Assembly (NCBI GenBank): GCA_017443595.1
Contig: JAFSYU010000040.1
Span: 62,001 to 126,000, forward strand
DNA length: 64,000 nt
Direction: 5' to 3'
From: Clostridia bacterium
GTDB taxonomy: Bacteria > Bacillota > Clostridia > Oscillospirales > CAG-272
The notes under the pieces are model-generated. The model was not told where the DNA came from and ran no database searches. It saw nothing but the letters and a program-made list of their open reading frames with translations. Of the stretch, positions 1 to 64,000 are shown piece after piece; within the stretch, counting starts at the first letter, position 1, and every line of letters begins with the position of its first letter. A program made the translations under genes and the position numbers.

Positions 1-1
1 A

Positions 2-616
2 GGCGGCTGGGGAGACCATTTTCTTCCCACCTCAATAACTCAGTTTGCCGAATATATGAAAAACGACGACGATATTTATATAATCGACAACCGCCAGCTG
101 CTTGAAGAAAACAAAAACGACAGACTGCTTTTCATGCAGGCTGACTCCCACTGGACGCAGATAGCGGCGTATTACGCATATTATCTTGCCGCACAGAGAA
201 TACAAAAAGATTTTCCAAAAACAAAGATATACGATCTTGACAGGGATTTTGACGTGCAGATCGTGGAATCCGGCGGAGACCTTTTGAATTTCATAGGCGC
301 TTCCGCTCTCGGAGCGCGCGCCGCTACAGCAAACGTGTCATGGAAGGACGCTTCCATGGCGGCGCCGGAAACGGCTCCCACGGCTTACGTTATGGGAGAT
401 TCTTATTACCATGCCATAAGCGGTTTTCTTGATCTTTTATTCAGCGATATTTATTTAAACGACCCGGAAAACAACCCGCCGCTGTACGACTACACGCTTG
501 AAGATCTGGCGCAAAGACAGCCGGATTATCTTGTATACATCTGGACGGAAAGAAATATAGACGGACCGCTCAGCATGCTGACGTCATGCATCAACGCGGG
601 CAATATAGTAAACTGA
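2..616 (+). CDS. AlgX/DHHW-like SGNH-fold protein, 5'-truncated by window edge
   Basis: The frame is open from base 2, so the gene begins upstream of the window; the ATG at 56 is internal. The visible part holds a DSHWTQ motif, the counterpart of the D-x-H-W signature in AlgX/AlgJ and Firmicute DHHW proteins, then a GDSYY motif typical of the SGNH serine block. Proteins of this family act outside the cell, usually beside an MBOAT acyltransferase, and move acetyl groups onto polysaccharides. That partner would lie upstream and is not visible, so acetyl transfer is an inference from family. The next gene, a muramidase, starts 6 bases after the stop and fits a cell-envelope context. Confidence 0.7.
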   Translation, partial: GGWGDHFLPTSITQFAEYMKNDDDIYIIDNRQLLEENKNDRLLFMQADSHWTQIAAYYAYYLAAQRIQKDFPKTKIYDLDRDFDVQIVESGGDLLNFIGASALGARAATANVSWKDASMAAPETAPTAYVMGDSYYHAISGFLDLLFSDIYLNDPENNPPLYDYTLEDLAQRQPDYLVYIWTERNIDGPLSMLTSCINAGNIVN

Positions 617-622
617 ATCATA

Positions 623-1741
623 ATGAAAAAGGTTTGTAACGGCATAGACAGAGCGGAAAGTTTGCCGCTTTTAAAAGAAGGCAGGCTTGGGCTTATAACG
701 AATCACGCCGGCGTAAGAGCGGATCTTACGCCGTCGTACGAGTATTTAAACGAAAAATATAAGCTCACGGCGCTTTTTTCACCCGAGCACGGCATATACG
801 GCGCGGCTCAGGCGGGCGCAAAGTTTGAAGAAACGGAGCGCGAGGAAAAGACCGGCGTGCCGGTTTACAGCCTTTATAACGGCAGGACGGCGCCGGATGA
901 GCAGATGCTGTCCGAGGTGGATATACTCTGCTTTGATATGCAGGACGTAGGCGCGCGGTTTTACACGTATTTGTATACGATGACGCGGAGCATGAAAGCC
1001 GCCGCGGAGCAGGGAAAACCGTTCATCGTCTTTGACCGCATAAACCCGATAGGCCTCTCAAAAGTCGAAGGCGAGATACTTGACGAGCATAACGCCAGCT
1101 TCATAGGCGAATACGCCGTGCCGCACAGATACGGACTCAGCATAGGCGAATTTGCAAAGTATATAAACGCGGAAAAGGGCATAAACGCCGACCTTTACGT
1201 CATACCGTGCGAAGGGCTTGACAGAGATACGTATTTTGACGAGACGCAGTTGTGTTTCGTCGCCCCGTCGCCCAATATGCCCACGCCGAGCACCGCGCTC
1301 GTATATCCCGGCACGTGCATTTTTGAAGGCGTACGGAATATGAGCGAGGGCAGGGGAACGACACAGCCGTTTGAGCTGATAGGCGCGCCTTATATAGACG
1401 ATAACGCTCTGTGCGAATATATGAATTCGCTTTGTTTACCCGGCGCAAGAGCACGCCGCGTGCGCTTCACGCCTACTTTTTCAAAATTTGCGGGACAGAT
1501 GTGCCGCGGCATACAGATACACGTCACGGACAAACGCGCGTTTTCACCGTTTGAATACGGCATGCGCCTGTTCAGATATCTGTATGAGAATTATGAGCTT
1601 GATATAAATGAGGGGACAATTAAACGCAACTTCGGCACGTCCCGCATACTTGACTGTACCGATATAGACGAACTCTTATCGGACTGCCGGCAAAAATCGG
1701 CGGAATTCAAAAAATCAACGGAAAAATACCGGATATATTGA
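623..1741 (+). CDS. namZ: NamZ-type exo-beta-N-acetylmuramidase (DUF1343, GH171)
   Basis: A 372-residue protein matching the DUF1343/YbbC family from end to end: TNHAG at 26-30, SPEHG at 53-57 and FDMQDVGARFYTY at 104-116 are family hallmarks. The characterised Bacillus subtilis member NamZ removes N-acetylmuramic acid from the non-reducing end of peptidoglycan fragments in cell-wall recycling. No signal peptide is evident, whereas NamZ in Bacillus is secreted; this copy may act in the cytosol on imported muropeptides or leave the cell another way. It is packed between the AlgX-like gene and a GNAT gene one base downstream, suggesting one transcript. Confidence 0.88.
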   Translation: MKKVCNGIDRAESLPLLKEGRLGLITNHAGVRADLTPSYEYLNEKYKLTALFSPEHGIYGAAQAGAKFEETEREEKTGVPVYSLYNGRTAPDEQMLSEVDILCFDMQDVGARFYTYLYTMTRSMKAAAEQGKPFIVFDRINPIGLSKVEGEILDEHNASFIGEYAVPHRYGLSIGEFAKYINAEKGINADLYVIPCEGLDRDTYFDETQLCFVAPSPNMPTPSTALVYPGTCIFEGVRNMSEGRGTTQPFELIGAPYIDDNALCEYMNSLCLPGARARRVRFTPTFSKFAGQMCRGIQIHVTDKRAFSPFEYGMRLFRYLYENYELDINEGTIKRNFGTSRILDCTDIDELLSDCRQKSAEFKKSTEKYRIY

Positions 1742-1742
1742 T

Positions 1743-2288
1743 ATGATTTACAAAGAGAAAAAAGTCTTATTAAAAAACGGCAGGACCGTAATATTCAAAA
1801 GCCCGTCGCCTGACGACTGGCAGAAGCTGATAGATTACGTAAAATGCGTATCGTCCGAGACGCCGTATATACTTCGCACGCCGGAAGAGTGCAAGGATAC
1901 GGAGGAGTCCGAGAGGGCGTTTATAAACGGCTATAACAACAGCGAACTTAACTGTATGATATCCGTTTACGACGGAGATAAGATAGTCGGCAACTGCAAT
2001 CTGACTATAAAAAACAGAAAAAAAGTGCGTCACCGCGCCGAGCTTGCAATAGGCCTCTGCAAAAGTCATTACAGATTAGGCATAGGCACGGCGCTTATAA
2101 CCGAGCTGTCTATCTTAGCAAGAAGCTTAGGCTGCACGCAGTTTGAGCTGATCTACGTTGACGGAAATTACCGCGCAAAAGGACTGTACGAGAAATGCGG
2201 CTTTGTTGAAGTCGCCCGCATACCGAACGGCGTGAAATTTGACGACGGCAGCTATGCAGACGACGTTTATATGGTAAAAAAACTCTGA
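1743..2288 (+). CDS. GNAT family N-acetyltransferase
   Basis: A 181-residue single GNAT domain. The acetyl-CoA binding loop is visible in the stretch around residues 100-118 (LGIGTALI, a variant of the R/Q-x-x-G-x-G/A signature), followed by the helix and the YEKCGF motif near residue 160 that closes the fold. The substrate cannot be read from the sequence. It starts one base after namZ, so translational coupling is likely; a role in amino-sugar or cell-wall metabolism would only be guilt by association. Confidence 0.82.
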   Translation: MIYKEKKVLLKNGRTVIFKSPSPDDWQKLIDYVKCVSSETPYILRTPEECKDTEESERAFINGYNNSELNCMISVYDGDKIVGNCNLTIKNRKKVRHRAELAIGLCKSHYRLGIGTALITELSILARSLGCTQFELIYVDGNYRAKGLYEKCGFVEVARIPNGVKFDDGSYADDVYMVKKL

Positions 2289-2316
2289 CAACAGAGTTAA
2301 AATAAGGAGGAGAATA

Positions 2317-3156
2317 ATGAAAATAGGTTTTTTGGCAAACGGAGAGATGTTCGGTTGGGAGCCGAAAAAGCTGATGTCTTTCATCAAAGAAACCGGTTAT
2401 GACAGCGTGGAGCTTATAGACGAAATAATCTTTGCAAACGGCAAGGACGCAAAGGATATGAGAGCCGCCGCGGACGAATACGGCGTTACGATCTCCGAAA
2501 TACTTACACAGCATGACTTTGTTTTAAAGAACGCGGAGCAGACGGCGAAAAACGCGGAGCTCGTTATTGAGAATATGAAAAAAGCCGCGGATATCGGCGT
2601 AAATATAATAAACGTGTTTACGGGTCCCGTGCCGTGGATGCCGGACGCTATAAAGGTCGGAAAGCAGGTATCAATGACGGAAGCGTGGGGAGACGTATTT
2701 TCCGCTTTTGATAAAATAGTACCTGAGGCGGAAAAGCTCGGCGTAAAGGTAGCGGTGGAAAACGTATGGGGAATGCTCGCACACGATTTCTATACGAACA
2801 AGTTCTTGAATGAACATTATAAGTCGGATAATCTGGGCGTAAACCTCGACCCGTCGCATGACGCGCTCTACGGCAATACGGACACGGCTTTCCTGGTAAA
2901 GAGCTGGGGCAAAAAGGTATTCCACGTTCATTTAAAGGACGCCGTCGGTATAGCGGAAGACGGCAAATTCGTGTTCCCGCTCATAGGAGAGGGCATAGTC
3001 AACTTCAAAGCGCTCTTTGACGCGCTCAAAGAGATAGGCTACGACGGCACCTGCAGCGTGGAATTCGAATCCTGGGCGTACAGAGCAAATACGCTCGGCG
3101 GCGTACACTCCGCCGCAGCCGCACCGATGCTTGAAGCGGTTAAAAAGTTTTTATAA
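2317..3156 (+). CDS. Sugar phosphate isomerase/epimerase-like TIM barrel protein
   Basis: A 279-residue xylose-isomerase-like TIM barrel (AP endonuclease 2 superfamily). Likely divalent-metal ligands are at the expected strand ends: E148 (AVENVW), D178 and H181 (NLDPSHD), H203/H205 (FHVHLKD) and a Glu near 249-251 (SVEFES). Family members interconvert ketoses, act on inositol derivatives or epimerise sugars; the substrate is not predictable. The start is well supported by AGGAGG 7 bases upstream. It is the last gene of the 5' gene run and is followed by a hairpin terminator. Confidence 0.85.
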   Translation: MKIGFLANGEMFGWEPKKLMSFIKETGYDSVELIDEIIFANGKDAKDMRAAADEYGVTISEILTQHDFVLKNAEQTAKNAELVIENMKKAADIGVNIINVFTGPVPWMPDAIKVGKQVSMTEAWGDVFSAFDKIVPEAEKLGVKVAVENVWGMLAHDFYTNKFLNEHYKSDNLGVNLDPSHDALYGNTDTAFLVKSWGKKVFHVHLKDAVGIAEDGKFVFPLIGEGIVNFKALFDALKEIGYDGTCSVEFESWAYRANTLGGVHSAAAAPMLEAVKKFL

Positions 3157-3167
3157 TTGAATATAAC

Positions 3168-3199
3168 GTAGGGCGGGGGCTTGCTCCCGCCGATTTTTT
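3168..3199 (+). terminator. Repeat-derived intrinsic terminator
   Basis: A GGCGGG/CCCGCC stem with a short loop is followed by ATTTTTTG. It has the GTAGGG start and palindromic layout of the intergenic palindrome family found elsewhere in the window, so a repeat copy seems to serve as terminator of the namZ-isomerase run. Confidence 0.65.
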
Positions 3200-3258
3200 G
3201 ATTTCATATTTATATTAAAATTCTCACAAATTAAGATAAATTCTCTCAAAATGGGGTG

Positions 3259-3286
3259 TTGTTTTTTCATAAAAGTATGCTATACT
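3259..3286 (+). promoter_or_regulatory. Promoter of first XRE regulator
   Basis: TTGTTT at 3259-3264, 16-base spacer, and an extended -10 (TGC then TATACT at 3281-3286). The palindrome CAGGCCTG (3294-3301) begins 7 bases after the -10, at the expected transcription start, and is a candidate autoregulatory operator. The layout matches the promoter at 8536-8564. Confidence 0.7.
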
Positions 3287-3327
3287 ATAATCACAGGCCT
3301 GAACAAACAATTTGAGAGGATTTTATT

Positions 3328-4488
3328 ATGAATGAATACTTAGGAAAAAACATAAGAGCTCTGCGCAAGAGCAAAAATCTTACGCAGGAGCAGTTTGCGG
3401 AGGCGATCGGCGTATCTTTCAAATCCGTAAGCCGCTGGGAAAACGGCGACACGTACCCCGACATTGAAATGATACCGATAATAGCAAAATATTATTCCGT
3501 CACGACCGACTATCTTTTCGGTATACCGGAAGAGAAGAAAAAAGAGGAATTCAAAGCAATGACGGAGGAGTTGATGGCGCTCGGCGAGGACGATACCGAG
3601 CGTGCGATCGAGATCATGCGCACCGTACGCGCGGAGTTTGACGTTAAGGAAACCTTTGCCGATCTGTGTATATCATTGCTTCGCTGTCCGGCAAAGAAAA
3701 CGAAAGCTCTGACAGACGAGCTGCGCTGTGCGGCAAATGCGTTTTTTGGCAGCGACGTCAACGTATCGGATAAAAACTACGCGCTTTCATTCTACGCAAG
3801 GCTTGAAGAAGAGCAGTATATACCCGCTCTGATAGAAGTCTGCGATTATGATACGAGATTATCTGTCCTGTACGAGAGGTATTTATGCCGGGGCGAGCTT
3901 GATAAAGCGGAATCGTACCGACAAAGAAAGATTTTTAAAGATATGGAGCTGTTGTTTGACGAGTTTACAAGTTGGAAGGACAGCCGCAAGCCTTCGGATA
4001 TGGAATTCAATTTATGGAAAAATAATACGTATCTTGATTTTTTGCACGGCTTTACTGACGAAAAGCCGACGGAGGATCATCCGATAAGCTGCGGTTTGAA
4101 ACCGGACGTCTTTGTTATCAACAGAATGCTTTTAGGTATGCGCCGGTCGTGCTATCTTTCCGCGCTCGGCAAGTCCGAGGATGCGTATAAGGCGCTTGAA
4201 GATACCGTTTCACTTATCGAACAGATGTCAAATCTGCCCGACGGAGCGGTTATAGAAAGCCGTTCTCCGGCTATCCCGGATTTCAAGCTGAAGATAGACA
4301 CTGCGGAGGGTTACAGAAGACTGTATTATATGGAAAATCTTGATATGAGCATACGCGAGGCACGTATGTTCAGAGCCGAAGCGTTCCTTCATCTGATGAC
4401 AGGCGAGCATCAATGGGCGGGGTTTGATCCGATAAGAAACGACGAGAGATTCAAAGCGCTAGCGGAAAGAGTAAGGAAGTTAATATAA
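3328..4488 (+). CDS. XRE family transcriptional regulator with helical C-terminal domain
   Basis: A 386-residue DNA-binding regulator. Residues 4-63 form a Cro/CI-type helix-turn-helix (LRKSKNLTQEQFAEAIGVS, then KSVSRWENGDTYPD). The remaining 320 residues are mainly helical and look like a TPR-like or peptide-sensing domain. ATG has a GAGAGGA Shine-Dalgarno 8 bases upstream. The protein is a paralogue of the regulator at 8606-9796: similar length, same domain order, and nearly the same core promoter. Target genes and ligand are unknown; autoregulation is inferred from the palindrome at its start site. Confidence 0.85.
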   Translation: MNEYLGKNIRALRKSKNLTQEQFAEAIGVSFKSVSRWENGDTYPDIEMIPIIAKYYSVTTDYLFGIPEEKKKEEFKAMTEELMALGEDDTERAIEIMRTVRAEFDVKETFADLCISLLRCPAKKTKALTDELRCAANAFFGSDVNVSDKNYALSFYARLEEEQYIPALIEVCDYDTRLSVLYERYLCRGELDKAESYRQRKIFKDMELLFDEFTSWKDSRKPSDMEFNLWKNNTYLDFLHGFTDEKPTEDHPISCGLKPDVFVINRMLLGMRRSCYLSALGKSEDAYKALEDTVSLIEQMSNLPDGAVIESRSPAIPDFKLKIDTAEGYRRLYYMENLDMSIREARMFRAEAFLHLMTGEHQWAGFDPIRNDERFKALAERVRKLI

Positions 4489-4492
4489 CAAG

Positions 4493-4866
4493 CAGGGGCG
4501 AGCATTGCTCGCCCGTTTTAAATCGGTGTCGCTTCGCGACGAATTATGGTGGGTTTCCCACCCCTCAAGCTCGGCTTCGCCGAGAACCCCCCATACCCCC
4601 TATCCCCTCCCGTCAGATCAAAAATCTGAGGGGGTAGCGTGCGGCTTGCAAGGGCGACCATTGGTCGTCCGTTTTCGTCTGCAAAAAGCCCCGTTGGAAT
4701 CAACGGGGGGTGGTGGGGTTTGGGGCGGTAAGGGGGGGTGGGGAGCCCCAAATGTGCGCTTTGCGCACACAGTTCGTCGGCTCTGCCGACACTTTTTTTA
4801 TTCTTTCTTCTTTATTATTTATTCTTTTAAAAAAATTGGCGGGGGCAAGCCCCCACCATATTGTCA
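4493..4866. repeat. Head-to-head pair of modular palindromic intergenic elements
   Basis: This 385-base gap between the XRE gene and the convergent aminotransferase gene is filled with short hairpins. A forward copy starts at 4495 (GGGGCGAGC palindrome), then GTGTCGC-ttc-GCGACGAA, GGTGGGT/CCCACCC, CTCGGC-ttc-GCCGAG, CCCCC runs and an AGAT/ATCTGAGGGGG hairpin. A reverse copy follows to 4856, ending with the same modules in opposite order: GTCGGC/GCCGAC, a TTCTTTCTTCTTTATTATTT tract, and a GGGGGCAAGCCCCC hairpin. Open frames crossing it are artefacts of the repeat. The outer hairpins probably terminate transcription of both convergent genes. Confidence 0.75.
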
Positions 4867-4873
4867 GACCATA

Positions 4874-6037
4874 TTACAACGTCTTTATAAATTTCTCCAT
4901 TCTCCCAATCGCTTCCGCTATGTGTTTGACGGAATACGCGTAGGAGATACGCGCAAAGCCTTCGCCGCCCGCGCCGAACGCGGTGCCGGGGACGATAGCG
5001 ACCTTGCCTTCGTCAAGCAGTCTCTGACAGAATTCATCACTTGACATACCGAAGCCGCTTATATCCGGGAAGACGTAGAACGCGCCTTTCGGCTCAAAGC
5101 ACGGGATACCTATGCGTCTAAGCTCTTCAACTATGTATTTTCTTCTTCTGTCGTACTCGGCGCGCATCATATCTATGTCGTCGTCGCCGTTTTTCAGCGC
5201 TTCAACAGCGGCAAGCTGGCTCGTCGTAGGCGCGCACATAATGGCGAACTGATGTATTTTGAGCATCTGCTTCGTAAGCGGCGCGGGCGCGCAGACAAAT
5301 CCGAGACGCCAGCCGGTCATAGCGTACGCTTTTGAGAAGCCGTTTACGACTATGCAGCGCTCCGCCATGCCGGGCAGAGTCGCAATCGAGGTGTGGCGGC
5401 CGCCGTACGTCAGCTCGGAATATATCTCGTCAGATAAAACGGCAATATTCGTATTTTCAAGCACTTTGCACAGCGGCAAAAGCTCGTCTTTGCTCATCAC
5501 CGCGCCCGTCGGGTTGTTGGGGTAGGGAAGAACGAGCAGTTTTGTTTTTTCCGTTATAGCAGACCTCAGCTGATCCGCGGTCAGTTTGAAATCATTTTCG
5601 GGCAGAGTTTTAACGGGAACCGGCACGCCGCCGCAGAGCCGCGTTATAGGCTCGTAGCAGACGAACGACGGCTCGGGGATTATGACCTCGTCGCCGGGCT
5701 CGACCGTCGCGCGTATCGCCAGATCTATCGCTTCCGAGCCGCCTACGGTGACAATAGTCTCGGACAGCGCGTCATATTTAAGACCGAAGCGGCGGAGCAT
5801 ATATTTGCTTATCTCCTGCCGTAACTGTACCGTTCCGGCGTTTGACGTGTAGTAAGTGTAGCCGCGTTCAAGCGAGATTATACCCGTTTCGCGCACGTGC
5901 CACGGCGTTGCGAAATCCGGCTGACCGACGGTCAGGGATATAACGTCGTCTCGTCCGTTTAACAGATCGAAAAACTTTCTTATACCGGACGGCTTGATAT
6001 CGACGACGGTCGAAGAGAGCAGTTTACTGTAATCCAT
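4874..6037 (-). CDS. PLP-dependent class I/II aminotransferase
   Basis: A 387-residue fold-type I aminotransferase, usual length for the aspartate/aromatic aminotransferase group. The Schiff-base lysine is K236 in SKAYAMTGWR; the PNNPTG motif at 173-178 supplies the PLP-ring asparagine, and the YTSNAG and RLGF segments are also conserved. It probably transaminates an aspartate, alanine or aromatic 2-oxo acid pair in the cytosol; substrate range cannot be fixed. Its start overlaps the end of the Lrp-family gene by 14 bases, so it is the last gene of a PHP-Lrp-aminotransferase operon and may be the regulator's target. Confidence 0.9.
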   Translation of the reverse strand: MDYSKLLSSTVVDIKPSGIRKFFDLLNGRDDVISLTVGQPDFATPWHVRETGIISLERGYTYYTSNAGTVQLRQEISKYMLRRFGLKYDALSETIVTVGGSEAIDLAIRATVEPGDEVIIPEPSFVCYEPITRLCGGVPVPVKTLPENDFKLTADQLRSAITEKTKLLVLPYPNNPTGAVMSKDELLPLCKVLENTNIAVLSDEIYSELTYGGRHTSIATLPGMAERCIVVNGFSKAYAMTGWRLGFVCAPAPLTKQMLKIHQFAIMCAPTTSQLAAVEALKNGDDDIDMMRAEYDRRRKYIVEELRRIGIPCFEPKGAFYVFPDISGFGMSSDEFCQRLLDEGKVAIVPGTAFGAGGEGFARISYAYSVKHIAEAIGRMEKFIKTL

Positions 6038-6512
6038 CCGATAATTCGCTCCTTATATCAACGCCGCCGCGCTTCATTGTTATACCTTTGTCCTTGTATT
6101 TGCGCAGGACGAAATGCGTGGCGGTAGAGATGACGCTCTCCATCGTCGCCAGCTTTTCGGCGACGAACAAAGCCACTTCGCGCATGGTCTTTCCCTCTAT
6201 CACGACGCAGAGATCGAAGCCGCCGGACATTAGGTAAAGGCTCTGCACCTCCGGATAATTGTATATGCGCTCCGCAACTCTGTCAAAACCGAGTTCGCGC
6301 TGAGGCGTGACTTTAAGCTCTATCAGAGCCGTTACGTATTCGCGTTCTGTCTTTTCCCAGTCTATAAGCGCGCTGTATCCGGCTATCGTGCCGTCTTTTT
6401 CATATTTGTCTATCATATCTTTGATGTCGGCGGTGTCCTTGCCGAGCATTGCGGCAAGCATCTCCGGAGTGAGTTTTGCATCCTTTTCAAGCAGTTTAAG
6501 AAGTTCGTTCAT
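6024..6512 (-). CDS. Lrp/AsnC family transcriptional regulator
   Basis: A 162-residue protein with a winged helix-turn-helix (about 1-60) and a RAM effector-binding/oligomerisation domain (about 70-145; SGGFDLCVVIEG is the typical RAM glycine turn). Such regulators sense amino acids and control amino-acid metabolism. It overlaps the upstream PHP gene by 4 bases (ATGA) and the downstream aminotransferase by 14, so all three are translationally coupled. Control of the adjacent aminotransferase in response to an amino acid is the natural inference. Confidence 0.9.
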   Translation of the reverse strand: MNELLKLLEKDAKLTPEMLAAMLGKDTADIKDMIDKYEKDGTIAGYSALIDWEKTEREYVTALIELKVTPQRELGFDRVAERIYNYPEVQSLYLMSGGFDLCVVIEGKTMREVALFVAEKLATMESVISTATHFVLRKYKDKGITMKRGGVDIRSELSDGLQ

Positions 6513-7300
6513 TTTATCTCTCCTTTGTATATGTTATCTATCAGTTCATATGCCGTATCAAACCCGTCGCCGACGTGCTCTGTGTAGTGAGCGTCCGATC
6601 CGAGCCTTATCTTTTTGCCGCCCAAGTCTTTATACTTCTGCAGTATATGATCTTCCGGAAGTTTAACGCCTTTTCTGACGTACACGCTGTTCAACTCATA
6701 TACTTTGTCATGAGCGATCATGCTTTTGAGTATCTGTTCTATGATACCGTCCCAGCGAGTTACGTCAACGTCTATACCGGCTTTTTTTATGTAGCGTATG
6801 GGATAGGTTAGGTGCGCGCACTGATCGATATACGGCACGCAGGTCATTTGCAGATATTCGTCAAAATACTTGTCTAACATATATATGATCTTATCGTAGG
6901 GAACTTTCGTAAAATCTATATAATACGGGTCCTGCTCGCCTTTTGTGTTGTGTACCGAGCCGATAATGTAATCAAAGCCGCCCGTTTTTGCGATATTTTC
7001 CGCATATTCCGGATAATGCGTTATCTGTCCGAGCTCGACCCCGGTGTAAACGTCGAGTCTGCCTTTGAATTTCTCTTTTGCCTCGGCGCATTGCTTTTTA
7101 TATACGGGTACGTTAAGCGGTGCAAAAGAGTGTTCGACTTCATGATTGACTTCAATATGGTCTGTAAAAATTATAGCGTCAAGACCTTTTTTTATCGCTT
7201 CTTCACACATTTTCTCGGGGCTGTTGCCGTTTTCGGCGGCGTCAAACGAAAAATACGTGTGCGTGTGCGTGTCGATTTTTGTAATAGAATAATTTTTCAT
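6509..7300 (-). CDS. PHP domain phosphoesterase, HisK/histidinol-phosphatase-like
   Basis: Begins with the PHP metal-binding motif THTHTYFS, continues with FTDHIEVN, GVELGQ, GSVHNTKG and ends with GSDAHYTEHVG, which together provide the His/Asp/Glu ligands of a trinuclear metal site. It resembles HisK-type histidinol phosphatases, but no other his gene is nearby, so a general phosphatase role is equally possible. An ATG at 7324 is in frame, but the ATG at 7300 is preferred: GGAAG lies 5 bases upstream, and nothing similar precedes the earlier codon. First gene of the PHP-Lrp-aminotransferase operon. Confidence 0.85.
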   Translation of the reverse strand: MKNYSITKIDTHTHTYFSFDAAENGNSPEKMCEEAIKKGLDAIIFTDHIEVNHEVEHSFAPLNVPVYKKQCAEAKEKFKGRLDVYTGVELGQITHYPEYAENIAKTGGFDYIIGSVHNTKGEQDPYYIDFTKVPYDKIIYMLDKYFDEYLQMTCVPYIDQCAHLTYPIRYIKKAGIDVDVTRWDGIIEQILKSMIAHDKVYELNSVYVRKGVKLPEDHILQKYKDLGGKKIRLGSDAHYTEHVGDGFDTAYELIDNIYKGEIK

Positions 7301-7363
7301 ACATTCTTCCATTGAAAAATTCATAATAAGCGTGTAAAATAGTGAATCATGGGGGAATTTAAT

Positions 7364-8026
7364 ATGATCAGTGCAGTTTTATTTGACATGGACGGCGTTC
7401 TTGTCGACTCCGAGGAGTTGACGTACACCGCCGCGATAGAGATGCTCAAGGAACGCGGAGCGGACGCCTGCAAAGAAGATTTCATACCTTTTATAGGCGC
7501 GGGCGATATAGCGTATTTAGGCGGCGCCGCCGGCAGACATGGGCTTACGTATGACCCGGATATGTCCGTTGTAACTTATGCAAAATACGAAAAACTCGTC
7601 GAAACACACGATATTGCGTACAAAAACACCGTAAAAACCGTAAAAGAGCTGAAAGCTATGGGGTTGAAGCTTGCCGTATGCACAAGCTCCGATCTTGTTA
7701 AGATGAATATAAATATCAAGGCGATAGGGCTTGCGGATACGTTTAACGTGCTGATCAACGGCAGGGATATAAAAAACAACAAACCCGCGCCGGATATTTA
7801 CTTGAAAGGCGCGGAAATGCTTCACGTTTCCCCGTCCGAATGTCTTGTGGTAGAGGATGCGAAAAACGGTATCACGGCAGCAAAAGCCGCCGGGATGCAT
7901 AACGTCGCGCTGACCACAACGTTTAGCAGAGAAGAGCTTGAAAGCGCCGTTTCCCCCGAATATATCTGTGACGATATATATGGAATAATAAAGATTATTT
8001 ATCAGTATAACACAAAACAAAGCTAA
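7364..8026 (+). CDS. HAD superfamily phosphatase/beta-phosphoglucomutase-like
   Basis: About 220 residues of a class I HAD hydrolase with the DxDG catalytic motif at the N-terminus (FDMDGVLVDS, nucleophile D8), a helical cap, motif II Thr/Ser in CTSS, motif III Lys in NNKPAPD and motif IV VVEDAKNG. The family covers beta-phosphoglucomutase and sugar-phosphate phosphatases; substrate is unknown. The start at 7364 has GGGGGA 7 bases upstream, better than the ATG at 7349. Divergently transcribed from the PHP gene with only about 60 bases between them. Confidence 0.85.
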   Translation: MISAVLFDMDGVLVDSEELTYTAAIEMLKERGADACKEDFIPFIGAGDIAYLGGAAGRHGLTYDPDMSVVTYAKYEKLVETHDIAYKNTVKTVKELKAMGLKLAVCTSSDLVKMNINIKAIGLADTFNVLINGRDIKNNKPAPDIYLKGAEMLHVSPSECLVVEDAKNGITAAKAAGMHNVALTTTFSREELESAVSPEYICDDIYGIIKIIYQYNTKQS

Positions 8027-8470
8027 AATCAATATAAAACAGGTAATTTCTTTAATTTTTTAATAAACGGGCGACTCATAGGGCCGCCTGTTTTATATAT
8101 CGGACGTGGTGCGACCATTGTTCGGGAACCCCCATTGCTCACTCTGTTCGCAACGGGGAACCCCTCGGGTCGTCCGTATAAAACAAATCAATGTAGGGGC
8201 GACCATTGGTCGTCCGCATAAAACAAATCAACGTAGGGGCGACCATTGGTCGTCCGCATAAAACAAACAAATCAATGTAGGGGCGACCATTGGTCGCCCG
8301 TAAATAATAAAGAAGAAAGAAGAAAGAATAAAGAATAAAAACCGGTGTCCCTGCGGGACGATCCGTGCGCCTGACGGCGCTTTTGGTGGTCCCACCCTCG
8401 GGCACCCCCCAAACCCCCTCTTTCCCCTCCCTCAGAAACATCTGAGGGGGCGCGGCTGAAGTCGCAAAAG
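8027..8470. repeat. Long intergenic repeat region with a modular element
   Basis: This gene-free stretch opens with a weak GC hairpin and T-run near 8068-8096 that may terminate the HAD gene. It continues with degenerate repeat sequence, three tandem palindrome copies (8177-8300), a purine-rich AATAAAGAAGAAAGAATAAA tract, a GTGTCCC/GGGACG hairpin, GCGCCTGACGGCGC, GGTGGTCCCACC, C-runs and CTCAGA/TCTGAGGGGG. The module order matches the forward copies near 4495 and 9797. Frames across it encode repetitive Gly-Arg-Pro peptides and are not accepted as genes. From 8471 to the promoter at 8536 nothing else was seen. Confidence 0.75.
8177..8300 (+). repeat. Three tandem 40-44 base palindromic repeats
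   Basis: Units at 8177-8216, 8217-8256 and 8257-8300 (the last with a 4-base insertion) each consist of an A-rich spacer (ATAAAACAAATCAA) and a GGGGCGACC-ATT-GGTCG palindrome. Copies are nearly identical, which implies recent duplication. Direct repeats without unique spacers rule out a CRISPR array. Confidence 0.85.
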
Positions 8471-8535
8471 GCCAGTAATTTTGAATCGAAAAAGCTTATC
8501 AACCTCTGATTGATAATTCTACAACAAATTGATGC

Positions 8536-8564
8536 TTGCTTTTCGTTTGTTTTTCTGTTATACT
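8536..8564 (+). promoter_or_regulatory. Promoter of second XRE regulator
   Basis: TTGCTT at 8536-8541, 17-base spacer, extended -10 TGT-TATACT (8559-8564). Exactly 7 bases later comes the palindrome CACCGGTG (8572-8579), flanked by TCA and AACAAAC as at the first XRE gene, where the core is GGCC instead of CCGG. Confidence 0.7.
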
Positions 8565-8605
8565 GTAGTCACACCGGTGAACAAACGAATGAAAGGAACA
8601 AAAAA

Positions 8606-9796
8606 ATGAATATTGAAATAGGAAAAACAGTACGCGAGCTGCGCCGCCGCGACGGCAGGACGCAGGAGGATCTCGCGCAGGCGCTCGGCGTAAGTCCGCA
8701 GGCGGTCAGCCGCTGGGAGCAGGGCGGAGCGTATCCCGATATGGAGCTTATTCCGTCCGTCGCCAATTATTTCGGCGTGACGATAGATCAGCTTTTCGGC
8801 TACGAAAACGACCGAGAGAAAAAGGTGGATGAAACCGTAAAACGCTTAAGAGATATGAATTTTAAAAACAACGGCGTTGACGTAAATATCACCGAATGTA
8901 TCGCCGCCGCCCGGGAAGCGCTGATAGAATTCCCGGGCAACGAAAAGATCACACTTTGCCTTGCTTCCATACTGTATAATGCCGGATACGTGCGTTACGG
9001 CGAATATCATCTGACGGATGAAGAAGGCTTTGACGTATACGACGCCGAGCTGCACCGCACTTATGCTGAATGGAGAGAAGCGATAAAGTTATATGAAAAG
9101 CTGCTCGAAACCATGAAGCCGGGCGAGACGCGCGGACAGGCAATACGCGAGCTGACACAGCTTTATCTGAATACAGGCGAACACGAAAGAGCGAAAGAAG
9201 TTATAAAGGAATTACCGCATTTATATGAGTCTTACGAATTTCTTCGCATAAACGCAAGCGACGGGAAAGAACGCGCGGCAGCGTACGGCGACGCTTTGAT
9301 ACAGGCGGTTTGTCACAGCGCCGGGCTTATTGTCGGTACTGTAATAGCCTATAATGAAAACATGACGTATGCGGATAAAGCAAAGAGCATAGAAAACGCA
9401 ATAAAACTGTTCGATCTCGTTTTCACGGACGGCAACTGCGGACATCATTCATATTATATCGCAAGGATCTATACGCTGCTTTCGGTATATTTATGGCTTG
9501 CAGACAAACACGACGAGGCTTTTGATGCGCTTAACAAATCGCTTGAGCAATTCAAAGCGTATGAAAAATGCTGCGACGAAAAGTGTGATTGCGCGTATTA
9601 TACCGCTCCGCTTCTGAAGTATACGGAGCTTGAAAAAATACAGGCGACACCGAATTCGGAGTACCCGCACACGAGCGCGTACTCGCTTGTCGAAGACTGG
9701 CCGTGGTGGTCTGTTCCGGAATATGATACGGTCAAACCGCAGATACAAGCCGATCCGCGCTGGGAGAAGTGGGTAAAGACGTGTAAAGAGGGCTGA
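8606..9796 (+). CDS. XRE family transcriptional regulator, paralogue of the 3328 gene
   Basis: About 396 residues from the ATG at 8606, which has GAAAGGA 9 bases upstream; the frame is open further upstream, but that part contains the promoter. The N-terminal HTH reads LRRRDGRTQEDLAQALGVS followed by AVSRWEQGGAYPD. The long helical C-terminal region is Cys/His/Trp-rich near its end and probably folds as TPR-like repeats. It differs from its paralogue at the start of the recognition helix (SPQA versus SFKS), which may matter for operator choice. Flanked on both sides by modular palindromic repeats. Confidence 0.85.
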   Translation: MNIEIGKTVRELRRRDGRTQEDLAQALGVSPQAVSRWEQGGAYPDMELIPSVANYFGVTIDQLFGYENDREKKVDETVKRLRDMNFKNNGVDVNITECIAAAREALIEFPGNEKITLCLASILYNAGYVRYGEYHLTDEEGFDVYDAELHRTYAEWREAIKLYEKLLETMKPGETRGQAIRELTQLYLNTGEHERAKEVIKELPHLYESYEFLRINASDGKERAAAYGDALIQAVCHSAGLIVGTVIAYNENMTYADKAKSIENAIKLFDLVFTDGNCGHHSYYIARIYTLLSVYLWLADKHDEAFDALNKSLEQFKAYEKCCDEKCDCAYYTAPLLKYTELEKIQATPNSEYPHTSAYSLVEDWPWWSVPEYDTVKPQIQADPRWEKWVKTCKEG

Positions 9797-9960
9797 GTAG
9801 GGGCGATCATTGATCGCCCGTTTAAATAATAAAGAAAAAAGAATAAAGAATAAAAACAGGAGTCCCTTAGGGACGAATTATTTGGGGGTCCCCACCCGTG
9901 AACCCCCAAAAACTCGGCAAGCTCGTTTTCGGGGAACCCCGTGCCACCCCCCTCATTGCT
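9797..9960 (+). repeat. Modular palindromic intergenic element, forward copy
   Basis: Directly after the XRE stop codon: a GGGGCGATCA-TTGATCGCCC palindrome, a TAAATAATAAAGAAAAAAG purine tract, a GTCCC-tta-GGGAC hairpin with GAATTATT, GGGGTCCCC, a CCCCCA tract and an ACTCGG/CTCGTT region. Same module order as the copies near 4495 and 8277, with changed arm sequences that keep the hairpins. Confidence 0.75.
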
Positions 9961-9972
9961 TTGTATAAAAAG

Positions 9973-10014
9973 AAAAGACAATATCTAAGGTGATATCTTT
10001 GATATTGTCTTTTT
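9973..10014. terminator. Bidirectional intrinsic terminator
   Basis: A perfect 13-bp stem, AAAAGACAATATC with GATATTGTCTTTT, loop of 15 bases. T-runs follow on both strands, so it can end both the XRE gene (+) and the DtxR-type gene (-). Confidence 0.8.
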
Positions 10015-10041
10015 GCTTGACTTTTCAAGCTGCTGTTTCAA

Positions 10042-10404
10042 TCAAGTGCATAGATTTTTGATCTTTTCAAAAGATTCACGGCTTATTATGTGCTCTATAC
10101 CGCAGGCGTCCTGTTCGGCGATCTCCGGGTCTACGCCGAGAGAAACGAGGCGATTTTTCAAAACGCGGTGCTTTTCATACACCTGCTCCGCGACCTCGTA
10201 TCCGGCTTCCGTCAGAGTGAGCGTCTTGTCTTCATTCATTATAAGAAATCCGCCGTCTTTTAACAGGCTTATAGCGCGGCTGACGCTCGGTTTTGTGACG
10301 TTTAAGTATTCCGATACGTCTTTTGATCTGACGGAGCCGTTTTTCTTTTGAAGTATAAGCACCGCTTCCAGATGATCCTCGCCCGATCTGTGCAGTTTTG
10401 TCAT
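10042..10404 (-). CDS. DtxR/MntR-type metal-dependent transcriptional regulator
   Basis: A 120-residue protein with the winged HTH of the DtxR family (VRSKDVSEYLNVTKPSVSRAISLLKDGG, about 26-53) and the dimerisation/metal-binding helix set (EAGYEVAEQVYEKH, EQDACGIEHIIS). It is the short form without the C-terminal SH3-like domain, as in MntR. These repressors bind DNA when loaded with Fe(II) or Mn(II). Palindromes of the form TTAGC-N4-GCTAA at 10577, 14843 and 14935 flank this locus and are its probable operators. ATG is preceded by GAGG at a 6-base spacing. Confidence 0.88.
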   Translation of the reverse strand: MTKLHRSGEDHLEAVLILQKKNGSVRSKDVSEYLNVTKPSVSRAISLLKDGGFLIMNEDKTLTLTEAGYEVAEQVYEKHRVLKNRLVSLGVDPEIAEQDACGIEHIISRESFEKIKNLCT

Positions 10405-10429
10405 GGTGCGCCTCTTTTCCTTATCCGCT

Positions 10430-10534
10430 TTACGACAGTTTCCAGCTCACCGCCTGTTTTCTGCCGGCAAACTCCATTATCCAGCTCAGCACACCGCGTT
10501 TTTTGACCTTCTTTTGTGTGATTTGTTTACTCAT
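10430..10534 (-). pseudogene. 34-codon ORF, probable deletion scar of an ABC transporter
   Basis: ATG at 10534 has a strong SD (AGAGGGGG, 7 bases away), and the short product ends 25 bases before the DtxR-type gene. The first 26 residues (VKKRGVLSWIMEFAGRK) look like the N-terminus of ABC exporter proteins with fused permease and ATPase; the last few (RKQAVSWKLS) look like the extreme C-terminus of such proteins. An in-frame deletion joining both ends of the gene would explain this. Alternatively it is a genuine small protein. The remnant reading rests on family resemblance seen by eye. Confidence 0.45.
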
Positions 10535-10576
10535 ACCTGTTCCCCCTCTTTCGTATGATCAGTTATATCGTTCAAT

Positions 10577-10596
10577 CGGTTAGCGATTGCTAACCG
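10577..10596. promoter_or_regulatory. Putative DtxR-type operator 1
   Basis: An 8-bp inverted repeat, CGGTTAGC-GATT-GCTAACCG, 43 bases upstream of the 34-codon ORF on the minus strand. A TATAAC -10-like box lies just downstream at 10562-10567. Same TTAGC-N4-GCTAA core as the two palindromes upstream of the ZIP gene. Confidence 0.7.
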
Positions 10597-10610
10597 TCGC
10601 GTTTTGTTAA

Positions 10611-10632
10611 AGGTCTGAAAAATATCAGACCT
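10611..10632 (-). terminator. Hairpin downstream of the HMA gene
   Basis: AGGTCTGA/TCAGACCT 8-bp stem with a 6-base loop, 18 bases after the stop codon of the HMA gene on the minus strand. The U-tract is weak (TTTAAC), so termination may be partial. Confidence 0.5.
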
Positions 10633-10650
10633 GAAACTCAAATTGATTTA

Positions 10651-10899
10651 TTATAGGAAAAGCCCGTGTTTTTTATACGGCTCGGATCCGGCCGAAATAA
10701 ACGTATAGCCGACGCCGTTTACAGCCTTTGCAAGTTTTTCTGTATCCAATGCGCCTTCGATCAGAAAAACAGCCTCTTTATTCGCCTTTGAAGCCTTAAC
10801 TTTCTTCGCGTCGGGGAACGCTTTTCTGATCGTATCGCATATGTGCGCCTCGCACATACCGCACATCATTCCGTCTATCTTTACGGTTATCTTGTTCAT
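10651..10899 (-). CDS. HMA-domain heavy-metal-binding protein
   Basis: An 82-residue single heavy-metal-associated domain (CopZ-like ferredoxin fold). The metal site is M-x-C-x-x-C in DGMMCGMCEAHI at about residues 9-20, with a Met and His next to the cysteines. Such proteins carry soft metals (usually Cu(I)) in the cytosol and hand them to transporters; the MCGMCEAH subtype is common in Clostridia and its metal is not settled by sequence. It is the last gene of the ZIP-ATPase-permease-HMA operon, 9 bases after the permease. Confidence 0.85.
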   Translation of the reverse strand: MNKITVKIDGMMCGMCEAHICDTIRKAFPDAKKVKASKANKEAVFLIEGALDTEKLAKAVNGVGYTFISAGSEPYKKHGLFL

Positions 10900-10908
10900 A
10901 ATGACCTC

Positions 10909-13302
10909 TCATTCCGCGTTTTTAAGCGCTTCTACCATATCTATCTTTCTGTTTTTCCGGGCGACCATCCAGCCGACGAGGAGCGAAACGCCGAAGGCCA
11001 GCAGGATCGAGACCGAGTATGTAAGCGGTCCGAGCATCAGCTTCATTTCGTATTCGCCTGCAAGTGCGGAAAGCATCCACTGAAGCGTTCCGACACCCGC
11101 GGGAAGACCGACTGTCACGCCGACGACGGTCAGCCAGACGTTTTGCGAGATAAGCAGCTGTCCTATCTTTCTGCTTCTGAAACCGAGTACTTTGAGCGTT
11201 GCAAGCTCGCGGGAGCGCTCAACGTAGCTCATGATCCCGAGGTTATACAGCACCACGATCCCGAGGATAACGGCGGCAACGACGAGGATCAGCACCATGC
11301 TGTCCATTATCGAAACGAAGCTTGCAAAGCTATCCATCAACTGCCGTTTGTCCTGCTTTCCGGAGATCAGCTCCGACGACTGGATCTCGCTTGAATCCCT
11401 GTTCGTATAAACTGCGGATACGCCGTATCTTATGCCGAGTTCGTCGGCGTATTTGTCGGTCATCGTGACGCTTTCGGTCATGATCGAGCGGTTATAGCCG
11501 ACCACTTTGACGCGGTACGTTTTCTCGCCGCCGTAAGGTGAAAACTCGATATATTCGCCTATATCCGCTCTGTCGGCGAGCCGCAGGCAGAGATACACGC
11601 CGTCGTCTTTCAAATCTATTTCTTTATTATTTTCATCTATGACGCTGAATCTGCCGTTTTCGTTGTGTACGATATCGAGCGTCGCGGTATAGCCGTCGAT
11701 ACTGATGCCGGAATAACTCTCCCAGTCGCCGTCAAGGTCGGCGATAAGCTGATCGACCTTTTCACGTTCGGCATTCTCCACGATGTTGACTTTTGTCGTA
11801 TAGTGCGAAACGCCGTTATCCAGCAGATCGAGGAAGCCAGCCATCGTATCGCGCATCCCGAGTCCGCCGACGAGCAGGATCATACAGCCGATAATACCGA
11901 CGAGCGTCATTGCAAAACGGCTCTTATGGCGCATCAGGTCGCGCAGGTTCCATTTCGTCGCAAAGCTCATTTTTGAAAAGAACGGCAGTTTTTCCAAGAT
12001 GGATTTCTTCATCTTCTTAGGTGTATACGGACGCAGCGCGTCCGCCGCCGTGCCGCGCAGCTGCGCGCGTACCGACAAAAAGCTTATGAGCGCGAGGAGC
12101 AGCACCGTTCCCGCAATGATCGGGTAACAGAACGCAGGCGCAGCAGCCGACCAGTCGGGCATATCGAAATACGTGCCCATCATACCGTTTTCGCTCATTA
12201 CCGCCTTGCAGACGAAGTATCCGAGAACACCGCCGAGCGCCGAGCCGACGATACCGATGAACAGGCCGTAGAAAGAATAATGGAGCAGGATCGTGCGGTT
12301 TTTGAATCCGAGCGCCTTGAGTACGCCGATCTGCGTCTTTTCCTGCGTGGCGATGCGGTGCATCGTAGTTACCATCGTAAGTATCGCTATGGCAAGGAAC
12401 AGCACCGGTAAGATCGAACCCATAGTCTTGCCTTCCGTCGCTTCTCCCATTGCCTCTTTATACACGGCGTGATCGTCCTTCGATACGACCATCAGAGTTT
12501 TGCCAAGTTTTTCCTTCACGGCGTCTTCAAGTTTTGATTTTTCAAGATCTGATCTCAGATTGATCTGCGGAAACGACTTATCCGTTGCCTTTGCGAGAAC
12601 TTCATCGGTCAGCATCTTTTCCGCCTGCTCATTTATCATATCAGCCGGAACGCCCGCCTTCCGTAACTCGTCTTTTATCGTATTCAGCGCCTTTTCGCGT
12701 ATGATCGAGCCGAGCTTTGCGGGTGAGATATACGCGAAACCGAACGTGTTGTAATCCGGCATTACCTGGTTGCTGTCGGCAAGGCAGATCATATGCTCGC
12801 CGGATTTGATGAGCCCGACGACCTTTCCGCTGATATCGAGCCCCTGAAATTCAAGCGTCAGCGTGTCGCCGATCTTTATATTATTGAGGCCGGCAAATTT
12901 GTCGGACAGCCAGATGCCGTCGCTTTTGCCGTTATATTCTTCACCGTCGATCAGAGCGAACTGTGATACGGTATAGTTTTCCGATACGTCAACCGCGAGG
13001 GCTTTCTTGCTGTCGCCCTTGATCTCAAGATTGACCGAAAGATACCGCGTAGCCGCGTCAACGCCGTCTATCGAGGCGATCTTTTCTAATTCATCCTTTG
13101 TAAAACCGGTTTCGGAATACAGACGGTAATCCGCGTATTTAGTCTGTTCAAAGAAGTTCCCTACGTCGTATTCGATGGTCTTCCATTCCATATTGAAGCC
13201 GAGAAAAATGCCGATCCCCAGCGTCATCATTATGATCATCGAAATGAACTGCGCCTTATAGCTCCACGCGGTGCGGAGCAGTTTACGAAGAAGCATCACC
13301 AT
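10909..13302 (-). CDS. ABC transporter permease with two FtsX domains
   Basis: A 797-residue type VII (MacB/FtsX-like) permease. An N-terminal membrane helix (about 17-38) precedes a large extracytoplasmic domain with a coiled-coil-like segment. Three helices around 295-430 form the first FtsX domain; a second helix near 470-490, another extracellular domain and a final FtsX domain (about 670-790) follow. Members couple cytosolic ATP use to work outside the membrane, such as lipid or peptide extrusion. Its start overlaps the ATPase gene by 7 bases, and the pair sits between a ZIP transporter and an HMA protein, an unusual metal-linked setting. Confidence 0.9.
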   Translation of the reverse strand: MVMLLRKLLRTAWSYKAQFISMIIMMTLGIGIFLGFNMEWKTIEYDVGNFFEQTKYADYRLYSETGFTKDELEKIASIDGVDAATRYLSVNLEIKGDSKKALAVDVSENYTVSQFALIDGEEYNGKSDGIWLSDKFAGLNNIKIGDTLTLEFQGLDISGKVVGLIKSGEHMICLADSNQVMPDYNTFGFAYISPAKLGSIIREKALNTIKDELRKAGVPADMINEQAEKMLTDEVLAKATDKSFPQINLRSDLEKSKLEDAVKEKLGKTLMVVSKDDHAVYKEAMGEATEGKTMGSILPVLFLAIAILTMVTTMHRIATQEKTQIGVLKALGFKNRTILLHYSFYGLFIGIVGSALGGVLGYFVCKAVMSENGMMGTYFDMPDWSAAAPAFCYPIIAGTVLLLALISFLSVRAQLRGTAADALRPYTPKKMKKSILEKLPFFSKMSFATKWNLRDLMRHKSRFAMTLVGIIGCMILLVGGLGMRDTMAGFLDLLDNGVSHYTTKVNIVENAEREKVDQLIADLDGDWESYSGISIDGYTATLDIVHNENGRFSVIDENNKEIDLKDDGVYLCLRLADRADIGEYIEFSPYGGEKTYRVKVVGYNRSIMTESVTMTDKYADELGIRYGVSAVYTNRDSSEIQSSELISGKQDKRQLMDSFASFVSIMDSMVLILVVAAVILGIVVLYNLGIMSYVERSRELATLKVLGFRSRKIGQLLISQNVWLTVVGVTVGLPAGVGTLQWMLSALAGEYEMKLMLGPLTYSVSILLAFGVSLLVGWMVARKNRKIDMVEALKNAE

Positions 13303-13997
13303 TCCACCTCGTCAGCGGAAAGCGGATCTTCCTGCTCTGTTATCTCGCGGATCTTTCCGATTTTGACGCGGATCACAACGTCCGCCATTTTTGCGATATT
13401 CTGGTTGTGCGTAACGATGACGATGGTCTTGCCGTAATTCTTCGCCATATCGAGCAGAAGCTTCAATACCATAACTCCGGTTTCGGAATCGAGCGCTCCC
13501 GTCGGTTCGTCGCAGAGAAGGATCTTCGGGTTCTTGCATAGCGCTCTCGCTATGGAAATGCGCTGCTGTTCGCCGCCCGAAAGCTCCGACGGAAAGTTGT
13601 TCAGATGGTCAAGAAGTCCTACCTTCCCGATCATATCTTTGGTGCCGAAAGCGTTCTTCGAGATCTCGGAAACGAGCTTTACGTTTTCATAAACCGTAAG
13701 CGTCGGAATAAGATTATAAAACTGAAACACAAATCCGACGGCAGATGCGCGGTAGTCGGCGAGTTCGTTGTCGGTCAGTTTGGATATATCCGCGCCCGAA
13801 ACGGTGATCGTTCCCTCGGTCGGACTGTCAAGTCCGCCGAGAAGGTTTAAAAGCGTGCTTTTTCCGGCGCCGGACGGGCCGAGAATGACGACGAACTTTC
13901 CCTCGTCAAGCGTGAAACTGACGTGATCGAGAGCGCGAAGCTCGTGATCGCCGCTTGTATAAATGCGTGAAACGTTGTCAAATCGTACGATAGCCAT
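13296..13997 (-). CDS. ABC transporter ATP-binding protein (MacB/LolD-type)
   Basis: A 233-residue nucleotide-binding subunit. Walker A is GPSGAGKST at 40-48, the Q-loop is in GFVFQFYNL near 91, the ABC signature LSGGEQQR at 139-146, Walker B plus catalytic Glu ILLCDEP at 159-165, and the switch His in VTHNQ near 197. The [22 protein letters not shown] and PTGALD segments place it in the MacB/LolD/FtsE group, matching the FtsX-type permease that follows. It begins 17 bases after the ZIP gene. Confidence 0.95.
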
Positions 13998-14014
13998 AAT
14001 ATACCTCCGATGTA

Positions 14015-14800
14015 TTATCCAAGCGCCACGTCGAGCGCCATCATTAACGTAAACCCAAGTGCGAACATTATGACCCCTACGTTTGAATGTTCGCCCGCCG
14101 ACATTTCGGGGATCAGTTCCTCGACTACAACGTAGATCATAGCTCCTGCCGCAAACGAGAGAAGATACGGCATTGCGGGAACGAACAGTCCCGCAAAAAG
14201 TACCGTCAGAATCGCGCCTATCGGTTCGACCGCCCCTGAAAGCACGCCGTCAAGGAACGCTTTGCCTTTTGATTTGCCCTCCGCGTGAAGCGGCATTGAA
14301 ATTATAGCCCCCTCCGGAAAGTTTTGTATCGCTATTCCGAGAGCAAGCGCCAAAGCGCCGCCTGCCGTGATCTCTGCGGAGCCGGAGAGCAGACCGGCGT
14401 ACACGACGCCGACAGCCATTCCCTCCGGGATATTGTGCAGCGTCACCGCCAGCACCATCATGGTCGTTTTCTTCGCTTTGCTTTTTAAGCCCTCCGCCTG
14501 CTGTGCGTTCATATGTAAGTGCGGTATGATCTTATCGAGCAGGAGCAGAAACAAAATACCGAGCCAGAAACCGATGAAAGCCGGAAGAAACGCCCACCTG
14601 CCTTTGTCGGCGCACTGGTTCATGGCGGGGATCAGCAGGCTCCATATCGAAGCCGCGACCATCACGCCGCCCGCAAATCCGGTCAGCGCGCGCTGTACCT
14701 TTTTACTCAGCTGCTTTTTCATAAAGAACACGCACGCCGATCCGAGCGCCGTGCCCGCAAACGGGATCAGAATTCCCCATAACGCGTCAGTCCACATCAT
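14015..14800 (-). CDS. ZIP family metal transporter
   Basis: A 261-residue membrane protein with about eight transmembrane helices. Signature metal ligands are HNIPE at 122-126 (helix IV) and NFPE at 160-163 (helix V). The HLHMN stretch at 94-98 belongs to the cytosolic metal-binding loop. ZIP proteins bring Zn(II), Fe(II) or Mn(II) into the cytoplasm. Start chosen at the first of two ATGs, with GGAGGAGGGAG upstream. It is the first gene of a four-gene operon whose promoter carries a palindrome typical of a DtxR-type operator, so iron or manganese import is more likely than zinc. Confidence 0.9.
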   Translation of the reverse strand: MMWTDALWGILIPFAGTALGSACVFFMKKQLSKKVQRALTGFAGGVMVAASIWSLLIPAMNQCADKGRWAFLPAFIGFWLGILFLLLLDKIIPHLHMNAQQAEGLKSKAKKTTMMVLAVTLHNIPEGMAVGVVYAGLLSGSAEITAGGALALALGIAIQNFPEGAIISMPLHAEGKSKGKAFLDGVLSGAVEPIGAILTVLFAGLFVPAMPYLLSFAAGAMIYVVVEELIPEMSAGEHSNVGVIMFALGFTLMMALDVALG

Positions 14801-14842
14801 TTCTCCCTCCTCCGTAATTTTTTTAGCCGCTTCTTTCCATAC

Positions 14843-14862
14843 GAGTTAGCATATGCTAACTC
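14843..14862. promoter_or_regulatory. Putative DtxR-type operator 2
   Basis: A perfect 20-base palindrome, GAGTTAGCAT plus its inverse, in the untranslated leader of the ZIP operon 43 bases before the ATG. It contains the shared TTAGC-N4-GCTAA core. Confidence 0.75.
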
Positions 14863-14875
14863 ACGCCCCTTATTT

Positions 14876-14907
14876 AACGGATCGACCGTTTTTGCGGTGA
14901 TCCGTTT
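14876..14907 (-). promoter_or_regulatory. Leader hairpin between two operators
   Basis: AACGGATC-g-ACCG pairs with CGGT-GATCCGTT around a 6-base loop, giving about 12 pairs with one bulged G. It lies in the transcribed leader of the ZIP operon between operators 2 and 3. There is no strong U-run (TAAATAA follows on the minus strand), so it is not a clear terminator; an mRNA-stability or attenuation role is possible. Confidence 0.5.
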
Positions 14908-14934
14908 AAATAAATACAAGTTTAAAACATCTCG

Positions 14935-14950
14935 GTTAGCAACCGCTAAC
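14935..14950. promoter_or_regulatory. Putative DtxR-type operator 3 at the ZIP operon start site
   Basis: GTTAGC-AACC-GCTAAC begins one base downstream of the minus-strand -10 box at 14952-14957 and covers the expected transcription start. A repressor bound here would block initiation, as expected for a metal-loaded DtxR-type protein shutting off uptake. Confidence 0.75.
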
Positions 14951-14951
14951 T

Positions 14952-14980
14952 GTTATATCACATTTTACTCTTTTTGTCAA
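14952..14980 (-). promoter_or_regulatory. Promoter of the ZIP-ABC-HMA operon
   Basis: On the minus strand: consensus TTGACA (14975-14980), 17-base spacer, TATAAC (14952-14957). Operator 3 follows at once. The leader from start site to ATG is about 145 bases and carries a hairpin and operator 2. Confidence 0.8.
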
Positions 14981-15019
14981 TAGGTTTGGAGATTTTTTCG
15001 TATATTTTTTTATTTGCTC

Positions 15020-15048
15020 TTGACAAAACCGTTTTTTTGTGGTATATT
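15020..15048 (+). promoter_or_regulatory. Promoter of rplS
   Basis: TTGACA at 15020-15025, 17-base spacer, TATATT at 15043-15048; close to SigA consensus as expected for a ribosomal protein gene. It is divergent from the ZIP operon promoter. Confidence 0.8.
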
Positions 15049-15054
15049 TATCAA

Positions 15055-15137
15055 GCTGTGTTGAAAAACGCGGATGCAGGACGGTCCGCTGCGCTGCGCA
15101 TGAACGTCCGAATGAACAATATAAGGAGGAAGCCAAA
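15055..15137 (+). promoter_or_regulatory. Structured rplS leader, possible L19 leader RNA
   Basis: The leader offers two overlapping pairings: GCGGA (15070-15074) with TCCGC (15085-15089), and GGACG (15079-15083) with CGTCC (15105-15109). The second uses the loop of the first, so they form a pseudoknot or exclude each other. Firmicutes carry a known L19 leader motif at this place; whether this matches it needs a covariance-model search. Confidence 0.4.
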
Positions 15138-15482
15138 ATGGATATTATCAAGGCTTTTACCGAAGAGCAGCTCAAAAAGGAAATACCCGAGGTCAAGGTC
15201 GGTGACACCGTTCGCGTCCACAACAGGATCGTTGAAGGTTCAAAGTCCAGGATCCAGATCTATGAGGGAACCGTTATCGCAAAGCGCGGCGGCGGCATTT
15301 CCGAGACGTTTACCGTCAGAAGAATAAGCTACGGCGTAGGCGTTGAAAAAACGTTCCCGATCCATTCTCCCAACGTAGAGAAGGTCGAGACTATTCGCCG
15401 CGGTAAGGTCAGACGCGCAAAGCTTTATTATCTGCGCGACAGAGTTGGCAAAGCTGCCAAGACCAAAGAGGATATTCAGTAA
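15138..15482 (+). CDS. rplS: 50S ribosomal protein L19
   Basis: A 114-residue protein, usual size for bL19. [22 protein letters not shown], the [15 protein letters not shown] loop and the C-terminal [15 protein letters not shown] stretch are diagnostic. It sits at the 30S-50S interface near L14. Start at 15138 has AAGGAGGAA 7 bases before the ATG. Single-gene transcript: own promoter and leader upstream, strong terminator directly downstream. Confidence 0.98.
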
Positions 15483-15493
15483 TCTTCAAAAGT

Positions 15494-15524
15494 AAAAAAC
15501 GGTGCTTACGGCGCCGTTTTTTGC
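15494..15524. terminator. Bidirectional terminator between rplS and parB/noc
   Basis: AAAAAACGGTGC pairs with GGCGCCGTTTTTT around a 5-base loop (12 pairs, one G-U). A T-run follows on the plus strand. The parB/noc stop codon lies inside the hairpin, a very tight convergent arrangement. Confidence 0.8.
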
Positions 15525-16426
15525 TTTGTCTTCATATTATTGTCCGGCACTTTTATTTTCAGTTCTATCATACCGTCGCCGTCGCTTCTGCTGCTTTCCA
15601 CGGGGATGCCGGCCTGTCTGACTATGCTTACGGCTTTATCTATGGTATTTAAGAAAATGCGTATATCCTTAATAACTATTTTACCCGTGTGCGGCGCGGG
15701 CTTTTTTTCGCTTGATAATTCAAGCACGTACTGTTCCGTCTGCCTGACGTTTAAAGATCTTACTGCGGCGGCTTGCAGTATTTTCTTCCGCATCTCCGGA
15801 GACTGCGCTTTGAGCGCCGCTCTGACGTGGCGTTCCGTAAGACCTGCGTTTTTGACCGTTTCACGCTCTTTACTGTCGAGTTTCAGCAGTCTCAGCTTGT
15901 TTGCCACGTACGACTGAGAAACGGACAGCATATCCGCTATATCCTGCTGTTTTACACCGTATTTTTTGATAAGCGCTTCTATCGCTTCCGCTTCTTCAAA
16001 AAAATCAAGTCCGTGGCGCTGCAGATTTTCCACAAGCGCCAGTTTTGCGGATTCCTCTCTGTCCGCGTCGATTATTATACACGGAACGTATGGCAAGTCA
16101 AGCATACGCGCCGCGCGCAGTCTGCGCTCTCCGGCTATCAGCTCGTACAAGCCGCCGAAAGGCGAGTTCTCGTCCGATATGCGCCTTACAGTCACGGGCT
16201 GTATCATCCCGTATTTTTTTATGCTGTCCGCCAGGCTTTGCAGCTCTGCGGGATCAAAGTTTTTTCTCGGCTGGTTCGGATTGGGACAAATGCGCGACGG
16301 ATTCAGCATATGTATGCGGCAGGCGTCGTCCTGGCGTTTCAGTTCTTTTTCGTATTCACGCAGTTTTTCTTCGTATTCCGCAAGCCGCTGCACCGTTTTT
16401 TTCTGTTTTACGTTTATACCGAACAT
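15506..16426 (-). CDS. ParB/Noc family DNA-binding CTPase
   Basis: A 306-residue ParB-fold protein. A basic, amphipathic and coiled N-terminus (1-36) precedes the CTP-binding domain with GERRLRAA at 99-106 and ENLQR at 133-137, the KB HTH (about 158-180, KQQDIADMLSVSQSYVANKLRLL) and a C-terminal dimerisation segment (IVIKDIRIFLNTIDKAV). These proteins load at parS-like sites and slide as CTP-gated clamps. No parA is adjacent, so a nucleoid-occlusion (Noc) or accessory role is more likely than the parABS copy. Short polar N-terminus could attach to membrane as in Noc. Confidence 0.85.
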   Translation of the reverse strand: MFGINVKQKKTVQRLAEYEEKLREYEKELKRQDDACRIHMLNPSRICPNPNQPRKNFDPAELQSLADSIKKYGMIQPVTVRRISDENSPFGGLYELIAGERRLRAARMLDLPYVPCIIIDADREESAKLALVENLQRHGLDFFEEAEAIEALIKKYGVKQQDIADMLSVSQSYVANKLRLLKLDSKERETVKNAGLTERHVRAALKAQSPEMRKKILQAAAVRSLNVRQTEQYVLELSSEKKPAPHTGKIVIKDIRIFLNTIDKAVSIVRQAGIPVESSRSDGDGMIELKIKVPDNNMKTKQKTAP

Positions 16427-16510
16427 GACCTGACCCCCTCCTTTTTTTGAATTTTACCACGTTTAAAAAAACTTTATTGTCATATAATGTCAGTGTTTAA
16501 CATTTTTCTC

Positions 16511-16539
16511 TTTACAATTTGATATTTTGAGTGTATAAT
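16511..16539 (+). promoter_or_regulatory. Promoter of the 16571 operon
   Basis: TTTACA at 16511-16516, 17-base spacer, perfect TATAAT at 16534-16539. Reads into the large membrane protein gene; divergent from parB/noc. Confidence 0.75.
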
Positions 16540-16570
16540 ATAGGAGAAATAAAAGAAACGGGGCTGCGGT

Positions 16571-19060
16571 TTGAATAAAATACAGTATATCCTCGATCTT
16601 ACCGGAATAAAAATGCCGGGCGCTGTAAAAGCGGAGACGGAAAAAAGAATAAGAGGCGCTTTTGATATTTATGAAAAAAAGAACGGCAAAAAGAAATTTG
16701 CCGTTGTTTTGGCGTCCGCCCTGGCTTTTGCCGCGCTGTTTATTACTGTGATCATTATTGCAAATTCCATAGGATCAAAGCTGCCGGATGCTCCGCCGGA
16801 AACGCAGACCGGGTCCTTTGAAGAAACGGATGAAGCGTTTGATCCGCCTGTTGAGGACGGGTATATCCTGTTTTATTCTTTATACGAAAACGATCTGAAT
16901 TATGAGCCTTTCAGAGTCGCGACACGGCTGATGAAGCCGTGCGGCGACAGTATAGTCGTAGCCGACGACTTAAGACCTTTGTACGGGTTTTTCGGTGAAA
17001 ACGAGCCGTCCGCGAAGACGCTCTGCGATACGTTTTTCGCTTTTTATGACCGGAAAAACATAATATATCAGAAAAGCATAACTAAATACAGTGAGCAAAA
17101 GTATACGGATATATCGGACGGATTCAGGATAAGATCAGAGCTGCCCGAGGGTTATTATCCGGATGAGCTGATACTCTTAAGCGAAAAGCACGGTACGTTT
17201 GAATATATTTTAACGGCGTCCGTCATTACGGATAACACACCGGGGCGGTTACCGTATAAGGGCGTTAAGCTCTACGATCAGAATTTGAGTCAGATAGGCG
17301 TATACAGAGACGGTTTATATGAGATATCAGTATCCGCTTTGAAAAACATATCAGTATGCGTATATAAAATTAGATCTGAGATGGGACTGCCTGTCATATA
17401 CGCGCGGTACGAAGTAAAACCGGATGAGCTGACGCAAGCGCGCGGAGATGACGATATGGGTCTGCACACCGCCGCAGCTGAAGGCGGCAGCGTTACGGTA
17501 TCCGGAAGATTCAGCATAGATGATCGCATTCTTGAGCTTAAAAACGGGGAAAACAGCGTTTTTATGCCGGTTTTTACCGACGCCGGCATGGATATGGACA
17601 GCTCTGTCAGCACAAAACGTTCGTCTTTGTGCGAATATCCGTATTCTTTTCAGATATATGATGATAACGGTCTTTGCGGCCGCAAGACTGTTTGCGATAT
17701 TATAAATATGCTTGATCTGCAGTGGTTTTTCCCGATGTACACGGCAAAGACCGGGGAAGGCACGCTCATAATCGGCGACGGTATAAAGACCGGAGCGACG
17801 GTGCTTTCCTCTTCCGATCAGGCGTCGTCACATTTATATCCCGTCATAAGAGAGGAAAACGAAGATAATAAATATACGTGGTATTTTGATCTCAGCTGGT
17901 ATACAATAGATTCTTACGTATTTGACTTCAAGAGCCTGGAGAAAGGCGTAAGTGTTGCTTATCTGCCGTCAACGTGCGACAGACCGTATTTTGACTTCTC
18001 GTATTTTGAAAGCGATCATCCGAGCATTGCTCTTATAGTAAAAGACGGTGAGATACGTCTGACTGACAGCTGTGTTTTACCGGGCAGCCTGAATCAAACG
18101 CTTAAAAGTTATTTCACCCCGGAAGAAGAGTTTGATGATCTGAAATTTGTCACGACCTATCCTTATATCAAAGACCCGTCAAACGAATACGATCCTTCAC
18201 GGCCGTTTATGCGGGAATACCTGCCGCTTTTATCGACTGATCTGACAGCAACGCCGGATCTTTTTGAAGATCTCGGTCTTTATATTGCGCCGTTTGAGCG
18301 GCTTAAGTCCGGTTTTTCCGATCTTTCGGTCGGAAACCGATATATACGTGTTACCGACGTGAAAGAAGACGGCGTATTTTACGGCGGAGAAAAAAACACG
18401 GATAAGATAAAATGGTATACGGTATACGCTTACGAGGAGCAGACCTGCGGGGAGCAAAACGGATACATAATAGATGCGTCCGGCTGTGTTTCAGGCCTTA
18501 GAAGGAACGGTTCCGTTTATCTGTTCAATACGCTGCAGCCGTGCTTTGAGATAAGAATAAAAGCAGCAGACAACAACGTCGTATACGCGTATCACGGCAC
18601 GGACAACTATACCGACAACACCCCTTTGCATAAAAGTGAAGAAACGTACGCCGGGCTTATGAGCGGTACGGCGGCGCTGCTGCTGTATAAATACGGCGTC
18701 ACCGCGCCGGTGTATGACATAGCGGTAGAGGATCACGTAAGCGACGACGAATACGACATAGGCGTGGATGTGGCGATACTGCCGCAAAAACCGGTTTACG
18801 GCGTAAAAAACAACGGCGGATACAGGTATTATTACTACAAAAATCTGACCAAAACGGTGAACGACGGCAGATATTCATACGCGTATACGGACTATGAAGA
18901 ATGGAAATACTTATCGTCGGACGCTTTGAACAGTTACGGCGAGCCGGACGGTTGGTGGTTGAAGGACAACGGCTGCGAAAGATTTATAATAAAATACAGA
19001 AGCGGCGCAGCAGAAATAATTTACAGCGGTAAGGGGCCGGTAATATTCTATGCACAATGA
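16571..19060 (+). CDS. Large membrane-anchored protein of unknown function
   Basis: 829 residues from a TTG codon; an in-frame ATG at codon 15 is an alternative start, and neither has a strong SD (GGGG is closest to the TTG). One transmembrane helix (about 38-62) with a positively charged cytoplasmic side places a short N-terminus inside and about 760 residues outside. The ectodomain is rich in Tyr, Asp and Gly, probably beta-rich, and shows no recognised motif. Architecture and the overlapping sigma-like gene downstream recall anti-sigma factors with a short cytoplasmic part, but no anti-sigma domain is recognised. Function unknown. Confidence 0.75.
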   Translation: MNKIQYILDLTGIKMPGAVKAETEKRIRGAFDIYEKKNGKKKFAVVLASALAFAALFITVIIIANSIGSKLPDAPPETQTGSFEETDEAFDPPVEDGYILFYSLYENDLNYEPFRVATRLMKPCGDSIVVADDLRPLYGFFGENEPSAKTLCDTFFAFYDRKNIIYQKSITKYSEQKYTDISDGFRIRSELPEGYYPDELILLSEKHGTFEYILTASVITDNTPGRLPYKGVKLYDQNLSQIGVYRDGLYEISVSALKNISVCVYKIRSEMGLPVIYARYEVKPDELTQARGDDDMGLHTAAAEGGSVTVSGRFSIDDRILELKNGENSVFMPVFTDAGMDMDSSVSTKRSSLCEYPYSFQIYDDNGLCGRKTVCDIINMLDLQWFFPMYTAKTGEGTLIIGDGIKTGATVLSSSDQASSHLYPVIREENEDNKYTWYFDLSWYTIDSYVFDFKSLEKGVSVAYLPSTCDRPYFDFSYFESDHPSIALIVKDGEIRLTDSCVLPGSLNQTLKSYFTPEEEFDDLKFVTTYPYIKDPSNEYDPSRPFMREYLPLLSTDLTATPDLFEDLGLYIAPFERLKSGFSDLSVGNRYIRVTDVKEDGVFYGGEKNTDKIKWYTVYAYEEQTCGEQNGYIIDASGCVSGLRRNGSVYLFNTLQPCFEIRIKAADNNVVYAYHGTDNYTDNTPLHKSEETYAGLMSGTAALLLYKYGVTAPVYDIAVEDHVSDDEYDIGVDVAILPQKPVYGVKNNGGYRYYYYKNLTKTVNDGRYSYAYTDYEEWKYLSSDALNSYGEPDGWWLKDNGCERFIIKYRSGAAEIIYSGKGPVIFYAQ

Positions 19061-19421
19061 TGACAGAGCGCTGTTTTTATTAAACAAATACGGCGACGAT
19101 ATTTACAGATTTGCTTTCATACTGACCTGCAATGAGGACCGCGCCGGAGTTATAATGGCGGAGGCGTTTGAATACGCGGCGGGAAACGGGCTTTTTGCCG
19201 ATAAGGACAAGGACGACAAAAAGCTTTTGTTTTCACGTGTATATAAAAACGCCGTAAAAAACGGCGATCCGGCTGTTTACGATGAAGAAAAATACGGCAA
19301 AAAAAGCGATACGTTCAAAAGTATCGTGAGTCTGCCTTTAAAGGAACGGGCGATACGTCACCTGATCCTTTACGAGGATATGGAAGAAAAGGAAGCGGAA
19401 AAGGTGATAAGCGGGAAATGA
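19050..19421 (+). CDS. Degenerate ECF-sigma-like protein lacking a full region 4
   Basis: A 123-residue protein. The N-terminus (LLNKYGDDIYRFAFILTCNEDRAGVIMAEAFEYA) resembles sigma-70 region 2.1-2.2 of ECF factors, and the end (LPLKERAIRHLILYEDMEEKEAEKVI) resembles the first helices of region 4 but stops before the DNA-recognition helix. It is shorter than working ECF factors (usually about 160-190). It overlaps the membrane-protein gene by 11 bases and the YdcF gene by 4. It may be a protein-interaction remnant of a sigma factor. Confidence 0.65.
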   Translation: MHNDDRALFLLNKYGDDIYRFAFILTCNEDRAGVIMAEAFEYAAGNGLFADKDKDDKKLLFSRVYKNAVKNGDPAVYDEEKYGKKSDTFKSIVSLPLKERAIRHLILYEDMEEKEAEKVISGK

Positions 19422-20194
19422 GCAAAATACAGATAATTCTTTCCGTGCTCGGCGCGGGCGTCGCCTTTATAAATTACACGGTCTATCTTTGCATAAGCCG
19501 CCGCAACGCTCTGCCGATAGCGCCCGTTGCTTTGGCGTGTATAGTTTTGCCCGTGCTTTTCTGCATATTTTTCGGAAAAACAGCCGCCGCGCATTTCCCG
19601 CGCGTATACGAGGCGCTGAAATGGATATATATAAGTATAGGTTTGATATATTCGCTTTCGTTCATCGCGTTTTCTTCGTATCTTATGGCGCCGGTAAACG
19701 AAGTTGATAAAGCGGACGTTTTTATAGTCTTCGGCTGTAAGACTTACGGTTACTCCCCGTCCTACGCCCTTGAAAAAAGGCTTGAAAAAGCGTATGAGCT
19801 CTTATCAAAAAATCCGGATTCCGTCGCTGTCCTGTCCGGCGGACAGGGGGATGACGAAACGGTGTCCGAAGCGGGATCTATGCGTAAATATCTTACGGAT
19901 AAAGGCATACCGGAGGACCGGCTTATCATAGAGGATAGATCTACCTCCACTATAACGAATATAAAAAATTCAATGGAACTTATACGGCAAAACGGGTATG
20001 ACGGCAAAAAGATTTCCGCCGTATCAAACGATTTTCACGTTAAAAGGATATTAAAGCAGGCTGAACAGCTCGGGTACGACTTTTCGGTCTCGCCCGCGCG
20101 GATGCCGATAGGCTTCCGGCTTTTACAGAACCTCACAAGAGAATACATGGTTTGGGTGAGAAATATGTTCACCGGGACATGGGAAGTAAAATAA
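19418..20194 (+). CDS. YdcF/SanA family (DUF218) membrane protein
   Basis: 258 residues with three N-terminal transmembrane helices (about 3-24, 31-52, 67-88) and a DUF218 domain from about residue 95: DVFIVFGCKTYG, VAVLSGGQGDDE, GIPEDRLIIEDRSTSTITNIKNS and SNDFHVKRI are typical. SanA/YdcF/ElyC proteins are linked to envelope integrity and lipid-carrier or polysaccharide metabolism; the exact reaction is not established. Coupled to the sigma-like gene by an ATGA overlap. A palindromic repeat pair follows the stop and ends the transcript. Confidence 0.85.
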   Translation: MSKIQIILSVLGAGVAFINYTVYLCISRRNALPIAPVALACIVLPVLFCIFFGKTAAAHFPRVYEALKWIYISIGLIYSLSFIAFSSYLMAPVNEVDKADVFIVFGCKTYGYSPSYALEKRLEKAYELLSKNPDSVAVLSGGQGDDETVSEAGSMRKYLTDKGIPEDRLIIEDRSTSTITNIKNSMELIRQNGYDGKKISAVSNDFHVKRILKQAEQLGYDFSVSPARMPIGFRLLQNLTREYMVWVRNMFTGTWEVK

Positions 20195-20251
20195 CGGGCG
20201 AGCGCTGCTCGTCCGTTGTAGGGGCGATCAATGATCGCCCGTTTTTATTTT
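20195..20251 (+). terminator. Two palindromic repeats acting as terminator
   Basis: Copy one (20195-20215) is CGGGCGAGC-gct-GCTCGTCCG; copy two (20218-20241) is a GGGGCGATCA/TGATCGCCC palindrome followed by TTTTTATTTT. Together they end the ydcF transcript. Copy two also supplies the last codons and stop of the small gene on the opposite strand. Confidence 0.7.
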
Positions 20252-20455
20252 CGATTTAAGCTCTTTTATTTTTTGCTTCAGATCACGCTTGCAGGCGCAA
20301 AACGATTTTGCTATGATGCAGTGCATGACTATCAAAGCGGAGCTGACAAGTATAAAAGGCAGGTTCGCGGCGCAGTCCTGACCGCAGATATTCAGCTTTG
20401 CGCACGCTTTATCCACCATATTGCCGGTCTCTTTTTTCAGTTGTTCAACGCTCAT
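20228..20455 (-). CDS. Small single-helix membrane protein, Cys-rich, unknown function
   Basis: 75 residues with one central transmembrane helix (NLPFILVSSALIVMHCIIA, about 31-49), five cysteines around it and a basic coiled C-terminus (KRDLKQKIKELKSKIK). ATG has AAAGGA about 10 bases upstream. No family recognised. Its final residues and stop lie inside the palindromic repeat at 20218-20241. The opposite strand has a longer frame over the same bases, but it lacks an SD and looks non-biological. Moderate confidence that this is a real gene. Confidence 0.5.
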   Translation of the reverse strand: MSVEQLKKETGNMVDKACAKLNICGQDCAANLPFILVSSALIVMHCIIAKSFCACKRDLKQKIKELKSKIKTGDH

Positions 20456-20555
20456 TTTGCTGTTTTCCTTTCGTTTTTACATAGTATTTGCCGACCGGAA
20501 CGGTAATATACCGGCGTATTTTTTTAAAAACAGGGAAAAATTTGAAAAATAGAGG

Positions 20556-20584
20556 TTTACAAATCATAATTTTTGTTATATAAT
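20556..20584 (+). promoter_or_regulatory. Promoter of cysE-cysS
   Basis: TTTACA at 20556-20561, 17-base spacer, perfect TATAAT at 20579-20584. The leader to the GTG start is only about 30 bases, so there is no room for a T-box or SAM riboswitch. Confidence 0.75.
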
Positions 20585-20622
20585 ATAAAATGAAAAAGAA
20601 TTTATTTTAGGGAGAATATGTT

Positions 20623-21369
20623 GTGGGAAGTATATTATCACAGCTTGCCGACGGTTTGAACAAAGCATTGGAAAATAAAGATACAGATATAGTTGCCAAA
20701 ATAGCGGAAGGCGTAAAAGGCTTGAAGGAAGACGTTACGTCTATAATGGAGCGCGACCCCGCCGCGTCAAGCGAAGCCGAGGTCATGCTCTTATACTCGG
20801 GTCTGCACGCCGTTGCCGCGTACCGCGTTGCGCACGCGCTTGACAGCAAAGGACATAAATTTACCGCGCGCGCCATAAGCCAGGCGGCAAAATTCGTGAC
20901 GGATATAGAGATACACCCGTCCGCTAAAATAGGAAAAAATCTGTTTATAGACCACGGTGCCGGCGTTGTGATAGGCGAGACCGCGGAGATAGGCGATAAC
21001 TGCACCATATACCAGGGCGTCACCTTGGGCGGTACGGGCAAGCACGTGGGCAAGCGCCACCCGACCATAGGCAACAACGTTATGATAGGCGCGGGCGCAA
21101 AGGTGCTCGGACCTTTCAAAGTAGGCGACAATTCAAAAATAGCCGCGGGCGCGGTCGTTTTAAACGAGATACCGGAGGGAAGCACAGCCGTCGGCATGCC
21201 GGCTCGCGTGGTGAAGCGCGAGGGGGCAAGACCGACGGAAAGCTGTACGTCGGATCTTGACCAGATACATATCCCCGACCCCGTCGCGCAGGAGCTTTGC
21301 AGGCTCCAGCAGAGGATATCGGAGCTTGAAAAAAGACTTGACGAAAAAGAAAAAGGAAGTGAAAAATAA
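20623..21369 (+). CDS. cysE: Serine O-acetyltransferase
   Basis: 248 residues with the left-handed beta-helix of hexapeptide acyltransferases (about 85-195). [38 protein letters not shown] with [11 protein letters not shown] is the classic CysE signature; His near DHG and the preceding Asp are catalytic. It makes O-acetyl-L-serine from serine and acetyl-CoA, the first step of cysteine synthesis. Start is GTG at 20623 with AGGGAG 8 bases before it; the ATG at 20618 is out of frame. Stop and the cysS start overlap (TAATG). The C-terminal 50 residues are charged and coiled, longer than in many CysE proteins. Confidence 0.95.
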
Positions 21370-22760
21370 TGCAGCTTTATAACAGCTTGACACATAAAAA
21401 AGAAGAATTTTACACAAACGAACCGGGCAAGGTAAAGATCTATACCTGCGGCCCCACCGTTTACCACTATGCGCACATAGGCAATCTGCGCACCTACATA
21501 ATGGAGGATATACTCGTACGTTATCTGCAGTATACAGGCTACGACGTATGTCGCGTTATGAACATAACAGACGTCGGTCATCTTTCCTCGGACGCCGACA
21601 CCGGCGAGGACAAGATGTTAAAAGGCGCGAAACGCGAGCATAAGACCGTTATGGAAATAGCGGACTATTACACAAAAGCGTTTTTTGCCGATGCGGACAA
21701 GCTGCACCTGATGCGCCCGGACTTCGTCCAGCCGGCGACAGGATGCATTGCCGAATTTATTGAAATGATAAAAGTCCTGCTTGAAAAAGGATACGCGTAT
21801 CAGGCGGGCGGAAACGTTTATTTTGATACTTCAAAGCTTGATAAATACTACGTTTTCGGCGAGCATGACGCGGAAGACCTTGAAGTAGGCGTACGTGAAG
21901 GCGTTGAAGCGGACGACAACAAAAAGAACAAAGCGGACTTTGTACTGTGGTTCACAAAATCAAAGTTTGAAGATCAGGAGCTTAAGTGGGACAGCCCGTG
22001 GGGCTACGGTTATCCCGGATGGCATATAGAATGCTCCGCCATATCCATAAAATACTGCGGAGAGAAGCTTGACATCCACTGCGGCGGTATAGACAACCAG
22101 TTCCCGCACCATACTAATGAAATAGCGCAGTCGGAAGCGTATTTAGGTCACAAGTGGTGCAATTTCTGGTTCCACGTTCTGCATCTGAATACCGCAAGCG
22201 GCAAGATGAGCAAATCGTCGGGCAAATTCCTGACCGTTTCCGTGCTTGAAGAGCAGGGACTCGATCCGCTTGCGTACAGATACTTCTGCCTTAACTCCCA
22301 TTACAGAAAAAATCTCGTCTATTCCGACGAGGCGGTCGAAAACGCCGCGACCGCGTACAAAAAACTCCGCGTAAGATGCGCGACTCTCGGCAGCGACGGG
22401 GAAGCGGACGGAGCGAAGATCGAAGAATTCAGAGCAAAGTTCAAAGAAGCGCTTGATAACGATATGAACACCTCGCTTGCTTTGACCTGCGTTTACGACG
22501 CGCTGAAAGCCGATGTAAACGACAAAACAAAGCGCGAAATAATAAAAGATTACGAAAAGGTCTTAGCGCTTGATCTGCTTACACCGTATCCGGAAGAAAA
22601 AGAAGAGGGTGACCCGGAGATCTTAGCGAAAATAGCCGAGCGCGCCGCCGCCAAAAAAGCAAAGGATTACGCAAAAGCGGACGCCATAAGAGCGGAGCTT
22701 GCCGCGGCGGGCATAACGCTTATTGACACACCGCAGGGAACGGTTTATAAAAAGGAATGA
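21369..22760 (+). CDS. cysS: Cysteinyl-tRNA synthetase
   Basis: A 463-residue class I synthetase. The Zn ligand Cys28 and the HIGH-like motif HIGN (36-39) are in CGPTVYHYAHIGN; WHIECSA and CGGIDNQFPHHTNE carry other Zn/active-site residues, and KMSKSSG near 272 is the KMSKS loop. The C-terminal DALR-like helical domain ends with AAAGITLIDTPQGT. It charges tRNA-Cys, and pairing with cysE couples cysteine supply to its use in translation. Overlaps the next gene by 4 bases (ATGA). Confidence 0.98.
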   Translation: MQLYNSLTHKKEEFYTNEPGKVKIYTCGPTVYHYAHIGNLRTYIMEDILVRYLQYTGYDVCRVMNITDVGHLSSDADTGEDKMLKGAKREHKTVMEIADYYTKAFFADADKLHLMRPDFVQPATGCIAEFIEMIKVLLEKGYAYQAGGNVYFDTSKLDKYYVFGEHDAEDLEVGVREGVEADDNKKNKADFVLWFTKSKFEDQELKWDSPWGYGYPGWHIECSAISIKYCGEKLDIHCGGIDNQFPHHTNEIAQSEAYLGHKWCNFWFHVLHLNTASGKMSKSSGKFLTVSVLEEQGLDPLAYRYFCLNSHYRKNLVYSDEAVENAATAYKKLRVRCATLGSDGEADGAKIEEFRAKFKEALDNDMNTSLALTCVYDALKADVNDKTKREIIKDYEKVLALDLLTPYPEEKEEGDPEILAKIAERAAAKKAKDYAKADAIRAELAAAGITLIDTPQGTVYKKE

Positions 22761-23293
22761 ACAAAATAACATTTTTAAAAAGAACGATCGCCGTCATATC
22801 CGTTATGGCGGTCGTTCTTGCAGTATACGCATACGCAGGGGCAGGCGAGACTGCGCCGCTTGCCGTAAAGCGCGTTGATATCAAAGCGCAGCCGGAAAAA
22901 TCCGAATATCTTATAGGCGAAGAGCTTGATCTTTCCGACACTTATCTTGAAATAACGTATGAAAACGGCGTTAAAGAGGACGTCAAGGTCACGCCTGATA
23001 TGATAGAAGGGTTTGATAACACAACGTTAGGCGTTAAACTTCTTACCGTAAATTACGGCAATAAATCCGCGGCGTATTCCGTTTGGATAGTCGAAGAGTA
23101 TACTTCCGAGACGGAGACGGAACGCGAGACGATAGATTTTGACCCCACGCCCGCGACGTCCGAAGCCGTATCGGAGACCGGAACGGGATCGACGACGGTG
23201 ATAATCGTCGCCGTGATCGCAGTCGTCGCCGTGCTTGCGCTGATCCTGACGTTTATAATGCGCGGCAAAAAGCGCGGAGAAGACGAGCTGTAA
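22757..23293 (+). CDS. Membrane-anchored single Ig-like domain protein
   Basis: 178 residues: an N-terminal signal/helix (about 6-30), one bacterial Ig-like domain (about 36-115; KSEYLIGEELDLSDTYLEITYENG is typical of the Big_3/Ig-like group), a Thr/Glu-rich stalk (SETETERET), and a C-terminal helix (about 143-167) ending in RGKKRGEDEL. It is probably displayed on the cell surface. Coupled to cysS by ATGA, likely positional rather than functional. The same Ig-like subtype occurs twice in the cohesin-like protein at 57306-59585. Confidence 0.75.
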   Translation: MNKITFLKRTIAVISVMAVVLAVYAYAGAGETAPLAVKRVDIKAQPEKSEYLIGEELDLSDTYLEITYENGVKEDVKVTPDMIEGFDNTTLGVKLLTVNYGNKSAAYSVWIVEEYTSETETERETIDFDPTPATSEAVSETGTGSTTVIIVAVIAVVAVLALILTFIMRGKKRGEDEL

Positions 23294-23308
23294 GGCGGGG
23301 GAGTTTAT

Positions 23309-24682
23309 ATGAGAAGAATTATTTGTTTTATACTTTGCCTTTTGTTTGTTATATCCGTAATATCCGGCTGCGATACGCCTGTGACGCCGGAGACCGAAAC
23401 GTATCCGTCAACGACGGACGCGGTGACGGAAAAAGAGCCGGAGGCAGATAATACCGTTTATATAAGCTCAAAGGAATATTACAACAACGGATATTCAAAC
23501 AATTATATAGTCGGTATGGACAAGCAAGGCCGCGGCTTTGACGCGTCTTTGCCCAAAACGGATAAGGACAGGCAGGCGGGGGTGTTTTATAATACGTCCG
23601 ATGACGGTATGCCGATACGCCGTGCTCTGCAGCTTTTAACAAGTGCGGGCATTGATTTTATCTGCTTTGATATTAGCAAAAACTCGTCTGAAACGGTATA
23701 TGCCGCCGTTATGGAAGAGATATGCTCGCTTAAAGAGCAGGGTTGGGACGAAGTGCCTGAAGCCGCGTTTTATATAGGAGAATATTCCGCCGGCACGGTA
23801 AACGGCTTGTATGAAAACGTGTATAAAAAGGAGCTTTATAAAGACGCGTGGTATTACCGCGACGGAAAGCCGCTTATTGTCGCGTACAAAGCCGGAGACG
23901 GCGCGGAAGACTTATCCTCAGAGATCACGGGATTCTTCACGTTCAGGCTCCCTGAAAACGATCCGGAGCTCGTTATCGCTGCAAACAGCGGTGAATTGAA
24001 AGAATACGAAGGCAAAGCCGCCCTGATAGATACGCGCGAAGTTGATTTATTAAACAACGAAAAAGAAGACGACCCGTATATCACGCTTTGCAAAGACATA
24101 AAGGAATATAAAGGCGAATATTTCAGCGAAACGAGGGTAAAAAGCACGGAAATAAGTATTCCTATGATAGAAGACACGACGGAGTGGAACAAGGTAAAGT
24201 CCGTGTTCAAGAGCGTAGGGCGCGCGTATACGCAGGGCGAAGTAAGAAATAATATTTACGAGATAAGAGTCACGGAGAGCGAAACGCATCTGTTCTTTTA
24301 TATAAAAACGGACGACGTGATAGCCCCGCAAAAAGAAAATGACAGCGGTTGGATGAATATATTTATAGGAACAGGCGAGCTTGAACTTAAAGGCTGGTGC
24401 GGTTACGAATACGTTATAAACCGCGGCGCGTCAAACGGCAAGACCACGGTAGATAAATTAAATGAAGATTTCACCGCTCAGACCGTCGGAGAGGGCGTAT
24501 ATTATCTGTCCGGCAATATACTGCAGGTAAAGATACCGAAAGCGCTGCTCGGTATAGAGGGAAACGCGAATATTTATTTCAAAGTCGCGGACGGGATAGA
24601 GCATCCCGATGATATAACTGATTACTACGTCACAGGCAGAAGTCTGCCCATGGGACGGCTCAGCTATAGATATATCGGTTAA
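23309..24682 (+). CDS. Lipoprotein with TIM-barrel-like and CBM9-like regions
   Basis: 457 residues with a lipoprotein signal peptide and lipobox VISGC (Cys near residue 21), then a Thr/Glu linker. The middle (about 50-265: LLTSAGIDFICFDISKN, YYRDGKPLIVAY, FFTFR) resembles GH71/GH99-like barrels that act on polysaccharides; the C-terminal 170 residues (LFFYIKTDDV, WMNIFIGTG) recall CBM9-like beta-sandwiches. No catalytic residues can be assigned, so glycosidase function is only a suggestion. GGCGGGGG precedes the ATG at an SD-like distance. Confidence 0.65.
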   Translation: MRRIICFILCLLFVISVISGCDTPVTPETETYPSTTDAVTEKEPEADNTVYISSKEYYNNGYSNNYIVGMDKQGRGFDASLPKTDKDRQAGVFYNTSDDGMPIRRALQLLTSAGIDFICFDISKNSSETVYAAVMEEICSLKEQGWDEVPEAAFYIGEYSAGTVNGLYENVYKKELYKDAWYYRDGKPLIVAYKAGDGAEDLSSEITGFFTFRLPENDPELVIAANSGELKEYEGKAALIDTREVDLLNNEKEDDPYITLCKDIKEYKGEYFSETRVKSTEISIPMIEDTTEWNKVKSVFKSVGRAYTQGEVRNNIYEIRVTESETHLFFYIKTDDVIAPQKENDSGWMNIFIGTGELELKGWCGYEYVINRGASNGKTTVDKLNEDFTAQTVGEGVYYLSGNILQVKIPKALLGIEGNANIYFKVADGIEHPDDITDYYVTGRSLPMGRLSYRYIG

Positions 24683-24699
24683 TATAGTCACTTGTGATA

Positions 24700-24728
24700 T
24701 TGTAAAAGCAGAAAAAGTAGTGTATAAT
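24700..24728 (+). promoter_or_regulatory. Promoter of the 24762-25759 gene pair
   Basis: TTGTAA at 24700-24705, 17-base spacer, perfect TATAAT at 24723-24728, followed by a good SD (TTGGAGG) before the ATG at 24762. Confidence 0.7.
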
Positions 24729-24761
24729 CATAATGAAATCAAAATTTGGAGGTAAAAAACA

Positions 24762-25322
24762 ATGGGACTTTTTGACAACATTAAAAACAAAGCCGCAGAG
24801 GCGGCAAAGAGCGCTTTAAAAGGTGAAAACAAGACGGTTGACGTTGTTTTCGCAAAATTGCCGGATACTTATGAGGAATTCATAGCTTTGCCGCAGGCTC
24901 AGCTTTCCTCCCCGTTTGACACGGCCGCGCTTACCGTTTTAGCGCTTTGCTTCTATCCGGAAGACAAAGATCTTTCCCTTAAAATGCTTGACTTTTTAAG
25001 AGGACCGAGACCCCTTTCCGCTTACGACAAATCCTTTATAAAGGACCGTTTCATGGACGCGGACTACGTTCCGAGATCCTTCTTTGTAGGCGCGGTCCCC
25101 GCAAACGACTATACGCCTTCTGAGCCTTATACGGTAAAAGTAAGCCAGAACCCCTATTCATACGATAATGAAGGCTATGCAAGACTGTGGCTCAAATCCG
25201 GCGGCGCTGACAACCCCAGACAGATCGATCTCCGTCAGACAAAGGACGGCAAGTGGTATCTGTGGGAGCAGATGCTTTTAGGCGGAATTCGTCCCTGCGA
25301 GAGCTCAAATCCCTGGGCGTAA
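24762..25322 (+). CDS. Conserved cytoplasmic protein, DUF6935-like
   Basis: 186 residues without signal or membrane helix. An amphipathic N-terminus (MGLFDNIKNKAAEAAKSALKG) precedes a domain with LPDTYEEFIALPQAQL, SPFDTAALTVLAL, FLRGPRPLSAYDKSFIKDRF, RSFFVGAVPANDYTPSEPYTV and LKSGGADNPRQIDLRQT. This pattern recalls a Firmicute family I believe is DUF6935; the name is from memory. The function is unknown. It is followed 14 bases later by a second small gene, probably in the same transcript. Confidence 0.75.
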   Translation: MGLFDNIKNKAAEAAKSALKGENKTVDVVFAKLPDTYEEFIALPQAQLSSPFDTAALTVLALCFYPEDKDLSLKMLDFLRGPRPLSAYDKSFIKDRFMDADYVPRSFFVGAVPANDYTPSEPYTVKVSQNPYSYDNEGYARLWLKSGGADNPRQIDLRQTKDGKWYLWEQMLLGGIRPCESSNPWA

Positions 25323-25336
25323 TACAGGAGGGCGAT

Positions 25337-25759
25337 ATGAACGTTATCGGAAAATGGAAAATAGCCGCCTCGCTGACGTATGACGATAATGGCAAACAGG
25401 TATGGAAAACGGTTGAGGAAATAAAATCGGATCCCGAGGCAGATCCGTTTGACCTTCAGATGTACGATTCGATCTTCATTTTCAGTGAAGACGGATTTGT
25501 AAGAACGATAGTCGCCCTGCCGGAAGACACACCGCAGGAGGAAATAGACGCGGCTGTCGAAGCAGGCGAGGTAGAGCTTTATGCGCCGGGCTTTATAGCA
25601 ATGGAGAAAACGCCGTGGAAAGAAGAGAACGGCAAATTATACTTTGATTCCGGCGTTGAAGGCGAAGTCTTAGACGAAAAAGTCGATCCGTGGACTGAGA
25701 TAATTCCGACGGATGACGGCATCCAGTATGCCATGTTACGTCTGGTGCGTGCTGAATAG
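25337..25759 (+). CDS. Small cytoplasmic protein of unknown function
   Basis: 140 residues from the ATG at 25337, which has GGAGGG 5 bases upstream; the open frame extends further 5' into the preceding gene but without an SD. Acidic, rich in Trp and Glu, with a lipocalin-like run (IGKWKIAAS; FSEDGFVRTIVALPED; NGKLYFDSG). That resembles small ligand-binding beta-barrels in which a GxW motif opens the first strand, but the match is weak. It probably works with the DUF6935-like gene upstream. Bidirectional terminator follows. Confidence 0.65.
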   Translation: MNVIGKWKIAASLTYDDNGKQVWKTVEEIKSDPEADPFDLQMYDSIFIFSEDGFVRTIVALPEDTPQEEIDAAVEAGEVELYAPGFIAMEKTPWKEENGKLYFDSGVEGEVLDEKVDPWTEIIPTDDGIQYAMLRLVRAE

Positions 25760-25772
25760 TAATATGAATATG

Positions 25773-25806
25773 AAAAACTGCCGCTGTGTGCGGCAGTTTT
25801 TTGTGT
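25773..25806. terminator. Bidirectional terminator
   Basis: AAAAACTGCCGC pairs with GCGGCAGTTTTT around TGTGT, 12 pairs, followed by TTTGTGTTTTC. It separates the convergent genes ending at 25759 (+) and 25809 (-). Confidence 0.85.
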
Positions 25807-25808
25807 TT

Positions 25809-26561
25809 TCATTTTACTCTGCGCTTCTTTTTTGACGGTACGAGGATCGCCGCGCAGAGGGCAGAAGCAAAAGCAATTATGACGGGCGCCGTTACGTTTG
25901 CGTCTGCTGTGGACGGGTTAAGCTCTTTGTTTTCCGTCTCACTTTCGATCAGCGCCGCGATTTTCTGGTATACGTCGTAGTATTCGTCGTAAAGACCGAG
26001 GCAGGCGTCCATAGCTTCGTTCAAGCTGAACGCTTTTACCGTGACCACGCTCCAGGAACCGTACTGCTCATACAGTTCGTCCGGCAGCGGTCCTTCCTCG
26101 CGGCCGTATTTTTCAAGATTGCGCTGTTTCATAACTTCCAGCCCTTCCGGGTCGTCTTTGTATGAATCCATACGTATGCGGTTGCGCTCCGCGCTGACGG
26201 CGCGCGCGATCTCTTCCGCGGTTTTGCCGGCGGCGGTCATCTCCTCAAGCATGGTATACATTGATTCTATGCTTTTGTGATACGCTATCCTGTCCTGCCG
26301 TCCTTTTTCAACTACTTCCGGATCCGACCAGTCTGCGCCCGCGTACTGTTTAAGACTGCCGGTGTCTGACGGACGGAAGCCGTATATCGCGTTTTCATCC
26401 GCTGTTGCGTCTCTTCTTACCGTTTCGTTTTCCATCGGATCGTGCATGTACGTAAAAGGCTGTTTGTTTTGCGTATCCGACGCGCATACCGCCGATAAGC
26501 CGGATATGACGCCCGACAGTATCATTACAGATAAAAACATACATAAAATACGTTTTTTCAT
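25809..26561 (-). CDS. Exported protein with C-terminal membrane anchor
   Basis: 250 residues with an N-terminal signal peptide (about 1-28, cleavage likely after VCASD), a mainly helical, charged middle (repeated short helices, many Glu/Lys/Arg), then a hydrophobic helix (about 222-242) and a KKKRRVK tail. No family recognised. It lies 69 bases downstream of infB in the same direction, the place where rbfA usually stands, but shows no similarity to RbfA. Probably independent of the translation operon because a hairpin lies between. Confidence 0.7.
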   Translation of the reverse strand: MKKRILCMFLSVMILSGVISGLSAVCASDTQNKQPFTYMHDPMENETVRRDATADENAIYGFRPSDTGSLKQYAGADWSDPEVVEKGRQDRIAYHKSIESMYTMLEEMTAAGKTAEEIARAVSAERNRIRMDSYKDDPEGLEVMKQRNLEKYGREEGPLPDELYEQYGSWSVVTVKAFSLNEAMDACLGLYDEYYDVYQKIAALIESETENKELNPSTADANVTAPVIIAFASALCAAILVPSKKKRRVK

Positions 26562-26587
26562 TTTAAACTCCCCGATCTAACAGATAA

Positions 26588-26621
26588 GCTCCCCGTTCTC
26601 CATTACTGAATAACAGGGAGC
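26588..26621 (-). terminator. Hairpin downstream of infB
   Basis: GCTCCCCGTT pairs with AACAGGGAGC (one mismatch) around 14 bases, starting 9 bases after the infB stop. No U-run follows, so it may only slow read-through or protect the mRNA end. Confidence 0.4.
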
Positions 26622-26629
26622 CTGACCGT

Positions 26630-29119
26630 TTATCTTTTGATTTCTTCGTTTATATACGCTTCAAGTATATCGCCTTCGCGTATATCGTTGAATTTTTCAA
26701 GACCTATACCGCATTCATAACCGGAATTGACTTCTTTAACGTCGTCCTTGAAACGCTTTAAGGACGATATCCTGTCCTCAAATATGATGACCGAATCGCG
26801 CAGTACGCGTATGAACGACTTGTTTGTGACCTTACCGTCAAGGATGTACGAGCCGGCGATCGTACCGACGCTCGGAACGTGGATCGTCTGCCTTACCTCG
26901 GCGTGACCTATGATGCTTTCGCGGTACTTCGGCGCAAGCATTCCGTTCATAGCCGCCTCAACGTCTTCAATACAGTTGTAGATCACCGTATAAGTGCGTA
27001 TTTCAACGCCCTGAGCCTTTGCGGATTCTCTTGCCGCCCTGTCTGCCGTTACGTTGAAGCCTATGATAACGGCGTCCGACGCGGCGGCGAGCATTACGTC
27101 GCCTTCTATGATACCGCCGACGGCTTTGTGTATGATCTTAACGCGGACTTCCTCGTTCTGCAGCTTGGAAAGCGATGCGCATACGGCTTCCGCCGATCCG
27201 CCGACGTCCGCTTTGACTATGAGGTTCAGTTCTTTCATACCGGCGCGTTCGTCCGACATGAAATCTTCCAGCGTTGCTCTCGTTCTGCTGCCGAGTTCGG
27301 CTTCTTTTTCTTTTGCTCTGCGCTGATCCGCAAGCTCTCTTGCCATACGTTCGTCGGCTACCGCGTCAAACGTTTCTCCGGCTGAGGGGACTTCTGAAAG
27401 ACCTGTGATCTCCACGGGGACGGAAGGACCTGCGGTCTTCACGTTTTCTCCTCTGTCGTTCTTCATCTGACGGATACGGCCGACAGCCGTTCCGGCAATG
27501 ACCGTGTCGCCGCTCTTGAGCGTACCGTTCTGTACGAGCACCGTTGCGACGGGACCTCTGCCTTTATCAAGGCGGGATTCTATGACTATACCCTTTGCGG
27601 ATCTGTCCGGATTTGCCTTAAGCTCTTTGACGTCCGCGACGAGCAGTATGTTTTCAAGCAGATCGTCTATACCCATGCCGGTAAGCGCGGAAACGGGAAC
27701 GCAGATTATATCTCCGCCCCATTCCTCGGGTACAAGATCGTACTTCATAAGCTCCTGCTTCACCTGATCGGGATTGGCATGCGGCTTATCCATTTTGTTT
27801 ATTGCTATTATTATGCTTACGTTAGCGGCTTTTGCGTGGTTTATAGCCTCAACGGTCTGCGGCATTATGCCGTCGTCCGCCGCCACGACTATAACGGCTA
27901 TATCCGTAGCCATCGCGCCGCGCAGACGCATTGCGGTGAACGCCTCGTGTCCCGGCGTGTCAAGGAACGTTATGTCGCGTCCGTTTGCTTTTACGCGGTA
28001 CGCGCCTATGTGCTGCGTTATGCCGCCCGCCTCGCCCTTTGTAACGCTGGTGTGGCGTATGGCGTCAAGCAGAGAGGTCTTGCCGTGGTCTACGTGACCC
28101 ATGACGCAGACTACCGGCGCTCTTTCCTTTAACTGATCCGGCGTATCTTCCGTTTCGTCAAACAGCTTTTCCTCTATCGTTACCACGACTTCTTTTGTGA
28201 CTACGGCGCCCAGATCGTCCGCTATGAGATAAGCCGTGTCATAATCCACCGTATCGTTTACCGTGAGCATGGAGCCCATCATCATAAGGCGTTTGACTAC
28301 TTCCGCCGCCGTTACTTTAAGACGCGAAGCAAGCTCGCCTACGGTTATATAATCGGGTATCTGTACGTGGAGCTGAGCGTGTTTTGCGTTCTCGAACACT
28401 TCGCGCTTTTTCTTTTCTTTGCGCTCTATCTCTTTTTCACGCTCCGTCTTGACCTTTGTGCCTTTTTCCTGGCCTTTTTCATTCTTTTTCTTTATCTTCT
28501 GGCGGTCCTTGCTGTAATTGCTGCTGTCACGCTCTGAGATAAAGCTGTCAAGATGCTCGTCGTATTTGCCGAGTTCAACGTTTGCGGATCTTGTGTCTAT
28601 GATCCTGGTCTTCGTGCTGACCTGCGCTGAATCGCCGTGACCGCCGCCGCTCTGCGTTATGATGCGCGCCTGTCTTTCCTTTTCGTTCGGACGTTTTTCG
28701 CGCTGTTTTTCCTTTTGTTGCTGCTGCTTCTGCTGAAGTTGCTTCTGCTGTTGACGGAACTGTTCCGCGCGGGTCTTCGGCTCAGACTGTTTCTGCTCCT
28801 GTTTTTCGGCGGGCTTCGTTTCCTTTTCTTTTTCCTCGGGTTTGCTTTCAGCCGGCTTTGGAGCCTCTTTCTTTTTCTTCGGAGCAGGACGGTGCTCGGG
28901 CGCAACGTCCACGCGGCCCGCGAGATAATCCTCAAGCCCGCTTATCTGGTTCTCGGACGTCAGCACCTCAAAGATAACGGCAAAATCATCCTCGTCTATC
29001 GCCGAGGTATGCGCCGCGCCTTCACCGGGGTGCGCCTTTAATATGTTTACCAGATCGTTGGCTTTCATGCCGAGATCCTTTGCTATGCTTGCTACTTTAT
29101 ATTTTGAGTTTGATATCAT
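26630..29119 (-). CDS. infB: Translation initiation factor IF-2
   Basis: 829 residues in the bacterial IF-2 layout: an N-terminal IF2_N domain ([21 protein letters not shown]), a Gln/Lys/Glu-rich linker (about 75-240), a second IF2_N domain, then the GTPase with G1 GHVDHGKT, G3 DTPGHE and G4 NKMDKP, and domains II-IV ending in [24 protein letters not shown]-2 places initiator fMet-tRNA on the 30S subunit and promotes subunit joining. Last gene of the rimP-nusA-rnpM-ylxQ-infB operon; AAGGGG precedes the start. Confidence 0.99.
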
Positions 29120-29193
29120 ATATGTCCCCTTGCCGGCGTACCGTAAGAGAGCTTACCCGTACGCGGCTCCTTTCATATGAATTCTGATGTCCT

Positions 29194-29493
29194 TTACAGT
29201 GTTTTGAGTATCATGTCTGCGAAGTTTCCGTCTGTGACGGCTGCAGACGCCGTACCGCCGCTTTTTCCCAGCGCTTTACCGAGCTGCTCGCGGGTGAAGG
29301 GCAGAGAAGCGTACGGCACGTTTCTGTATCTGCATCCGTCGCTTATGCGTTTTACGGTGTTTGCCGACGCGTCTGACGCGGTGAACGCCGCTTTTGCTTT
29401 GCCCGCCCTTATCGCTTCCGTCGCAAGCTCCGTTCCGCATACCAGCTTTCCGGCTTTTCTGCACAGACCGAAATATGACAGTACCTTATCCAT
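29194..29493 (-). CDS. ylxQ: L7Ae-like RNA-binding protein YlxQ
   Basis: A 99-residue L7Ae/L30e fold protein: LCRKAGKLVCGTELATEAIRAGKAK and an internal VTDGNFADMI are typical for YlxQ in the nusA-infB operon. It probably binds kink-turn RNA. Overlaps the rnpM gene by 8 bases and precedes infB by 74 bases. Confidence 0.9.
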   Translation of the reverse strand: MDKVLSYFGLCRKAGKLVCGTELATEAIRAGKAKAAFTASDASANTVKRISDGCRYRNVPYASLPFTREQLGKALGKSGGTASAAVTDGNFADMILKTL

Positions 29494-29761
29494 TTTTGCC
29501 CTCGGTCTGATCTTTCAGCACTTCGTAAATCTCATCCGATATGCTGCTGTCAAGAGCTTTGCCGAGCCTTCCGGACTTGCGTGCTTTTTGTAAGCAGGAC
29601 GCTTTTTTGCAGATATACGCTCCGCGTCCGGCGCTTTTTCCCGTTGTGTCTATTGAAATGACGCCCTCGGGTGAACGGACTACGCGTATCAATTCGTTTT
29701 TCGGAAGCTCGGCTCCGCAGCCGAGGCAGTGCCTCATGGGAGGCTTTTTAACGGTTTTCAT
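29486..29761 (-). CDS. rnpM: RNase P modulator RnpM (YlxR)
   Basis: 91 residues of the YlxR family: MRHCLGCG, KNELIRVVRSPEG and GRGAYICKKASCLQKA, with the nucleic-acid-binding fold of DUF448. In Bacillus subtilis this protein binds RNase P RNA and modulates its activity. Placed 2 bases after nusA and overlapping ylxQ, the standard operon order. Confidence 0.93.
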   Translation of the reverse strand: MKTVKKPPMRHCLGCGAELPKNELIRVVRSPEGVISIDTTGKSAGRGAYICKKASCLQKARKSGRLGKALDSSISDEIYEVLKDQTEGKNG

Positions 29762-29763
29762 TA

Positions 29764-30786
29764 TCAGTTTGCTCTGATGTCTATTTTAAAGCCCGTGAGT
29801 CTTGCCGCAAGACGCGCGTTCTGTCCTTCCTTGCCTATTGCAAGAGAAAGCTGATCGGGATCCACGGTTATTTTTGCGGAGCGCTCTCCGTCGAAATCTA
29901 TGCTCTTGACTTCAGCGGGGGAAAGCGCCGCTCTTATATATTCCACGGGTTCGTCCGAATACTTGATTATATCTATTTTTTCACCGTGAAGCTCGTTTAC
30001 TATCTCCGCTATGCGCGCGCCCTTGTTTCCTATGCAGGCGCCTATCGGATCAACGTTCTCATCGCGTGAGTAAACGGACATTTTGGTCCTTGATCCGGCT
30101 TCACGTATCACGTTCTTGATAATTACCGTGCCGTCCGCTATTTCGGGAACGTTAAGCTCGAACAAACGCTTGACGAGACCGGGATGTACGCGGGATATCG
30201 TTACGAGCCTGCCGCGGGCTTCCTTGCTTACCTCTGTGACGTAGACCTTTATCCTGTCGCCGGCGTTGTAATGCTCGCCCGGGATCTGTTCGTTTTTGAT
30301 AAGCACCGCGTTGCTGTTGCCGAGGTTGACGACTATAGAGCCGGTATCCGGATCGACGAGTTCCACCGTCGCCGTTATTATCTCCTCGCGCTTGCTCTCG
30401 TATTCCTGACGGAGCATTCCGCGCTCAGCCTCGCGTATGCCCTGGATTATTACCTGCTTGGCGGACTGTGCGACCGTGCGGCTGAAATTCTTTGTTTTTA
30501 TCTCATCCTTTACAACGCCGCCCAAAACGTGTCTGCGGTTGAGTTTTTTTGCATCCTCAAGCGATATTTCCTTTGCAGGATCTTCAACTTCCGCAACCAC
30601 CGTTCTGACCTTATAGACCTTGCAGTCCTTTTTGACCGGGTCGAGCAGGACTTTTATCTCCGCGCCGGGGAACGCTTTTGAAAAAGCGTTTATAAGAGCC
30701 GTTTCCACCTTGTCAAGCATATATTCCTTGGATATGCCTTTTTCCTTCTCTAACGCGTCAAGCGCGCTGAATAATTCCGCATTCAT
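29764..30786 (-). CDS. nusA: Transcription termination/antitermination factor NusA
   Basis: 340 residues: N-terminal RNA-polymerase-binding domain, S1 domain (about 130-200), and two KH domains (IGNKGARIAEIVNELHGEKID; AIGKEGQNARLAARLTGFKIDI). It lacks the C-terminal acidic repeats of Escherichia coli NusA, as usual in Firmicutes. It regulates pausing, termination and antitermination. Start overlaps the rimP stop by 4 bases. Confidence 0.98.
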   Translation of the reverse strand: MNAELFSALDALEKEKGISKEYMLDKVETALINAFSKAFPGAEIKVLLDPVKKDCKVYKVRTVVAEVEDPAKEISLEDAKKLNRRHVLGGVVKDEIKTKNFSRTVAQSAKQVIIQGIREAERGMLRQEYESKREEIITATVELVDPDTGSIVVNLGNSNAVLIKNEQIPGEHYNAGDRIKVYVTEVSKEARGRLVTISRVHPGLVKRLFELNVPEIADGTVIIKNVIREAGSRTKMSVYSRDENVDPIGACIGNKGARIAEIVNELHGEKIDIIKYSDEPVEYIRAALSPAEVKSIDFDGERSAKITVDPDQLSLAIGKEGQNARLAARLTGFKIDIRAN

Positions 30787-31271
30787 TTTTTTCTGTTTCC
30801 CTCCTGATCAATGGATTTTATGTCAAAATAAATATTAACTTTTGCAACATAGCTTTTCGGTATGCTTATTTTCTGCCCGCCGCATTCTATATTGACGTTT
30901 TCGTCAAGCGGCAAAAGCTTACCCACGTAGCTTTTTGAATTGTTGTAAGGTTTATAGAGCTTGACCTCAACGGTGTCGCCTATGCAGCATTCGTAATGCC
31001 ATTCGTATTTAAGCTCGCGTTCTATGCCGGGAGAACTGACCTCAAGCGTGTAGCTTTCCTCTATCGGATCCGCCTCGTCAAGCAAGGGATCTATTTCGCG
31101 GTGGAAACGCTCGCAGTCGTTTATATCAACGCCGCCGTCCTTGTCTATGGTATAGCGCAGGATGTATCTGCCGCCTTCCTTGACGTACTCCGTATCCCAG
31201 ATAACGTAGCCGAGTTTTTCGGCAACGGGCTCCGCAAGCTCCTCGCATATCTGTGTGATATTCTTCTTCAT
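30783..31271 (-). CDS. rimP: Ribosome maturation factor RimP
   Basis: About 162 residues. The N-terminal alpha/beta domain contains YVIWDTEYVKEGGRYILRYTIDKDGGVDINDCE and the EVSSPGIERELK motif; the C-terminal SH3-like domain follows. RimP helps 30S subunit assembly. The ATG at 31271 is chosen because GGAGG lies just upstream; an in-frame ATG at 31307 falls inside the leader hairpin and has no SD. First gene of the nusA-infB operon. Confidence 0.93.
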   Translation of the reverse strand: MKKNITQICEELAEPVAEKLGYVIWDTEYVKEGGRYILRYTIDKDGGVDINDCERFHREIDPLLDEADPIEESYTLEVSSPGIERELKYEWHYECCIGDTVEVKLYKPYNNSKSYVGKLLPLDENVNIECGGQKISIPKSYVAKVNIYFDIKSIDQEGNRKK

Positions 31272-31286
31272 ATTCCTCCATAATTT

Positions 31287-31313
31287 GAGGGTGTGGGACC
31301 GACCCACACCCTC
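31287..31313 (-). promoter_or_regulatory. Strong hairpin in the rimP-nusA operon leader
   Basis: Perfect 11-bp stem GAGGGTGTGGG/CCCACACCCTC with a 5-base loop, directly between promoter and the rimP SD. No U-run follows on the minus strand. It may be an mRNA 5'-stabiliser or a NusA-responsive feedback site; in the plus direction CTTTTAT follows, a weak terminator. Confidence 0.65.
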
Positions 31314-31334
31314 CTTTTATCATACTGTCAAGGT

Positions 31335-31363
31335 ATTATACCACAAATTATATCAAAAATCAA
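31335..31363 (-). promoter_or_regulatory. Promoter of the rimP-nusA-infB operon
   Basis: Minus strand: TTGATT (31358-31363), 17-base spacer, perfect TATAAT (31335-31340). The start site would fall about 15 bases before the leader hairpin. Confidence 0.75.
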
Positions 31364-31407
31364 TACCTTTTATAAAAAAATATAAAAAAATAATTTTACG
31401 GGGGGTG

Positions 31408-31436
31408 TTGACAAAGGTGTGGAATTGTGGTATAAA
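31408..31436 (+). promoter_or_regulatory. Promoter of the 31493 gene
   Basis: TTGACA at 31408-31413, 17-base spacer, TATAAA at 31431-31436. A perfect 12-base palindrome GGAAAATTTTCC (31443-31454) sits at the expected start site and could be an operator. Confidence 0.75.
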
Positions 31437-31492
31437 TATAGTGGAAAATTTTCCGACAGAATAGCAGAAAAACATTTATTTTTATTGGTAGT

Positions 31493-33097
31493 ATGAGAAA
31501 AAACGTCGCTTTATTTAACAGAATAACAGCAATTTTTGTCGTAGTAATGATCTTTTGCGCCGTGATCCTTAACGGCAGCGTTTTTGCTTCCTCTTCAAAA
31601 CAGATGACGGCGGAGCTGTTTTTTGAAAAGCTTGAAGCCTTTAAAGAAGAAGTTTACGCTAACGGCTCAAAGTACAAAAACAGAGAAGAGCTTTACATGG
31701 GCATAGAATGCTACGGTTTTGCAAACCAGATAGCAATATATTTCTACGGCTCTTATCCGACGTATGACTCAAGAGGACTGCGCCTTTATCCGGACTGGGA
31801 TATTAGCTACGGTTCGGCGGCGCTGCAGGATCTTCACATAGGCGATATCGTGAGGTTCAGAAGCTCCGCAGGCGCGGATCACTCCATATTCATAACCGGC
31901 TTTGACGATGAAAAAGTTTATTTCTCGGACGCCAATAACGACCATCACAACACCGTGCGTCACAACGCGGAAATGACGTGGGAAAAGCTGATAGGCAAAA
32001 TGGATAAAAGCCTGCAGCGCGATTCAAGCTGCATAGGCTGGGTGGCGCATTATAAATACTGGGACAGCGACCCGGAGCACGCCGGTATAGGCACGGTGCT
32101 GAATTTCAACGCCAACGGCGGATACATAGCCGGTGAAAAAACGGCGGACAGATACGTTGTTTTAGATACGCTCAATATGAGGAGCGGACCCGGCGTTGAA
32201 TATGACCGCGTAACAAAAATGTATGACGACACGTATTTTGAAGTGCCTTTAGGCGCGCAGACCGCGGAGGCGGACGGTTACGTCTGGAGCGAGGTGGTAA
32301 AGGGCGATCATACGGGCTGGGCCGTCATAAGCGAGGCGGAATGGTGCAAGATCGACGGCGCGGTCATGAGCAGCGCGTATTCCGTGCGTGACGAAGACGG
32401 CACGATATACAAGACCGCGGACACACGCGTTTATACGGTAACGGTAACGGAGGACAGCGTGCTGCCGGATCAAAAGACTTTCGGACTTACTATAGACGGC
32501 GCGGAGTTTTCAGGCTGGTCGGACGCACCGGACGGAAAACCGATAAGCATGAAAGAACTGCTTGACGAAGCGCACGGACCGGAGCTTACGTTATACGCTG
32601 TATGGGAATGGACCGGTGAAGCGGAGGATACCGTAAAGGTCCTCAAAGGCGATATAAACGGCGACGGGATGGTGGACAACAAAGACGTTGTAACGCTTTT
32701 CAACACGCTCTCTTCAAACAAGAAAAACGAGGCGCCGCCCGTTTGCGACGTAAACGAGGACGGCGGCATTGACAATAAAGACTTAACGTACCTTTTCCGT
32801 ATGCTTTCGGTACTGAAAACAAGTGAGCCGGAGACGGAAAAAGCGCCGGAGACGGAAACGGAAAAAGAAACGGAAGAAACAGAGCAGCCCGTCACGGAAA
32901 CGGAAGCGGAAGGAACCGATACAGAAGAAACGGCGGAAATAACAGAGCCGTCTGTGTCCGATACGCCGGAAGTGTCCGGATCGGAGGAAGGATCCGAAGA
33001 ATGCCCGGACGTCTATGAGTCAGACGAGGACGAAATACCGGAAAGCGACGAAATATCGGAAGAGCCGGAAGAGGCGGAGCCGATAATTACGGAATAA
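31493..33097 (+). CDS. Secreted cysteine-hydrolase-like protein with SH3 and dockerin domains
   Basis: 534 residues. Signal peptide (about 1-31), then a papain-like NlpC/CHAP-type domain (about 40-190) with Cys in ECYGFANQIA and His in DHSIFITGF as probable catalytic pair, a bacterial SH3 domain (about 215-285, LNMRSGPGVEYDRVTKMY), a small InlB-type beta repeat (about 300-375), a type I dockerin (about 383-440) with two Ca-binding repeats (GDINGDGMVDNKDV and CDVNEDGGIDNKDL), and a Thr/Glu/Pro-rich acidic tail without an anchor. It may cleave peptidoglycan peptides or be held at the surface through its dockerin by the cohesin-like protein at 57306. Confidence 0.8.
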   Translation: MRKNVALFNRITAIFVVVMIFCAVILNGSVFASSSKQMTAELFFEKLEAFKEEVYANGSKYKNREELYMGIECYGFANQIAIYFYGSYPTYDSRGLRLYPDWDISYGSAALQDLHIGDIVRFRSSAGADHSIFITGFDDEKVYFSDANNDHHNTVRHNAEMTWEKLIGKMDKSLQRDSSCIGWVAHYKYWDSDPEHAGIGTVLNFNANGGYIAGEKTADRYVVLDTLNMRSGPGVEYDRVTKMYDDTYFEVPLGAQTAEADGYVWSEVVKGDHTGWAVISEAEWCKIDGAVMSSAYSVRDEDGTIYKTADTRVYTVTVTEDSVLPDQKTFGLTIDGAEFSGWSDAPDGKPISMKELLDEAHGPELTLYAVWEWTGEAEDTVKVLKGDINGDGMVDNKDVVTLFNTLSSNKKNEAPPVCDVNEDGGIDNKDLTYLFRMLSVLKTSEPETEKAPETETEKETEETEQPVTETEAEGTDTEETAEITEPSVSDTPEVSGSEEGSEECPDVYESDEDEIPESDEISEEPEEAEPIITE

Positions 33098-33116
33098 AAT
33101 ATGATATAAGATAAAT

Positions 33117-33144
33117 TCCCCTTTTTAAAGGGGATTTTTCTTTT
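33117..33144 (+). terminator. Terminator of the dockerin gene
   Basis: TCCCCTT/AAGGGGA stem with a tight loop and TTTTTCTTTT, directly downstream of the 33097 stop. Confidence 0.6.
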
Positions 33145-33148
33145 ATTG

Positions 33149-33177
33149 TTGACAAGCGGCAAAAAATATGATATGAT
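33149..33177 (+). promoter_or_regulatory. Promoter of the candidate small RNA
   Basis: TTGACA at 33149-33154, 17-base spacer, TATGAT at 33172-33177; start site predicted at about 33184, the first G of helix P1. Confidence 0.75.
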
Positions 33178-33183
33178 GAAACT

Positions 33184-33334
33184 GCGACGTAATTACAACT
33201 TAATAATATGACACAGAGAAACATGTATGGCAACTGTACATGCTCTTTTCACTTTCTCTGTGTCAGATTTTGTGATTGCGTCGCGGCATGAGCCATGTAT
33301 GTTGCAGTGCGTGGCCTTGTGCCGCGCACTTTTT
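33184..33334 (+). ncRNA. Candidate structured small RNA of unknown class, about 150 nt
   Basis: Helix P1 pairs 33182-33198 with 33270-33286 (17 contiguous pairs, three of them G-U). Helix P2 pairs 33209-33221 with 33253-33265 (13 Watson-Crick pairs). P3, 33222-33227 with 33237-33242, stacks on P2, and its 9-base loop (GCAAC, 33230-33234) can pair with GUUGC at 33301-33305, a pseudoknot to the 3' tail. An intrinsic terminator, 33307-33315 with 33321-33329 plus TTTTT, ends the transcript. A consensus promoter starts it exactly at P1. No accepted gene follows, because the terminator of the convergent yigZ gene does, so it appears to be free-standing. Length and bubble shape do not fit 6S or SRP RNA. 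Confidence 0.7.
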
Positions 33335-33340
33335 GATTTT
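33307..33340 (+). terminator. Terminator of the small RNA
   Basis: GTGCGTGGC/GCCGCGCAC, 9 pairs with one G-U, loop CTTGT, followed by TTTTTGATTTT. Confidence 0.8.
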
Positions 33341-33404
33341 GAAACGGATCTCATCATGAAATACAGATTGTCAAAACGTAAATTAAAGAATAAAAAGTAC
33401 AAAA

Positions 33405-33452
33405 TAAAAAAGGAAAAAGACATCATTGCGGAAAACACCGCAAAAATGTCTT
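33405..33452 (-). terminator. Terminator of the rpmE-hflX-yigZ run
   Basis: On the minus strand AAGACAT and GCGG pair with CCGC and ATGTCTT across a small internal loop, followed by TTTTTCCTTTTTT. It lies 36 bases after the yigZ stop. Confidence 0.75.
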
Positions 33453-33487
33453 CTTTTATGAAAGATGTGATAGATATCGTCCTAAAA

Positions 33488-34111
33488 TCATAAGCCCATC
33501 TGCGTGCCTGTGACGTTTATTTTAGCTTTTGCCGCCGTTATTTTCGTTATCCGGTCTGTTAACGCGTCTGTCTGCTCCTCGGGAACGAGCAGATGAAAAG
33601 TGACCGCGTCAAGATACTCCGTTTGAAACTCCGGCAGATCCATGCGGGTCAGCTCGTATTTTACGCGCTCCGCGTCGGAAAAAGATACGGTTATATCAAC
33701 TTTAGTATACGGTTTTACCGTTATCACTCCCGCTGCCTCGACTCCGTCCGCGGCGGCTTTTGTATACGCGCGCAGAAGTCCCGCGGCGCCGAGCAGTATG
33801 CCGCCGAAATACCGCGTTACAACGACCGCCGCGCCGCAAAGCTGCTGCTTTTGCAAAACGCCCAATATCGGCAGTCCCGCCGTGCCTTTCGGCTCGCCGT
33901 CGTCGCTGTATCTCGTCATCCCGTCAAGCGTCAGATACGCGTAGCAGTTGTGGCGTGCGTCCGGATATTTTTTTCTTACGCTCAAAACAAACTCACGCGC
34001 ACATTCGTCGTCCGTCACGGGTGAAACGGTTGCTATGAATCTTGATTTTTTTTCAATATACTCCGCCTCTGCCGGACGGCACACGGTCTTATACGGCTTA
34101 AATTCGTCCAT
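33488..34111 (-). CDS. yigZ: YigZ/IMPACT family protein
   Basis: 207 residues. The N-terminal UPF0029 (Impact) domain shows AEYIEKKSRFIATVSPV, ARHNCYAYL, DDGEPKGTAGLPIL and RYFGGILLGAAGLLRAYTKAA; a C-terminal ferredoxin-like domain (about 135-205) follows. Eukaryotic Impact affects the Gcn2 stress pathway; the bacterial role is unclear but may touch translation. It follows hflX by one base on the same strand. Confidence 0.92.
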   Translation of the reverse strand: MDEFKPYKTVCRPAEAEYIEKKSRFIATVSPVTDDECAREFVLSVRKKYPDARHNCYAYLTLDGMTRYSDDGEPKGTAGLPILGVLQKQQLCGAAVVVTRYFGGILLGAAGLLRAYTKAAADGVEAAGVITVKPYTKVDITVSFSDAERVKYELTRMDLPEFQTEYLDAVTFHLLVPEEQTDALTDRITKITAAKAKINVTGTQMGL

Positions 34112-34112
34112 A

Positions 34113-35384
34113 TCATTCCCCGATCATTTTTTTGACCGCGCCTAAAGTCTTTTTGTCCAATACCGCGGTCACGACGGTTTCCGTTTCCTCGTATTCAACG
34201 CTTATAACGTTTGCGTTTGCGTAAAGATAGCTTACGGCGCCGCCTTTTGACTGCGGTATTTTTATTATTTCCGTAGTCTTGCCGCCGTTTGCGGTGCGCT
34301 CTATAAGCTCGCAGAGTTCGGTCATGCCTTCTCCGGTAAGCGCGGAGATGCAGACGCCTTTTCTGTTGCGCATACCGGACGGAGCGGTGAAGCCCTCGTC
34401 GCGCGCGTCGCATTTGTTGAACGCGTAGATAACGGGCTTGTCCGACGCGCCGAGCTCGTTTATAAGCTCCTCCGTGACGGCAAGCTGCGCTTCGTATTCA
34501 GGGTCGGACGCGTCCGCGACAATAAGTATCGCGTCGCAGTACATCACCTCTTCAAGCGTGGAGCGGAACGCCTTTATAAGCTGCGTGGGCAGATTTCTTA
34601 TAAATCCGACGGTGTCCGTAAGCAGCACTTCCGTGCCGGACGGCAGCCCGTATTTTCTCGTAGTCGGGTCAAGCGTGGCAAACAGCTTGTCCTCGGCTAA
34701 AATGCCGGCGCCGGTAAGATAGTTGAGCAGAGTTGACTTTCCGGCGTTTGTGTAGCCTGCGACGGCTATGCGGAAAATGCCGCTTTTATCGCGCTTTTCG
34801 CGCTGGGTCTTGCGGTTTTTCTCCATCTCGCGTATCTGCTCTTCAAGCGCGGCTATGCGGCGCTTGATGTGGCGGCGGTCGCTTTCCAGCTTTGTTTCAC
34901 CGGGGCCTCTCGTGCCTATGCCGCCGCCGAGACGCGACATTTCCGTGCCGTGACCGGCAAGGCGCGGTATGGTGTATTTGAGCTGTGCCAGCTCTACCTG
35001 AAGTTTTCCTTCGCCTGTTCTGGCGTGGAGCGCGAATATGTCAAGTATCAGCATGGGGCGGTCTATGACCGTCACGTCGCCTATAGCGTCCTCAGCGTTT
35101 TTTATCTGCGCGGGAGACAGTTCCCCGTCAAATATAACGAGTTTTACGTTGTTGTTTTCACATATATCTCTTATCTCGGACAGTTTGCCCGAGCCTATAT
35201 AAGTTCTTGCGTCCGGTGATTCGCGCACCTGAACGACTTCCGCGCAAAGCTCGCCGCCCGCCGTTTCAAGCAGTCTGCCGAGTTCTTCCAAACTCGCCTC
35301 GCAGTCATGCTCGTCGTCTCTGCCCGTTCTGACCGATACCAAAACGGCTTTTGTTATTTCTTTTTCATCAAAAAGTTTTTCCAT
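34113..35384 (-). CDS. hflX: Ribosome-associated GTPase HflX
   Basis: About 423 residues with the N-terminal HflX domain (SPDARTYIGSGKLSEI; VIFDGELSPAQIKN; RPMLILDIFALHARTGEGKLQVELAQLKY), a glycine-rich helical linker (GTRGPGETKLE), and the GTPase with G1 GYTNAGKST, G3 DTVGF and G4 NKCD. HflX splits stalled or heat-damaged 70S ribosomes. The ATG at 35384 has a perfect AAAGGAGG 7 bases upstream; earlier in-frame codons have none. Probably transcribed with rpmE. Confidence 0.97.
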   Translation of the reverse strand: MEKLFDEKEITKAVLVSVRTGRDDEHDCEASLEELGRLLETAGGELCAEVVQVRESPDARTYIGSGKLSEIRDICENNNVKLVIFDGELSPAQIKNAEDAIGDVTVIDRPMLILDIFALHARTGEGKLQVELAQLKYTIPRLAGHGTEMSRLGGGIGTRGPGETKLESDRRHIKRRIAALEEQIREMEKNRKTQREKRDKSGIFRIAVAGYTNAGKSTLLNYLTGAGILAEDKLFATLDPTTRKYGLPSGTEVLLTDTVGFIRNLPTQLIKAFRSTLEEVMYCDAILIVADASDPEYEAQLAVTEELINELGASDKPVIYAFNKCDARDEGFTAPSGMRNRKGVCISALTGEGMTELCELIERTANGGKTTEIIKIPQSKGGAVSYLYANANVISVEYEETETVVTAVLDKKTLGAVKKMIGE

Positions 35385-35461
35385 AAATATACCTCCTTTC
35401 AAGAAGGCAAACAAAAAGGACATAACGATGCCCGATCGTCCTGTCCCGTTTGTCAAGTCGA

Positions 35462-35668
35462 TTATTTTGCCTTTGCGTTAAGACGGCTCTTGAATTTATC
35501 AACGCGTCCGCCGCTGTCAACAAACTTCTGCTTGCCCGTGAAAAACGGATGGCATTTGGAGCAAATTTCAACACGCATATTACCCTTGGTGGATCTGGTC
35601 TTGACAACTTCTCCGCAAGCACAGGTGATCGTACATTCCTGATAGTTGGGATGGATTCCTTCCTTCAT
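35462..35668 (-). CDS. rpmE: 50S ribosomal protein L31, zinc-binding type
   Basis: 68 residues from [10 protein letters not shown], the invariant L31 start. The four cysteines of the zinc ribbon are present (CTITCACG and CSKCHPF), so this is the C+ form; a C- form would be expected elsewhere only if zinc limitation is handled by paralogue swap. The frame is open further 5', but MKEGIHP is the family start. First gene of rpmE-hflX-yigZ. Confidence 0.97.
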
Positions 35669-35782
35669 TTTTCTATACCGTTCCTTTCTTTCGGCGCCGA
35701 TATTCCGTGGTTGGGGCTTAAAGGGTGCCTTATACACAAAACTTACTGGCCGCCTCTGAACTGATTAAAAATCGTAATTTAC

Positions 35783-35811
35783 AGTATATCACATAAATTC
35801 CGGTTTTGCAA
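35783..35811 (-). promoter_or_regulatory. Promoter of rpmE
   Basis: Minus strand: TTGCAA (35806-35811), 17-base spacer, TATACT (35783-35788), about 115 bases before the rpmE start. Confidence 0.65.
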
Positions 35812-35849
35812 GATGTTTTCAGAGATTTTTTTAAACATTTTGTAAACAA

Positions 35850-38800
35850 CTATTTCTTTTTTCGCTTTTTTATCACCGTTACGGCGGCAATGACGGCGGC
35901 TGCTGCGGCAACGGCGCCTATTATCACGGGTATCAGCGGAAATGATTTTTTGTCCTCCGCGCCGTTTTTGAGCGTCTCCTCGCCGGACTGTACCGGGCCG
36001 GTCGTTTCGCTTTCTTTTGTGTTTTCTTCCGTCTGATTTTCCGTTTCAGTCTCCGGAATTTCCTCAGGCTCCGTTTTAAGCAAGGCGGCGCAGTTTATTA
36101 TTTTCTCAGCCGCGGCTTTTATTTCTTCTTCCGTCGCCGTATCCGGCTTTGAGAGCAGCTTTGCGCCGTCTCCCATGCTTAGCAGAAAATCGCGGTAGCG
36201 CGGGCCATTATACGCGCCGTCTTTGTTGTTTACGTTTTTGTATTCGTTATACGCGTTCACAAGCGGCTTTATATCGGCTTTGTTTTCGGTTTTGTTTGTT
36301 TTGCCTTCCGCAAATATCTGAATTTCCGCCACCGTCTTTTTTGATTTTTTGTCAGGCGCGCCTGATATTATAAGCTTTAAATAACGGTATTTTCCGGAAA
36401 GCTTTTCTGTTCTTACCGCGTTTGCGCCTTGCATATACGGCTCTTCTCCGGTAATCATACTGTTTGAAAGAATATACCAGCTCTGCCCGTCTTCCGAGCC
36501 TTCAACGCGGCATCCCGGCGACGTTGAATTCTTGCCGAATATGATATTTATGCCGTAAACTTCTTTTATCTCGTACAGATCGAATATAAACGTCTGAGTG
36601 GACTCGGGCGCGAAAGCAGACCAGACTGTATCAAAATCACCGTCCGATACGTTTTTCGCCGTATCGTTTGATTCGCCGAAAACGTTGTATTTATAACCGC
36701 CGGTACAAAATACGCCAGGTGACTGAAGCTCGCCTTCAAATTCTTTTCCGGCGCTGCCCGCGCCGTCTTTTACATACGCGGACGCTTCCACGACCGCCGC
36801 CCAGTTTCCCGCGACTTTTTCAAAATAAAATCTTATATATTTGCACGTATACGTCTTATCAAGCGTGTTTGACAGCAAAGACGCAGTGCTGAGTTTTTCG
36901 GTCACTTCGTCTTCGGCGCTGAAAACGGTATTGAAATTCTTTCCGTCGTCGGATATCTCCACTCTGTACGTCGCGGCTGAAGTGCCGGGATAGAGTTTAA
37001 GATCAAACGCGTTGAACTGCATTTCGGTCTTGCCGGCAAACGTGATATACTGCGGAAAATCCCCGCTTGACGCGCACCACCACGTATCTTCTTTGCCGTC
37101 TGCCGCTTTTGCCGGACCGCTCGTTACCGCGCTTGAGCTGCTTGCCGTCGCCTTTGCGCCGGACAGCACGTTTGTTTTTGACACCGTTTTTTTCTCCGGC
37201 AGCGGCTCGTATTCAATATTTCCGTCAAGTTCTTTACTTGTAAGCAGGAGCACCCAGTCGCCCGTTGTGGGCTTTTCAGGTATTTCGTATTCTGACGCTT
37301 TGATGCTATCGGATATCAGAATGAACTTTCCGGTAAGCGGGTCGTACCATTTTGCCGTGTACGTATCTTCTTTGTTAAGATTGAGAAGCTTACCCGAGGA
37401 ATCGTCCGAATTATATAAGTACGCAACGTATATTTTGTTGTCGTCCGATGACGCAAGGACCTTTGTTTCCGTTTTGAAATCGGAATAACTCTTTGAATCA
37501 AACCGCGGGACAAGTACGCTGAAATCAACGTATTTAAAAAATTCCGCCATGTATTTCATCTCAAACGAGCCGGGCTTGTCAAGTCCCATATACCACGGCT
37601 CCGTACTGTAGCTGCCAAGCCAGCCGGTGCTGCCGGCGGTGGACCAGCAGTTTGCCCATATACCCGTGACACCGTATGTAAAGCCGCAGCTGCCGCATAA
37701 ATTAGCTTTCCAGGCGGCTGTTCTTGACGCGCTGTAACCGTTGAAGCCGCCGCAGTAAATATCCTCGTAATTAGCCTCCGTCTCAACGAAAGGCTTTGTA
37801 TTTTTATTGTTGTAATATCCTTTATATGTTGATTTTTTAGGTATCGCAGGACCGTGCCCGTTCTGAAGAGCGAAGAAATCGTGCCATTCTTCTTTATCAA
37901 GCTTTTGCACAAAACCGTCGTTTGATTCAAGCGGGTACTGATGCGCGCTCTGCGGATGGTCGTATCCGTCGCCCGCGTCAACTGTGCGCGCGGAGGATAC
38001 CCATGTGTCAAACTGTTCTTCTCCCGTTATCTCCTGCGCGGTTATCCATACTACGGGATACGCGGCGTATCTTGCGGTAAGATATCTTGAAAGTCTGTCA
38101 AGCGCGTCGCCTCCCATTGCTTTTACGGTGCTTGTATGAACGCCGAAACCGAGCGCAATGACCATGCCTTTGCACGCGAGATAATCAAACATAACGTCGT
38201 ATTTTTCCGAAAACGTGTCCGGGTTGATTTTGTTGTATTTATCCGTCCACATTGAAGGTTCTTCCGTGACATTAAGCTGTCCGCCTCCGTCCGATTCCGC
38301 TCCGTCAAAATACGTCTGATAGACCGTAAAGCCTTTGTCTGCTCTGTTGTTTACCTCGTGGAAAAACTGATTTCCGCAGCTGCAGCCGGGATAATTGCAT
38401 TTTTTTATCGAAACGTAGTTCGGCGCCTGCCAGTTTGTGTCGCCGAGCCAGTAAAACGGGGTACCGTCGTCATAGACGAAATATCTGCCGTTATCCGATA
38501 TTTTTATAAATCCGTGCTTGTCAAGCTCCGTATTCCCCGTGTTTTTCACGGCAGTAAGACTGCCGGACGTATTCAGAGAAGAGTTTTCTTTGTCGGAGCA
38601 GGTTATAACGTAATCCCATTTACCCGTTTTTGTCGGGGCAAAACGGACGCGGTACTCGTCGCCTCCGTTCCAGAAGCCGTAGAGTTTTATTTCCGTGCCG
38701 TCCTCATGCGTAAAAACGGCGTCTATATCAACGTCTTTATAAGGATTATCGTATTTCTTTTTGCTTATAAGAATAATATCCTTCCGGCACCATACCTCAA

Positions 38801-38903
38801 CTTTATCGTAATTATCGGGCGCTGCCGCGCCCGCGCATACTCCCGGTACGGTCATCATAAGTCCGAGCATAACGGATATCATCCTTTTCAATATTTTTTT
38901 CAT
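35850..38903 (-). CDS. Large surface apiosidase-like glycoside hydrolase
   Basis: 1017 residues. Signal peptide (about 1-27), DUF5060 beta domain (about 30-115, VFTHEDGTEIKLYGFWNGGDEYRVRFAPTKTGKW), DUF4038/GH140-like barrel (about 125-480; GTPFYWLGDTNWQ and VVWITAQEITGEEQ), a beta domain closing with KPTTGDWVLLL, two F5/8-type C (CBM32-like) modules (about 575-710 and 725-875), a helical FIVAR-like part (about 885-950), a Thr/Glu-rich stalk and a C-terminal helix with KKRKKK. GH140 enzymes remove apiose from rhamnogalacturonan II, but the family is broad, so the exact plant-glycan target is uncertain. Confidence 0.85.
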   Translation of the reverse strand: MKKILKRMISVMLGLMMTVPGVCAGAAAPDNYDKVEVWCRKDIILISKKKYDNPYKDVDIDAVFTHEDGTEIKLYGFWNGGDEYRVRFAPTKTGKWDYVITCSDKENSSLNTSGSLTAVKNTGNTELDKHGFIKISDNGRYFVYDDGTPFYWLGDTNWQAPNYVSIKKCNYPGCSCGNQFFHEVNNRADKGFTVYQTYFDGAESDGGGQLNVTEEPSMWTDKYNKINPDTFSEKYDVMFDYLACKGMVIALGFGVHTSTVKAMGGDALDRLSRYLTARYAAYPVVWITAQEITGEEQFDTWVSSARTVDAGDGYDHPQSAHQYPLESNDGFVQKLDKEEWHDFFALQNGHGPAIPKKSTYKGYYNNKNTKPFVETEANYEDIYCGGFNGYSASRTAAWKANLCGSCGFTYGVTGIWANCWSTAGSTGWLGSYSTEPWYMGLDKPGSFEMKYMAEFFKYVDFSVLVPRFDSKSYSDFKTETKVLASSDDNKIYVAYLYNSDDSSGKLLNLNKEDTYTAKWYDPLTGKFILISDSIKASEYEIPEKPTTGDWVLLLTSKELDGNIEYEPLPEKKTVSKTNVLSGAKATASSSSAVTSGPAKAADGKEDTWWCASSGDFPQYITFAGKTEMQFNAFDLKLYPGTSAATYRVEISDDGKNFNTVFSAEDEVTEKLSTASLLSNTLDKTYTCKYIRFYFEKVAGNWAAVVEASAYVKDGAGSAGKEFEGELQSPGVFCTGGYKYNVFGESNDTAKNVSDGDFDTVWSAFAPESTQTFIFDLYEIKEVYGINIIFGKNSTSPGCRVEGSEDGQSWYILSNSMITGEEPYMQGANAVRTEKLSGKYRYLKLIISGAPDKKSKKTVAEIQIFAEGKTNKTENKADIKPLVNAYNEYKNVNNKDGAYNGPRYRDFLLSMGDGAKLLSKPDTATEEEIKAAAEKIINCAALLKTEPEEIPETETENQTEENTKESETTGPVQSGEETLKNGAEDKKSFPLIPVIIGAVAAAAAVIAAVTVIKKRKKK

Positions 38904-38932
38904 TAAAAAATCTCCGTTTGATATGTACGATG

Positions 38933-38961
38933 ATTATAACACATCAACCGGGGATTGTCAA
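38933..38961 (-). promoter_or_regulatory. Promoter of the apiosidase-like gene
   Basis: Minus strand: TTGACA (38956-38961), 17-base spacer, perfect TATAAT (38933-38938). Its -35 box abuts the end of sigE. Confidence 0.8.
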
Positions 38962-38964
38962 TGA

Positions 38965-39678
38965 TCATATTGTGTTTTCTATCTGTTCTTTAAGTCTTTC
39001 TATTATCTTCTTTTCAAGCCGTGAGATATACGACTGCGATATGCCGAGTAGATCCGCAACTTCCTTCTGCGTCAGCTCTCTGCCGCCCCGCAGACCGAAA
39101 CGCAGCTCAATTATCTGTTTTTCTCTCTGCGGAAGCGCGTCCACAAGGTGCTTTACCATAGCGCGCTCCTCCGTATCTTCAAGCCCTTTTGACACGCTGT
39201 CCGGGTCGGAGCCGAGCACGTCGCCGACGAGAAGCTCGTTTCCGTCCCAGTCCACGTTTATCGGCTCGTCAAGAGATACCTCGGCGCGCAGGTACGAGTT
39301 TTTTCTTATATACATAAGTATCTCGTTTTCTATACAGCGGCTGCAGTACGTGGCGAGCTTTATGTTTTTGTCGTCTTTGTAGGTGTTCACGCCTTTGATG
39401 AGACCGATAGTGCCTATTGATATAAGGTCCTCAAGTCCTATGCCCGTGTTTTCAAAGCGTTTGGCGATATAGACTACGAGGCGCAGATTATGTTCTATGA
39501 GCTTTTTTCTTTGCCCGGGGTCGTCCTTCATTTTTGAAACGGCGTCCGCTTCCTCCTCGGCGGAGAGCGGAGGAGGGAGCGTTTGCGGGCCGTTTATGTA
39601 AAATATCAGATCGTTATCGTCCAAACCGGCTATTTTTCCTATGCCGAAGAGTTTTTTTATGAAAATGATCAGCTTCAT
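38965..39678 (-). CDS. sigE: Sporulation sigma factor SigE
   Basis: 237 residues: a hydrophobic pro-sequence (about 1-27, [10 protein letters not shown]) removed on activation, region 2 ([37 protein letters not shown]) and region 4 ([45 protein letters not shown]). SigE runs early gene expression in the mother cell. Starts 20 bases after spoIIGA with AAAGGA upstream. The pair shows endospore formation in the lineage. Confidence 0.97.
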
Positions 39679-39698
39679 ATATTATTCCTTTCTTATCG

Positions 39699-40541
39699 TC
39701 AGCCGCAGAGCGCGGCGGGAACTATACCGTCAAAGCCGCCGAAATCGGAGTTGTCCGTCACGGCGACGACGGCGCGTCTGTCACAGCCTTTGACGGTCAC
39801 CTGCTCGGGCAGAAAGCCCAAAAGGAGCTTTCCGCCGCTTATGCCGTTTGCCGGGATTATACGCAGTCCGTCCGCCGCAACGCTCATATCCGGGGAGGAA
39901 AGAGCCTCAAACAGCTTTTCGTCAACGCAGTCTTTAACTTTGTCAAGGCTCGTTATTATGACCGGCGCGCCGGATACCGGCTCGCGCAGAAGCGCGCCGC
40001 TGTCACAAAGACACCGCAGGGTGACTTTGCCGCGCTTGCCGGATATTATAACGGCAGTTTCTTTTTTTTCGCTCTGGCGGTTGAATATCTTTCCTGTCAC
40101 AAAGGATAAAATCATGCTTATAACGCCGAGTATGCAGAACGTGCCTAAAGGTATGTCCGATAAAACGGGGGTTAGATCCGAGCTGACGTTTACTCCGCGC
40201 CCGAGCTTGCTTAAAAGCGCGTAGGACGCGGTTATGCCGCCGCCTGTGAGAAGAGAAAGCCCGAAAAATAAAACGGCGCATTTCAAAAACGCAAAGCCGC
40301 GCACGCGCGGAAAAGCGATAAAGCACATCAGAAGAGCGCATAAGATATTGCATATAACGGATAACGCCGTGCTTTCCATAAAAAGCGCCGCAACGGCGTA
40401 CGCGCCGCCCAGAGCGGAGGAGAGGATAAGCAAAAGCGGTTTTTGTTTTATATGTAATATTTTAGCCGTGCAGAACAGCACGAGAAAATCCATGGAAAAG
40501 TTGATCAAAAACAGTACGTCGCCGTACACGGTAATGCCCAT
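39699..40541 (-). CDS. spoIIGA: Sigma-E processing aspartic peptidase SpoIIGA
   Basis: 280 residues from the ATG at 40541 (GGTGAGG just upstream; a GTG three codons earlier is possible). Five N-terminal transmembrane helices occupy about 1-155; the cytoplasmic protease domain has its catalytic Asp at about 180 in CLCDSGALLREP and a flap-like GISGGKLLLGF. It dimerises to cleave the SigE pro-sequence at the forespore-facing membrane. Co-transcribed with sigE. Confidence 0.95.
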   Translation of the reverse strand: MGITVYGDVLFLINFSMDFLVLFCTAKILHIKQKPLLLILSSALGGAYAVAALFMESTALSVICNILCALLMCFIAFPRVRGFAFLKCAVLFFGLSLLTGGGITASYALLSKLGRGVNVSSDLTPVLSDIPLGTFCILGVISMILSFVTGKIFNRQSEKKETAVIISGKRGKVTLRCLCDSGALLREPVSGAPVIITSLDKVKDCVDEKLFEALSSPDMSVAADGLRIIPANGISGGKLLLGFLPEQVTVKGCDRRAVVAVTDNSDFGGFDGIVPAALCG

Positions 40542-40592
40542 TATCCTCACCCCGGTAATATTCTACACCGCCGCCCGCGCATAAAAACGCGA

Positions 40593-40730
40593 AATAAAGA
40601 AGGAGGAAAAAGAAAAAAGAATAAAGAATTCGGTAGGGGTCGGCGCCTCGACGACCCGTTTACCTTCTCCAACCGAGAAGGCATACTCCCTCAGTCAGCT
40701 TCGCTGACAGCTCCCTCGGGGAGGGAGCCT
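40593..40730 (+). repeat. Partial modular element with a different hairpin set
   Basis: The purine tract (AAAAAAGAATAAAGAATT) leads into a GGGTCG-gcgcctcga-CGACCC hairpin (40633-40658), CCTTCTC/GAGAAGG, GTCAGC-ttc-GCTGAC and a CTCCCTC/GAGGGAG stem. This fills the gap between spoIIGA and the divergent oxidoreductase gene. Short repeats of the CTCCCTCAGTCAGC type are known from other gut Clostridia. Confidence 0.7.
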
Positions 40731-40776
40731 GATCCCAATGGGGAAGGCAAAAGGCTTATCAAATTACGTTTGAATA

Positions 40777-40805
40777 TTGACAAAAAGGTTTTTTTAAATT
40801 ATAAT
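40777..40805 (+). promoter_or_regulatory. Promoter of the glycyl radical enzyme operon
   Basis: TTGACA at 40777-40782, 17-base spacer, perfect TATAAT at 40800-40805; ACGGAGGG precedes the ATG at 40835. Confidence 0.8.
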
Positions 40806-40834
40806 GGATAAAGAAATCAAACGGAGGGAATAAA

Positions 40835-42052
40835 ATGGCGTATACTATAAAACTCGGTATGTTCGGCGCGTGGCGCGGCAGCAATTATATCGACCTGATA
40901 GCAGCAGAAGATGAGGACGTAATTAAAATAGTCGCCGTATGCGACAAGCAGGCAAAAAAACTGGACGACGTAAAAGGACTTAAGGACGCAAAGCTGTTTT
41001 CCGACTTTGACGAGTTTCTAAACTACGGCAAAAGCGTCGGTATGAACGCGGTGTTTCTGGCAAACTATTTCCATCAGCACGCGCCGTACGCCATAAAGTG
41101 CATGGAGGCGGGGATGGACGTTGTGAGCGAATGCACGTCTGCTTCAACGCTCAAAGAGTGCGTTGAACTCGTGCGCTGTGTTGAGCGGACGGGCCGCAAA
41201 TACATGATAGCGGAAAACTATCCGTTCATGACGCTCAATCTTGAAATGAAGCGCATAGCGGACGGCGGCACGCTCGGCACGTTTCTGTACGCCGAGGGCG
41301 AATACAACCATTCCGGCACGCTTGAGACGATGCATTATCTGACTCCGTTCAAATATCACTGGAGAGCGTGGATGCCGCGCACGTATTACGTGACGCACGC
41401 CATGGGCCCGCTGATGTATATGACGAACAGTATGCCGAAATACGTTTCGGCGCGCGCCGCACATTCAGATCGGCTTGAAAAAGTGCGTGATTTCCGCCCT
41501 AACGACGACGGTATGGCGAGGATGTTCTGCGAGATGGACAACGGCATGACAGCGAGCTTCACCGGCTGCACCGCCATGGCGTCCGATTACAGCCGCTACC
41601 GCCTTGTCGGTGATCTCGGTTCTGTCGAGCAGTCCGGCTACACCGGCGACAAAGTCAGACTTTTCTATGAAGACTATACGCTGCCGGAGGGAGTTACGGA
41701 AGAGGTGCAGTACATAGAACCGGACCTTTCCTATTGGGGCGAAAAAGCCGAAAAAGCGCTGAGCGCCGGTCACGGCGGCGGAGATTACTGGATAGTGCAG
41801 AACATGATCGACTATTTTGCAAACGGAGTAACGCCTTTCTTTGACGTATACAAGGGCGTTGCGATGTCCGCGACGGCGATCTTAGGCTGGAGAAGCTGTT
41901 TGAATCACGGCGAGAATTTTAAGATACCCGATTTTACAAAAGAAGAAGACAGAGCCGCGGTCGAGCACGACGATCTTACGCCGTTCCCGGATGAAAACGG
42001 AGAAGGCGCGACGCTGCCGCCGTCAACGATGTACGGAAAATACGATAACTGA
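40835..42052 (+). CDS. Gfo/Idh/MocA family oxidoreductase
   Basis: 405 residues: an N-terminal Rossmann domain (LGMFGAWRGSNYIDLIA, IVAVCDKQAKK; NYFHQHAPYAIKCMEAGMDVVSECTSA) and a C-terminal beta-sheet substrate domain. The usual EKP motif appears as ECTSA, so the catalytic Lys is missing at its normal site. Family members oxidise or reduce sugars and their derivatives with NAD(P). It is the first gene of an operon with a peptidase-like protein, a glycyl radical enzyme and its activase, so its substrate may feed or follow the radical step. Confidence 0.88.
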   Translation: MAYTIKLGMFGAWRGSNYIDLIAAEDEDVIKIVAVCDKQAKKLDDVKGLKDAKLFSDFDEFLNYGKSVGMNAVFLANYFHQHAPYAIKCMEAGMDVVSECTSASTLKECVELVRCVERTGRKYMIAENYPFMTLNLEMKRIADGGTLGTFLYAEGEYNHSGTLETMHYLTPFKYHWRAWMPRTYYVTHAMGPLMYMTNSMPKYVSARAAHSDRLEKVRDFRPNDDGMARMFCEMDNGMTASFTGCTAMASDYSRYRLVGDLGSVEQSGYTGDKVRLFYEDYTLPEGVTEEVQYIEPDLSYWGEKAEKALSAGHGGGDYWIVQNMIDYFANGVTPFFDVYKGVAMSATAILGWRSCLNHGENFKIPDFTKEEDRAAVEHDDLTPFPDENGEGATLPPSTMYGKYDN

Positions 42053-42054
42053 AT

Positions 42055-42516
42055 ATGGATACGCAAAAAACGTACAGCTTTGAAGAACTGCTTGATACAC
42101 AGGGCAGTATCGTATGGCGTACGAGCGGGGGCAGTATGCGCCCTCTCATACGGCAGGGAAAAGACGTTATAGTTATAACAAAGCCGCAGCTCAGACCGGA
42201 AAAATACGACGTTATATTATATAAAGTAAAAGACAAATATCTGCTCCACCGCGTACTTGAAGTGCACGACGGATACTACACAGTCGCCGGAGACAACAAC
42301 ACGTTTCTTGAAAAAGTAGAAGAGCGCCAGATCTTGGGCGTAATGACTGAATTTTTGCGCGGCGGCAAACAGTACGATCTGAACAGCCGCAAATACCGCT
42401 TTTATACAAAAAACTACTGCGGTAAATTTAAACTCAAATGCGCGGTATTAAAACCGTACCGCGCGCTCAGGAGCGGTTTGTCGCGCGCATATCATAAGAT
42501 ATTCAAAAAAGGGTGA
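42055..42516 (+). CDS. S24/S26 (signal peptidase-like) family protein
   Basis: 153 residues. The catalytic serine motif GGSMRP (about 25-30), the DVILYKV strand, LHRVLEV and the GDNN motif match S26 peptidases of the type with a Ser-His rather than Ser-Lys pair. No transmembrane helix is seen, unlike true signal peptidases; the basic C-terminus could touch the membrane. Similar soluble proteins accompany peptide-modification loci in Clostridia. Begins 2 bases after the oxidoreductase and ends 4 before the glycyl radical enzyme, so all are one operon. Its target is unknown. Confidence 0.75.
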   Translation: MDTQKTYSFEELLDTQGSIVWRTSGGSMRPLIRQGKDVIVITKPQLRPEKYDVILYKVKDKYLLHRVLEVHDGYYTVAGDNNTFLEKVEERQILGVMTEFLRGGKQYDLNSRKYRFYTKNYCGKFKLKCAVLKPYRALRSGLSRAYHKIFKKG

Positions 42517-42520
42517 TAAT

Positions 42521-44647
42521 ATGGGATTTGCCTCGGTTAACGGGATAGAGCGCCCGGTAAGGCTGTGTGAGAAAACGCGCGCATACGCCGAAGAGTCTCT
42601 TGGCCACAAATACGGACTTGACGCGAAAAAAACTCCGTGCGTTTCACTTGACGGTATCACGGGGTTTGAGAGCTTTTCTCCGGTACAAAAATACGACGCG
42701 GCGATACGTGCGATAGCCGAAAACGCGCCGCTGCGCATCTGTGACGGCGAGCTTATAAGCGGCGCGGCGACGCTCGGCGCCGCTATATCCCACGTTGTTC
42801 CGGCGTTTTACAACGGCGCCGCCGTATATATGAGCAACAGTCACTTAACGGCGGATTTTTTCAGTATTGTAAAAGACGGTATAGACTCTATAAGAAAAAA
42901 AGCGGAGCAGGCTTATCGGAAATACAAAGGAACGGATAAAGAAGAATTTGCAAAAAGCTGTATCAACTGTTTAAACAGCTTTGATATATGGCATAAAAGA
43001 TATTTAAAAGAGTTATATAATATAGGTTACACGGCGAATTACGAAAATCTGCTCACCGTTCCGTATAAACCGGCAAAAACGTTTTATCAAGCCGTGCAGA
43101 GCGTGTGGTTCGCGTTTGCTTTCATGCGTCTTTGCGGCAACTGGCCCGGCATAGGCAGGCTTGATCTGCTCCTCGGACCGTATTTACAAAACGATCTGCA
43201 AAACGGCGTTATAACGCTTGATTTTGCACGTGAGATATTGGCGCATTTCTTTATTAAAGGCTGTGAGTGGATCTGCGGCGACTGCGGCTCGGGCGACGCG
43301 CAGCATTATCAGAATCTTGTGATCTCCGGCGTTGACGAAAACGGGTGCGACGTTACAAACGAGGTAACGTATCTGATCCTCGATATAATAGAAGAGCTTG
43401 GAATAAGCGATTTTCCGACGACCGTGCGACTTAATAAAAACAGCGGTGAAAAGCTGATAAAAAGAGTTGCGGAGGTAATGCGTTTCGGCGGCGGCACGCT
43501 TGCCGTATATAACGAAGACAAAGTCATAGAATCAATGACGAAATACGGCTATGAACTTACCGAAGCGCGCAGATTTGCAAACGACGGCTGCTGGGAGGTA
43601 CAGGTCCCGGGCAAAACGAATTTTTCCTACGTACCGTATGATTTTCTGCAGCTTTTGCAGAAAAAAACGCTTAAAAGCTATGATGAAAGCGTGTTTTTTG
43701 ACAGCTTTGATACTATGTATAACGCGTATCTATCCGATATCCGCGGTCTGCTTGAAGGGCTTTTGTCGGATGTAAAAACGAATCTGATGAAATGCGAAGA
43801 CGGCGGCGAATGGGTATGGAAGCCGAATATCCCCTGCACGGTCATATCGCTTTTTGAAGGCGGATGCGTTGAAAAAGGTCGCTCTTACCTTGAGGGCGGG
43901 CCTGTGTATAACGTGATATCACCGCATATAGGCGGTCTTGCGGACACGGTGAACAGTCTTTATGCGATCAAAAAGCTCGTTTTTGACGACAAAAAGATCG
44001 GTTTTTCCGACTTTATGCGCGTTTTGCGTGAAAACTGGGATAACGACGAGGCGCTTAGGCAGTATGCGTTAAACAAATACGTATATTACGGCAACGACGA
44101 AGACGAACCGGATCTGCTTTGCGCGCGGTTTTTGTCCGACTTTGCCGATATCTGTAAAGAGCTTGACAACAGAAGCGGTTACAGATTCCCGGGCGGCGTC
44201 AGCACTTTCGGCCGCCAGCTTGAATGGTCGCATCAGCGACTTGCGTGCCCGTACGGCAGAAAGAGCGGGGAAGTACTCGCCGCAAACGCGTCTCCCACGC
44301 CGGGAAGCGATAAAGAGGGCGCGACGGCGATAATAAAAAGCTACTGCAAAAACCCGCTTGTAAAGCTTCCCGTCGGCGCGGCGCTTGACGTAAAGCTTCT
44401 GCCGTCGTCCGTAAAAGGCGAAGAGGGACTTGACGCGCTTTGCTCGCTTCTGCGCGGGTTTGTACTCTTAGGCGGCTTCTTTATGCAGCCGGACGTTGCG
44501 GACGCGGAGATCTTACGCAAAGCGCAGAAAAATCCGGGAGAATATCAGAATTTATCCGTGCGCGTATCGGGTTGGAACGCGAGGTTCGTTACCTTGAACA
44601 AAGAGTGGCAGGATATGGTGATAGAGCAAAATGAATGTTGCAGATGA
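42521..44647 (+). CDS. Glycyl radical enzyme of the GCxE (eliminase) class
   Basis: 708 residues of the PFL-like superfamily. The thiyl-radical Cys is C357 in NDGCWEVQVPGK, with base E359 giving the GCxE signature of dehydratases and lyases; pyruvate formate-lyase instead has a Cys-Cys pair. The glycyl radical is G684 in RVSGWNARF (Trp where Tyr is usual). GGCVEKGRSYLEGGPVYN is the conserved C-terminal-half motif. The residue after C357 is Trp and the one after E359 is Val, where glycerol and choline enzymes have V and P. The substrate is not one of the well-known types. The activase gene overlaps its end. Confidence 0.88.
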   Translation: MGFASVNGIERPVRLCEKTRAYAEESLGHKYGLDAKKTPCVSLDGITGFESFSPVQKYDAAIRAIAENAPLRICDGELISGAATLGAAISHVVPAFYNGAAVYMSNSHLTADFFSIVKDGIDSIRKKAEQAYRKYKGTDKEEFAKSCINCLNSFDIWHKRYLKELYNIGYTANYENLLTVPYKPAKTFYQAVQSVWFAFAFMRLCGNWPGIGRLDLLLGPYLQNDLQNGVITLDFAREILAHFFIKGCEWICGDCGSGDAQHYQNLVISGVDENGCDVTNEVTYLILDIIEELGISDFPTTVRLNKNSGEKLIKRVAEVMRFGGGTLAVYNEDKVIESMTKYGYELTEARRFANDGCWEVQVPGKTNFSYVPYDFLQLLQKKTLKSYDESVFFDSFDTMYNAYLSDIRGLLEGLLSDVKTNLMKCEDGGEWVWKPNIPCTVISLFEGGCVEKGRSYLEGGPVYNVISPHIGGLADTVNSLYAIKKLVFDDKKIGFSDFMRVLRENWDNDEALRQYALNKYVYYGNDEDEPDLLCARFLSDFADICKELDNRSGYRFPGGVSTFGRQLEWSHQRLACPYGRKSGEVLAANASPTPGSDKEGATAIIKSYCKNPLVKLPVGAALDVKLLPSSVKGEEGLDALCSLLRGFVLLGGFFMQPDVADAEILRKAQKNPGEYQNLSVRVSGWNARFVTLNKEWQDMVIEQNECCR

Positions 44648-45503
44648 AATAACGCTCAGAGTTTCGGAAATACAGAGATTCTGTATGCACGACGGACCGG
44701 GCGTGCGGACGACCGTGTTTTTAAAAGGGTGTCCTATGCGGTGTCTGTGGTGTCACAATTCCGAAATGCAAAAGACAGAAAAAGAGCTTTTGTTTTTCAA
44801 AAACAAGTGTATAGGCTGCCGTCTCTGTGCTTCCTGCAAAAACGGCGTACATACGTTTAAATACGGGCATAAGATCGACCGTGAGAAATGTTTGCTGTGC
44901 GGTGAGTGCGAAAAAAACTGTCCGTCGTCGGCTCTTCTGATATGCGGCCGTGATATGAGCATTGACGAAATAATCCGAGAGGTAAAAAAGGACGCGGCGT
45001 TTTACGGGCAGACGGGCGGCGTTACGCTTTCCGGCGGGGAGCCGTTTGCACAGCCGGGCGTAACGGAGCTTCTCAAAAGGCTCAAGGCTGAGGGAATAAA
45101 CACCGCGGTCGAAACGTGCGGTTATTACGACGTGACAGACGCCGTACCGTATACGGATCTGTTTTTGTGGGATATAAAGGACACGGACGAGGCGCGGCAC
45201 AAAAAAAACACCGGCTGCCGAAACAAACCGGTAATTGACGATCTTTTTGCCGCAGATAAAGCCGGGGCGAAGATACGCCTGCGCTGTATACTCGTAAACG
45301 GCGTAAATACGGACGAGACGCATTATAAAAACGTTGCGGCTCTTATGAAAAAACTGCGTAACTGCGTCGGCGCCGATATTCTGCCGTACCACGCGTACGG
45401 CGGCTCAAAAGCGGAGCTTACAGGCAGAGAAGACAACGGAGATAAAGCTCTGATACCGACGGAAGAGCAGATAAACAGGTTTAAGGAGATGATCAAGAAT
45501 TAA
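44631..45503 (+). CDS. Glycyl radical enzyme activating protein (radical SAM)
   Basis: 290 residues. The radical SAM cluster motif CxxxCxxC is in GCPMRCLWCHN, preceded by HDGPGVRTTVF; two extra ferredoxin-type 4Fe-4S sets (CIGCRLCASC and CLLCGECEKNC) are inserted, as in activases of eliminase-class enzymes but not in PFL activase. TGGVTLSGGEP and the WDIKDTDEARHKKNTG segment bind SAM and the partner. It abstracts a hydrogen from G684 of the neighbouring enzyme. The 17-base overlap makes the pairing certain in practice. Confidence 0.95.
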   Translation: MNVADEITLRVSEIQRFCMHDGPGVRTTVFLKGCPMRCLWCHNSEMQKTEKELLFFKNKCIGCRLCASCKNGVHTFKYGHKIDREKCLLCGECEKNCPSSALLICGRDMSIDEIIREVKKDAAFYGQTGGVTLSGGEPFAQPGVTELLKRLKAEGINTAVETCGYYDVTDAVPYTDLFLWDIKDTDEARHKKNTGCRNKPVIDDLFAADKAGAKIRLRCILVNGVNTDETHYKNVAALMKKLRNCVGADILPYHAYGGSKAELTGREDNGDKALIPTEEQINRFKEMIKN

Positions 45504-45506
45504 GAC

Positions 45507-45535
45507 GGGCGATCAATGATCGCCCTTGCTTTCTT
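45507..45535 (+). terminator. Palindromic repeat as terminator
   Basis: Perfect GGGCGATCA-a-TGATCGCCC palindrome with TTGCTTTCTT downstream, 3 bases after the activase stop. Same family as the copies at 9797 and 20218. Confidence 0.65.
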
Positions 45536-46001
45536 AATTTTTGATTTTTTTAAACAATCTTGCGCTCCAGAAATCCATATCAAGCTCGTCTAAATAGAAG
45601 TGGAGTATGGCGCGCCAGTTTTTTGTGGCTGTGGATAACGTTATGTATTCCACCTCGCCGGACACGGCTTGCTCCGCATATGCAAACAGCTTTTTGCCTG
45701 TACCTTTGCTTCTGTATTCCGGTTTGACGTATATTTCTTCAATTTCAAAATGCTCTGTATTTGCAGGCATTATTGACGTTGCTTTTTCCGATTTTTCTTT
45801 GTGCCCGAAAAGATAGCCTATTGTTTTTTCATCATCTTTTGCAAGAAAAACGCGGTTGCCGTCAATATCGGATCTTTCGTTTTTTCTGTATCCGTGGCAG
45901 CTGTTTTCAGCCTCCCACTGCTCTGACATTATAATAAGTTCTTTTATAATACCGTCCGTAAGAACGGTTTCGTAAACTTTTATATTATCCAATCTGATCA
46001 C
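45534..46001 (-). CDS. GNAT family N-acetyltransferase
   Basis: 155 residues of one GNAT domain: IYVKPEYRSKGTGKKLFAYAEQ holds the acetyl-CoA loop (R-x-x-G-x-G), preceded by strands with KTIGYLFGHKE and ended by RAILHFYLDELDMDFWSARLFKKI. The substrate is unknown. It ends 8 bases before the lipid kinase gene on the same strand and may share its transcript. Confidence 0.82.
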   Translation of the reverse strand: MIRLDNIKVYETVLTDGIIKELIIMSEQWEAENSCHGYRKNERSDIDGNRVFLAKDDEKTIGYLFGHKEKSEKATSIMPANTEHFEIEEIYVKPEYRSKGTGKKLFAYAEQAVSGEVEYITLSTATKNWRAILHFYLDELDMDFWSARLFKKIKN

Positions 46002-46009
46002 CTCGCAGT

Positions 46010-46906
46010 TTAAGAAACGGCGATCTTTACCGCGCTTTTTATTACGGATATATCCGCCGTGTCAACTTCTCCGCCAAGCTCTCCGTCAAGCGTCCATTTT
46101 ACGGGCTTGTCCGTTTTTACCGTAAGCGAAGAGGCTTTGCCGGAGATTATAACGTCCGGATCAAAACTGCGGGTAAGCAGCGTGTTTCTTATTTTATCAA
46201 GCTCCGGCAGACTTTTCGGCGTTCTGACAAACGCGTAATCCAAAAGTCCGTCCTCCATTGACGCGTCCTCCGGTATAAGGCTTGTAAGTCCCGCGACGAA
46301 ACGCGTATTCCCGGCGAGCGCGAAAATAAAGTCGTCCTCATATACCTCTCCGTTTACCTGTAAAGACGCGTGTACGGATGAATTGTGCAGGTTTTTAATA
46401 TCCATTTCCTTTAACACGTCAAGATAATACGCAAACGGGCCGAGGGCGTTTTTCATTTTCTGATCCGTAGAGTATCCTACGTCCGTAAACATACCGAAAG
46501 CGGAAACGTATGAGAAAATATTGCCGTTCCACAGTCCCGCGTCTACCGTCCGGTAGTTTTCCGATACGGCGGTCTTTGCGGCTTTTTTGGGGGATTTGGG
46601 GATATTCAAGGACGATGCGAAATCGTTTATCGTCCCCGCCGGGATATATCCGCACGGCACCTCAGTCCCGGAGCCGATGAGTCCGCAGAACAGCTCGTGC
46701 AGCATACCGTCGCCGCCGCCTACCACGACGAGATTAAATTCTTTTGCGTGTTGTTTTATAAAGTTTTCTCCGTCGCGCGCGTATGACGTGGGATGCGCCG
46801 TGACGTTATATCCGGCGCCTGTGAACGTGCAGAGTATATCCGATAAGGAATCGCCTATGCGTCCCTTGCCGGAATGCGGGTTATAAACGAATAAAAGCTT
46901 TTTCAT
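46010..46906 (-). CDS. Diacylglycerol kinase family lipid kinase
   Basis: 298 residues of the DagK/YegS fold: VYNPHSGKG at 8-14, the nucleotide loop GGGDGMLHE at 63-71, and GTINDFASSL near 95 in the first domain; a beta-sandwich domain ends the protein. Members phosphorylate diacylglycerol or related lipids, salvaging them for phosphatidate synthesis at the inner membrane face. Close to B. subtilis DgkB in layout, but exact lipid is not certain. The gene downstream on its strand is a GNAT. Confidence 0.9.
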   Translation of the reverse strand: MKKLLFVYNPHSGKGRIGDSLSDILCTFTGAGYNVTAHPTSYARDGENFIKQHAKEFNLVVVGGGDGMLHELFCGLIGSGTEVPCGYIPAGTINDFASSLNIPKSPKKAAKTAVSENYRTVDAGLWNGNIFSYVSAFGMFTDVGYSTDQKMKNALGPFAYYLDVLKEMDIKNLHNSSVHASLQVNGEVYEDDFIFALAGNTRFVAGLTSLIPEDASMEDGLLDYAFVRTPKSLPELDKIRNTLLTRSFDPDVIISGKASSLTVKTDKPVKWTLDGELGGEVDTADISVIKSAVKIAVS

Positions 46907-47039
46907 ACTCCGTCTCCTTTTTATATTATTATATCCCGGTGTTGTTTAAAATTAAAGCGATTATATGAAATAAACGGTGTATTTTTTATTTTTTTACGTG
47001 TTTATGCCAAGATTTTTAATTATATTTCAGATAGCTGAC

Positions 47040-47068
47040 TTGATTTATTTTATAATAATGCGTATAAT
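47040..47068 (+). promoter_or_regulatory. Promoter of metF-metH
   Basis: TTGATT at 47040-47045, 17-base spacer, perfect TATAAT at 47063-47068. The leader is only about 25 bases, so no SAM riboswitch or T-box can be present. Confidence 0.75.
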
Positions 47069-47097
47069 TATGCATATTTGTAAAAAACGGAGCAGTT

Positions 47098-47982
47098 ATG
47101 AAAGTCACGGATATATTAAGTAATAACAAATATACGTTGTCGTTTGAGGTGTTCCCGCCTAAAACGGACAGCGGCATTGATACGGTACTTCCCGCGATAG
47201 ACGAGATAGCGTCGCTTAAACCGGCGTTTATGAGCGTTACTTACGGCGCCGGAGGCGGAACGGGCAAATATACCATGCAGGTAGCAGAGCAGACGCAGAA
47301 ACGCACGGGCGTGCCGTTTGTCGCACATCTGACTTGCGTTTCATCTACAAGAAAAATGATAGATTCCGCTATAGACGAGATGAAGACGCGCGGTATAGAA
47401 AACGTAATGGCGCTGCGCGGCGATCTTACCCCGGAGCTTTTAGGCGCGGACAGAAGCAAACTTGATTTCCGCTACGCGTCACAGCTCGTATACGAGCTGC
47501 GCGAAAAATACAAGGAGCTTTGCATAGGCGGCGCGTGCTATCCCGAGGTGCATCCCGAAAGTACGGATCAGAAGGAAGATATAAAGCATCTTAAAGAAAA
47601 AGTGGACGCCGGCTGCGACTTTCTTACGACGCAGATGTTTTTTGATAACAATTTGCTGTTCAATTTCTTATATAAGATCAGAGAAGCCGGCATAACCGCC
47701 CCGGTAATACCCGGTATAATGCCCATAACCAACGGCAAACAGGTGCAAAGGGCTATCAAGCTGTCCGGCTCGTTTATGCCGGAGAGGTTCATAAGGCTCG
47801 TAGACCGCTTCGGTACCGACCCGGACGCCATGATGCACGCCGGCGTCATATACGCCGCGGACCAGATCATAGACCTTTACGCAAACGGCATAAAGCACGT
47901 GCACGTTTATTCCATGAACAAGCCGAAGACCGCGCGCATGATAATGGACGCGTTATCCGATATCTTAGGCAAACCTGTATAA
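47098..47982 (+). CDS. metF: 5,10-methylenetetrahydrofolate reductase
   Basis: 294 residues in the MTHFR barrel: LSFEVFPPKT (catalytic Glu), VTYGAGGG, AHLTCVSS, ENVMALRGD and FFDNN with the late PGIMPI motif are typical. It reduces methylene- to methyl-tetrahydrofolate, the methyl donor for the methionine synthase encoded 14 bases downstream. In anaerobes it can also serve one-carbon flow. ACGGAGCAG precedes the ATG. Confidence 0.97.
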   Translation: MKVTDILSNNKYTLSFEVFPPKTDSGIDTVLPAIDEIASLKPAFMSVTYGAGGGTGKYTMQVAEQTQKRTGVPFVAHLTCVSSTRKMIDSAIDEMKTRGIENVMALRGDLTPELLGADRSKLDFRYASQLVYELREKYKELCIGGACYPEVHPESTDQKEDIKHLKEKVDAGCDFLTTQMFFDNNLLFNFLYKIREAGITAPVIPGIMPITNGKQVQRAIKLSGSFMPERFIRLVDRFGTDPDAMMHAGVIYAADQIIDLYANGIKHVHVYSMNKPKTARMIMDALSDILGKPV

Positions 47983-47996
47983 TAACGGAGCAGTAT

Positions 47997-50384
47997 ATGG
48001 ATATAAGGGAATTTATAAAAAACAACGTAACTTTGCTTGACGGCGCGCTTGCAACGGTGCTGTATGACAAAGGACTTGATATATCAAGAAGACCGGAGAC
48101 GGCAAATCTCACCGATCCGCAGACTGTATATGAAATACACAAGTCTTATTTTGACGCGGGAAGCAATATAGTCTGTGCAAACACTTTCGGCGCGAACCGG
48201 CTTTACTACGAAAAAAGCGAGCTTGAGAAGATAATACGCGCGGCGTTTGACTGCGCAAAAAGAGCGCGGGAAGACAGCGGAGAAGACGGTGAAAAATATA
48301 TAGCGCTCGATCTCGGGTCGACCGGCAGGCTTCTTCAGCCATACGGTGATCTCGGCTTTGACGAAGCCGTGGATATTTTATCCTGTACCGTAAAGCTCGG
48401 GTATAAATACGGAGCGGATCTTGTTTTTGCCGAAACTCTGACGGACGGATACGAGACTAAAGCGGCGCTGCTTGCAGCAAAAGAAACGTGCGGACTTCCT
48501 GTTTTTTTATCAAACGCTTATTCCGAAAACAACAGACTTCTTACCGGCGCGGAGCCCGCCGCTCTTATCGCCATGCTTGAAGGCATGGGAGCGGACGCGA
48601 TAGGCGTCAACTGCTCGTTCGGACCGCAGAGCTTAAAAGCGGTCATTGAACAGTATCTTAAATATTCGTCTTTACCCGTTATTTTTAAGCCGAACGCCGG
48701 TATGCCGAAAAACGTTAACGGAAAATACGTGTACGACGTGGGTGCGGATCAGTTTGCGGACTGCGTTACAGACTGTGTAAATGAAGGCGTGAGGATCATA
48801 GGCGGCTGCTGCGGCACGACGCCGGAATATATAAAAGCGCTTAAAAGCCGTTTATCCGGGATACCTTTGCCGGAGCTTACGGTCAAGGATCTTACCTGTG
48901 TCTCCTCGTCAACGAAAGCGGTATTCTTCTCGGATAAGCCGCTGCTCATAGGCGAGAGGATAAATCCCACGGGAAAAAAGCGGCTGAAACAGGCTATACT
49001 TGAAAACGACACGGGCTATATAGTTGAAGAAGGCGTAAAACAGCAGGAAGCAGGCGCCCACATACTTGACGTAAACGTCGGCGTGCCGGCAACGGACGAA
49101 GCGGAAATGATAACGAACGTGATGCTGAAGCTGCAGCAGACCGTGGATCTGCCGCTTCAGATAGACACTGCGCTGCCCGCCGCGATGGAGCGCGCTCTCA
49201 GATATTATAACGGCTGTGCGCTTATAAATTCCGTTAACGGCAAAGAAGAAAGCATGAGGACCGTTTTCCCGCTTATGAAAAAGTACGGCGGCGTTGCCGT
49301 TGCGCTGACGCTTGACGAAAACGGGATCCCCGATACTGCTCAAAAGCGGTTTGAAATTGCGAAAAAGATATTAAGAACTGCAAAAAAATACGGCATAGAC
49401 CGCAAAAAAATAGTGTTTGACACGCTTACCATGGCGGTCAGCACGGATCCCGGCAGCGCCGATACGACGCTTGAAGCGCTGAGGCTCATAAGAGAAAAAT
49501 TGAAATGTCACACCGTTTTAGGCGTATCGAACATATCGTTCGGCTTACCGCAGAGAAGCGTGATAAACGCCGCGTTTTTCACCGCCGCGCTTGAAGCCGG
49601 ACTTTCCGCCGCGATAATGAACCCGTTTTCATCCGATATGATGAAAAGCTATTATTCGTATAAAGCTTTACACGGTCTTGACGGCGGTTTTACGGGCTAT
49701 ATCTCTTTTGCTTCCTCTCTGGCTGCAGAGGACACGGCGGCAAAGGCGTCCGCGCCTGAGAGTTCCGGCGCCTCGGATCTTACGGACGCGATCATAAAAG
49801 GTCTTAAGGATCAGACGGAAAAGCTGACGGACGAGGCTCTTTTGAGCCGTGATCCCATGGATATAGTGGAAAACGTGCTTATACCCGCGCTTGACACGGT
49901 AGGCAAGCTGTACGAGAGCGGAAAGACGTTTCTGCCGCAGCTTTTATCTTCCGCGGAGGCGGCAAAATGCGCGTTTGAACGCATACGGCTGAAAGCCCGG
50001 AACGCCGCGTCAAAAAACCGCGGCGTATTCGTTATAGCCACGGTCGAGGGCGACGTACACGATATAGGCAAAAACATAGTAAAACTGCTTTTACAAAATT
50101 ACGGTTTTGACGTGGTGGATCTCGGCAAAGACGTGCCTGCGCACGTTATAGCGGATAAGGTGGTTGAGCTTCACGCGCCGTTTGCCGGGCTCAGCGCGCT
50201 TATGACGACTACTCTTCCGGCTATGGAAAAGACCGTTAAACTGATACATGAAAAAGCGCCTTACTGTAAGGTCGTGGTCGGAGGCGCGGTGCTTACGCGC
50301 GAATACGCGGAAAAAATAGGCGCGGACAAATACGCAAAGGACGCGATGGAGACCGTCAGATACGCGACGGGAGAGACAGAGTAA
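47997..50384 (+). CDS. metH: Cobalamin-dependent methionine synthase, short form
   Basis: 795 residues: homocysteine domain (about 1-290, Zn Cys in GVNCSFGP and GGCCGTTP), pterin domain (about 300-575, GERINPTGKK), a cap (about 595-670) and the B12-binding domain with DxHxxG at D686, H688 and G691. The AdoMet-dependent reactivation domain (about 330 residues in E. coli MetH) is missing, as in Thermotoga and many Clostridia, which need a separate reactivating partner. It methylates homocysteine with methyl-folate made by MetF. Confidence 0.96.
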   Translation: MDIREFIKNNVTLLDGALATVLYDKGLDISRRPETANLTDPQTVYEIHKSYFDAGSNIVCANTFGANRLYYEKSELEKIIRAAFDCAKRAREDSGEDGEKYIALDLGSTGRLLQPYGDLGFDEAVDILSCTVKLGYKYGADLVFAETLTDGYETKAALLAAKETCGLPVFLSNAYSENNRLLTGAEPAALIAMLEGMGADAIGVNCSFGPQSLKAVIEQYLKYSSLPVIFKPNAGMPKNVNGKYVYDVGADQFADCVTDCVNEGVRIIGGCCGTTPEYIKALKSRLSGIPLPELTVKDLTCVSSSTKAVFFSDKPLLIGERINPTGKKRLKQAILENDTGYIVEEGVKQQEAGAHILDVNVGVPATDEAEMITNVMLKLQQTVDLPLQIDTALPAAMERALRYYNGCALINSVNGKEESMRTVFPLMKKYGGVAVALTLDENGIPDTAQKRFEIAKKILRTAKKYGIDRKKIVFDTLTMAVSTDPGSADTTLEALRLIREKLKCHTVLGVSNISFGLPQRSVINAAFFTAALEAGLSAAIMNPFSSDMMKSYYSYKALHGLDGGFTGYISFASSLAAEDTAAKASAPESSGASDLTDAIIKGLKDQTEKLTDEALLSRDPMDIVENVLIPALDTVGKLYESGKTFLPQLLSSAEAAKCAFERIRLKARNAASKNRGVFVIATVEGDVHDIGKNIVKLLLQNYGFDVVDLGKDVPAHVIADKVVELHAPFAGLSALMTTTLPAMEKTVKLIHEKAPYCKVVVGGAVLTREYAEKIGADKYAKDAMETVRYATGETE

Positions 50385-50390
50385 ATAAAA

Positions 50391-50430
50391 AATCGGGCGA
50401 GCATCAAGCTCGCCCGATTATTTTTTTTAT
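50391..50430. terminator. Bidirectional terminator after metH
   Basis: A 12-bp stem, AATCGGGCGAGC/GCTCGCCCGATT, loop ATCAA, followed by ATTATTTTTTTT on plus and a TTTTTTATTT run on minus. The stem is a copy of the intergenic palindrome family. Confidence 0.85.
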
Positions 50431-52082
50431 TATTTCTTTTTCTTTGAAACTATGATTATCACTATAACGACCACCGCCGCGACTGCTACGCCTATTACAA
50501 CGTAGATGATCCAGGCGTTGTTTGCCGGTTTTTCCGTGCTGTCGCCGTTATTTTCGGTAACTGCTTCGGTTGTCTTTTCGGTACCCGCTGCCGTTTCACT
50601 TTCGGTTGGTACTGTTTCCGTCGTTTCGTTTATTCCGGTATTATCCGCTTCCGTTTCGGTCGCTTCCGCGGTCGTACCGGGATCTTCGGAGCTGCCGCCC
50701 TGTACTTCGTTTACGTAAGCGGGGTCTAAGTCGACGCTGACGCCTTCGGCTTTGAACATCACGGCGTCCTCATACGTTTTGAAGAAGCCCGCCGCGTAAA
50801 CGGTTATTTCGGATTCGTCCGCGTCGGAGCAGCCGCCGTCGTACGCGTCAAAACGGAGCTTCAGCACGTTGCCCTCGTAGCCCATTTCGTCTCCGAGCTC
50901 GGCAACGGCTACCTGATTCCCTTCAACCTCGTAGTATTCGATCGGAACGCTGTATCCGCCGGCAAAATCGGTAACGCCGTCCATAGTGCAGTAGAATATC
51001 TCGCCTGCCGCGTACGGATCGTTTGTCTTCATATAAAGTGCGAAGTACGGATAGTCTTCCGCTTTTATTTTTACCTGGCCGGAGATGTTCAGGCTGACGT
51101 AGGGGTCGTTGCTTTCATCAAACGTGAAGGTAACGCTGCCGTCGTCGTTCAACGTATAGTGCATATCGTGTTCGCCGGAGAGCTTTGTTATATCAACTAT
51201 AACGGCGTCGCCTTCCGCTTCCGGTATTGCCGCTTTTGTGACGACCGTGGCGTTGGGATCCGGGTCTGTCAGGGCTGCGCCGCCGAATACGGTCTTGCCG
51301 GACATAACGAGACGGTTTGTACCGCATATGTTGTCGTCACGGTTGTTTATAACGCCTGAGCCCCATTCAAGCCAGTTTTGCCACTTGTTGTCGTTTTCAC
51401 CCTCAGTTGCGGTCAGAAGAGCCGCCGCTATGCCGTACGTCGTTCCTACGTGGGGCATATTCTCATATAAAAGCTCTTCCCACGGGATATATACTTCATA
51501 CGTTGTGGTAGTGCCGTCGTTTGACGCGCCGTATTTGCCGCTCTCACTCTGCAGAGCAAGGCCGCTCATAACGCCGTGCCAGCAGTATGCGTAGCATTCT
51601 CCGTCGTCCTTGCAGTATGCAAACGCGAATTCCTGATAATCATCCGAGTAGTTTAGATCTCTTGACGGGGAGGCAAAAAGTCCCTGATCTTCGGTACAGC
51701 CGTACGGGTCAAGTCTCATCTGCAGGCAGTCGCCGTTCCAGATCTGCGATCCGTCAACGTTGTCGTTGCAGGGGCTGCTGTCCGGGGTCTGCGCCGCGAT
51801 GTACAATCCGTCAAACGTATAACGGAACCAGATAGTGAATTCAACGTCCGTCTGATCGTCCTTGCTGACGTCTGTCTGCGGGTTTTCGGGATATTTGATG
51901 TGCGCGACGGACGGTTCTCCCCATTCGTCCGCGGTCACCTTGCCGTCTATCTCCGGCAGTTTGTCAAACTGCAGAGCTTCCACAGTGGCGAAAAGCTCCG
52001 GCTCCGCCGTATCCGCCTCGGCAAATGCGCTGACGGTAAGGATCATAACGAAAGCCAGAAGAGCTGACAACAGTTTTTTCAT
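50430..52082 (-). CDS. Surface protein with CBM9-like domain and membrane tail
   Basis: 550 residues. Signal peptide (about 1-22), a CBM9/DOMON-like beta-sandwich (about 30-270; KLPEIDGKVTADEWGEP opens it and GDCLQMRLDPYG, FAFAYC follow), a second beta-rich domain (about 300-455), a Thr/Glu/Ala-rich stalk (about 465-520), and a C-terminal helix ending KKKK. CBM9-like modules bind sugars or cell-wall glycans; no enzyme motif is seen. It follows glnS by 20 bases with only a weak SD, so it may be part of the synthetase transcript or have its own unseen promoter. Confidence 0.75.
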   Translation of the reverse strand: MKKLLSALLAFVMILTVSAFAEADTAEPELFATVEALQFDKLPEIDGKVTADEWGEPSVAHIKYPENPQTDVSKDDQTDVEFTIWFRYTFDGLYIAAQTPDSSPCNDNVDGSQIWNGDCLQMRLDPYGCTEDQGLFASPSRDLNYSDDYQEFAFAYCKDDGECYAYCWHGVMSGLALQSESGKYGASNDGTTTTYEVYIPWEELLYENMPHVGTTYGIAAALLTATEGENDNKWQNWLEWGSGVINNRDDNICGTNRLVMSGKTVFGGAALTDPDPNATVVTKAAIPEAEGDAVIVDITKLSGEHDMHYTLNDDGSVTFTFDESNDPYVSLNISGQVKIKAEDYPYFALYMKTNDPYAAGEIFYCTMDGVTDFAGGYSVPIEYYEVEGNQVAVAELGDEMGYEGNVLKLRFDAYDGGCSDADESEITVYAAGFFKTYEDAVMFKAEGVSVDLDPAYVNEVQGGSSEDPGTTAEATETEADNTGINETTETVPTESETAAGTEKTTEAVTENNGDSTEKPANNAWIIYVVIGVAVAAVVVIVIIIVSKKKK

Positions 52083-52102
52083 ATTCCTACCTTCCTTTAA
52101 TA

Positions 52103-53752
52103 TTATTTTGTATTTTCCACTTTAAAACTGTCTTTTAAAGTGACTATCCTGTTATACGTGTTTTCGTTCTTTTTGTCAAGTGTGAAGTAACCGAGACGAA
52201 CGAACTGGAATTTGTCGCCTTCTTTTGCGTCTTTCATTGACGGTTCAAGGCAAATGTCCTTGATAAGTTTTTTTGATTCGGGATTGAGATATTTTTCGTA
52301 TTCGGACGAGTCTATCTCGTTCATGTTCTCATACGTGAAAAGTCTGTCGTAAAGCGCCGCGTCAGCTTTAACGCAGTGGGCGGCGGAGAGCCAGTGGATA
52401 GTGCCTTTTATCTTTCTGCCGTCAGCGGGCATACCGTTGCCCGTTTCCAGATCCGCGGTGCAGCGGACTTCCGTTATTTTTCCGTCCGCGTCGGTTTCTA
52501 TCTCGTTGCATTTAACGATGTAAGCGCCCATGAGCCTTACCTCGCCGTCCGGCTTCATGCGGAAGAACTTGGGAGGCGGATCCGCGGATACGTCGTCGCG
52601 GTCTATATAAACCACCTTTGAAAACGGCACTTTGCGCGTGCCGGCGTTCTCGTCGTTCGGGTTGTTCGGCAGATCGAAATATTCCGTTTTATCATCAGGA
52701 TAATTGTCTATAACTACTTTTACCGGATCGAGCACGGCTATGCGGCGCGTCGCGGTCCTGTTCAGCTCCTCGCGTACGCAGTAGTCGAGCAGACCTATAT
52801 CAACTAAACTGTTTGATTTTGCAACGCCGACCCTCTCGATAAAGTCGAGTATGGATGCGGCGGTGAAGCCGCGGCGGCGCAGACCGCAGAGCGTGGGCAT
52901 ACGCGGGTCGTCCCAGCCGTCAACGAGGCCGGTCTCAACGAGATGACGCAGGAAGCGCTTGCTCATGACCGTGTGCGTGACGTTAAGACGCGCGAATTCT
53001 ATCTGTCTCGGCTTTGCCGGCAGATCCACGTGGTCGCGCACCCAGTTGTAAAGCGGTCTGTGATCCTCGTATTCAAGCGAGCAGAGGCTGTGCGTTATGC
53101 CCTCTATCATATCCTGTATGGGATGGGCAAAGTCGTACATCGGGAAGATGCACCATTTTGTCCCCTGCCTGTGATGGTCTATATAGCGGATGCGGTACAG
53201 TACCGGATCGCGCATATTGAAATTGCCGCTGCCTAAGTCGATTTTTGCACGCAGCGTGTATTTGCCCTCCGGGAATTCTCCGGCTCTCATCCTGCGGAAA
53301 AGATCAAGGCTTTCTTGTGCCGGTCTGTCGCGGTAGGGGGATCTTGCCGGAGTGGAGAGGTCTCCGCGGTATTCTCTGAACTGGTCGGCGGAAAGCTCGC
53401 AGACGTACGCGTCGCCCGACATGATGAGCTTTTCGGCGAGCTGATACGTTGTTTCAAAATAATCGGAGCCGTAGTAAAATCTGTCTCCCCAGTCAAAACC
53501 GAGCCAGTGTATGTCCTCTTTTATGGCGTCGACGAATTCCGTGTCCTCTTTTGCGGGGTTCGTGTCGTCCATACGCAGATTGCACTCCCCGCCGTATTTC
53601 AGCGCGGTGCCGAAGTCTATCACAAGCGCTTTGCAGTGACCTATGTGAAGATAGCCGTTAGGCTCCGGCGGGAAGCGCGTGTGTATCTTCATTCCGGGAT
53701 TTTCAAGCAGATCCTCGTCTATAAAATCGTGTATAAAATTTGATGATTCCAT
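52103..53752 (-). CDS. glnS: Glutaminyl-tRNA synthetase
   Basis: 549 residues, class I. HIGH motif in RFPPEPNGYLHIGHCKA (about 25-41), KMSKS equivalent VMSKR near 257, WCIFPMYDFAHPIQDMIEG and the C-terminal double beta-barrel domain with KGTIHWLSA. It charges tRNA-Gln directly, so this lineage need not rely on the transamidation route. Nested with gltX and an SGNH gene in one run on the minus strand. Confidence 0.97.
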   Translation of the reverse strand: MESSNFIHDFIDEDLLENPGMKIHTRFPPEPNGYLHIGHCKALVIDFGTALKYGGECNLRMDDTNPAKEDTEFVDAIKEDIHWLGFDWGDRFYYGSDYFETTYQLAEKLIMSGDAYVCELSADQFREYRGDLSTPARSPYRDRPAQESLDLFRRMRAGEFPEGKYTLRAKIDLGSGNFNMRDPVLYRIRYIDHHRQGTKWCIFPMYDFAHPIQDMIEGITHSLCSLEYEDHRPLYNWVRDHVDLPAKPRQIEFARLNVTHTVMSKRFLRHLVETGLVDGWDDPRMPTLCGLRRRGFTAASILDFIERVGVAKSNSLVDIGLLDYCVREELNRTATRRIAVLDPVKVVIDNYPDDKTEYFDLPNNPNDENAGTRKVPFSKVVYIDRDDVSADPPPKFFRMKPDGEVRLMGAYIVKCNEIETDADGKITEVRCTADLETGNGMPADGRKIKGTIHWLSAAHCVKADAALYDRLFTYENMNEIDSSEYEKYLNPESKKLIKDICLEPSMKDAKEGDKFQFVRLGYFTLDKKNENTYNRIVTLKDSFKVENTK

Positions 53753-53767
53753 ATATTTATATCCTCT

Positions 53768-54388
53768 TTAAAGCAGTTTTTTTATTTCATCCGCGACCTT
53801 TTGCGCCAGAGCTTCCGTGCCGTCCGCGCTCGGATGTATGCCGTCGTCACACAGATATCTGTCCGGGTCGGCTGATATTACGGAGTAAAGGTCGTTTATT
53901 TTTATTCCGCGGGCGGACAGCATTTCCGCGCACGCTTTGTTGTATTCTCTGATATCGGCGTTCCATTTGTCCGTGCCGTCGCATAAAAACAGCTGCGGTC
54001 CGGCCTCGGTCATAACGTAATTCGTCTTCTTTTGCGTATCAAGCTGTCTGCCGCCCGGAGTCGTCGTTGCCCAGATAAGATTTTTGCAGCAGCTTTCCAT
54101 CTGGATTGCAAGCCGCCTGTTATGCTCTAAATACTCGGGCAGGGGAGTGAAGACTTCACCGTCCGCGGTGCAGCGGTGCAGGTCCCATACGCCCGTGTTC
54201 CAGTGGATAACGTCGGGCTTAGGGTCGCCCCAGCCCGCCATCCACATTTTCATGCCCCAGAGCGCGTATTTTGTGTAGCGGCAGTTTTCGTCCGGCGCGT
54301 AAACTTTCACGTTATCGCCCAAAAGTTCCGCGACGCGGCTCTGATAGCACAGACGAAGCGAATCGCCTATCAAAATTACGGTTTTCAT
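53768..54388 (-). CDS. SGNH/GDSL family hydrolase
   Basis: 206 residues. Block I GDS is at 8-10 (LIGDSLR), block III Asn likely in HWNTGVWD, block V Asp and His in DDGIHPSADG near 181-190. These enzymes deacylate lipids, sugars or cell-wall esters. No signal peptide, so a cytosolic or associated substrate is likely. Overlaps gltX by 4 bases (ATGA) and precedes glnS by 15; the link to aminoacylation is only positional. Confidence 0.88.
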   Translation of the reverse strand: MKTVILIGDSLRLCYQSRVAELLGDNVKVYAPDENCRYTKYALWGMKMWMAGWGDPKPDVIHWNTGVWDLHRCTADGEVFTPLPEYLEHNRRLAIQMESCCKNLIWATTTPGGRQLDTQKKTNYVMTEAGPQLFLCDGTDKWNADIREYNKACAEMLSARGIKINDLYSVISADPDRYLCDDGIHPSADGTEALAQKVADEIKKLL

Positions 54389-56055
54389 AAAAGCGCAATG
54401 CTTTCTTTGATCCTGTCCGAAGTACGCTGCCGGCCGAGTATTTTTATAACTTCGTACAGGTCGGGTGAATTCTGCCTGCCCGTTATCGCTATGCGGACGA
54501 ACGACGCAACGTCGCCGACGTGACCTTTATATTTCTCCGGCTCTTTTTTATACAGCTTTGTCTCGCGTGCGTAGCCGATCTGTTCCGCAATGTCCTTGAG
54601 TTTTTCAAACCAGCAGCTCTGATCGTCGTTTTCGTCGCAGGTATCAATGAATTTCTTAAGCGCCGCTTTTATGTCCGCTTTGTCTTTGTCCTGCGGCATC
54701 TCGTCGTCGCGGGTGAAGTATTTGTCGTAGAAGAAGCTCATATACGGCTTGACGTCCGCCCAGGTCGCAAAGTCTTTTCTCGGCTTTGCGCCGCCTCTGC
54801 CAATCGCCAAAATGCTTTCGGCGTATGCGCGGTCGGATCGCAGCGTTTCATAAAACTCCGTATCTTCCGTTTTTGCAAAATCACATACGCCGTCGTATAC
54901 CTGCGCCGCGGTCATTTTGCTTATGACGTTTTTTGAAACGTCGTTTAATTTTTCCGTATCGAACAGACAGCCGGATACGCTCATTTTCTTAATTGAGAAC
55001 GGGAAATCAAGGCGGTCTTTGTCCGGATTCTGCGTGTGCCACTCCTCGTAGTTGGAATTGAGCAGAGTCATGACGTATTCGTTCACCGCGTCGACACAGT
55101 AGCCCATTTTTCTGTAGTCTTCAAGGTTTGCGCCCATGTCGCGCTTTGAGAATTTCTTTTTATTGCCGTTTTCATCCAAACGCATGAGCTGAGCTATGTG
55201 CATATATTTAGGCGGTTTGAAGCCTAAATAACGGAAAAGCATAAGGTGCTTTGACAGGCTCGGCAGCCATTCCTCGCCGCGTATGACGTGCGTCGTGCGC
55301 ATAAGGTGATCGTCAACAGCGTGGGCGAAGTGATACGTCGGTATACCGTCGGATTTCAGCAGCACCACGTCCTCGTCGTTTTCCGGTATCTCAAGCAGAC
55401 CTTTTACTAAGTCCGTTACTTTAATTTTGTTTTCCGGGTTTCCGTCCGCTATGGCGAACAGCGCGAATTTGTGGCCGGCGGCAAGCTCTTTTTCCACCTG
55501 CTCCATAGTAAACTGCCGGCGCTTCAGCATAGCTTCACGGCGCGCCTCGGCGTCCTGCTCCCAGTTGACGCTCTTTATTTCCGCTTTTTTGTCAAGCGCT
55601 TTAAGCTCGTCAAGCTCCTCGTCAGTGGAGAATACCGGGTACGCGCGCCCTTCTTCCACAAGCTTCTTTGCGTAAACGTGGTATATATCAACTCTCTGGC
55701 TCTGAGTGTAGGGGCCGTATGCTCCTTTGTCGCCGTCGGCGGTAACGCCTTCGTCAAAATGAAGGCCGTAATAGTCAAGTATAGTCGTTATGAACGCCGC
55801 CGCGCCTTTGACCTCGCGCTTTGAATCCGTGTCCTCAATACGCAGATAAAACACGCCGCCGGACTGGTGGGCGAGACGCTCACAGACTGTGGCGGGGAAA
55901 AGACCGCCTATATGGAAAAATCCGGTGGGAGACGGCGCTATCCTCGTTACCTTTGCGCCCTCCGGCAGATCACGCTGCGGATATCTTTCTTCAAGCTGCT
56001 CCGGCGTCGTCTTTACGTCCGGAAAGAGAAGACCGGCAAGTTTTAAGTAGTCCAT
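54385..56055 (-). CDS. gltX: Glutamyl-tRNA synthetase
   Basis: 556 residues, class I. HIGH motif in RIAPSPTGFFHIGG (about 38-51), KMSKS equivalent KKFSKRD near 314, and a C-terminal anticodon-binding helical domain. It is longer than the common 480-residue form because of N-terminal and internal additions typical of a Clostridial subfamily. Since glnS is also present, this enzyme is probably discriminating for tRNA-Glu. First gene of gltX-SGNH-glnS. Confidence 0.96.
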   Translation of the reverse strand: MDYLKLAGLLFPDVKTTPEQLEERYPQRDLPEGAKVTRIAPSPTGFFHIGGLFPATVCERLAHQSGGVFYLRIEDTDSKREVKGAAAFITTILDYYGLHFDEGVTADGDKGAYGPYTQSQRVDIYHVYAKKLVEEGRAYPVFSTDEELDELKALDKKAEIKSVNWEQDAEARREAMLKRRQFTMEQVEKELAAGHKFALFAIADGNPENKIKVTDLVKGLLEIPENDEDVVLLKSDGIPTYHFAHAVDDHLMRTTHVIRGEEWLPSLSKHLMLFRYLGFKPPKYMHIAQLMRLDENGNKKKFSKRDMGANLEDYRKMGYCVDAVNEYVMTLLNSNYEEWHTQNPDKDRLDFPFSIKKMSVSGCLFDTEKLNDVSKNVISKMTAAQVYDGVCDFAKTEDTEFYETLRSDRAYAESILAIGRGGAKPRKDFATWADVKPYMSFFYDKYFTRDDEMPQDKDKADIKAALKKFIDTCDENDDQSCWFEKLKDIAEQIGYARETKLYKKEPEKYKGHVGDVASFVRIAITGRQNSPDLYEVIKILGRQRTSDRIKESIALL

Positions 56056-56134
56056 CGTATAAAATCCTCATTATATGATATTTATATTATTATACAACAA
56101 ATAAAAGTAAAAATCAAGCGTTTTTAAAAACAAA

Positions 56135-56165
56135 ATCCGGAGGAAAACGATTTTTTCCTCCGGAT
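56135..56165 (-). terminator. Terminator of the cohesin/dockerin pair
   Basis: 13-bp perfect stem ATCCGGAGGAAAA/TTTTCCTCCGGAT with a 5-base loop, then TTTGTTTTT on the minus strand, 14 bases after the 56179 stop. Confidence 0.8.
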
Positions 56166-56178
56166 GATATTCCGTTTT

Positions 56179-57309
56179 TTACTGATCTATGGTCTCAAGA
56201 CCGTAGACGTATCTTTGCAGATAAAGCGCGTTTTCTATCGTTATATCGGTTTTGTCTTCTATTACCATTGATGCAAGATAGCAGGCGCGGTTGTTTGCAA
56301 GCTCGTGCGACGCGCCGGTTATGTAATCAAGAATAACTTTTACGTCCGCGCTGCTTATTATACCGTCGCCGTTAGTATCGCCGTACATGACTACCGTGTA
56401 TATAACGCCGTCAACGGATATCGTGCAGCCTGTTGCAACGCTTGCAAGCTCGCTTATCACCTCGCCCGACGCGCTGCTGATCGTTATTTTCTCAGCGTCT
56501 ATGCCTTCGGTCGCGGAAATATCGGATATTATATCCGCGGCCGCCATACCGGGTGTGAAGCCCGTGGCTATTTTTTCGCCGGTGCCGGTCATAGTTCTGA
56601 GCCTTACCGTGGAGGCGGATACCGCTATGACGCATTCACAGGAAAGAGTACCGTCTTCCGTTGACGCTTTTATAACGGCTCTGCCGTTTTTGACCGCGGC
56701 TATTATGCCGCTTGCGCCGACCGTGACGATCTCCTCGTTTGAAGACGAATAGATCACCTTAGGTACCTCGGCGTCTCTTCCGTCGGACGAATACGCTTTA
56801 AGCAAAAGCGACGTGCTTTCGCCTACCTCTAATCTTATAAGATCCTCTGCGAATTTTATCTCGGAAACGTAGGCTTCCGTAACTTTGTCCGTATCCGTTT
56901 CAGTCTCGGTTTCTGTTTCCGTATCGGTCGCGGTCTCTGTTTCGGTTTCCGTTTCCGTTTCAGTCTCTGTTTCGGTCACCTTATCTGTTTCGGTTTCTGT
57001 CTCTGTTTCCGTTTCGGTTTCCGTTACTTTTTCTGTTTCCGTTTCAGTCTCGGTCTCTGTTTCCGTTACCTTATCCGTTTCGGTCTCTGTCTCTGTTTCG
57101 GTTTCCGTTACTTTTTCTGTTTCGGTCTCTGTATCCGTTTCGGTCTGTGACGATTCTTCCGTTACGGTGCTGTCGCTTTCGGTCGAGCCTTCTTCGGCTC
57201 TGACGTGCATTGCGGAGACGAATACGGCAAGCATGACGCCCGTTGTGACCGCTATTGCCGCGATCACGAGCAGGATATGCTGAATACTGATATCATTTAT
57301 TCTCTTCAT
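56179..57309 (-). CDS. Membrane-anchored Thr/Glu-stalk protein with Ig-like and dockerin-like domains
   Basis: 376 residues. A signal-anchor helix (about 12-34), a long (TE)n stalk in units of about 14-16 residues (about 44-143), a Big_2-type Ig-like domain (about 148-235; VGESTSLLLKAYSSDG, YSSSNEEIVTVGASGIIAAVKNG), a small beta domain, and a C-terminal dockerin-like pair of repeats: GDTNGDGIISSADVKVIL is a clear Ca-binding repeat, the second (ENALYLQRYV) has lost the acidic loop. It overlaps the cohesin-like gene upstream by 4 bases. It may bind that cohesin or a neighbour on the cell surface. Confidence 0.75.
   Translation of the reverse strand: MKRINDISIQHILLVIAAIAVTTGVMLAVFVSAMHVRAEEGSTESDSTVTEESSQTETDTETETEKVTETETETETETDKVTETETETETETEKVTETETETETETETDKVTETETETETETETETATDTETETETETDTDKVTEAYVSEIKFAEDLIRLEVGESTSLLLKAYSSDGRDAEVPKVIYSSSNEEIVTVGASGIIAAVKNGRAVIKASTEDGTLSCECVIAVSASTVRLRTMTGTGEKIATGFTPGMAAADIISDISATEGIDAEKITISSASGEVISELASVATGCTISVDGVIYTVVMYGDTNGDGIISSADVKVILDYITGASHELANNRACYLASMVIEDKTDITIENALYLQRYVYGLETIDQ
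56880..57177 (-). repeat. Coding tandem repeat for a Thr-Glu stalk
   Basis: A GT/CT-rich run of near-identical hexamers (GTTTCG, GTCTCT, GTTTCC) encodes VTETETE..DK/EK blocks of 14-16 residues inside the dockerin-like protein. Block lengths differ by multiples of Thr-Glu, so copy number may vary between strains by slippage. Confidence 0.85.
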
Positions 57310-59585
57310 ATCTTTTTCTCCGTTTCATCATCGTCGTCGATTATAACGAGTCTTCCCGTGAAGTCGTCGTCATCGTCATCATCTGTCGCCGCCGTTTCCT
57401 TTTCGGGCTCGGGTTTTTCTTCGGTCTCGGGTTCTTCTTCGGTCTCGGGTTCTTCCTCGGGCTCGGGTTCTTCCTCGGGTTCCGGTTCTTCTATGGGCTC
57501 GGGCTCTTCTACGGGCTCCGGTTCTTCTGCGGGCTCGGGCTCTTCTACGGGCTCGGGCTCTTCTTCGGGCTCGGGTTCTTCCTCGGACTCGGGTTCTTCC
57601 GCGACGGGCTCTTCAGCCTCCGCCTCTTCGGTCACGGTTTCTTCGGCTTCGTTATCTTCGGCGTCCGTGTCTTCTTCTGTCTCTTCCTCGTAGTATTCGT
57701 CGCCGTCGTCTTCATCATCTTCATCATCTTCTTCTTCGTCGTTTTCTTCCGCTTCAAAGTCGTAGAAGGCGGATTTATGGGATATTTCGGGCGCTTTCTT
57801 CGGCACGGCGTTCGTATTCGTTTTTACGTTGGTGCTTTCTTTTTCGTCGCTGTCGTCGTCCTCGTCGATTATGTCGTCTCCGTAGGAAAGATCGCCCTCG
57901 TCGTCGTTATCGTCTTCAAAATCTCCGTCGTCGTAGTATTCGTCTTCATCTATTTCCTTTTTGCGTTTGAAATAGATGACAAGGAAGTATACTATACCGC
58001 CTATGACGGAAAGTATTATTATACCGCCGACGATGAACCAGATTATATTGCTTCCGCTTCCGTTGCCGCCGCCTTGTTCCGTCTCGGAGGTCGGATCCGT
58101 GGATACAGGCTCCGCCGTCGTCTGTTCGCCCGTATTGTTGCCGCCGGAGATCATAATATCAAATATCTCGCGCGCTTCGTTCAATTTGTTGAAGTTGGTT
58201 ACGGCGCTTTTTTGCAGAGATGAAAGGGAATTGTATTTGTTTATGAGATTTGTAAGATGTTCTCTTGACTCTTCGCTTATGGTGTTTAAGTCAAGCGCGT
58301 CTATTTCCATTATGAGCTCGTCAACGGATTCTCTGCTGCTGTAGTTTATCATAAACGTCTGTGACGCGCCGGAATACGTTACCGTTACTGTCTGGTCACC
58401 GAGATACGTTTTATCGTAACCGGAGAGCATATTTTTGGTTATCGGCACTTCTTCACTCGTTCCGTCGTCGTAGATGACGAGAAGTACGCCGCCGGTCGTA
58501 TCTACTTCATCGCCTAAGAGATATTCCGTTTTTGAAACGGGGGATTTGATGGAGAACGTAAGCACGGTCTTTGATTTTACCTTTACGTTCACGTGCGTTG
58601 TTTTATCCTTATATTTTACAAGCAGCTGCTGGTCGCCGATAGTGTCGGCTTTGAAGCCGGTGACCTGTATGTCGCCGTCGTCCATCGGCAGCTCGCTGTA
58701 CGTGCCGTCGGAATAAGTGACGAGAAGCACCCATGCGGAATAATCCGGGCTTACGCCTACGGGATATTCCGTCTGGTACGTGCCGGGCTTGACGGAGATG
58801 TGGGATATGCTCTTATCTATAACGAATTTTTCCGTTGTAGTCTCTCCGTTTGTTTTTACGCTTATCTCGTACGTGCCGTTTTTATCGCAGACGTAAGGGC
58901 TTGTTATGGAAACGGCTTCTCTTCCTTCATAAATAAGGTTTGCCGTTGACGAATCAAACGTTACTTTTACGTTTTCCTTATATGTACCGAGGTTTTTATC
59001 GGAGTTGTTCAACAGTATACCGGGTCTTGATACCCATACCGTGACTTTATCCGTTTTGGGATCCTTGCATTCGATAAGTGAATACTGTTCCTCGTTTTTG
59101 CCGTTGTACAGCGTAAGATCGTTTACGGTAAAGGCGGTCTGCGTCTTTGCCGTTATGGTGTTTTTGACTCTTAATTTAAAGCTGAATATCTCGTTTGCGG
59201 AGGTGGGCAGCGTTTGCTTTTTGGTATTTGCGTACGTATAAGCAAAGCTTACCTTTTCTATTCCGTCAAACGCAATACTCGTAAGGTCGTCGTTATTGAC
59301 TTTGAGCAGGGTCGTTGCAGAGTTGCTCAGATAATCAAAGCAAGACGAATCAAACGAGACGGAAATGTGCATTGCCGCTATACGCGGAGACATTGTTCTG
59401 TAATTGTCTATGCATACCTTAACGGTGATTATCTCGTCCTTAACGGGATTTGTATTTGAAGCGGTCACGCTTATCTGCGCAAGGTCCTGATCCGTCACGG
59501 CGTAGGATACTGCCGTAAGACAGGAAAGCAAGATCATTACCGCGATAAAAAGTGACGTAATCTTTCTCCCCGAGTGTTTTGTCAT
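57306..59585 (-). CDS. Cohesin-like, Ig-like membrane protein with acidic cytoplasmic tail
   Basis: 759 residues. Signal peptide (about 1-30), a cohesin-like domain (about 34-188; FDSSCFDYLSNSA, EIFSFKLRVKN), a short Ig-like module, two Big_3-type modules (about 245-335 and 340-425; TEYPVGVSPDYSAWVLLVTYSDG, TEYLLGDEVDTTGGVLLVIYDDG), a FIVAR-like helical part (about 428-475), a linker and one transmembrane helix (about 507-530) followed by KRKKEIDEDE. The remaining 225 residues are extremely acidic with EEPEP repeats and, by the positive-inside rule, cytoplasmic. It probably anchors dockerin proteins at the surface. Confidence 0.78.
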   Translation of the reverse strand: MTKHSGRKITSLFIAVMILLSCLTAVSYAVTDQDLAQISVTASNTNPVKDEIITVKVCIDNYRTMSPRIAAMHISVSFDSSCFDYLSNSATTLLKVNNDDLTSIAFDGIEKVSFAYTYANTKKQTLPTSANEIFSFKLRVKNTITAKTQTAFTVNDLTLYNGKNEEQYSLIECKDPKTDKVTVWVSRPGILLNNSDKNLGTYKENVKVTFDSSTANLIYEGREAVSITSPYVCDKNGTYEISVKTNGETTTEKFVIDKSISHISVKPGTYQTEYPVGVSPDYSAWVLLVTYSDGTYSELPMDDGDIQVTGFKADTIGDQQLLVKYKDKTTHVNVKVKSKTVLTFSIKSPVSKTEYLLGDEVDTTGGVLLVIYDDGTSEEVPITKNMLSGYDKTYLGDQTVTVTYSGASQTFMINYSSRESVDELIMEIDALDLNTISEESREHLTNLINKYNSLSSLQKSAVTNFNKLNEAREIFDIMISGGNNTGEQTTAEPVSTDPTSETEQGGGNGSGSNIIWFIVGGIIILSVIGGIVYFLVIYFKRKKEIDEDEYYDDGDFEDDNDDEGDLSYGDDIIDEDDDSDEKESTNVKTNTNAVPKKAPEISHKSAFYDFEAEENDEEEDDEDDEDDGDEYYEEETEEDTDAEDNEAEETVTEEAEAEEPVAEEPESEEEPEPEEEPEPVEEPEPAEEPEPVEEPEPIEEPEPEEEPEPEEEPETEEEPETEEKPEPEKETAATDDDDDDDFTGRLVIIDDDDETEKKI
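57395..57625 (-). repeat. Coding repeat for the EEPEP tail
   Basis: Imperfect 18-base repeats encode a run of EEPEPV, EEPEPA, EEPEPI and EEPETE hexapeptides near the C-terminus of the cohesin-like protein. Opposite-strand frames here are low-complexity artefacts. Confidence 0.8.
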
Positions 59586-59682
59586 TTTCCCATACCTTTC
59601 TTTATAAAAGTGTTCAGTTTAATTATAATGGGTAAATGTGAAACGGCGGTATTCTTTTTTTAAATTTATTTACGACTAACTC

Positions 59683-59711
59683 TTGAAAAAAAGTGTAATA
59701 TATGCTATAAT
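59683..59711 (+). promoter_or_regulatory. Promoter of the DivIVA-like gene
   Basis: TTGAAA at 59683-59688, 17-base spacer, extended -10 TGC-TATAAT (59706-59711). Confidence 0.75.
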
Positions 59712-59770
59712 ATGCAAAAATCGGGAATATTTGTTCATATTTTTTGAAAAAAACGGGAAGGATCATCGTT

Positions 59771-60517
59771 ATGGCAGATAAAAACGTACTGTTCAGAACG
59801 TCTATGGGCGGCTTCAACAAGGCTGACGTCATGGCGTATTTAGATAAGCAGAACGCGGATTTCCGTGAGCTTACAAATCAGAAAAACGAGGCGGTGGCGG
59901 CAAAAGAAGCGGAAATAGCGTCCCTGCGCGCCCAGCTTGACGATCTTTTGAACCGTGTTGAGCAGGCGGAAGCGGCGGCGGCTTCTTTGAAAGAAAAGGA
60001 AGAGCTTGAAGCAAAGCTGAAAGAAGCGGAGGACGCCATTGCCGAAAAAGACGCGCTGATAGAAAAACTGCAGGCGGAAGCTAAAGGAGCGTCAGCCGAT
60101 AACGAACGCAAAGCGGGACTTTACGACGAGATGTCGTCTCAGCTCGGCGATATCCTTCTGACCGCAAACAAAAACGCGGACTGCATCATAGCGCAGGCGA
60201 TAGAAAAAGCGGCGGAGATAAACGAAAAAGCAGCGGCTGAGGCGGAGGAGCGCAAACGCTGCTTTGAGGCGAGGATGTCGCGTATATCCGCGGCGGTAAA
60301 AAACAACACGGCGGCGGCCGCTGAGAATTTCCGCGGAGATATAAAAGCGGAGCTTGAGATAATGCGCCAGCTCCTCGGAGACACTGTCAAGACCGTTGAC
60401 GAAAAAAGCGCGGCGTTTACCGAATTTGCGGACAAGCTTGAAAAACGGCTCAGCGCCGAGCTTGAATGCGCGGTGAACGAGATAGACAAGGAAACGGAAA
60501 CGCTGAAAGGGAATTAA
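59771..60517 (+). CDS. DivIVA-domain coiled-coil protein
   Basis: 248 residues from MADKNVLF, with AAGGA 8 bases upstream; an upstream TTG in frame is less likely. The N-terminal crossed-loop motif FRTSMGGFNKADVMAYLDKQN matches DivIVA/GpsB lipid-binding domains; the rest is alanine- and glutamate-rich coiled coil (about 25-125 and 145-240). DivIVA-type proteins sit at septa and poles and recruit division, wall or sporulation proteins. It is a monocistronic gene followed by repeats and a terminator. Confidence 0.85.
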   Translation: MADKNVLFRTSMGGFNKADVMAYLDKQNADFRELTNQKNEAVAAKEAEIASLRAQLDDLLNRVEQAEAAAASLKEKEELEAKLKEAEDAIAEKDALIEKLQAEAKGASADNERKAGLYDEMSSQLGDILLTANKNADCIIAQAIEKAAEINEKAAAEAEERKRCFEARMSRISAAVKNNTAAAAENFRGDIKAELEIMRQLLGDTVKTVDEKSAAFTEFADKLEKRLSAELECAVNEIDKETETLKGN

Positions 60518-60522
60518 GACCG

Positions 60523-60612
60523 GCAGGGGTCGGCGCCTCGACGACCCGGATCCTGTAGGTGTCGGCGCCTCGACGAACCGGATCTTGTAGGGGTCGGTGC
60601 CTCGACGACCCG
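60523..60612 (+). repeat. Three tandem 32-base palindromic repeats
   Basis: Copies at 60523-60548, 60555-60580 and 60587-60612 share GGGGTCGGCGCCTCGACGA with a GGATC-T-TG spacer; period 32. Copies 1 and 3 can fold as GGGTCG/CGACCC; copy 2 has changes that break the outer pairs. The same unit occurs at 40633-40658. Confidence 0.85.
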
Positions 60613-60648
60613 TTTGAGAGAATAACGGACATTGAATAAGTAAGAAGC

Positions 60649-60673
60649 AAAACGCAGGGCGGACCTGCGTTTT
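60649..60673 (+). terminator. Terminator before the phosphatase gene
   Basis: AAAACGCAGG/CCTGCGTTTT 10-bp stem, loop GCGGA, then TATATTG. It would end DivIVA transcription 22 bases before the next ATG, or regulate that gene. Confidence 0.65.
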
Positions 60674-60694
60674 ATATTGAAGAAAGGTCAAATT

Positions 60695-61357
60695 ATGATA
60701 AAGCTTTGTGTGTTCGATCTTGACGGTACGCTGCTTGATACGGTGCCGGATCTTACGGCGGCGATGAATTCCGCAATGGACAGAACGGGCCATAACGGGA
60801 TAACGACGGATCAGACGCGGCAGTATATAGGAAACGGCATAAAAATGTACGCGAAGCGCGCCGTGAGCGGCAGTTACGAGACGGATACTCCGGATGATGA
60901 GGCGGATATTGCGGTAAAGTATTTCAAAGAATACTATTCGCAGCATCTTATAGGCGGCACCGCGCCGTATCCGGGTATGAAGGAGCTGCTTTTGCGTCTT
61001 AAAGCGGACGGGATACGCCTTGCCGTGCTGTCAAACAAATACGACGCGGCGGCGAAGCATATAATAGATCACTTTTTCCCCGGAATATTCGACTGTATTT
61101 ACGGCGAATCCGAGATATGCAAAAGAAAACCGGATATTTCCGGCTTTATGCTGATATGTAAAGACACAGACTGCACGCCGGAGGAAGCGGTTATGATAGG
61201 CGACGCGCCGACAGACGTAAACGTTGCAAAAAACGCAGGGGCGACGCCGGTATCGGTCCTTTGGGGTTACAGGAGCAGAGAAGTGCTGACAGAAAACGGT
61301 GCAAAGCTGTTTGCCGAAACCGCAGATGAGATCTATAACATAATAAAGGCGCTTTAA
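60695..61357 (+). CDS. gph: Phosphoglycolate phosphatase-like HAD hydrolase
   Basis: 220 residues from the ATG at 60695 (AAAGG 7 bases upstream). HAD motif I FDLDGTLLDT (nucleophile D9), helical cap with RQYIGNGIKMYAKRAV typical of Gph, motif II LSNK, motif III KRKPD, motif IV MIGDAPTDVNVAKNAG. Gph recycles 2-phosphoglycolate from DNA repair, though many relatives act on other phosphates. No operon partner is obvious upstream. Confidence 0.85.
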   Translation: MIKLCVFDLDGTLLDTVPDLTAAMNSAMDRTGHNGITTDQTRQYIGNGIKMYAKRAVSGSYETDTPDDEADIAVKYFKEYYSQHLIGGTAPYPGMKELLLRLKADGIRLAVLSNKYDAAAKHIIDHFFPGIFDCIYGESEICKRKPDISGFMLICKDTDCTPEEAVMIGDAPTDVNVAKNAGATPVSVLWGYRSREVLTENGAKLFAETADEIYNIIKAL

Positions 61358-61382
61358 AACGGACCGTATCACGACGGACAGA

Positions 61383-61520
61383 TTTATATTAAGAGGATTT
61401 CAGAACTTTGATCACGACGATGTTTTTGAATTTCTGTCACAGCTGAAAGATAATGAATTTGAGAGATATCCGGATATAACGTACGGATTTGGAAGGATAC
61501 GTATATTTACGCGATCGTAA
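61383..61520 (+). pseudogene. Fragment of a GNAT acetyltransferase gene
   Basis: An open stretch of 45 codons ending in TAA at 61518 reads LRGFQNFDHDDVFEFLSQL..NEFERYPDITYGFGRIRIF, which resembles the first 45 residues of RimJ/RimL-like GNAT proteins. No start codon or acetyl-CoA motif remains, so both ends are lost. Other GNAT genes lie within 2 kb. The TAA touches the next gene's start region. Confidence 0.5.
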
Positions 61521-61521
61521 A

Positions 61522-62436
61522 ATGAAAAACAAAAAATTACTCGGGAACATACTGCTTATACTTACCGCGGTGATCTGGGGCACGGCTTTCGTCGCCCAGC
61601 GCGCGGGCATGGATAAAATTGAACCTTTGACGTTCAACGCGTCGAGAATGGCGCTTGGCGCCGTCGCGGTAGGGCTTGTCGCATTTTTAGGATGGATCAA
61701 AGAAAAGCGGACCGGCGCCGGGCGCACGGAAGAAGAACAGAAACAGTATAACAAAAACACGGTCATAGGCGGCGTTTTATGCGGCTGCTGTCTTGCCGGC
61801 GCGAGCATACTGCAGCAGATAGGGCTCGTTTACACGACCGCCGGAAAAGCGGGGTTTATAACGGCGCTTTATATACTGATCGTACCCGTTATAGGTTTTA
61901 TCTTCTTAAAACGGAAAAACACGTGGATCGTGTGGGCCGCTGTGCTTATCGGCTTGGTCGGTATGTTTTTACTGTGTATAAGCGAGGAATTCCGGCTCTC
62001 GAAGGGCGACGCGCTGATCTGCGGCTGCGCTTTCGTTTTCAGCTTCCATATCATCACCTGCGATCATTTCGTCAAAAAAGGCAACCCCGTACGCATGTCA
62101 GCGATCCAGTTTGCGACAGCGACGGTCATTTCCACCGCCGCCGCGTTCATAGCGGAGCAGCCGAGCATGGATAAGATCATATCCGCCGCCGTGCCGATAC
62201 TTTACTGCGGACTTGTTTCCGGCGGCGTTGGATACACGCTTCAGATAGTCGCGCAGAAATTCACCGATCCGACGGTCGCCTCGCTTCTTATGAGTATGGA
62301 GTCGGTTTTTGCCGTGATCGCCGGCGTTCTGCTTCTGCACGAGAGCATGAGCGTAAGAGAAATCATAGGCTGCGTCGTGATGTTCGTCGCTATAATACTC
62401 GTACAGATCCCGCTGCCGAAGAGGAAAAACACATAG
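61522..62436 (+). CDS. EamA/DMT family transporter
   Basis: 304 residues with about ten transmembrane helices in two EamA repeats (LLLILTAVIWGTAFVAQRAGMDKIEPLTFNASRM opens the first; ICGCAFVFSFHIITCDHFV and GVGYTLQIVAQKFTDPTVASLLMSMESVFAVIAGVL are in the second). Family members export amino acids, nucleotides or sugars. The ATG at 61522 lacks a close SD; an in-frame TTG at 61489 lies inside the GNAT fragment. The deletion that created the fragment may have removed the native leader. Confidence 0.88.
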   Translation: MKNKKLLGNILLILTAVIWGTAFVAQRAGMDKIEPLTFNASRMALGAVAVGLVAFLGWIKEKRTGAGRTEEEQKQYNKNTVIGGVLCGCCLAGASILQQIGLVYTTAGKAGFITALYILIVPVIGFIFLKRKNTWIVWAAVLIGLVGMFLLCISEEFRLSKGDALICGCAFVFSFHIITCDHFVKKGNPVRMSAIQFATATVISTAAAFIAEQPSMDKIISAAVPILYCGLVSGGVGYTLQIVAQKFTDPTVASLLMSMESVFAVIAGVLLLHESMSVREIIGCVVMFVAIILVQIPLPKRKNT

Positions 62437-62481
62437 CGGGCGGCGCCTTGACGGTTTGCACGGAAATACAAGAGGTTATAT

Positions 62482-62967
62482 ATGATCGTACAAAAAAGCG
62501 GAAGCAGGGAAATGCTCGGACTGTGGGGATATGAAAGCGCCGAAGAAGCGCCGCCTACGGCAAGATTTTTCTGCCGAAATATAGATTCCGGCAACGCAGT
62601 TTTCCATGCGCTATATGACGGCGGCGCGATCGCGGGCGAGCTGTACGTTTTCCGGAAACTGGATGATACCGATTTTGCGGACGGGAAAACGACCGCTTAT
62701 CTGTGCGCTTTCCGCGTTGAAAAAGAATACCGCGGAAAAGGGTACGGGAGCCTTCTGATGAATACGGCGCTTGCGGAGCTGAAAAAAGAGGGATTTGAAT
62801 ACGCCGCGATAGGCGTCGGGATGACGGAAGAAGCGAACATGAAAATGTATACGCACATGGGTTTCACAACGAAAATAAAGGACTGTTATGCCGACCCCTG
62901 CGCAGTTGACGAAAACATGACGCCGAAGCCTGACGAAGGATTCGTTTTGCTGTCAAAGAGGCTGTGA
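62482..62967 (+). CDS. GNAT family N-acetyltransferase
   Basis: 161 residues. AFRVEKEYRGKGYGSLLMNTALAELKKEG holds the acetyl-CoA loop and helix; AIGVGMTEEANMKMYTHMGFTTKI is the closing strand and helix. Start has AGAGG 7 bases upstream. Substrate unknown. Member of a run DMT-GNAT-GNAT-mnmA. Confidence 0.85.
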   Translation: MIVQKSGSREMLGLWGYESAEEAPPTARFFCRNIDSGNAVFHALYDGGAIAGELYVFRKLDDTDFADGKTTAYLCAFRVEKEYRGKGYGSLLMNTALAELKKEGFEYAAIGVGMTEEANMKMYTHMGFTTKIKDCYADPCAVDENMTPKPDEGFVLLSKRL

Positions 62968-62970
62968 AAA

Positions 62971-63567
62971 ATGGAAAAGTTTTATTTTGAAGTGCCGGGT
63001 ATAAAAAGAAAAGACGCGGCTGTTGCTTACATAAACGAATTTTTTGAATATGATTCGGAAATAAACGGCGTGGGGGGCTTACGCCGATATCTTGACGACT
63101 ACGAGGGCTGGCTGATAAAGCTTGAAGAAGATTACAAAAGGATACCGAACGGGGAAAAAGTACCGGCACGGACGTATTTTCTGATAAGAGAAAACGACGA
63201 TAAGATCGTAGGTATGATAAACGTGCGCCTTGCTTTGAACGAGAAACTGAGCAAATACGGCGGTCATATCGGCTACAGCATAAGACCTACGGAGCGCGGA
63301 AAAGGCTATAACAAGATAAATCTGTATCTTGCGCTCAAAGTCTGCGATAAATACGGCATAGAAAACGTATTTCTTGACGCGGATCTGCACAATCCCGCGT
63401 CGTGGAAGACTATGGAAGCGTTGGGCGGCGTGAGGATAAGAGAGTATTTTGACGATGAATACGCGCACTGCACTGTCGTTGATTACAGTATCAACGTTAA
63501 AAAAGCGCTTGAAGAACATAAAGAATTTGAGCAGATGACGCTCGGTATAAGAGAAGAGGTAAAATGA
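62971..63567 (+). CDS. GNAT family N-acetyltransferase, RimJ/RimL-like
   Basis: 198 residues. HIGYSIRPTERGKGYNKINLYLALKVC carries the acetyl-CoA site and LDADLHNPASWKTMEALGGV the C-terminal conserved motif of the RimL-like subgroup. Starts 3 bases after the previous GNAT and overlaps mnmA by 4 bases, so the three are coupled. The target could be a protein, antibiotic or polyamine. Confidence 0.85.
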   Translation: MEKFYFEVPGIKRKDAAVAYINEFFEYDSEINGVGGLRRYLDDYEGWLIKLEEDYKRIPNGEKVPARTYFLIRENDDKIVGMINVRLALNEKLSKYGGHIGYSIRPTERGKGYNKINLYLALKVCDKYGIENVFLDADLHNPASWKTMEALGGVRIREYFDDEYAHCTVVDYSINVKKALEEHKEFEQMTLGIREEVK

Positions 63568-64000
63568 TGCCCGGGGTAATAGTCGGAATGTCCGGCGGCG
63601 TGGACAGCGCTGTCGCGGCGTATCTTTTAAAGCAGCAGGGATACGACGTTATCGGCGTCACTCTGCGCAGCTGGCAGAGCGAGGACGGGGAAGAGAGCCG
63701 CTGCTGTGAGATAGACGACGCGAGGGAGACCGCGCGCATTTTAGGCATACCGTTTTACGCTTTCAACTGCACGCTTGATTTTGAAAACAAGGTAATAAAG
63801 CCTTTTATAGACGATTATCTGCACGGATTTACGCCCAATCCGTGCGTTATCTGCAACCGGGAAATAAAATGGGAGCGGCTTTTGTATCACGCCGACGTAC
63901 TGCAGGCGGACTTTGTCGCCACGGGACACTACGCGGCTGTCGTCAAGCTTGATAACGGCAGATACACGGTAAAAAAAGCGCTTCACGCCGAAAAAGACCA
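63564..64000 (+). CDS. mnmA: tRNA 2-thiouridylase MnmA, 3'-truncated by window edge
   Basis: Begins with ATGATG overlapping the GNAT stop; GAGAAGAGG is the SD, and either Met may be first. The visible 145 codons show the PP-loop SGGVDS (10-15), the nucleophilic Cys94 in NPCVICNR and ATGHYA, all typical of MnmA, which adds sulfur at position 2 of wobble uridine in tRNA-Lys, -Glu and -Gln using a cysteine desulfurase. The second catalytic Cys lies beyond the window. SRCCEIDDARETARILGIPFY is the usual family stretch. Confidence 0.95.
   Translation, partial: MMPGVIVGMSGGVDSAVAAYLLKQQGYDVIGVTLRSWQSEDGEESRCCEIDDARETARILGIPFYAFNCTLDFENKVIKPFIDDYLHGFTPNPCVICNREIKWERLLYHADVLQADFVATGHYAAVVKLDNGRYTVKKALHAEKD

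Follow-up and report, generated by a model that had tools for sequence, protein, structure and literature searches.

The window, a stretch of 64,000 nucleotides from a Clostridia bacterium, contained on its plus strand between positions 33149 and 33340 a structured RNA with its own promoter and terminator, followed by a 45-codon open reading frame (ORF) and the convergent yigZ gene (Table 1). The RNA was composed of a long rod of two helices, P1 and P2, an apical hairpin, P3, a tail and an intrinsic terminator. Transcription is expected to begin on the first base of P1 or only a few bases away from it. All of these elements, including a P1 of 17 bp and a P2 of 13 bp, had been described in an earlier note on this DNA and were found again in the sequence and the fold; the terminator ended in the expected run of five U, and its stem comprised 10 bp instead of the 9 bp given there. 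The minimum free energy of the RNA (33182–33340) was −70.7 kcal/mol, compared with −39.8 ± 3.9 kcal/mol in shuffled sequences (z = −7.96), and none of 200 shuffles folded equally well. The terminator contributed a stem of −17.7 kcal/mol. The outer part of P1 (33182–33191 and 33277–33286; UGCGAC.../...GUCGC) was conserved in sequence beyond what a helix needs, and the AAUA on the 3′ side of the P1 5′ strand was conserved yet unpaired. Both are a possible recognition site.

Table 1. Features of the RNA locus in the window.
Feature	Position	Strand	Description and basis
Promoter	33149–33177	+	−35 TTGACA (33149–33154), −10 TATGAT (33172–33177), extended −10 TG, spacer 17 nt; sequence and homologues
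P1 5′ strand	33182–33198	+	Pairs with 33270–33286; fold and covariation
P2 5′ strand	33209–33221	+	13 bp with 33253–33265; fold
P3 apical hairpin	33222–33242	+	Strands 33222–33230 and 33234–33242; fold and own-versus-foreign strands
Apical 3′ segment GCAACTGTACATGCTC	33230–33245	+	Pseudoknot partner of the tail; own-versus-foreign strands and pair counts
P2 3′ strand	33253–33265	+	Fold
P1 3′ strand	33270–33286	+	Fold and pair counts
Tail	33287–33305	+	Pairs either with 33230–33245 (pseudoknot) or, through 33292–33300, with 33307–33315 (antiterminator); covariation
Intrinsic terminator	33306–33334	+	10-bp stem 33306–33315/33321–33330, then U run; sequence, energy and covariation
45-codon ORF	33356–33493	+	Behind the leader; conserved in two relatives; codon-position differences
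yigZ	33488–34111	−	Convergent; its end is overlapped by the 45-codon ORF

The earlier note had seen no plus-strand gene next to the RNA, only the terminator of yigZ. The 45-codon ORF does follow, with the yigZ terminator hairpin lying inside it. Two relatives had the ORF in the same place behind the RNA, G003 with 77% identity and G007 with a weak 39%. The differences from G003 at codon positions 1, 2 and 3 were 7, 8 and 21, respectively, and 7, 7 and 15 when the yigZ hairpin was left out. From this pattern the ORF probably codes for a protein and is the probable target gene of the leader. Its Shine-Dalgarno sequence was weak in the window and better in the relatives. Both the ORF and the hairpin of the opposite strand within it were seemingly conserved in G003.

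None of the Rfam 15 covariance models, including those of 6S, SRP, tmRNA, T-box and known riboswitches, matched the RNA at gathering or permissive thresholds; this search had been proposed in the earlier note, which had already judged the shape unlike 6S, SRP or tmRNA. The RNA resembles 6S RNA in length and in its long closing stem. A separate 6S candidate was located in the same genome (G000:C22:952–1186), with a score of 31.7 bits, below the 46.4-bit cut-off.

Homologues were found in relatives, as the note had also suggested looking for, with compensatory changes in P1 and P2. A DNA search gave two close copies, with 83 and 78% identity, each in another genome of the same genus; a third genome matched in part, with a P2 of unrelated sequence that kept its pairing. 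Beyond four genomes, the nucleotide matches were mostly chance matches to the promoter, and covariance models were therefore used. One extra copy, in G005, came from a search with the pattern of the P1 3′ strand. The first model, R1, was made from four copies, with base pairs in P1 and the terminator only, and matched 81 of 196 genomes of the family (E <= 0.1), often several times per genome. Folding of 34 R1 matches gave P1, P2, the apical hairpin, the tail and the terminator in all except L089, a weak match without the rod. The second model, R2, was built from 25 copies (alignment A4). At E <= 1e-3 it had matches in 139 of the 394 genomes that represented the order and in 78 of the 291 that represented the class. 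In a phylum-wide sample of 299 genomes, which doubles as a false-positive control, the home genome was the sole match at E <= 1e-5.

When more candidates were scored per genome, 28 copies were counted in G820, the maximum found, and 25 in G786. The home genome contained a second copy (C38:343–510), 29 nt upstream of an ORF whose product has zinc-ribbon-like cysteines. Tandem units, 46–153 nt apart, occurred at 16 places among the collected loci (a few counted twice), and close tandems had promoter-like sequence in the spacer. Nearly all named records carrying the RNA were uncultured gut or rumen Clostridia (Oscillospiraceae, Ruminococcus, Monoglobus and Ruminiclostridium), which may be the reason that it escaped cataloguing. 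The RNA gave no match in the plasmid database PLSDB and lay on only three phage-labelled contigs. Two of these copies, L347 (2076–2230 of MT835845.1, human faeces) and L306 (10054–10210 of an IMG/VR contig), were located upstream of lipoprotein-like genes and represent either phage carriage or mislabelling. Copies within about 1.4 kb of tRNA genes (L075, L103, L118, L127, L137 and L141) or of an RNase P RNA gene (L134) were also observed, and these neighbourhoods are possibly insertion hot spots. In L088 (379–530, minus strand, G005:C101), the P1 5′ strand overlapped the −10 element of the best promoter, so that the transcript may lack a P1 helix; this copy may be decayed or use a different start.

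The RNA had been called free-standing in the earlier note. This description did not hold for the homologues, which preceded Shine-Dalgarno-led ORFs at a median distance of about 22 nt, nor for the focal copy, which precedes the small ORF. A Shine-Dalgarno-led ORF began within 150 nt in 130 of 171 distinct copies, and 105 of these ORFs were 10–39 nt from the terminator. By the same simple rule, no such ORF was seen behind the other 41 copies, some of which were the upstream members of tandems. A signal- or membrane-like start was assigned by a crude rule to 76 of the 130 encoded proteins. Among 112 targets compared with Pfam, 21 were BspA-type leucine-rich-repeat proteins (LRR_5), five were AMP-binding enzymes and four were helix-turn-helix proteins; zinc ribbons and M23 and CHAP peptidases were also present. 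The targets shared no common pathway that would name a ligand. Many copies in G820 and G786 were located upstream of LRR-like surface proteins and small regulators, the latter with an AbrB-like start and a zinc-knuckle-like end, names that are a reading of the sequences. Five of these loci (L338, L320, L322, L344 and L328) preceded near-identical small proteins of this type, with a CxxC zinc-knuckle-like end. The AbrB-like small proteins could be regulators within the same circuit.

The promoter and the paired regions were preserved throughout the family. The upstream columns of 95 copies contained a single promoter, TTGACA and TGnTATAAT, at a constant distance from P1. The sequence and length of P2 varied freely, and the conserved segments of the apical region were GGUAAAA and CUC. 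In a scan of all column pairs, the top signals came from the terminator, antiterminator, P1 and pseudoknot with 25 sequences, and from P1, antiterminator, terminator, P2, pseudoknot and P3 with 95 sequences. Only P1 and the terminator were base-paired in the search and alignment models; because the pseudoknot, antiterminator, P2 and P3 were left unpaired, their covariation is not circular.

Pair counts over the 95 sequences gave 95.2% of cells paired for the combination of P1, pseudoknot and terminator, with both-sided changes in 28 of 35 pairs; none of 500 shuffles was as high, and slid partners were 30–63% paired. For P1 with the antiterminator, 92.8% of cells were paired and both sides had changed in 20 of 29 pairs, again with no shuffle of 500 as high. 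In P1 itself, both sides had changed in 12 of 13 pairs. Because these shuffles ignore relatedness, a second comparison, on 121 non-redundant sequences, set the two strands of each copy against strands taken from other copies. The pseudoknot was stronger with own than with foreign strands (−15.1 vs −11.2 kcal/mol, p = 2e-29), as was the antiterminator (−13.0 vs −10.8 kcal/mol, p = 2e-11). P1, P2, P3 and the terminator all gave p < 1e-22 (P2, 4e-47; P3, 4e-23). Wrong-partner controls showed no difference (p = 0.23–0.59); the comparison keeps shared ancestry, yet the controls share that ancestry too and were flat.

The complementarity of loop and tail recognized in the earlier note (about 33230–33245 with 33290–33305) is thus genuine and covaries among homologues. 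Its proposal that this pseudoknot competes with the apical stem in a switch-like design is consistent with the covarying alternative pairings. The note had overlooked that the tail can also pair with the terminator's 5′ half; this antiterminator would make the pseudoknot regulatory. A further pairing that it had proposed, between the P1 3′ strand and the terminator 3′ strand (33282–33287 with 33321–33326), is complementary as described, but it covaried weakly and little beyond the conserved sequence (p = 0.014, against 0.23–0.59 for the wrong-partner controls).

The tail motif GAGNN complements either NNCUC behind the apical hairpin or the matching stretch in the 5′ half of the terminator. The tail has one partner at a time, and so does the 5′ half of the terminator; therefore, termination is expected with the pseudoknot and antitermination with a free tail. 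The antiterminated fold (−70.7 kcal/mol) and the forced-terminator fold (−69.2 kcal/mol) of the focal copy differed by 1.5 kcal/mol, and its pseudoknot duplex was calculated at −14.4 kcal/mol compared with −9.8 kcal/mol for P3. Family averages were −16.8 kcal/mol for the terminator and −12.5 kcal/mol for the antiterminator; with the terminator the more stable, the outcome would have to be set during transcription or by a factor. The preference for the terminator at equilibrium would argue against an attenuator unless folding order or a factor helps the antiterminator.

Both features expected of a leader, a short same-strand distance to a gene and a terminator with a mutually exclusive antiterminator, were found. 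The RNA is thus likely, judged from sequence comparison, to be a class of cis-acting, riboswitch-like leader that attenuates transcription and is absent from Rfam. We infer that the choice between the two pairings decides between on and off while the RNA is being transcribed, with the antiterminated state on and a small molecule or protein tipping the balance. Transcription would start from the leader's own promoter at about the first base of P1, and P1 and P2 would form a long rod presenting P3, the 3′ strand of which continues into NNCUC. Next would come the tail, with its two alternative partners. If it were captured by the apical 3′ strand, breaking P3 to form the pseudoknot, the terminator would form and the gene would be off. 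If the apical strand were kept in P3 or occupied by a signal, the tail would pair with the terminator 5′ strand, and this antiterminator would block the terminator and let RNA polymerase enter the ORF about 20 nt on. A small molecule or protein bound at the apical region would tip this balance. A full riboswitch class, in which a signal at the apical loop chooses between the pseudoknot (off) and the antiterminator (on) and places dozens of surface and accessory genes of gut and rumen Clostridia under shared, copy-rich control, is a plausible but tentative reading.

The leader may instead be controlled by an RNA-binding protein, which would bind the conserved P1 or the apical region and block the pseudoknot in place of a small molecule. 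This explanation is possible, though somewhat doubtful. The invariant positions of P1 exceed the need for base pairing, few conserved unpaired positions suggest a ligand pocket, and no metabolic theme is common to the targets; on the other hand, no candidate protein was found, with LoaP tested. LoaP-dependent leaders mediate antitermination in Clostridia and their relatives through a structured leader, and the RNA resembles them in its structured leader and predicted antitermination. LoaP exceeded the curated cut-off in none of 24 RNA-carrying genomes and in five of 14 genomes in which no copies were detected, which argues against LoaP as the factor.

A free-standing, trans-acting small RNA of about 150 nt, acting on other RNAs or on a protein, with the genes behind it incidental, is improbable. 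The promoter and strong terminator of each unit, the promoter-like spacers of the tandems, the conserved parts of P1 and the copies lacking an obvious ORF would suit such an RNA, but most copies are tightly spaced to Shine-Dalgarno-led ORFs of unrelated genes, and a covarying antiterminator serves no role in a plain small RNA. As a terminated leader would likewise yield a short RNA, the two could not be told apart by a Northern band alone. A fixed attenuator or promoter cassette that spread as a repeat and holds accessory genes at low basal expression, with no switch, would account for the up to 28 copies per genome, the tandems, the few phage-labelled contigs and the very mixed targets, but it is quite unlikely, as fixed attenuation requires a terminator only and a decaying repeat would keep neither pairing, whereas both exclusive tail pairings were kept by compensatory change in 121 non-redundant sequences.

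The attenuating leader shares with terminating riboswitches and other attenuator leaders a structured 5′ region, terminator and antiterminator alternatives, and nearness to a start codon. It differs from them in having no Rfam match, a tail that chooses between pseudoknot and antiterminator, a promoter in fixed register and tens of copies per genome. No description of the RNA was found in a full-text literature search; an unnamed candidate in the supplements of large screens (e.g. PMC8040213) is possible. Of the published ideas found, the SLH motif comes nearest; it was described as a riboswitch candidate and putative leader of S-layer protein genes (Stav et al. 2019, PMC6429828). It was reported from Synergistaceae, Clostridia and Negativicutes, and about 60% of its examples precede genes for S-layer-homology proteins. 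Both RNAs occur in Clostridia as putative leaders of surface-protein genes; the targets here contained SLH in one of 112 and LRR_5 in 21. Judged against the published description of the motif (PMC6429828), the two differ in their targets but may still overlap. A cell-wall-related signal, e.g. c-di-GMP, was suggested in the account of that motif (PMC6429828). For the RNA studied here, c-di-GMP is an unlikely signal: no GGDEF match was found in G572 (seven copies, 97% complete), G629 or G633, although the RNA-carrying genomes without GGDEF are incomplete by a few per cent. G820 was also absent from the list of GGDEF-matching genomes.

The RNA family, with its covarying and mutually exclusive pairings, is real: a widespread and uncatalogued leader whose cis-acting attenuator function is predicted from the sequences. 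It is carried by roughly a quarter to a third of the Clostridia genomes sampled, in some of them in 25–28 copies, yet has no Rfam entry. It suggests that gut and rumen bacteria possess a regulon of surface proteins, lipoproteins, acyl-AMP ligases and small regulators, which can now be listed by model search, and the three-way pairing gives direct predictions for mutants. The signal, once found, could reveal a global cue in these hard-to-culture bacteria.
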